NCBI GenBank assembly: GCA_023132135.1
Contig: JAGLYR010000187.1
Span: forward strand, 1 to 22,159
Length of the DNA stretch: 22,159 bases
Source of the DNA: Candidatus Eiseniibacteriota bacterium
GTDB taxonomy: Bacteria > Arandabacterota > Arandabacteria > JAGLYR01
Reading direction: 5' to 3'
Part shown: positions 1-22,159 of the stretch, piece after piece
How the letters are laid out: each line of letters begins with the position of its first letter
Numbering within the stretch: position 1 is the stretch's first letter
Position numbers and translations under genes: made by a program
Notes under the pieces: generated by a model
Databases searched by the model: none
Told to the model about the DNA's origin: nothing
What the model saw: the letters and a program-made list of their open reading frames with translations, nothing else

Positions 1-1
1 C

Positions 2-1120
2 ATGGATCTTAAGTCCAGGCTCAAGCAGGTTTTTGAGCTGTGCAATCCACTCCCGGAGGCGGTTCTTCTCGAAAGTGCTTCTCACGGTGCTGTGGATCCC
101 AACTTCTGCTATGTTACGGGATTTGAGCGGAGCATTCCGTCCGGTGCTTCGGCGATTCTCCGTCTGGGTGAGAGGCCGCTCGTGATGGTCTCTCTCATGG
201 AGGGCGAAAGCGCCATGCAGAACCGGAACATCGAGGTCAGTGTTGCGCGCAACCGCCGTGAGCACGATGCCGCCATTGGCGTTTCTCTGGGGTCATGCAG
301 GCGGATCGGCTACAATCCGAGCGGGCTTTCCGTCGCGCGCTTTGATGTGCTGAAGAATCTCCTTCCGGGAGCAGAATGGCTGGATGTCTCGTCTGCGCTT
401 GTGCGGGCACGATTGGTGAAGACCGGAGACGAGATTCTCTGGATCCGGAGGGCGGCCGAGCTCAGCGCGATCGCAATGGAGGAAGTACCATCGCTGCTGG
501 TGCAAGGAATGGCCGAAAGGGATCTGGCTGCAGAGATCGATTATCGGCTTCACAAGCGTGGCGCGACCGGCCATGCCTTCGACACCATCGTGGCATTCGG
601 TCCCAACGGGGCGGAACCCCACCATCACAGCGGGGAGGCGACGCTTGTACCCGGATCATTGGTTCTCGTGGATTTGGGAGCGCGCTACCGGAGGTACTGT
701 GCGGATTTGACTAGGACGCTCGCATTCGGCGAGGTCGGAGAGGTGGAGACCCGTATGCACGCCGTTGTCCTGGCTGCCCGGGAAGCGGCTCTGGGACGCT
801 TGCTTGCTGGAACGAATGGTCGAGAGGTGCACGAGGCGGCGGACCGGGTCATCGAGGAGACGGAATTCAAGGGGTGTTTTGTGCACGCCGTTGGCCACAG
901 CGTTGGACTGGAAGCGCAGGATGGCATCGCGCTCCACTCCCATTCGGATTTCACGGTCGGCCCGGGAATGGTTTTCGCCGTTGAGCCGGGAGTCTACGTT
1001 CCCGGGATTGGAGGCGTGCGGATTGAAGATACGGTATTGGTGACCGATGGGGGAATCGAGATCCTGACGGTTGTTCCGACGGAACTTGCGACAGAGCGCT
1101 GGAAGGCAGGGGTGGAGTGA
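2..1120 (+). CDS. M24 family metallopeptidase (Xaa-Pro aminopeptidase/dipeptidase type)
   Basis: Probable cytoplasmic peptidase that removes or splits N-terminal residues next to proline. The 372 residues show the two-domain creatinase/aminopeptidase P layout: an N-terminal domain to about residue 135 and a pita-bread M24 catalytic domain from about 145 to 365. All five dinuclear metal ligands are visible: D224 (VDLGARY), D235 (ADLTRT), H299 (HAVGHS), E328 (AVEPG) and E342 (VRIEDT). The conserved HHHSG stretch lies near residues 207-211. No signal peptide is seen. The ATG is at base 2, so only one upstream base is available; the true start could lie outside the window, although the length is normal for the family. 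Its TGA overlaps the GTG of the downstream phosphatase (GTGA), implying translational coupling. The exact substrate (dipeptide or longer peptide) cannot be told from sequence. Confidence 0.9.
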   Translation: MDLKSRLKQVFELCNPLPEAVLLESASHGAVDPNFCYVTGFERSIPSGASAILRLGERPLVMVSLMEGESAMQNRNIEVSVARNRREHDAAIGVSLGSCRRIGYNPSGLSVARFDVLKNLLPGAEWLDVSSALVRARLVKTGDEILWIRRAAELSAIAMEEVPSLLVQGMAERDLAAEIDYRLHKRGATGHAFDTIVAFGPNGAEPHHHSGEATLVPGSLVLVDLGARYRRYCADLTRTLAFGEVGEVETRMHAVVLAAREAALGRLLAGTNGREVHEAADRVIEETEFKGCFVHAVGHSVGLEAQDGIALHSHSDFTVGPGMVFAVEPGVYVPGIGGVRIEDTVLVTDGGIEILTVVPTELATERWKAGVE

Positions 1121-2403
1121 AGGACAAGGAAATCATACAACCCAGGGACTACCCCCTGCTGCTGCGGGATCAGGTTCGGGAGAACCAGCTCCTGGTTGAC
1201 GTAGGTGGCAAGATCAGTTCGACCCTCAATCTGCGCGAAGTCCTGAGCTACATCCTGGACGCGGTGAAGCAGCTGGTTCCGTACGATGCGGCCTGCGTGT
1301 ACCTCTTGGGTTCGGACGACGAAGAGGTGATTTCCGTGACCCAGCGGGGCTACTCGCTGGGTCGGGAAAAGGACCTGAGGACAAAGATCGGGACCGGGAT
1401 TGTCGGATGGGTCGCGATGACGGGCCAGGACTCGATTGTCAACGATGTGCGCGAGGATCCCCGGTACCGGATGGCCAGGAAGAGGACCCGGTCGGAAATG
1501 GTTGTGCCCATTCGAAGCGGGGACGACATCATTGGTGTGATCAACCTCGAATCGGACAGCATCGAGGCCTACGACTGCGACGACATGAGTCGGTTGACGA
1601 AGTTCGCCGGTCAGGCCGCGATTGCAATCCGGATGGCCAGTCTCTACAGGGAAATCGAAGAGAAACGCCGGATGGAACAGGAATTCATGGTGGCGCGGGA
1701 TATCCAGTGTCACTTCCTGCCGGGGGGGGATCCGGAGATTCCCGGCTTCGATATCTCAGGTATGAATCTTCCCTCTCTGGAAGTGAGCGGGGACTACTAC
1801 GATTTCATCGATGTGGCGGCCGGACAGCTGGGTATTGTGATCGCCGACGTGTCGGGCAAGGGAATCCCGGCCGGACTCATCATGGCGGCGTTTCGAGCGA
1901 GTCTTCTGGCCGAGGTACGAAACAACTTCGCGATTCGAACCGTCTTGTCCAAAGTCAACCGTCTGGTGTATGAGAGCTGCGACCTGGCGGAGTTCGTCAC
2001 AGCTGTCTATGGCGTTCTTGACGAGAAGAGCCGTGTGTTCACCTACTCCAACGCGGGGCACAATCCACCCCTCCTTCTGCGGCCGGGGAAGCCGGTAGAG
2101 AATCTGTCGGACGGAGGCACTATTCTGGGAGCATTTGCAGACAGCGAGTACACCGAGTCCCGGGTGGTGTTGAGCCCCGGGGATATCCTGGCGTTCTACA
2201 CGGACGGTGTTACGGAGGCTTCGAGTCCGGTGGGGGTGGAGTTCGGGGAGCGTGGGCTCGAGAAGGTTCTGCGGAAGAGCGCGCACCTCACGGCCAAGGC
2301 GATGTGCTACACGATTCGGGGGGAAATCCGCAGGCACACGGAGCGAGAGGCCTTGGGAGACGATCTGACCCTCGTGATCGTGAAAGTGGAGAGCGGGGCC
2401 TGA
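1117..2403 (+). CDS. GAF domain + SpoIIE/PP2C-type serine phosphatase
   Basis: A signalling phosphatase of the RsbU type, expected to dephosphorylate an anti-sigma-factor antagonist in response to a signal bound by its GAF domain. Residues about 25-178 form the GAF domain (IGTGIVGWVA, VVPIRSG, GVINLES). A short charged helix (about 178-195) leads to the phosphatase domain (about 196-425). The PP2C metal residues are present: D226 in SGDYYDF, D244 in IADVSGKG, D363 in YTDGVTEAS, and D415/D416 in GDDLTL. The fold motif SNAGHNPPLL is at 311-320. The GTG start at 1117 overlaps the preceding TGA. There is no membrane segment, so it should be cytosolic. No STAS-domain antagonist, anti-sigma kinase or sigma factor lies in the window, so its target is unknown. 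Confidence 0.9.
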   Translation: MKDKEIIQPRDYPLLLRDQVRENQLLVDVGGKISSTLNLREVLSYILDAVKQLVPYDAACVYLLGSDDEEVISVTQRGYSLGREKDLRTKIGTGIVGWVAMTGQDSIVNDVREDPRYRMARKRTRSEMVVPIRSGDDIIGVINLESDSIEAYDCDDMSRLTKFAGQAAIAIRMASLYREIEEKRRMEQEFMVARDIQCHFLPGGDPEIPGFDISGMNLPSLEVSGDYYDFIDVAAGQLGIVIADVSGKGIPAGLIMAAFRASLLAEVRNNFAIRTVLSKVNRLVYESCDLAEFVTAVYGVLDEKSRVFTYSNAGHNPPLLLRPGKPVENLSDGGTILGAFADSEYTESRVVLSPGDILAFYTDGVTEASSPVGVEFGERGLEKVLRKSAHLTAKAMCYTIRGEIRRHTEREALGDDLTLVIVKVESGA

Positions 2404-2431
2404 ATAGCCCGGGTTACAATCGGGGCGCGCG

Positions 2432-4429
2432 ATGAACCGACGACAGGGCACCGGACAGGCTGAGCAGGGTCGTCACGCGACGATCCGCAGGTGGACCAGA
2501 ATCCTCCTCCGGGCAGGAGCCGCTGCGGGCTACCGCTCACCGTCGGATCTCGGTCTCAGTGTCATCGGGAGTCTTGCGGCCGCCCATCTCGGGATTCGCG
2601 GGCACACTCTCGCCTGCGTGAACGGCCTGAGAGATCTTGTCCCCGCATCCCGTGCGCTTGAACCGGACCTCGCATGCCATATCGGAGAAGCCTGCCGTGA
2701 GGGGCCGGTCTCACCCCTTGATTCCTGTGTGAGGAGAATCTGGGCGGAGTCGCATCATCCGGACCTGCTTCCATTTCGGGGAGATGCGCTCGGAATCGCA
2801 TACGAAGAAATCCTTTCCATTGAAGACTCCGCCTCGGGGGAGACGTCGCGGAAGTTGGGGGGAGTCTTCTACACGCCTCCGAAGATTGTGGACTACATAC
2901 TGGCCCGCACCTTGGGTCGATCGCGTGGCGCAGCGCGTACCGGGAAGATCACAATCCTCGATCCCGCCTGCGGATCGGGGGTTTTCCTGGTCGAGGCGTA
3001 CCATCGGCTCAAGGACAGCCGGCGAGGCGATCTGAACGCCTCTCTGTTTGGGGTGGACGTGGATGCGCGTGCGGCGAGTTTGGCCAGGACCCGCCTGGGT
3101 CTCACGGCACTGGCGAGAGCGGGGAGTGATGCCGGTGGGAATCCGGGCGTGGTCCTTCGGCAGCAGATCGTCGTTGGATCGGCACTGGCCGAATCTGTGG
3201 ACGGCCGGGAGATTCCATCTGCAATCGACACAGCCTTCGGCGAAATCCGTGATCGGGGGGGATTCGATCTGGTGATAGGGAATCCTCCCTACGTGAAGAA
3301 CAGGGATCTGGACGGCCGGAGGAAGGAACTCTGGCGCCGGGCATACTACTGTGCCCGGGGGCAGTACGATCTCATGGTGCTTTTTCTGGAGAAGGGCATT
3401 GAGGTCCTGAAGCCCGGCGGGCGGCTCGGATTCCTCGTCTCCAACAAGTTCATGACCTCATCCTACGGGAAGGAATTGCGCCGCCGAATCCTCGAGACAT
3501 GCCGGATCGAGGAAATTGTGGATCTCTCCCGAGCCCGGGTGTTCCGGGGCGCGGCCATTTATCCCGCGATTCTGATTCTGAAAAAGTGCCGGCCCGGCGC
3601 CCGGGCCGGTGGCAACGTGATCCTCAGACACGCGGTGACGGACCTTCGCGAAGAACGGGAATCGGTATCCATTCCCCAATCCGAACTCAGCCGGGGGCCG
3701 GAGAGAACCTTCACGACTGCTCTGACCGGCTCCGGTCTGCGCCTGATAGGGAAGATCGAGAAAATGTCCACTCCGTTGGGGGAGCTCGCCACGATCGCGT
3801 GCGGACTTGCGGATCCGGGGATGGGGCGATCTGTGGTTTCCAGGCAACAAGCCGTTCGGGATGGTGAGAATCGCCGGATGTTTCCCTTCATCCGCGTGGA
3901 GAACATAGCGCCCTACCAGATCCGGTGGACGCATCGCTGGATTTCCCTTGATCCGGGGCGGTACCTGCCCGCGCGTCTGACGGACTTCGGAAGCAAGAAG
4001 ATCGTCATCCCCGGGATTCGGCCCACCCTCCAGGCCGCCTACGACACTCGCGGGTACGCGCTGGGGCGCGTCTACTACATAGCGAGGCACGGGATGGATC
4101 ATCTCCTGCTTCTCGGGCTGCTGAACTCCAGCGTTCTGAATTGGTACTACCGGACCGTCTTCGGCGCGGTCCGGATGGCGGGCGGCTTTCTCCGCTTCAA
4201 TGGTCCCTACCTGAGGGCTCTCCCGATCCCTGTGCATGACTGCGGAGATCCCGCGGTCAAGGGCATTGGCTCCCTTGTAAGACGGAGGCTCCAGTCAGGT
4301 CGATCCAGGCGCGAATCTCAGACGGCCCAGGCTCGCCGCGGAGCCATCGAGGCCGACATCGACAGTCTGGTCGGAGATCTCTTCGGCCTGTCGAGGTCTG
4401 AACGGGAGACTGTCCACCATTGCGCTTGA
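2432..4429 (+). CDS. Adenine-specific DNA methyltransferase (N6-adenine, TaqI/Eco57I-like)
   Basis: A gamma-class N6-adenine DNA methyltransferase of 665 residues that would transfer a methyl group from S-adenosylmethionine to adenine in a specific DNA sequence. It has the YTPP element (147-150), the SAM-binding motif I DPACGSG (177-183) and the catalytic NPPY (284-287), followed by LVSNKFM (335-341). Residues about 445-600 resemble the TaqI-type target-recognition region, ending in a typical LLLGLLNSS...NWYYR helix and a PYLRALPIP strand. The N-terminal roughly 130 residues show no PD-(D/E)XK nuclease motif that I can see, unlike type IIG enzymes. No restriction or BREX partner lies nearby, so it looks like an orphan. 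The ribosome-binding site before the ATG at 2432 is weak, so the start is uncertain. Its stop codon lies inside a likely -35 box. Confidence 0.85.
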   Translation: MNRRQGTGQAEQGRHATIRRWTRILLRAGAAAGYRSPSDLGLSVIGSLAAAHLGIRGHTLACVNGLRDLVPASRALEPDLACHIGEACREGPVSPLDSCVRRIWAESHHPDLLPFRGDALGIAYEEILSIEDSASGETSRKLGGVFYTPPKIVDYILARTLGRSRGAARTGKITILDPACGSGVFLVEAYHRLKDSRRGDLNASLFGVDVDARAASLARTRLGLTALARAGSDAGGNPGVVLRQQIVVGSALAESVDGREIPSAIDTAFGEIRDRGGFDLVIGNPPYVKNRDLDGRRKELWRRAYYCARGQYDLMVLFLEKGIEVLKPGGRLGFLVSNKFMTSSYGKELRRRILETCRIEEIVDLSRARVFRGAAIYPAILILKKCRPGARAGGNVILRHAVTDLREERESVSIPQSELSRGPERTFTTALTGSGLRLIGKIEKMSTPLGELATIACGLADPGMGRSVVSRQQAVRDGENRRMFPFIRVENIAPYQIRWTHRWISLDPGRYLPARLTDFGSKKIVIPGIRPTLQAAYDTRGYALGRVYYIARHGMDHLLLLGLLNSSVLNWYYRTVFGAVRMAGGFLRFNGPYLRALPIPVHDCGDPAVKGIGSLVRRRLQSGRSRRESQTAQARRGAIEADIDSLVGDLFGLSRSERETVHHCA

Positions 4430-4455
4430 CATCCGTTTGCGATCCAGGCTACAAG
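4426..4455 (+). promoter_or_regulatory. Probable promoter for the DUF3078 gene
   Basis: An exact TTGACA at 4426-4431 is followed, after 18 bases, by TACAAG at 4450-4455, which matches four of six bases of the housekeeping -10 consensus. The -35 box contains the TGA stop of the methyltransferase gene. Transcription would begin near 4462, about 105 bases before the ATG. The same TTGACA-N18-TA arrangement occurs at 6480 and 15621. Confidence 0.55.
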
Positions 4456-4467
4456 AGCAGACCGGAG

Positions 4468-4487
4468 GGACGGCTTCCACGCCGTCC
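4468..4487 (+). promoter_or_regulatory. 5'-leader hairpin upstream of the DUF3078 gene
   Basis: GGACGGC (4468-4474) pairs perfectly with GCCGTCC (4481-4487) around a six-base loop. It falls only a few bases after the inferred transcription start and about 80 bases before the ATG, so it would sit at the 5' end of the transcript. It could stabilise the mRNA or be a control element. No T-run follows, so it is not an ordinary terminator. Confidence 0.4.
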
Positions 4488-4566
4488 ACATCGAGGAACC
4501 TTGGACAAGAGCATTGTAGGGTTGAAGCACCGAGCGTTCAGGACCGCAAATCGGGAGGAGTGAAGG

Positions 4567-5436
4567 ATGCGCAGGATTGCGTTGTTTGTGGCATTGGCGG
4601 CTGCGTCTGTGACGGGGATGGCGGTGGCGCAGGAAAACGGAGAGTGGAAGACCTCTGCCAGGACGGGTCTTGCCCTGAGCCAGTCCAGCCTCAGCGATAA
4701 CTGGAGTGGAAGCGAGACCGGTTCCGTCGCGTGGACGTGGACTTTCCTGGGGGAAGCGGAGAAGCAGCTGTCTCGGACAGCGTTGTGGTCCAATACGCTC
4801 AACACGGCGTTCGGCCAGACGCATCAGTATGATCGCGAGGTCGAGCGGTGGGAGAAGCCGATCAAGTCCACCGACAAGATCCGGTTCGACAGTGTGATGC
4901 GTTTCACGTTGGGAGGGTTGGTCGATCCGTATGTGGGTGGGTACTTCAAGTCCCAGTTCTACGGCGAGATGGAGGGGCAGGACGCCAGGATCCTGAACCC
5001 GGCCCTGATCTCCGAATCCGCTGGAATTGCGAAGGCCCTTCTGGAGGGGGAGGGGAAGAATCTGGTGACCCGTGTCGGCGTTGCCTTCCGGCAGAACCGG
5101 AACGTCTTCGCCGCGGGCGAAAACTGGACCAACGACGGCGGCCTCGAGTGGGTCACTGATGCGAAACTTGCATCCGAAGAGGAGAAGACCATCTATCTGA
5201 GCAAGCTGACCGTTTTCAAGGCAATCGTCTTCTCCGAATCCGATGCTCTGGAAGGCACACCCATGGAGGACTACTGGAAATCGCCCGACATCGATTGGGA
5301 AAACACCTTCAGCACCAGGCTGGCGGAGTGGCTGTCTTTTGATTTCTACTTCCAACTGGTGTACGACAAACAGCAGAGCAAGAAGGGACAATACAGGCAG
5401 AACATGGGTGTGGGGCTTGTGTACCGGTTCCTGTAG
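4567..5436 (+). CDS. DUF3078-like outer-membrane beta-barrel protein
   Basis: A 289-residue exported protein of unknown role, most likely an outer-membrane barrel. It begins with a clear signal peptide (MRRIALFVALAAASVTGMAVA, cleaved around residues 21-22). The mature start carries the DUF3078-type signature LALSQSSLSDNWSGSE at about 35-50. Alternating aromatic and hydrophobic strand patterns run throughout, and the C-terminus ends in VYRFL, a hydrophobic/aromatic end typical of BamA-folded barrels. A strong ribosome-binding site GGGAGGAG (4553-4560) precedes the ATG by six bases. It probably has its own promoter at 4426. DUF3078 proteins are known mainly from Bacteroidota and relatives; no function is established. 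Confidence 0.75.
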   Translation: MRRIALFVALAAASVTGMAVAQENGEWKTSARTGLALSQSSLSDNWSGSETGSVAWTWTFLGEAEKQLSRTALWSNTLNTAFGQTHQYDREVERWEKPIKSTDKIRFDSVMRFTLGGLVDPYVGGYFKSQFYGEMEGQDARILNPALISESAGIAKALLEGEGKNLVTRVGVAFRQNRNVFAAGENWTNDGGLEWVTDAKLASEEEKTIYLSKLTVFKAIVFSESDALEGTPMEDYWKSPDIDWENTFSTRLAEWLSFDFYFQLVYDKQQSKKGQYRQNMGVGLVYRFL

Positions 5437-5474
5437 CGCGGGGGAAAGGGAAAAACCTCTGGACAGGACACTGC

Positions 5475-5499
5475 CAATCTCTTATCCTGTAAGAGACTG
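5475..5499 (+). repeat. Inverted repeat between the DUF3078 and FmdB-type genes
   Basis: TCTCTTA (5478-5484) and TAAGAGA (5490-5496) form a perfect 7-base inverted repeat around TCCTG. It extends to ten positions with one mismatch if flanking CAA/CTG are included. There is no T-run, so it does not look like a terminator. It could be an operator or RNA hairpin in the 182-base gap; no other feature is obvious there apart from a GGAGG ribosome-binding site at 5601. Confidence 0.35.
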
Positions 5500-5618
5500 G
5501 GACTGTGGGAGGCGTCTCTGGTAAGTTCTGCCGGGGGCGTCTTTCGGGATAGGAACTCAAGTCGCTTCTGCCCAGCGGAGCGGAATCCAGGGTATCCTGA
5601 GGAGGTCAGAACAATATC

Positions 5619-5894
5619 ATGCCGCTCTACGAGTACGAATGCCGGAAGTGTGGTTACACCTTCGAGGAGAGGCGGAGTATCACAGCGGAACCCCGCAAGC
5701 GCTGTCCGAAATGCAGGGGCAAAGTGCAGCGTCTCATCTCTTCCAACATCCATGTGCTCTTCAAGGGCAGCGGGTTCTACTGCACCGACTACCGCAGTGA
5801 GGAGTACAAGAAGAAGGAGAAGGCGGAAAGGGAAGCTGTCGGCAAGTCGGCATCCGGGAAATCAACGCCCGACAAGAACGCCGCTCACACGTGA
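5619..5894 (+). CDS. FmdB-type zinc ribbon protein
   Basis: A small 91-residue putative regulatory protein of the FmdB/CxxC_CXXC_SSSS family. The start MPLYEYEC is the family hallmark. Two CxxC knuckles, C8/C11 and C29/C32, form the zinc ribbon. The following ISSNIHVLFKGSGFYCTDYR matches the rest of the family domain. The tail from about residue 62 is lysine/glutamate-rich and low in complexity, as is common in these proteins. GGAGG at 5601-5605 lies 13 bases before the ATG, a rather long spacing. The family was named for association with formamidase/amidase expression, but its biochemical role is unclear; a DNA- or RNA-binding or protein-interaction role is plausible. Confidence 0.88.
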   Translation: MPLYEYECRKCGYTFEERRSITAEPRKRCPKCRGKVQRLISSNIHVLFKGSGFYCTDYRSEEYKKKEKAEREAVGKSASGKSTPDKNAAHT

Positions 5895-5917
5895 GAACAA
5901 GTGCCGTGCTTTTGTTC
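5895..5917. terminator. Possible weak bidirectional terminator between convergent genes
   Basis: GAACAA (5895-5900) pairs with TTGTTC (5912-5917) just after the FmdB-type stop and 26 bases before the end of the - strand gene. A T-run is included on the + strand side and A-rich sequence on the other. The stem is AT-rich and short, so its activity is doubtful. Confidence 0.25.
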
Positions 5918-5942
5918 TTCCGGGTGTGAACTGGAGGAGGGG

Positions 5943-6404
5943 CTACTTGTCGCTCCAGCCTTTGCTGCCGATGTCGTCCAGGAGCCGGTCGATCTGCTCC
6001 CGGAACCTGGCAGCGTGGGAGGGCTCGAAGAGGGCCTGACGGATCCGCCCCGAGGGATCCTTCTTCACATAGCGGATGGACTTGATGACGTCGATGGGGG
6101 CGAGAATATCTCTGGAGACCCGAACCTCCAGGGGATCCCCGCTCACTTGCGTATCGGGGTTGTTGTAGGGGTTCATTCCCAGCGTCCAGCCGTGGGCGAT
6201 CATCCCGCACAGGGCGACGCGCAGATGGTTCCAGTCATCGTCCTTCTCAAGATCGATCCGCCTCTTCAGACGGTCCAGGAGAGCATCCACCACATCGCCC
6301 ATCTGCTCGAGCAGATGGCTGTCGATGTGGAGCTTGGCCATGGTCTGGAACATCTGGGAGAGGACTTCGCGTGTCTCGGTCATCGGGGGCTTCCTCGTTG
6401 TCAT
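5943..6404 (-). CDS. Hypothetical protein, 153 residues
   Basis: I do not recognise this family. It is the only convincing - strand gene in the window. The ATG at 6404 gives MTTRKPPMTETREV; AAAGGG lies about nine bases upstream. A second ATG at 6383 (MTETREVL), preceded by AGGA, is also possible. The reading frame continues upstream to 6596, but that stretch looks non-protein-like and overlaps the divergent gene. The N-terminal half (about residues 8-50) is predicted helical and contains LSQMFQTMAKL and DVVDALLDRLKRRIDLEKDDDW. The middle has CGMIAHGWTLGMNPYNNPDT, and the C-terminus is again charged and helical. There is no signal peptide or membrane segment, so a soluble cytoplasmic protein is expected. 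It converges on the FmdB-type gene and diverges from the FlgD-Ig gene. Confidence 0.7.
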   Translation of the reverse strand: MTTRKPPMTETREVLSQMFQTMAKLHIDSHLLEQMGDVVDALLDRLKRRIDLEKDDDWNHLRVALCGMIAHGWTLGMNPYNNPDTQVSGDPLEVRVSRDILAPIDVIKSIRYVKKDPSGRIRQALFEPSHAARFREQIDRLLDDIGSKGWSDK

Positions 6405-6479
6405 GGATGTTTTCCCTTTGGGTCGGCACGGTTTCGACCGAACTTCAGGAGAAAATGTCGTGCGGCCGCGACGAAGTGT

Positions 6480-6509
6480 TTGACACTCACAGAACAGGTT
6501 TGCTAGCCT
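6480..6509 (+). promoter_or_regulatory. Probable promoter for the FlgD-Ig/PorV genes
   Basis: TTGACA at 6480-6485 is followed after 18 bases by TAGCCT at 6504-6509. The -10 match to TATAAT is poor (three of six), but spacing and position equal those of the two other TTGACA sites. Transcription would start near 6516, about 32 bases upstream of the GTG at 6548. I could not identify a promoter for the divergent - strand gene in the same 143-base gap. Confidence 0.45.
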
Positions 6510-6547
6510 GACGTGCTGGAGCGTGTCGGGACGGATGGAGCAACGGG

Positions 6548-8170
6548 GTGCTTGTGGAACGGATGGATGCGATGCCGAGAGTACACGGGGTGGCATGGAC
6601 CTGTGTGATGATCTTGGGACTGTTTGCGGCTGTGCCTGCTGTGACTCAGGGCCAGGTGATTACGAGTCTCGGGGCCATTCCCAATCCCTTTTCCCCAAAC
6701 AACGATGGGATGCTGGACCAGACCACGGTTTCACTCCAGACCAGCGTAGCGGTGGATTCGGTGCGCCTGGTTGTCGAGAATGCCGTGTCGGCGCAGATCT
6801 GGACCCTGACATCGCCGGCTCTGACGGCGGGCGGTTTCAGCTGGGTGTGGGGGGGGACAACTTCCACCGGGGTCGCTTTCTCCGACGGGATTCACCGGTT
6901 GGCTGCCTACGCTTTTGACGCGGGCGCGGTGTGCGACAGCGCCGTCCGCTTTGTCTCGACGGATGTTGCATCGCCCGGGATCGTGGGCTTCCAGCAAGTT
7001 CGCAGTTCCTTCGCTCCGGATGCCGAACTCTGGAATCTCACGGAACTGAGGTTTGGAATAGTCACCAGTGGTCCGGCCGCCGACACCACGCTGGTGCGCA
7101 TACTCGATCCCGGAGGCTCTCCCCTGGTGTCACTGGGTGGGTTCCGGGGCGAGGTCGCGGAGACGACGTTTTTCTGGAATGGGCGGGATGCCGACAGCCT
7201 GCTCCTGGATGAGGGGTCGTATCTGTTCGAGGTGAGAGCGAACGATGAGGCGGGGAACAGCGACGCCGAGATTGGGCCGGTGTACCTGGACCTGGGCTCT
7301 CCTGTGACGGTTGTGAGTGCGGACACGGTGTTCAGCACGGCGTTTCCGGAGACTCTCAGCGGATGGACAGCGGATGTCTCCGGTGTAGGGGAGATATCCA
7401 TCCGGGCAGGTGGTGAGGGGGAGTGGGAGGATCTGGAAATCGCAGGTGGCGACTCCGTCGCCTGGCTGTGCGTGTTTGGAGACACTCTGGATCCCGACGG
7501 TTGGTATCAGGTTCAGGTTCGCGCCCGGGATGTGTTCGGTCACGAGGCGGATCCCGTGGTGGTGGTCCTTGGTAAGGCGGGCATGGTGCCCGCTCACGTC
7601 CAGTCGGCTGTCGCGGGTCCCGACACCGTCTTCGCTGACGGGGACGAAATCGAGATTCTCTCGCAGTGGGATCGGGCGGGCTACGAGATCGGTGCGGATT
7701 TCAGCGAGATCGATTCCCAGTATGTCCCGGGTGGAGAGAGCGTAATCGATAACGGAGATGGCACCTACACGATCTCCTACTTCGTGAGTGTTACTAACAG
7801 CCGGGACAATGCGGAAGGTCTTGCCGTCAGGATCCGGGCCACGAATGTCTACAGAACGGATTCCACCCTTGTGCGGGTCGAGCTCAGGAACGAGGTGGCC
7901 CCACCACCACCGCCTGAGAAGTTTGCTCTGGACCGGAACCTGTTCAACCCCGAAGATGGAGATGGGGTGACCATCCGGTTTCCCACCGCCGGGAGCGGGG
8001 AGCGGGTGGAAATCTACACGCTGGTGGGGGAGCGGGTCTGGTTGGAACATGTCAGCGGTTTGACCTCTGTGATCTGGCATGGCCGGAACTCGGACGGGGA
8101 AACCGTGGCCTCCGGGGTATACCTGGTGCGCCTCGGAGCGGATGTCCGCAAGGTTGCAGTCGTCAAGTAG
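6548..8170 (+). CDS. Secreted protein with FlgD-type Ig-like domains
   Basis: A 540-residue exported protein, probably surface-exposed or extracellular. A signal peptide covers about residues 9-36 (VHGVAWTCVMILGLFAAVP). An FlgD-like Ig module follows at about 40-125 (IPNPFSPNNDG, later FSDGIHRLAAYAFD). A second similar module lies at about 160-250 (FFWNGRDADS, DEGSYLFEVRAND). Ig-like or filamin-like strands follow at 255-450 (DNGDGTYTISYFV). A PPPPP linker at 452-456 leads to a C-terminal FlgD_ig domain (457-540) with NLFNPEDGDGVTIRFP, WHGRNSDGE and SGVYLVRLG. Such C-terminal domains are typical of exported proteins in FCB-group and neighbouring candidate phyla and may act as a sorting or anchoring tail. 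The GTG at 6548 was chosen because GGAG sits seven bases upstream; ATG codons at 6563 and 6572 are alternatives. It lies directly upstream of the PorV-like barrel. Confidence 0.8.
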   Translation: MLVERMDAMPRVHGVAWTCVMILGLFAAVPAVTQGQVITSLGAIPNPFSPNNDGMLDQTTVSLQTSVAVDSVRLVVENAVSAQIWTLTSPALTAGGFSWVWGGTTSTGVAFSDGIHRLAAYAFDAGAVCDSAVRFVSTDVASPGIVGFQQVRSSFAPDAELWNLTELRFGIVTSGPAADTTLVRILDPGGSPLVSLGGFRGEVAETTFFWNGRDADSLLLDEGSYLFEVRANDEAGNSDAEIGPVYLDLGSPVTVVSADTVFSTAFPETLSGWTADVSGVGEISIRAGGEGEWEDLEIAGGDSVAWLCVFGDTLDPDGWYQVQVRARDVFGHEADPVVVVLGKAGMVPAHVQSAVAGPDTVFADGDEIEILSQWDRAGYEIGADFSEIDSQYVPGGESVIDNGDGTYTISYFVSVTNSRDNAEGLAVRIRATNVYRTDSTLVRVELRNEVAPPPPPEKFALDRNLFNPEDGDGVTIRFPTAGSGERVEIYTLVGERVWLEHVSGLTSVIWHGRNSDGETVASGVYLVRLGADVRKVAVVK

Positions 8171-8187
8171 GTTGCCCGGGGTGTGAG

Positions 8188-8202
8188 GCCCCCCAGGGGG
8201 GC
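8188..8202 (+). repeat. GC hairpin between the FlgD-Ig and PorV-like genes
   Basis: GCCCCCCAGGGGGGC is a perfect inverted repeat centred on one A; the usable stem is six GC pairs with a CAG loop. No T-run follows. It stands immediately before a second hairpin that holds the next gene's ribosome-binding site. It could cause partial termination or block 3' exonucleases between the two cistrons. Confidence 0.45.
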
Positions 8203-8204
8203 GC

Positions 8205-8218
8205 TCTCCTCAAGGAGA
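8205..8218 (+). promoter_or_regulatory. Ribosome-binding site inside an inverted repeat
   Basis: TCTCCT (8205-8210) is the exact complement of AGGAGA (8213-8218), which is the Shine-Dalgarno sequence of the PorV-like gene. A five-pair stem with a TCAA loop is possible. Folding would hide the ribosome-binding site, so initiation could depend on ribosomes or factors opening it. Confidence 0.4.
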
Positions 8219-8225
8219 ATGAGTC

Positions 8226-9815
8226 GTGATGTCATGCCAGCGCGCAGTTGTCGTTGGATTGGGTGCCGCACTGTTTCTCGCCGGCCCCGCGAGTGCGAAA
8301 GGCGCAACGGTGGGGACCACCGGGGCATCCTTCCTCAAGCTCAGCGTGGGTGCCCGGGCCGAAGCCATGGGAGATGTGGGTGTGGTGGGCCTCGATGGAG
8401 TTGAGAGCCTGTACTGGAATCCCGCAGGTCTGGCAGTGGGGGGTGGGCAGACCAAGATTCTGGTGTCCCACCAGCAGCTGTGGCAGGGCGTGAGCGCCAC
8501 CGCCGTTGCCGTCGGGCTCCGCAGCCGTGGCTTTGGCTCCCTGGCCCTGGGAATCGAGCAGCTGGGGGTCGGTGCATGGAACAATCTGGACACAGGCGCG
8601 GGGATCGACGCCAGCGACCTGGCCATTCTGCTTGGCTTCGGGCGGTCTCTGACGTCACGGATGGCTGTGGGTGTGACGGGCCGGACTCTGCACTCGACGA
8701 TCGGAGATCATTCCGCAAGTGGTTTTTCCCTCGATTGCGGCCTTCGCTACTGCATGTCGGATCATCTGGTTCTGGCAGGCGCGGTGAGAAACATGGGCCC
8801 AGGGATTTCCTTCGGGGGCGAGAGCGAGGATCCCTTGCCCATCTCGGGCAGCCTCGGCGGGGCGCTGGAGTGTAAGAGGTTTTCCCTGCTGGGTGAGGTC
8901 CGGAAGGAGAGGGGAACCGATGCCTACGCGGGGCTTGGCCTGGAGTTCCGCGTTCATCCGATTCTGGCTCTGAGAATGGGATCGAGGATGGGTGCCTCCG
9001 AGCAGCGGGCTACGTCGGACATGACCTGGGGAACCGGGATTGGCCTTCGCAGGGGATTGGGACTTGACTATAGCTACCGGGATTGCGACCTGGGGAGCAC
9101 CCACCAGTTTTCCGGAACGTACCTCTTCGGGGGGTGGGGTGGTGGAGAGAATGCGCGCTCCGCACCCGGCGAGGGTACTGCCGTGGCCTCGCATCTGGCA
9201 GTTGTGAAAGGTCTCCTGGCAAGCGCGGTGGACAGTCTTGTGCTTCTGATGCCGACACCCTCAGGCAGGGAAGTGCTGGTGAGAAGGGCCTATGAGCCGG
9301 CAGAAGAGGTCTCGGGACGGGGAAATGACGCGTCCGACGAGTCGGATGGCGAACTCCTGGAAGCCGTTCTGGTCGAGCAGCTGACCCGGAGTGGATTGGC
9401 CGTTCACCTGCCCTCCGGAGCTGGAGCGGTTGAAGATTCGCTTGCCGACGAGGCAGTCTCTTCCGCGATACCGGTGCTCGAATACCGGATTCTCGAGCTC
9501 AAGGTCAGCTATCCCTCAGGAGGCCGCCGCCACTACGTTGGCCGCAAGGAGGTGGAGAGGCTGGTCCTCGTTCACCTTCACCTGAGGCTTATGGAGGGTT
9601 CGGGGGCTGTGGTTCGCTGGGCGGGGGCCGCAGAGCGTTCATACCGGGATGTTGTGCCCTTCAGTTTGCTCCCGTCGCTGAGGAGTGAGGGATTCGGTTT
9701 CACCGACGCGGAGACCGAGGACCGCAAGTGGGACAGGATTCTGGAACCGGTTATCGCCACCGCCATCGTTGGTGGGTTGGTGTACCTCTTCTATTCGAAC
9801 AAGGGTTCGGACTAA
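8226..9815 (+). CDS. PorV/PorQ-like outer-membrane barrel with a C-terminal extra domain and terminal helix
   Basis: The 529-residue product begins with a signal peptide (about 1-25, ending ASAKG). It continues with a PorV/PorQ (UPF0164-like) barrel at about 29-305: GASFLKLSVGARAEAMGD and ESLYWNPAGLA are the family signature. PorV-type proteins are outer-membrane barrels, known in Bacteroidota as part of the type IX secretion apparatus. The barrel ends near SGTYLFGGW. From about 315 a soluble alpha/beta-looking domain follows (VVKGLLASAVDSLVLLMPTP, LLEAVLVEQLTRSGLAVHLP, IPVLEYRILELKVSYP, VERLVLVHLHLRL). The protein then ends in a hydrophobic helix, ILEPVIATAIVGGLVYLFY (505-523). I do not recognise that C-terminal domain. 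GTG 8226 (eight bases after AAGGAG) or ATG 8229 may be the start. Confidence 0.8.
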   Translation: MMSCQRAVVVGLGAALFLAGPASAKGATVGTTGASFLKLSVGARAEAMGDVGVVGLDGVESLYWNPAGLAVGGGQTKILVSHQQLWQGVSATAVAVGLRSRGFGSLALGIEQLGVGAWNNLDTGAGIDASDLAILLGFGRSLTSRMAVGVTGRTLHSTIGDHSASGFSLDCGLRYCMSDHLVLAGAVRNMGPGISFGGESEDPLPISGSLGGALECKRFSLLGEVRKERGTDAYAGLGLEFRVHPILALRMGSRMGASEQRATSDMTWGTGIGLRRGLGLDYSYRDCDLGSTHQFSGTYLFGGWGGGENARSAPGEGTAVASHLAVVKGLLASAVDSLVLLMPTPSGREVLVRRAYEPAEEVSGRGNDASDESDGELLEAVLVEQLTRSGLAVHLPSGAGAVEDSLADEAVSSAIPVLEYRILELKVSYPSGGRRHYVGRKEVERLVLVHLHLRLMEGSGAVVRWAGAAERSYRDVVPFSLLPSLRSEGFGFTDAETEDRKWDRILEPVIATAIVGGLVYLFYSNKGSD

Positions 9816-9837
9816 CGCGGATTATGCACGAATCGCG
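9816..9837. repeat. Intergenic inverted repeat carrying the TATGCACGAATC motif
   Basis: CGCG-G-ATT (9816-9823) pairs with AATCGCG (9831-9837) with one bulged G, immediately after the stop of the PorV-like gene and 43 bases before the BamD ATG. The 12-mer TATGCACGAATC (9823-9834) recurs exactly at 22108-22119, where it is also inside an inverted repeat right after a stop codon. A recurrent extragenic element or regulator site is likely, but its role is unknown. Confidence 0.5.
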
Positions 9838-9880
9838 GGCTAGAGAGTAGATCCGGAAAGAGGAAGGGTTGTGCCGACCC

Positions 9881-10672
9881 ATGCGTTCTGGAAAAGCAGG
9901 AGTTCTTCTTCGGGTTCTCCCCTGGTTGATCTTGGGGATGTTCAGTGTGTGCGGCTGGAGTTGCGGTGGATCGTCTCCCCAGGTTCGCCTGGATCCCCGG
10001 GACCAGCTGGTTCTGAGTAAGCATGATTTCGAGCGCAAGAAATACATGAAGGTGATTCCTGATTTCCAGGTCCTGACCTTCAACTACCCTGGGACAGCCG
10101 AGGGAATGGAAGCGCAGTTCCTTCTGGCTGAGAGCTACCGCCTGAGCAAGCAGTTCGATCTGGCGCGCGAGGCGTACCAGGATCTGATCAGGGACTATCC
10201 CCAGTCTCCTCGGCGGGAAGAAGCGCAGTTCAAAATCGGGGTTGCTTACCTGGAGGAATCCCTTCCTGCCGAATACGACCAGGAACTGACGTGGAAAGCG
10301 CTGGAGGAGTTCGACGTTTTCCTGGCGGAGTTTCCAGACAGTCCGATCCTGGAGCAGGCCCGGCAGGCGATGAATGAATGCCGGGAAAAAATGGCAGAGA
10401 AGGACTACAAGAACGGGAATCTCTACCTCAAGATGGGGTACACGGAGGCAGCGCGACGGACGTTCGAGCGCGTGATTGAGGAGTATCCGACCACACGATC
10501 GGCGCCGCCCGCGTTTCTGGGGATGGCCCGGGCGTACCTCAAGGAGAAGAAACGAGAAGAGGCGGTCCCGTTTCTGGATCGCCTGATCAAGGAGTATCCG
10601 GGAACCCCGGAAGCCCGGGCTGCGCAAGAGCGGCTGGGAGAGATCGAAGGGGTTTCCAGGGAACAGGGCTAG
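9881..10672 (+). CDS. bamD: Outer membrane assembly lipoprotein BamD-like (TPR)
   Basis: A BamD/ComL-type lipoprotein, expected at the inner face of the outer membrane as part of the BAM complex that folds barrels such as the PorV-like and DUF3078 proteins encoded nearby. From the ATG at 9881 it is 263 residues. The hydrophobic signal LLRVLPWLILGMFSVCGWSC ends at C28, the likely lipidated cysteine, although GWSC is a non-standard lipobox. TPR repeats cover about 45-250: FLLAESYRLSKQFDLAREAY, DLIRDYPQSP, FKIGVAYLEES, FDVFLAEFPDSP, FERVIEEYPTT, FLDRLIKEYPGTP. An in-frame TTG at 9869 is an alternative start, closer to the AGGAAGG ribosome-binding sequence. Generic TPR lipoproteins can look alike, but the spacing of FP/YP repeat ends fits BamD well. 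Confidence 0.85.
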   Translation: MRSGKAGVLLRVLPWLILGMFSVCGWSCGGSSPQVRLDPRDQLVLSKHDFERKKYMKVIPDFQVLTFNYPGTAEGMEAQFLLAESYRLSKQFDLAREAYQDLIRDYPQSPRREEAQFKIGVAYLEESLPAEYDQELTWKALEEFDVFLAEFPDSPILEQARQAMNECREKMAEKDYKNGNLYLKMGYTEAARRTFERVIEEYPTTRSAPPAFLGMARAYLKEKKREEAVPFLDRLIKEYPGTPEARAAQERLGEIEGVSREQG

Positions 10673-10699
10673 CCGGGGTTGCGAACGGAGCCCCGGCTA
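10670..10699 (+). repeat. Strong hairpin after bamD
   Basis: TAGCCGGGG (10670-10678) and CCCCGGCTA (10691-10699) form a perfect nine-pair stem with a 12-base loop. The left arm starts with the bamD TAG stop codon. No T-run follows, so intrinsic termination is uncertain. It could mark an mRNA 3' end, a processing site or attenuation before nadD. Confidence 0.5.
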
Positions 10700-10742
10700 T
10701 CAAGGAGGATTTGGGGCGTTTGAGGACAGAGGTGGATGCGAC

Positions 10743-11333
10743 ATGGTGCGAGATCGGATAGGGATTCTCGGAGGAACGTTTGATCCGATCCACATGGGGC
10801 ACCTGATTGCAGCCGAGGGGGTCAAGACAGAGATCCACCTGGACCGGGTGATTTTTCTTCCGGCGGCACGCTCGCCGCACAAGGACGCGGCGGGCATCTC
10901 AGAGGCAGAGCGCCGTCTGGACATGGTGCGAATGGCAGTGGAAGACAACCCTGCCTTCGAGGTCTCGGATCTGGAGATCAGAAGAGGCGGCACCTCGTAT
11001 ACGATTGAGACCATTCGCGAGATGAAAACCCGGCTCGGAGAGAGCGTGGATCTGTTCTTCCTGATGGGCGAAGACAGTCTGCTGGAGATTACCACGTGGA
11101 AGGACTACGAGTTGTTGCTGGAGGAATGCACCGTGGTGGTTTTCCGCAGGCCCGGGGTAGATCTCGGGCGGATGGATGATGAGATTCTGAGGCGGATCCG
11201 GATGGTGCCGACGTGTGAGATTGATGTTGCCTCCAGAGACATCCGGGAACGGGTTCGAGAAGGCTATTCCATCCGGTATCTGGTTCCCCCGGCGGTCGAA
11301 GCCTATATCCATCTGGAAAACCTCTACTCGTAG
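10743..11333 (+). CDS. nadD: Nicotinate-nucleotide adenylyltransferase
   Basis: NadD joins nicotinate mononucleotide and ATP to form deamido-NAD in NAD biosynthesis in the cytoplasm. The 196 residues start with IGILGGTFDPIHMGH, the nucleotidyltransferase signature with its T/HxGH element. VIFLPAARSPHK (about 37-48) is the family phosphate/substrate segment, and LFFLMGEDSLLEITTWKDY matches the NadD-specific GxDxLxxxxxW region. The ISSTxIR-type ATP motif appears in altered form as VASRDIRERV near the C-terminus, followed by YLVPPAVEAYI. The length is normal. The ATG at 10743 follows AGGTGG at modest spacing. In many bacteria nadD neighbours obg, rplU and rpmA; here the radical SAM gene and rng stand between. 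Confidence 0.93.
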   Translation: MVRDRIGILGGTFDPIHMGHLIAAEGVKTEIHLDRVIFLPAARSPHKDAAGISEAERRLDMVRMAVEDNPAFEVSDLEIRRGGTSYTIETIREMKTRLGESVDLFFLMGEDSLLEITTWKDYELLLEECTVVVFRRPGVDLGRMDDEILRRIRMVPTCEIDVASRDIRERVREGYSIRYLVPPAVEAYIHLENLYS

Positions 11334-11339
11334 GTTTTT
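11317..11339 (+). terminator. Possible weak terminator at the end of nadD
   Basis: AAAACCT (11317-11323) pairs with AGGTTTT (11332-11338) across the nadD stop codon, and the right arm ends in a five-base T-run. The stem is short and AT-rich. The next gene starts only 55 bases after the nadD stop, so read-through is likely. Confidence 0.3.
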
Positions 11340-11388
11340 CTCCTCTGTCAGTTGCCCGCAACGCCCGAATCTCCAGGATGATACGCAC

Positions 11389-13998
11389 GTGAACTGGGAT
11401 TCCCGCCAAATCGAGGAGCGGGTGCTGCCTCTCGTGACGCGTCCCGGCCGGTATGTCGGACGGGAACTGCACGCCTGCGCCAAACCCCACTCTGCCGAGA
11501 AGGTTTCGGTTCTCCTGGCCTTTCCCGATGCCTATGAGATCGGGATGTCTCACTTGGGTCTGAAAATCCTGTGCCACCTCGTTAACCAGAGAGACGATGC
11601 GCTGGCCGAGCTGGCGTTTTCCCCGTGGACCGATATGGAGGATCAGATGCGATCCCGGGGGATTCCGTTGTTTTCCAGCCAGACCAAGACGCCGGCCCGG
11701 CGGTTCGACCTGTTCGGGATTTCCATCCAGTATGAGCTGCAGTACACGAATGTTCTGAACCTCCTGGACCTTGCCGGTATCCCGCTCCGTTCGCGGGACC
11801 GCGGCGGCGACGACCCGGTGGTAGTGGCGGGGGGGCCATGTTGTTTCAATCCCGGGCCCATGGCGGCTTTCATCGACGCTTTTGCCATTGGGGACGGGGA
11901 GGATGTGATTCAGGATCTGGTCGAGGCAGTGGGCCGGTGCAAGCGAGAGAATCTGGACCGCGAGGAAAAACTGCGGCGGATTTCCTCCATCCCCGGGATG
12001 TATGTGCCGGGCTTCACGGCCGGGGAGGACTGCGCCGTCAAGGCGAGGTTCATACCTGCTCTCCAGCGGGAGAACTACCCGACCCGGTACCCGGTGCCAC
12101 TTGCGGATATCGCACACAACCGGCTGGACGCGGAGATCATGCGGGGCTGCACCCGGGGTTGCCGGTTCTGCCAGGCCGGCATGATCGGTCGCCCGCTTCG
12201 AGAGATGCCGGAGGACGACGTCGTGCGGCTGGTGATGGATGGGGTGGAGTCGGGAGGCTGGGATGAGGTGTCTCTCGTGTCTTTGTCCTCGTCTGATTAC
12301 TCGCGCATCGAGCCCCTCATAGATCGGCTGGTCCGGGTTCTGGAAACCCGCCGTGTAGGAATCTGCCTGCCGTCCCTCAGGCCGGGCGGACTCACGGAGG
12401 GCATCGCGCGGGGCATAAGTCGCTTCCGGCACGCCGGGATGACTCTGGCCCCGGAAGCCGGCACAGAGCGCCTGCGGCGTGTGATCAACAAGGAGTTTGA
12501 AGAGGAGGTTTTCCTCGAAGCCGTGCGGACCGCCATTCGCCATGGTTGGAGACAGGTGAAGCTCTACTTCATGATCGGACTCCCGACGGAGAAAGAGGAG
12601 GATCTCCGGGGAATGGTGGATCTCGCTGCCCGCGTCAGACAAGTCCGGGTGGGCAAACGCTCCATTTCCGTCAAGATGAGCGTTTCCCCCTTCGTGCCGA
12701 AACCGCACACGCCCTTCCAGTGGGAGCGCCAGATTTCCCTGGAAGGGATCGTGGAGACCATGAAGTTCCTGAGACCCAGACTCAGGCAAGCTCGGATCAA
12801 CCTGCGGTGGCCGAGGGCGGAGATGACCACGATCGAAGGACTTCTGGCCCGGGGCGACGGCCGCCTGGCAGGTGTAGTGGAGGATGTCTGGCGACAGGGC
12901 GCGCGCTTTGAAGGATGGAGCGATTTCTTCCGAATTGATCGGTGGGAAAAGAGCATGGCCGCAGCGGGGCTTTGCATCGATGACTATCTGTCGGCCAGGG
13001 ATCTGGAGAGTCGGTTGCCATGGAGTTCCATCTCCTCTGGTGTGACCAATGACTATCTCCGGGCGGAGAGGGAACGGGCGCTGCGGGGCGAGTCGTCCCC
13101 TGATTGCCGGGATGCCGGGTGCCGTAGCTGTATGGATGCGGAGCAGGTTTCCACCTGCCGCAGCCTTTCGCTGAAATGGGGCCGGGGGCGGCCCACAGCG
13201 GGCACTCCCCCGCAGCGGCGCACGAGCCGGCCGGCCAAGGAACGCTCCGGGATTCGGGTGGGAGTCCGGGTCCGGTATGCCAAGGGGGACGAGGTTCGGT
13301 TCACGTCCCACCTGGATGTAGTCCGGATGTTCGACCGGGCGATCCGGAGGTCCGGGATTCCAGCAGTGTACACGTCCGGTTTCAACCCGCGCCCCAGGCT
13401 GGCCTTCGGTCCTCCGCTTCCGCTGGGCATGACGTCGAGTTCCGAGTACCTGGACCTGGAGATGCTGAGGCCGTGGCAGGACGAAGACGGGGAGCGGCTC
13501 GGCGCGGCTTTGCCGGCCGGGTTCGTCCTGCTGGGAGCACGGGGATTCTACGGGAAGCCGGTTTCACTGAGCCGACCCGGAGCGCGGGACCGGTACCGCG
13601 TGAGCCTGAGCGAGACAGCCGAGGCGTTGGGGATACCGGGAGACCTTGAATCCTGGCGGGAAGGAATCAGGGAAAAGGTCGCAGACAGTCGGAAGTGTGA
13701 GGGGCCGGAAGGGGCACGCGGCTCGAATGAGCTCGAGAAGGACCCGTCTCCGGAACGCGCCCGGCTTCTTTCAATTCAGGTGGAAGATCAGGACAGGGAT
13801 GGACTCCGGCTGGAACTTCAGACCGGTGCCGGGCTCCGGCAACTGCTGAAGGAAACCCTGACAGCACTGTTGGGAGATCCGGATGTCTTACCCCTTGTGA
13901 GAATTCAGCGTGAAGCCTATGATTTGCAGGAGGACGCTGGTTGGGTTTCTCCCATGGAAGCAAACTCCCTGACCCCGAGACGTTCCGGGCAGGGATAG
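11389..13998 (+). CDS. B12-binding-type radical SAM protein fused to a DUF2344 domain (TIGR03960 + TIGR03936)
   Basis: A large 869-residue radical S-adenosylmethionine enzyme of unknown substrate. Residues about 15-240 are the N-terminal domain with the family start RPGRYVGRELHA and a B12-binding-like fold (DAYEIGMSHLGLKIL, VVVAGGPCCFNP). The radical SAM cluster motif CTRGCRFC gives C254, C258 and C261. APEAGTERLRRVINK and LYFMIGLPTE belong to the radical SAM barrel. A second cysteine group (C573, C578, C581, C590) follows the barrel. Residues about 620-860 are the DUF2344 domain (RVRYAKGDEVRFTSHLDVVR, SGFNPRPRLAFGPPLPLG). GTG 11389, ten bases after AGGA, gives the family N-terminus; the open frame extends upstream into nadD without support. 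It abuts rng by one base, an arrangement common for this family, which hints at work on RNA, ribosome or translation. Confidence 0.88.
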   Translation: MNWDSRQIEERVLPLVTRPGRYVGRELHACAKPHSAEKVSVLLAFPDAYEIGMSHLGLKILCHLVNQRDDALAELAFSPWTDMEDQMRSRGIPLFSSQTKTPARRFDLFGISIQYELQYTNVLNLLDLAGIPLRSRDRGGDDPVVVAGGPCCFNPGPMAAFIDAFAIGDGEDVIQDLVEAVGRCKRENLDREEKLRRISSIPGMYVPGFTAGEDCAVKARFIPALQRENYPTRYPVPLADIAHNRLDAEIMRGCTRGCRFCQAGMIGRPLREMPEDDVVRLVMDGVESGGWDEVSLVSLSSSDYSRIEPLIDRLVRVLETRRVGICLPSLRPGGLTEGIARGISRFRHAGMTLAPEAGTERLRRVINKEFEEEVFLEAVRTAIRHGWRQVKLYFMIGLPTEKEEDLRGMVDLAARVRQVRVGKRSISVKMSVSPFVPKPHTPFQWERQISLEGIVETMKFLRPRLRQARINLRWPRAEMTTIEGLLARGDGRLAGVVEDVWRQGARFEGWSDFFRIDRWEKSMAAAGLCIDDYLSARDLESRLPWSSISSGVTNDYLRAERERALRGESSPDCRDAGCRSCMDAEQVSTCRSLSLKWGRGRPTAGTPPQRRTSRPAKERSGIRVGVRVRYAKGDEVRFTSHLDVVRMFDRAIRRSGIPAVYTSGFNPRPRLAFGPPLPLGMTSSSEYLDLEMLRPWQDEDGERLGAALPAGFVLLGARGFYGKPVSLSRPGARDRYRVSLSETAEALGIPGDLESWREGIREKVADSRKCEGPEGARGSNELEKDPSPERARLLSIQVEDQDRDGLRLELQTGAGLRQLLKETLTALLGDPDVLPLVRIQREAYDLQEDAGWVSPMEANSLTPRRSGQG

Positions 13999-14020
13999 AG
14001 TGAAAGATGGGAAGGGACGA

Positions 14021-15565
14021 ATGTACCGAGAGATCATTATCAATGCCGAGGAGACGGAGACCCGCGTGGCGATCCTGGAGGATCACCGGCTGGCCGAGTT
14101 CTTCGTGGAGCGGCCTGAGCAACGGCGCATTGTCGGCAACATCTACAAGGGAATAGTGAACGCTGTCCTGCCCGGAATGCAGGCAGCCTTCGTGGACGTG
14201 GGACTGGAAAAGAGCGCGTTTCTCCATGTGTCGGATTTGATGGAGAGCGATCTGCCGGACGATGAGATCGGAGGAGACGCTTCCCGGAACGGTTACACCC
14301 GGAGTGGGCATTTGCCCCGGGCAACCCGGATTGAGGCGCTCCTGACCAAGGGGCAGGAAATCCTTGTCCAGATTACCAAGGAGCCGATTGCTTCCAAGGG
14401 AGCCCGTGGAACCACTCAGATTTCGCTGGCCGGCCGGTTTCTGGTGCTGATGCCGAACTCGATACATCTGGGAATTTCGCGGAAGATCGAGGACCGGTCG
14501 GAGCGCAATCGTCTCCGGGAGATCGTCGGCCCTATCCAGCCCGCCGACATGGGACTCATTGTCCGGACGGTGGGGGAGGGCAAGGACGCGAAGCTGTTCA
14601 AGGACGATGTGCGGTATCTCACCCGTACCTGGAAGCATGTGGTCTCCCGCTCCAGGAAAAGGCAGGTGCCGGCAGAGCTCCACTCGGAACCCGAACTGAC
14701 CGGCAGTCTGATCCGCGATCTCTTCAGCGAGGAAGTGGATCGAGTTGTAGTTGATTGCGGCAAGCAGTACAAGGAAATCAGGAGATACGTTCAAGGACTG
14801 ATGCCGGAACTCAAGGAACGCATCCATCTCTACGAGGGGGATGCACCCGTTTTCGACCACTACGGGGTTGAGACCGAGATTGAGCAGATGCTTAATCGGC
14901 GGATCCCGCTGCGTCGGGGCGCTTACATTGCTATCGATCAGACCGAGGCGCTGACGACAATCGATGTCAACACCGGTCGATTCCGCGGGGCCTCGGACCA
15001 AGAGGAAACCATCGTCATCACCAACCTGGAGGCGGCGCGGGAAAGCGCACGCCAGATGCGGATGCGGGACATCGGCGGGATCATCGTGATTGATTTCATC
15101 GACATGGAGAAGGAGAGCAACCGCCGCCGGGTTTTCGAGGAGCTGAGGAAGAACCTCCGGGCCGATCGGTCCAGGACCAAGATACTGCCCATCAGTGAGT
15201 TCGGCCTGGTCCAGATGACCAGGCAGCGGGTCCGGCCCAGCCATCTGCATTTCTTCAGCGAGTCATGCTCCTGTTGTGGAGGCCTGGGACGCGTTCTTTC
15301 CCCGGAGACGATGGTATCCATGGTGGAGCGCTGTTTCCATCGGCTGACTCAGAGGACGGGGGAGAGAAATATCGCGGTGCATCTTCACCCCGAGGTGGCC
15401 ATCCACATGTTGAGCAACCGGATCGGAAGGGTGCAGGATCTGGAGAAGGAGTTCGGCCTGACCATCGAGATAGTAGACGATCCGGCAGTGGGGAGACAGG
15501 AAATCAGGATGTACTCGGTGTCTACGGGGGAGGATCTGACTCGGAAAGTGCTGCCGAAGTCGTGA
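14021..15565 (+). CDS. rng: Ribonuclease G/E family endoribonuclease
   Basis: RNase G-type enzyme that cleaves single-stranded RNA, for example in rRNA 5'-end maturation and mRNA decay, in the cytoplasm. From the ATG at 14021 it is 514 residues, the length of RNase G rather than full RNase E, with no C-terminal degradosome scaffold. It starts with EIIINAEETETRVAILED and has an S1 domain at about 35-125 (GNIYKGIVNAVLPGMQAAFVD). Catalytic magnesium residues are D315 in TTIDVNTG and D358 in IVIDFIDME. The zinc-link occurs as CSCCGGLG (C416 and C419). A GTG at 14000, one base after the upstream stop, is an in-frame alternative adding seven residues; the ATG fits the family start better and follows GGAAGGGA. 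It is co-directional with the radical SAM gene and L21/L27. Confidence 0.92.
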   Translation: MYREIIINAEETETRVAILEDHRLAEFFVERPEQRRIVGNIYKGIVNAVLPGMQAAFVDVGLEKSAFLHVSDLMESDLPDDEIGGDASRNGYTRSGHLPRATRIEALLTKGQEILVQITKEPIASKGARGTTQISLAGRFLVLMPNSIHLGISRKIEDRSERNRLREIVGPIQPADMGLIVRTVGEGKDAKLFKDDVRYLTRTWKHVVSRSRKRQVPAELHSEPELTGSLIRDLFSEEVDRVVVDCGKQYKEIRRYVQGLMPELKERIHLYEGDAPVFDHYGVETEIEQMLNRRIPLRRGAYIAIDQTEALTTIDVNTGRFRGASDQEETIVITNLEAARESARQMRMRDIGGIIVIDFIDMEKESNRRRVFEELRKNLRADRSRTKILPISEFGLVQMTRQRVRPSHLHFFSESCSCCGGLGRVLSPETMVSMVERCFHRLTQRTGERNIAVHLHPEVAIHMLSNRIGRVQDLEKEFGLTIEIVDDPAVGRQEIRMYSVSTGEDLTRKVLPKS

Positions 15566-15620
15566 TATTGCAGGCGGTGGCGCGCTCTGTGGACCTGATC
15601 CCGATGAGGTCAATTTGGGC

Positions 15621-15650
15621 TTGACAAGGGCCTGTGGGGCGTGGTACTTG
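15621..15650 (+). promoter_or_regulatory. Probable promoter for rplU-rpmA
   Basis: TTGACA at 15621-15626 and TACTTG at 15645-15650 are separated by 18 bases. The -10 matches TATAAT only in its first two bases, but the spacing equals that of the two other TTGACA sites in this window. It would start a leader of roughly 85 bases before the L21 ATG, independent of the rng transcript. Confidence 0.5.
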
Positions 15651-15692
15651 TAGTTCATTGCGAAGTTGTATAGCTGGAAGTGGAGGCGCCGC

Positions 15693-15708
15693 CGGGCAGG
15701 GTTGCCCG
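15693..15708 (+). promoter_or_regulatory. Hairpin in the rplU leader
   Basis: CGGGCA (15693-15698) pairs with TGCCCG (15703-15708) around GGGT, about 35 bases before the L21 start. Leaders that bind L21 or another ribosomal protein for autoregulation are known in several phyla; whether this one does so is inference. The rest of the 177-base gap holds the promoter and the GAGGGA ribosome-binding site. Confidence 0.35.
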
Positions 15709-15742
15709 ACGGGGTGGTTGCGGAAGTGAGGGAATTCCTGGC

Positions 15743-16063
15743 ATGGCGTATGCGATTGTTGAGACAGGCGGGCTTCAGTTCAGGGTTCAGGATCGTGAAG
15801 TTCTGGAGGTTCCGCGCTTGCAGGTTGCAGAAGGGGAAACCGTTACCCTGGATCGTGTTCTGATGTGGGTGGATGAAGCGGATGTTGTGGTGGGACAGCC
15901 TACAGTCGAGGGCGCGTCGGTGCAGGCCAGAGTCCTGGGTCAGATTCTGGGGCCCAAGATTATTGTCTTCAAGCAGAAGCGCCGGAAGAACTACCGGAGG
16001 AAGCGTGGCCACCGCCAACATCTGACGAAGCTGGAAATCACGGGCCTGACGCGGTCTGTGTAG
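15743..16063 (+). CDS. rplU: 50S ribosomal protein L21
   Basis: Structural protein of the large ribosomal subunit that contacts 23S rRNA. The 106-residue product starts MAYAIVETGGLQFRVQ, the L21 N-terminal signature, and ends with the basic stretch FKQKRRKNYRRKRGHRQHLTKLEITGL, which is diagnostic. The ATG at 15743 follows GAGGGA by nine bases; the open frame continues 21 codons upstream, but that part is leader. It lies 13 bases before rpmA, the near-universal rplU-rpmA pair. Confidence 0.97.
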   Translation: MAYAIVETGGLQFRVQDREVLEVPRLQVAEGETVTLDRVLMWVDEADVVVGQPTVEGASVQARVLGQILGPKIIVFKQKRRKNYRRKRGHRQHLTKLEITGLTRSV

Positions 16064-16076
16064 GGAGTGATATTCC

Positions 16077-16337
16077 ATGGCACACAAGAAAGGTGTTGGA
16101 AGTTCGAGAAACGGTAGAGATTCGAGCGCGCAGCGCTTGGGAGTCAAACGCTTCGGAGGACAGCGGGTTCTGGCAGGCAATATTCTGGTCCGCCAACGGG
16201 GCACGAGGTTCCATCCTGGGCTGAACGTGGGGCGCGGAAAGGACGATACGCTGTTTGCCCTGATTGACGGGGTGGTCTGCTTTGAAACCAAGGGCCGGAC
16301 TCGCAAGTATGTGAAAGTACTTCCCATGGTCTCCTAG
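16077..16337 (+). CDS. rpmA: 50S ribosomal protein L27
   Basis: Large-subunit ribosomal protein whose N-terminus reaches toward the peptidyl-transferase centre. The 86 residues begin [16 protein letters not shown] and contain [29 protein letters not shown], both highly conserved in L27. It has no N-terminal extension of the kind cleaved by Prp in Firmicutes. GGGAG at 16063-16067 lies nine bases before the ATG. It is the last gene before a strong intrinsic terminator. The GTPase gene obg, a frequent downstream partner, is not here. Confidence 0.97.
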
Positions 16338-16418
16338 CCCGCATTTTGGAGCGGCCATGGTCTGCGTGGTGATGATGCGCTGTGGCGCTGGAAGACCCAG
16401 TGATGGTTTGCCCGGACG

Positions 16419-16448
16419 GCGGAGGGGAGGAATTGCCCCCCGCTTTTT
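16419..16448 (+). terminator. Intrinsic terminator of the rplU-rpmA operon
   Basis: GCGG-A-GGGG (16419-16427) pairs with CCCCCCGC (16436-16443), with one bulged A and an eight-base loop, and is followed directly by TTTTT (16444-16448). This is the clearest Rho-independent terminator in the window. The 80 bases between rpmA and the stem, and the 72 between the T-run and the next gene, show no other feature apart from an AAGGAG ribosome-binding site. Confidence 0.85.
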
Positions 16449-16520
16449 CATGTGGTTCCGCTGAATTGCGCTGATGGCATCGGGTGCGGGCTGGGTGATG
16501 GTTGAAAGGAGAGATCGGCT

Positions 16521-17177
16521 GTGAACGTGAAGTGGCTTGGACACGCTACGTTTGTGATCACTTCTTCCGACGGGACCAAGATTCTCACGGATCCCTACAA
16601 GCCCGGCGGCTACGACGGCGCAGTGGGCTACGGTCCCATCACCGAATCTGTGGACGTGGTGACGGTGAGCCATGAGCACGAAGACCACAATGATGTAGAA
16701 GGACTCACGGGGCAGTTCGAGGTAGTGAGGGGTTGTGGGACCCACCAGGGTCGAGGAATCCGGTTCCACGGGTATGGCTGCTTCCACGATGGGACGAAGG
16801 GGTCGGAGCGGGGGGAGAACACCATCTTTGTCATGGAGATCGATGGTCTTCGCCTGTGTCACCTGGGAGATCTCGGACACCCTTTGAGCACGGATGAAAT
16901 CAAGGAAATCGGCCGGGTGGATGTTCTCCTGGTTCCTGTCGGGGGACACTTCACGATCGATGCGAAGCAGGCTGCGAGCATCGCCGATGCGATGGGGGCC
17001 TGGATAATCATCCCCATGCACTTCAAGACGGAGGTTCTCGGTTTTCCAATTGCGCCGGTGGACGAGTTTCTGAAGGAGATGGGGAGCTATGAGAGGCCGG
17101 AGGCTTCGGAGGTGGAGATCACACCGGAATCGTTGAAAGAGGGCAAACGGGTGATCGTTCTCGAGCACGCGCTGTAG
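16521..17177 (+). CDS. Metallo-beta-lactamase-fold hydrolase (UPF0173/UlaG-like)
   Basis: A 218-residue cytoplasmic metal-dependent hydrolase of the UPF0173/UlaG-like group. The family starts MNVKWLGHATFVI, followed by D24 in ILTDPY. The metal motif HxHxDH is SHEHEDH (H51, H53, D55, H56). Further ligands are likely H89 (CFHD), D117 (HLGDLGH) and H167 (PMHF). GTG 16521 has AAGGAGAG about eight bases upstream. No signal peptide is present. The family includes L-ascorbate-6-phosphate lactonase, but most members have unknown substrates. Because the gene stands 18 bases before kdsB it is probably the first gene of the KDO operon, and could act on a sugar-phosphate or damaged metabolite; that is inference. 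Confidence 0.88.
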   Translation: MNVKWLGHATFVITSSDGTKILTDPYKPGGYDGAVGYGPITESVDVVTVSHEHEDHNDVEGLTGQFEVVRGCGTHQGRGIRFHGYGCFHDGTKGSERGENTIFVMEIDGLRLCHLGDLGHPLSTDEIKEIGRVDVLLVPVGGHFTIDAKQAASIADAMGAWIIIPMHFKTEVLGFPIAPVDEFLKEMGSYERPEASEVEITPESLKEGKRVIVLEHAL

Positions 17178-17195
17178 GATAGGAATGGAGCCACC

Positions 17196-18002
17196 GTGAA
17201 AGGTGAGAAAACAGTGACATCCCGCGGCGCGTTTCCGGAGGTCGACGGGCAACTCCCGCCGGGCATCCAGACTACGTGCGGAGTGCTGGGTGGGATTCCC
17301 GCCCGGTACGCTTCTTCCCGCCTGGATGGCAAACCGCTGGTTCTGCTGGGCCCGAAGTCCCTGATTCAGCACGTCTACGAGCGGTGTCTCCAGACGGAAG
17401 TCCTGGACCAGGTCGTGGTGGCGACTGATGACCGGCGTATTGCCGAGGCCGTGAGGGCTTTCGGTGGGAAGACCGTGCGGACCTCCTCCAATCACCGCAC
17501 GGGCACAGATCGCCTGGCCGAGGTTGCTTCCCGAATCGAGTGCGACGTTGTCGTCAACACCCAGTGTGATTCCCCCCTCTTTCCCCCACATGCAATTGAC
17601 CTTGCGGTTCGCGCGTTGCTGGAGAATCCGGAAGTCAGAATGTCCACGGTGGCGGCGCCTTGCGCGGACGAGTCCGAGATCAGATCGCCCAACAGCGTCA
17701 AGGTGGTGACGGATTGCAGTGGCGATGCCCTCTATTTCTCCCGTTCGCGAATCCCGCCGAGGACAGAAGCGGCCTCGGATGTTCTGCTTCACCTGGGTAT
17801 CTACGTGTACCGCCGTGAATTCCTTCTGGAACTAGCCCGGCGGGAGCAGGGGCCGCTGGAGAAGCGTGAGCACCTGGAGCAGCTTCGGGCCCTCGAGTAT
17901 GGTGACCGGATCCGCGTCGTGCTCATCGGGGAAATGCCTCCCGATCTGCATGACATGGATGATGTGAAATCTATCCGCCAACTGCTGGGGGGGGAGAGAT
18001 GA
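17196..18002 (+). CDS. kdsB: 3-deoxy-manno-octulosonate cytidylyltransferase (CMP-KDO synthetase)
   Basis: KdsB activates KDO with CTP to CMP-KDO for lipid A-core assembly. Family features are [15 protein letters not shown] (34-48), [65 protein letters not shown] and [19 protein letters not shown]. Two departures stand out. The usual QGDEP metal/nucleotide segment reads QCDSP (residues 123-127), and the C-terminal segment that normally reads GxDTPEDL reads DLHDMDDV (250-257), apparently replacing a conserved aspartate with histidine. The GTG start gives about 28 extra N-terminal residues compared with typical family members; a GTG at 17283 would give the usual length but lacks a good ribosome-binding site. 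The TGA overlaps the pyrG ATG (ATGA). Confidence 0.85.
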
Positions 18003-19648
18003 CGACCAAGTACATCTTCGTTACCGGAGGTGTCGTCTCGTCGTTGGGGAAGGGGATAGCGGCGGCGTCGCTCGGTCAGCTTCTCAAGAACCGGGGACTG
18101 GGCATCACGATCCTGAAACTCGACCCGTACCTCAATGTGGATCCCGGGACCATGAGCCCTTTCCAGCACGGGGAAGTTTTCGTGACGGACGACGGGGCGG
18201 AAACCGATCTGGACCTGGGGCACTATGAACGGTTTGTCGGTATTGACCTGGGTCAGGATAACAATGCTACGGCGGGTCAGATCTATGATGCGGTGATTAC
18301 CCGCGAGCGCCGGGGTGGGTATCTGGGAGGCACCGTCCAGGTGATTCCCCACGTGACTGACGAGATCAAGAGTCGCATCTACCGCCTGGGGGATCGGGAC
18401 GAGATCGACGTTTGCATTGCCGAGATCGGCGGCACCGTCGGCGATATCGAATCCCTCCCCTTCCTGGAGGCAATTCGTCAGGTTCGTCTGGATCACGGAG
18501 TTGGAAGCACCCTGTATATCCATGTGACCCTGGTTCCTTTCATCAAGGCGGCGGGCGAGATCAAGACCAAGCCGACACAGCACAGTGTTCGTGCGCTGCG
18601 CGAGATCGGAATCCAGCCCGATATCCTCCTGTGTCGCACCGAGTGCCCGCTGGGTCGCTCAATCCGGGAGAAGATAGCCCTGTTTTGCAACGTGGCCGTT
18701 GGGAACGTCATCGAAGCCGGTGACGTTCGATGCATATATGAAGTGCCTCTGCGCTTTCGCGAGGAGGGACTGGATCAGCGGGTGGTGGACCATCTGGGCA
18801 TCGATGCCCCGGAGACGGATATCGCAGAGTGGGAGGCCATGGTCCAGCGGATCCACGCCGGTGATCGGCTCGTCCGGATCGGGATCTGCGGCAAGTACGT
18901 GAACCTTCAGGACGCGTACAAGAGTATCAACGAAGCCCTGACCCACGCGGGAATCGGGAACGGTTGCAGGGTTGAGGCGCAGTGGATTGACTCGGAGTTT
19001 CTCAACTCCGACAACATCTCCGCACACCTGGCGGATTTGGATGCCATCCTGGTTCCGGGAGGATTCGGAGACCGGGGGATCGATGGGAAGCTGCATGCGG
19101 TTCGCTATGCGCGGGAGAACGACGTTCCGTACCTGGGTATCTGTCTGGGGATGCAGTGCGCGGTCATCGAGTTCGCTCGCAACGTGCTGGGTCTCCAGGA
19201 TGCCAACAGCAGGGAATTCGACGCGGAGTCACCGCACCGGGTGATCGATCTCATGTCCTCTCAGGAGGGTATCCTGGACATGGGCGGGACCATGCGCTTG
19301 GGCTCCTTCGAATGTGTTCTCCAGCCGGGAACGCGGTCGGCCGAGGCTTACGCTGCAACGCCTGTCCAGGAGCGGCATCGCCACCGCTATGAGTTCAACT
19401 CCGCCTACGAACAGCAGTTCGAGACCGCGGGCATGGTGGTGAGCGGCGCTTCACCCGACGGGCGTCTGGCGGAGATCGTGGAGATCCCTTTGCACCCCTG
19501 GTTCGTTGGATGCCAGTTCCACCCGGAGTTCAAGTCGAGGCCCATGAAGGCTCATCCCCTGTTCCTGGCCTTTGTGAAGGCAGCGTTGGCCTACAGCGCG
19601 TCACGTGAGACGGCGGCGCCGGGAACAGAGACCAGTCGGCTGAGATAG
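17999..19648 (+). CDS. pyrG: CTP synthase
   Basis: Converts UTP to CTP using ATP and glutamine-derived ammonia. The 549 residues have both domains. The synthetase domain (about 1-270) has [16 protein letters not shown] with its P-loop, [40 protein letters not shown] and [11 protein letters not shown]. The class I glutamine amidotransferase domain (about 290-540) has catalytic C382 in GICLGMQ and H508/E510 in [10 protein letters not shown]. The length is normal and no key residue is missing. The ATG overlaps the kdsB stop. Placement between kdsB and kdsA fits local supply of CTP for CMP-KDO; pyrG linked to kds genes also occurs in other Gram-negatives. Confidence 0.97.
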
Positions 19649-19657
19649 GGGGGGCGC

Positions 19658-20545
19658 ATGGGATCATCTTCGGTACCCTGTTTGAACCCTTGCCTGCAGG
19701 TCGGCGGGGTGAGGATCGGTGGAGGCGCTCCCCTGGTTCTCATCGCCGGGCCCTGCGTTCTCGAAACGGAAGACGAAGCTCTCAAGATCGCCGAGAAAGT
19801 GCGGCGCCTTGCGCAGCGCTTGGGGATGGGCTACATCTTCAAGGCGTCCTACACCAAGGACAATCGTTCGTCCGTGGATTTTTTCCCGGGACCCGGGCAG
19901 GAGGCAGGCCTTCGGATTCTGGAGAAGGTCCGCCGTGAGGTGGGGGTACCTGTTCTCTCCGATGTCCACTGTTGCACAGAGGTGTCCGCGGCTGCCGAGG
20001 TCCTGGATATCCTGCAGATTCCCGCGTACCTCTCGCAGCAGACCCGGCTGGCGCTTGCTGTGGGCCGGACGGGCAAGCCGGTCAATGTGAAGAAGGGCCA
20101 GTTCGTTGCACCGGAGGATATGCGGGCTGCCGTTGGGAAGATCGAGAGCACCGGGAACCGGAACATCCTTCTCACCGAGAGGGGGAGTTCCTTTGGCTAC
20201 CGGACGCTGGTGGTGGATTTCCGGGCCCTCAGTATCATGCGGGCTCTGGGGTACCCGGTGGCGTTCGATGTTACTCATTCCGTGAGGATCTACGGTCGCC
20301 CCAGCAAGGACCCATTGGGGGGAGAGCCGGCGTTCATCCCGTTTCTGGCGCGGGCGGGTGTGGGAGCCGGCTGCGAGGCCGTGTTCCTGGAAACCCATCC
20401 CGAACCCGCGAGGGCGGCATGCGACGCCTCGAGCATGTGGCCTCTGGAACGGCTCGAGTGGCTCCTGGAGCAGCTCGTACGGATTGACGCGGTAGCCCGG
20501 GAGGCAATGTCGCGCGAGGTTGCGGAGACGGAGGGGGCGACGTGA
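19658..20545 (+). CDS. kdsA: 3-deoxy-8-phosphooctulonate synthase (KDO-8-phosphate synthase)
   Basis: KdsA condenses phosphoenolpyruvate with arabinose 5-phosphate to KDO 8-phosphate. It is a TIM barrel of 295 residues with family motifs IAGPCVLE, VPVLSDVH, ILQIPAYL, NVKKGQF, TERGSSFGY, DVTHSV and FLETHPEP. C33 (of GPC), H207, E245 and D256 match the ligands of the metal-dependent class. Several usually conserved substrate-side segments differ: KANRSS is KDNRSS (67-72), CRQTDL is SQQTRL (126-131), and the SGGxR loop is LGGEP with a longer lead (220-224). The reading frame and fold motifs are otherwise intact. The ATG at 19658 is nine bases after the pyrG stop with a G-rich ribosome-binding site. 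Its stop overlaps the kdsC GTG. Confidence 0.88.
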   Translation: MGSSSVPCLNPCLQVGGVRIGGGAPLVLIAGPCVLETEDEALKIAEKVRRLAQRLGMGYIFKASYTKDNRSSVDFFPGPGQEAGLRILEKVRREVGVPVLSDVHCCTEVSAAAEVLDILQIPAYLSQQTRLALAVGRTGKPVNVKKGQFVAPEDMRAAVGKIESTGNRNILLTERGSSFGYRTLVVDFRALSIMRALGYPVAFDVTHSVRIYGRPSKDPLGGEPAFIPFLARAGVGAGCEAVFLETHPEPARAACDASSMWPLERLEWLLEQLVRIDAVAREAMSREVAETEGAT

Positions 20546-21057
20546 GCCGAGAGGTGCGGGTGCTGGTGATGGATGTAGACGGCGTGCTCACGGGAGGAGA
20601 AATCATCCACGGCACGGGAGGGATGGAACTCAAGCAGTTCCATGTCCAGGACGGAATGGGGGTTACCCTGGCGCGGCGCGCAGGAATTCTCCCTGTGGTG
20701 ATCACAGTGCGGAAAAGCGAGGCGGTAGCCAAGAGATCAGAGGATCTGAAGATCGCCGAGGTTCATCAGGGTATCACGCGAAAATGGGAGTGCCTGAAAG
20801 AGATTCTGAAGCGCCACGGCTTCGAGCCGGAGGAGGTCGCGTACGTTGGAGATGACCTGGTGGACCTGCCTGTGATGCGCCGGGTGGGGCTTCCGATTGC
20901 CGTGGCCAACGCCACCGAGGATGTGAAGCGGAACGCTGAGTGGATCACGGCTCGCGAGGGTGGACGGGGGGCAGTGCGGGAAGCGGTGGAGATGATTCTC
21001 AAGAGGGACGGGAAGTGGGACAGGGTGCTGGAGGATCTGTTCGAGGAGCTGGAGTAA
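20542..21057 (+). CDS. kdsC: 3-deoxy-manno-octulosonate-8-phosphatase (HAD family)
   Basis: KdsC removes phosphate from KDO 8-phosphate to give KDO. The 171-residue type C0 HAD protein (no cap domain) carries catalytic D11/D13 in MDVDGVLT, T55 in motif II, K81 (QGITRK) and D104/D105 in YVGDDLVDLPVM. The C-terminal EGGRGAVREAVEMIL matches the family tail that closes over the neighbouring subunit's active site. Differences from typical KdsC: VLTDG is VLTGG, the TGRKSE motif is TVRKSE, and the NVRDGxG segment is HVQDGMG. GTG 20542 overlaps the kdsA stop by four bases. Confidence 0.88.
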   Translation: MSREVRVLVMDVDGVLTGGEIIHGTGGMELKQFHVQDGMGVTLARRAGILPVVITVRKSEAVAKRSEDLKIAEVHQGITRKWECLKEILKRHGFEPEEVAYVGDDLVDLPVMRRVGLPIAVANATEDVKRNAEWITAREGGRGAVREAVEMILKRDGKWDRVLEDLFEELE

Positions 21058-21071
21058 ACGGAGCCGAGACA

Positions 21072-22100
21072 ATGGGAATGGATCGTCGCGCGAGTGACAC
21101 AACCGGCTTGTGTGAGAAGAAGGGTGTCCTCGATGAGGGAAAGCGTGTCATTCGCACAGAAGCCGAAGCCCTGCTGGCACTGGAGAAGCGGCTGGGCCCC
21201 GAGTTCGAGCGCGCGGTGGAGATTCTGCTTCGACATCTGAGCGGTGGTGGGCGGGTTGTCGTAACAGGCGTCGGGAAATCGGGAATCATCGGCCAGAAGA
21301 TGGCGGCGACCTTCAACAGTACCGGGATGCCCGCCTTCTTTCTGCACCCGACCGAAGGCCTCCACGGGGACTTGGGGATGGTGACCTCCAGCGACGCCGT
21401 GATTGCCATCTCCAACAGCGGATACAGTGAGGAAATCCGGAGTCTTCTGCCGTGGCTGGATAGACTGGGCGTGGACGTGATTGCTGTCACCGGGAACATG
21501 GCTTCTCCCCTAGCGGAAACGGCCTGCCTGGTGCTGGACGCGTCGGTGGAGCAGGAGGCCTGCCCGTTGGGGTTGGCCCCGACGGCCTCCAGCACGGTGG
21601 CGCTGGCCATCGGGGATGCCTTGGCGGTGGCGGTTTTCCAGGCCCGGGGTCTGGACGCCAGGGATTTTGCCTTTCGACACCCCGGGGGAGTTCTGGGAAA
21701 ACGACTGAGCCTCAAAGTCCGTGAGATCATGCACTCAGGCGATGCGGTTCCCGGAGTACTGCTGGGAAGCACCGTGCGCGAAGCGATTCTGGAGATCATC
21801 AACAAGCGTCTGGGCGTGACCATGGTAGTGTATGAAGATGGCACGCTCGCCGGGCTCATTGCCGACGGGGACCTGAAGAGGATGCTGGTGAGCGCCGAGG
21901 ACCTGATGGATCATCCGGTGGAAGATGTGATGACCCGCGAACCCCGCAACATTGGTCCCGACGAGCTGGTCAGCAGGGCTCTGCAGAAGATGGAAGAGGA
22001 TCCTGAACGGCTTATAACCTCCCTTGTCGTCACAGACGACGGCAATCATCCAATCGGTATCGTTCACATTCATGATTGCCTCCGCGCCGGTGTCTCCTAG
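21072..22100 (+). CDS. kdsD: Arabinose-5-phosphate isomerase (KdsD/KpsF family)
   Basis: Interconverts ribulose 5-phosphate and arabinose 5-phosphate, the first step toward KDO. The 342 residues contain a SIS sugar-isomerase domain (about 45-185) with VVTGVGKSGIIGQKMAATFNSTG, HPTEGLHGDLG, ISNSGYSEE and the family stretch EACPLGLAPTASST. HPGGVLGKRL (203-212) follows, then two CBS domains (about 215-272 and 280-342) that usually sense nucleotides or nucleotide sugars. The ATG at 21072 has GGAG eight bases upstream; the frame is open further upstream inside kdsC but has no start signal there. It is the last gene of the operon in the window. Confidence 0.94.
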   Translation: MGMDRRASDTTGLCEKKGVLDEGKRVIRTEAEALLALEKRLGPEFERAVEILLRHLSGGGRVVVTGVGKSGIIGQKMAATFNSTGMPAFFLHPTEGLHGDLGMVTSSDAVIAISNSGYSEEIRSLLPWLDRLGVDVIAVTGNMASPLAETACLVLDASVEQEACPLGLAPTASSTVALAIGDALAVAVFQARGLDARDFAFRHPGGVLGKRLSLKVREIMHSGDAVPGVLLGSTVREAILEIINKRLGVTMVVYEDGTLAGLIADGDLKRMLVSAEDLMDHPVEDVMTREPRNIGPDELVSRALQKMEEDPERLITSLVVTDDGNHPIGIVHIHDCLRAGVS

Positions 22101-22145
22101 CCTGGACTATGCACGAATCCGGATGGATTCGCACACAGTCCAGGC
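22100..22145. repeat. 46-base imperfect palindrome after kdsD
   Basis: Arms 22100-22120 and 22125-22145 pair at 18 of 21 positions around a GGAT loop, starting with the last base of the kdsD stop codon. The three mismatches (22109/22136, 22112/22133, 22113/22132) are all A-C on the + strand, which become G-U pairs in RNA made from the - strand. The left arm contains TATGCACGAATC (22108-22119), shared with the repeat at 9816. No T-run follows on either side. Confidence 0.7.
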
Positions 22146-22159
22146 AGAGCAATAGAGAA

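Follow-up and report, generated by a model that had tools for sequence, protein, structure and literature searches.

We found that a gene in a 22,159-nucleotide stretch of DNA from a Candidatus Eiseniibacteriota bacterium (here called the window) encodes a PorV-family barrel fused to a second domain and a terminal hydrophobic helix, and that this fusion is genuine and conserved. The second domain, to which we gave the working name DOM (the last ∼215 residues of the fusion protein), represents a widespread family whose members are usually free proteins of ∼215 amino acids (aa) encoded just 5′ of bamD. That DOM is usually a separate protein beside BamD suggests that it is a conserved, undescribed part of outer-membrane biogenesis in bacteria with type IX secretion. 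Our best explanation, a tentative one, is that DOM is an outer-membrane-anchored periplasmic accessory factor working with BamD and BAM, which the fused barrel serves to anchor and dock.

Sequence and structural model together establish the architecture of the fusion protein (Table 1). The reading frame is open across 529 codons with no internal stops. Residues 31 to 296 match the PorV family model NF033709 (133.8 bits; cutoff, 90), as do other fusions (L098, L106 to L108, L078, L147, and L148), which likewise exceed the cutoff. An AlphaFold2 model of the whole protein, based on 23 aligned sequences (mean pLDDT, 72.7; 91 residues below 50), has 14 barrel strands at residues 76 to 301, a separate domain at 323 to 485, and a helix at 502 to 526. 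The initial annotation had described a complete PorV-type barrel (residues 29 to 305), an extra C-terminal domain without sequence recognition, and a terminal hydrophobic helix (505 to 523), and had proposed structure prediction of residues 1 to 529 as a check: all three parts were modeled and the observation is confirmed, with boundaries that were correct to within a few residues. By sequence, DOM has no credible match to Pfam, NCBIfam, or PDB chains. The same annotation considered the arrangement odd for a barrel, since outer-membrane barrels normally end at the last strand; this generalization does not hold throughout, as OmpA is a barrel with a periplasmic C-terminal domain, and such barrels are not unprecedented.

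Table 1. Coordinates of the fusion gene, its parts, neighboring genes in the window, and unfused barrel genes of other families
Feature	Coordinates	Strand	Remarks
PorV-family barrel-DOM-C-terminal helix fusion gene	8226..9815	+	529 aa; start GTG 8226 or ATG 8229
N-terminal signal peptide, residues ∼1-25 (...LFLAGPASAKG)	8226..8300	+	Read from sequence; model helix 3-17
PorV/PorQ-family barrel, residues 29-301, 14 predicted strands	8310..9128	+	NF033709; Z to PorV
Variable linker, residues 302-321	9129..9188	+	Alignment of fusions
DOM, residues 315-529, unnamed family	9168..9812	+	Predicted fold similar to LpoB/PelC/CsgG/LptE
C-terminal hydrophobic helix, residues 502-526 (WDRILEPVIATAIVGGLVYLFYSNK)	9729..9803	+	Model and conservation
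FlgD-Ig protein with CHU_C/type IX-like C-terminal domain	6548..8170	+	PF13860, 9e-16; adjoins fusion gene on 5′ side, 55-nt gap
BamD, TPR outer-membrane assembly factor	9869..10672	+	TIGR03302, cutoff 81.4; gap 53 nt
nadD, next conserved gene of locus in relatives	10743..11333	+	Named from sequence
Small conserved protein, divergent from locus	5943..6596	-	Same place in class relatives, f102, f69
Separate PorV-like barrel gene	L151:3980-5005 and L155:4012-5073	-	36 and 56 bits, below family cutoff

A scan of GTDB genomes established that the fusion recurs: a PorV::DOM fusion is encoded at 17 of 24 loci, mostly from Candidatus Eisenbacteria. These proteins are mostly about 500 to 515 aa, with L102 and L115 truncated on the N-terminal side; barrel and DOM are joined by a linker of 20 to 28 aa in 16 aligned fusions. 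Family f69 has the same fusion and gene order in three genomes, with the small divergent protein present as well in L096 and L148; altogether, fusion to a PorV-type barrel occurs in three families of genomes. The initial annotation had raised the possibility that a sequencing error joined two genes, and the occurrence of free DOM with its own signal peptide within the window's class might seem to favor such an error, or one of assembly. We regard this as excluded for practical purposes, because the same fusion turned up independently in some 20 assemblies from other families; moreover, GC3 is similar across the join (0.73 and 0.69 in the two halves) and no signal peptide remains between the barrel half and the DOM half. 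Two further families have an unfused counterpart of the fusion, in the form of a separate gene for a PorV-like barrel immediately 5′ of free DOM and bamD.

Phylogenies bear on how the fusion arose. The DOM tree groups the window with family f72 (96/90); neither a single clade of all fusions (p-AU, 0.10) nor a grouping of the window with its class relatives (p-AU, 0.35) is rejected, so that one and several fusion events are not separable from DOM alone. In the BamD tree, the window falls among its class relatives (SH-aLRT, 83); its position is not resolved by that of NadD. In the barrel tree, the fused barrels form one group, separate from the other PorV proteins of the window's genome (SH-aLRT, 90), within which the window and f69 group at 97. 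PorV-family barrels are greatly expanded in the window's genome (G000; 12 matches) and in the 40 tested genomes with DOM (up to 33).

Whether DOM occurs free or fused had been posed as a check in the initial annotation: it is mostly a free protein. Five genomes of the window's class encode free DOM of ∼215 aa with its own signal peptide, followed in four of the five by a BamD-like TPR protein and nadD (the fifth locus is at a contig end); the small divergent protein is present in most of them. Across a broad sample, DOM was detected at an E value of 0.01 in 52 of 386 genomes and, by our count, at 1e-10 or better in 45. An automatic test found a BamD-like gene 3′ of DOM in 38 of these 45 loci; at least three of the other seven (L040, L081, and L089) break off at the end of a contig. 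The names given to neighboring genes in relatives rest on similarity to genes of the window and of one relative. Six free DOMs carry a lipobox without Asp at +2, and some free DOMs are thus probable lipoproteins, judging from this motif. The C-terminal helix is kept in five of these six; the sixth, a lipobox DOM relative encoded at L153:2959-3717 (+), has no helix, and the DOM helix can therefore be lost. In family f102 (L060, L062, and L065; genomes G372, G106, and G244), a TonB_C domain (PF03544; E values, 4e-13 to 7e-9) interrupts DOM midway, after the first helices and before the beta sheet.

The gene order FlgD-Ig, PorV::DOM, BamD, NadD is found at 17 of the 24 scan loci; FlgD-Ig is present upstream at every one of these whose contig extends that far, and BamD-NadD follow the fusion in nearly all. 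In the window, the BamD gene beside the fusion scores 133 to 135 bits against TIGR03302 and is the only one over the cutoff in its genome (the next scores 54). The FlgD-Ig neighbor pointed out in the initial annotation is borne out by its Pfam match, and its C-terminal end is type IX-like (PF13585, 27.6 bits at a cutoff of 27; TIGR04183, 18 bits, under the cutoff of 23). The small divergent protein belongs to no Pfam family (best E value, 0.11), and a promoter/terminator scan and Rfam gave nothing useful. Elsewhere in the window, we recognized by eye genes resembling kdsB, pyrG, kdsA, kdsC, and kdsD (17196-22100, +), a set for Kdo, the LPS core sugar, and an Eco57I-type DNA methylase/restriction protein look-alike with an NPPYVKN motif (2432-4429, +).

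What DOM might do is suggested by its predicted fold. Modeled alone (pLDDT, 81.8; pTM, 0.73), it matches CsgG (Foldseek E value, 6e-5), LpoB (Z, 8.5 over 112 residues), PelC (6.9), GNA1162 (6.4), and LptE (6.4); the matches cover about residues 15 to 180 of the DOM piece, and the best Z exceeds the 7 to 8 given as background for the aligner by only a small margin. All of these top matches are of one kind, namely, periplasmic proteins of the outer membrane. Thus, the label "unrecognised domain" given to DOM earlier stands by sequence and falls by structure, in that the modeled fold resembles the LpoB/PelC/CsgG/LptE group, with Z scores modestly above background. The Escherichia coli gene order lptE-holA-nadD prompted the idea that DOM is the genome's LptE; this was ruled out, since another gene (C116:8829-9218) matches PF04390 with 44.8 bits.

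The best fold matches, LpoB and PelC, also raise the question of whether DOM, tied to the barrel, activates a peptidoglycan or polysaccharide machine or forms a collar on it; PelC rings form under the PelB barrel. Such a role appears very unlikely: no synthase or polysaccharide genes were recognized beside DOM in the loci that we read, where its neighbors are bamD, nadD, and genes resembling lnt and rimO (the last two by eye), and 21 DOM members gave no match to the Pfam families of the LpoB/PelC/CsgG/LptE group at E values up to 10 with HMMER filters on.

The terminal helix is the most conserved segment of DOM (mean, 2.91 bits per column versus 1.49 for residues 348 to 485), with a consensus end, LEPxxVxGxVGGLVYLFYSNK, that falls a few residues short of the C terminus. 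The initial annotation had allowed for a known globular family with the helix buried in its core; instead, the helix (residues 187 to 212 of the DOM piece) lies outside the matched fold. Its ∼20 uniformly hydrophobic residues, acidic on the N-terminal side and closely followed by K/R in most members, have the charges expected for an Nout-Cin orientation by the positive-inside rule. It is conceivable, then, that the protein is a trans-envelope tether with its barrel in the outer membrane, its helix in the inner membrane, and DOM in between, a link that the charges and moderate hydrophobicity allow and that the TonB_C domain inserted in f102 would fit. An insertion estimate made with Hessa-type coefficients gave −1.2 to −1.9 kcal/mol for the free forms of the class, in favor of a tether, and −0.6 to +1.0 kcal/mol for the fused forms (window helix, +0.5), with a median of 0.35 for the DOM family; the values of the fused forms are near the threshold, making the fused helix borderline for membrane insertion. 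We consider a tether unlikely on further grounds: five of the six free DOMs with a lipobox, and thus probably lipidated, also have the helix; a compact domain flanked by linkers of 20 and 16 residues would span an estimated ∼165 Å at most, below the usual periplasm; and the helix sequence is conserved beyond the needs of a plain anchor. Its fuller form, a single polypeptide sitting in both membranes whose intervening LpoB-like domain connects BAM or type IX carriers with the inner membrane, we judge to be still more doubtful.

Several lines of evidence connect the fusion with type IX secretion. SprA is encoded in the window's genome (PF14349, 72.1 bits in a 1,982-aa frame) and in 44 of the 45 genomes with a DOM E value of at most 1e-10, versus 61 of 341 others, a difference confounded by ancestry; PorV-family proteins are present in 40 of 40 tested genomes with DOM. 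The suggestion in the initial annotation of export machinery other than that of classical type IX secretion is not supported, given the presence of SprA in this and nearly all other DOM genomes, and it overlooked bamD, the strongest link of DOM. Among PDB structures, the closest to the modeled barrel is T9SS PorV (Z, 29.7; 6h3i_F, 278 residues aligned, rmsd 3.5), followed by FadL/TodX (Z, about 28) and then BamG (Z, 24.4).

Next after a BAM accessory role, we consider the possibility that the barrel is a type IX carrier of the neighboring FlgD-Ig cargo, with DOM serving as a periplasmic handle that holds the carrier or pulls it off the translocon. This would account for the PorV family score, the structural match to PorV, the presence of SprA, and the FlgD-Ig gene with its CHU_C/type IX-like end, which lies directly upstream in the window and in f69 and f72 loci where the contig reaches. 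There are precedents for both of its elements: carrier genes are linked to cargo genes for type B substrates of Flavobacterium johnsoniae (PMC12618676), and PorV was proposed to be forced off SprA by energy input (PMC10994853). Nevertheless, we find a carrier role possible rather than probable. The window protein does not reach the PorV and PorQ equivalog scores (NF033710, 44.7 of 250 bits; NF033711, 65.4 of 220 bits). In most genomes free DOM adjoins bamD, not cargo or PorV genes, and outside the fused lineages the family has no tie to cargo genes. The fused barrels are the most compact among those compared (256 to 268 residues versus mostly 263 to 325 in others), whereas PorV binds cargo through extracellular loops, and the cargo signal in the window is weak, with CHU_C just at its cutoff and TIGR04183 below it.

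We favor a role with BAM on three grounds: bamD is the most constant neighbor of DOM, the N-terminal side of DOM is probably anchored in the outer membrane by two routes (barrel fusion, or a lipobox in the six free DOMs), and the predicted fold is of an outer-membrane accessory type. From these, we infer the cellular location of the protein, its contact with BamD or BAM, and the role of its helix as follows. The N-terminal half would sit in the outer membrane as a 14-strand barrel of the PorV type whose two ends face the periplasm, and the linker would connect it to a periplasmic DOM with an LpoB/PelC/CsgG/LptE-like fold and the conserved hydrophobic helix. Elsewhere, DOM is normally secreted as a protein of its own, encoded just 5′ of bamD, and is a probable lipoprotein in some lineages. 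DOM may assist BamD and BAM where large type IX outer-membrane proteins must be built; the fused barrel would anchor and dock it, like the FadL-type BamG on the Bacteroidota BAM, and at the BAM site, the membrane or a partner within it would receive the helix. Contact of the fusion product with BamD or BAM would accord with gene adjacency to the sole BamD of the genome. BamG, a FadL-family barrel, is part of the Bacteroidota BAM, and its C-terminal tail touches BamD (PMC12611786). Since the BAM with BamG also tracks SprA (PMC12611786), the association of DOM with SprA fits both a BAM role and a type IX role.

Some observations argue against a BAM role. The barrel model is nearer to PorV than to BamG, and the window protein has no match to PF03349 (Toluene_X) at E values up to 10; a PF03349 protein above the cutoff is encoded elsewhere in the same genome. 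A shared gene order may reflect common descent with no function in common, the SprA association is confounded by ancestry, and the FlgD-Ig neighbor is better explained if the barrel is a type IX carrier.

Beyond the well-studied groups, extra BAM subunits, including a FadL-type barrel, were shown only recently, in Bacteroidota (PMC12611786, PMC12578637), and our literature searches on Eisenbacteria with type IX secretion, and on PorV with LpoB/CsgG, found nothing on a PorV::DOM fusion. Lying beside bamD, occurring almost only in SprA genomes, and barrel-fused in three families, DOM stands out as a specific candidate for a hitherto undescribed factor of outer-membrane biogenesis in phyla that are poorly known, and PorV::DOM offers a way to test whether BAM and type IX carriers are connected.

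Compared with known systems, the window protein shares with the PorV/PorQ family, including T9SS PorV (6h3i_F and 8gl6_F), a 14-strand FadL-type barrel, a family score above the cutoff, and the best structural match; it differs in not being the equivalog, in its more compact barrel, in its position in a bamD locus, and in a 215-residue extension that holds a second domain and the terminal helix. With BamG, it shares the 14-strand FadL-type barrel and a fold match; however, BamG is a member of the FadL/Toluene_X group, to which the window barrel has no match, and is linked to BamA and BamD, contacts that are putative for the window protein. DOM has the predicted common alpha/beta fold of LpoB, PelC, CsgG, GNA1162, and LptE, which are periplasmic and work at the outer membrane, as the DOM relatives that are probable lipoproteins may also do; unlike that group, DOM has no sequence family match, adjoins bamD, and carries a conserved C-terminal hydrophobic helix outside the fold.
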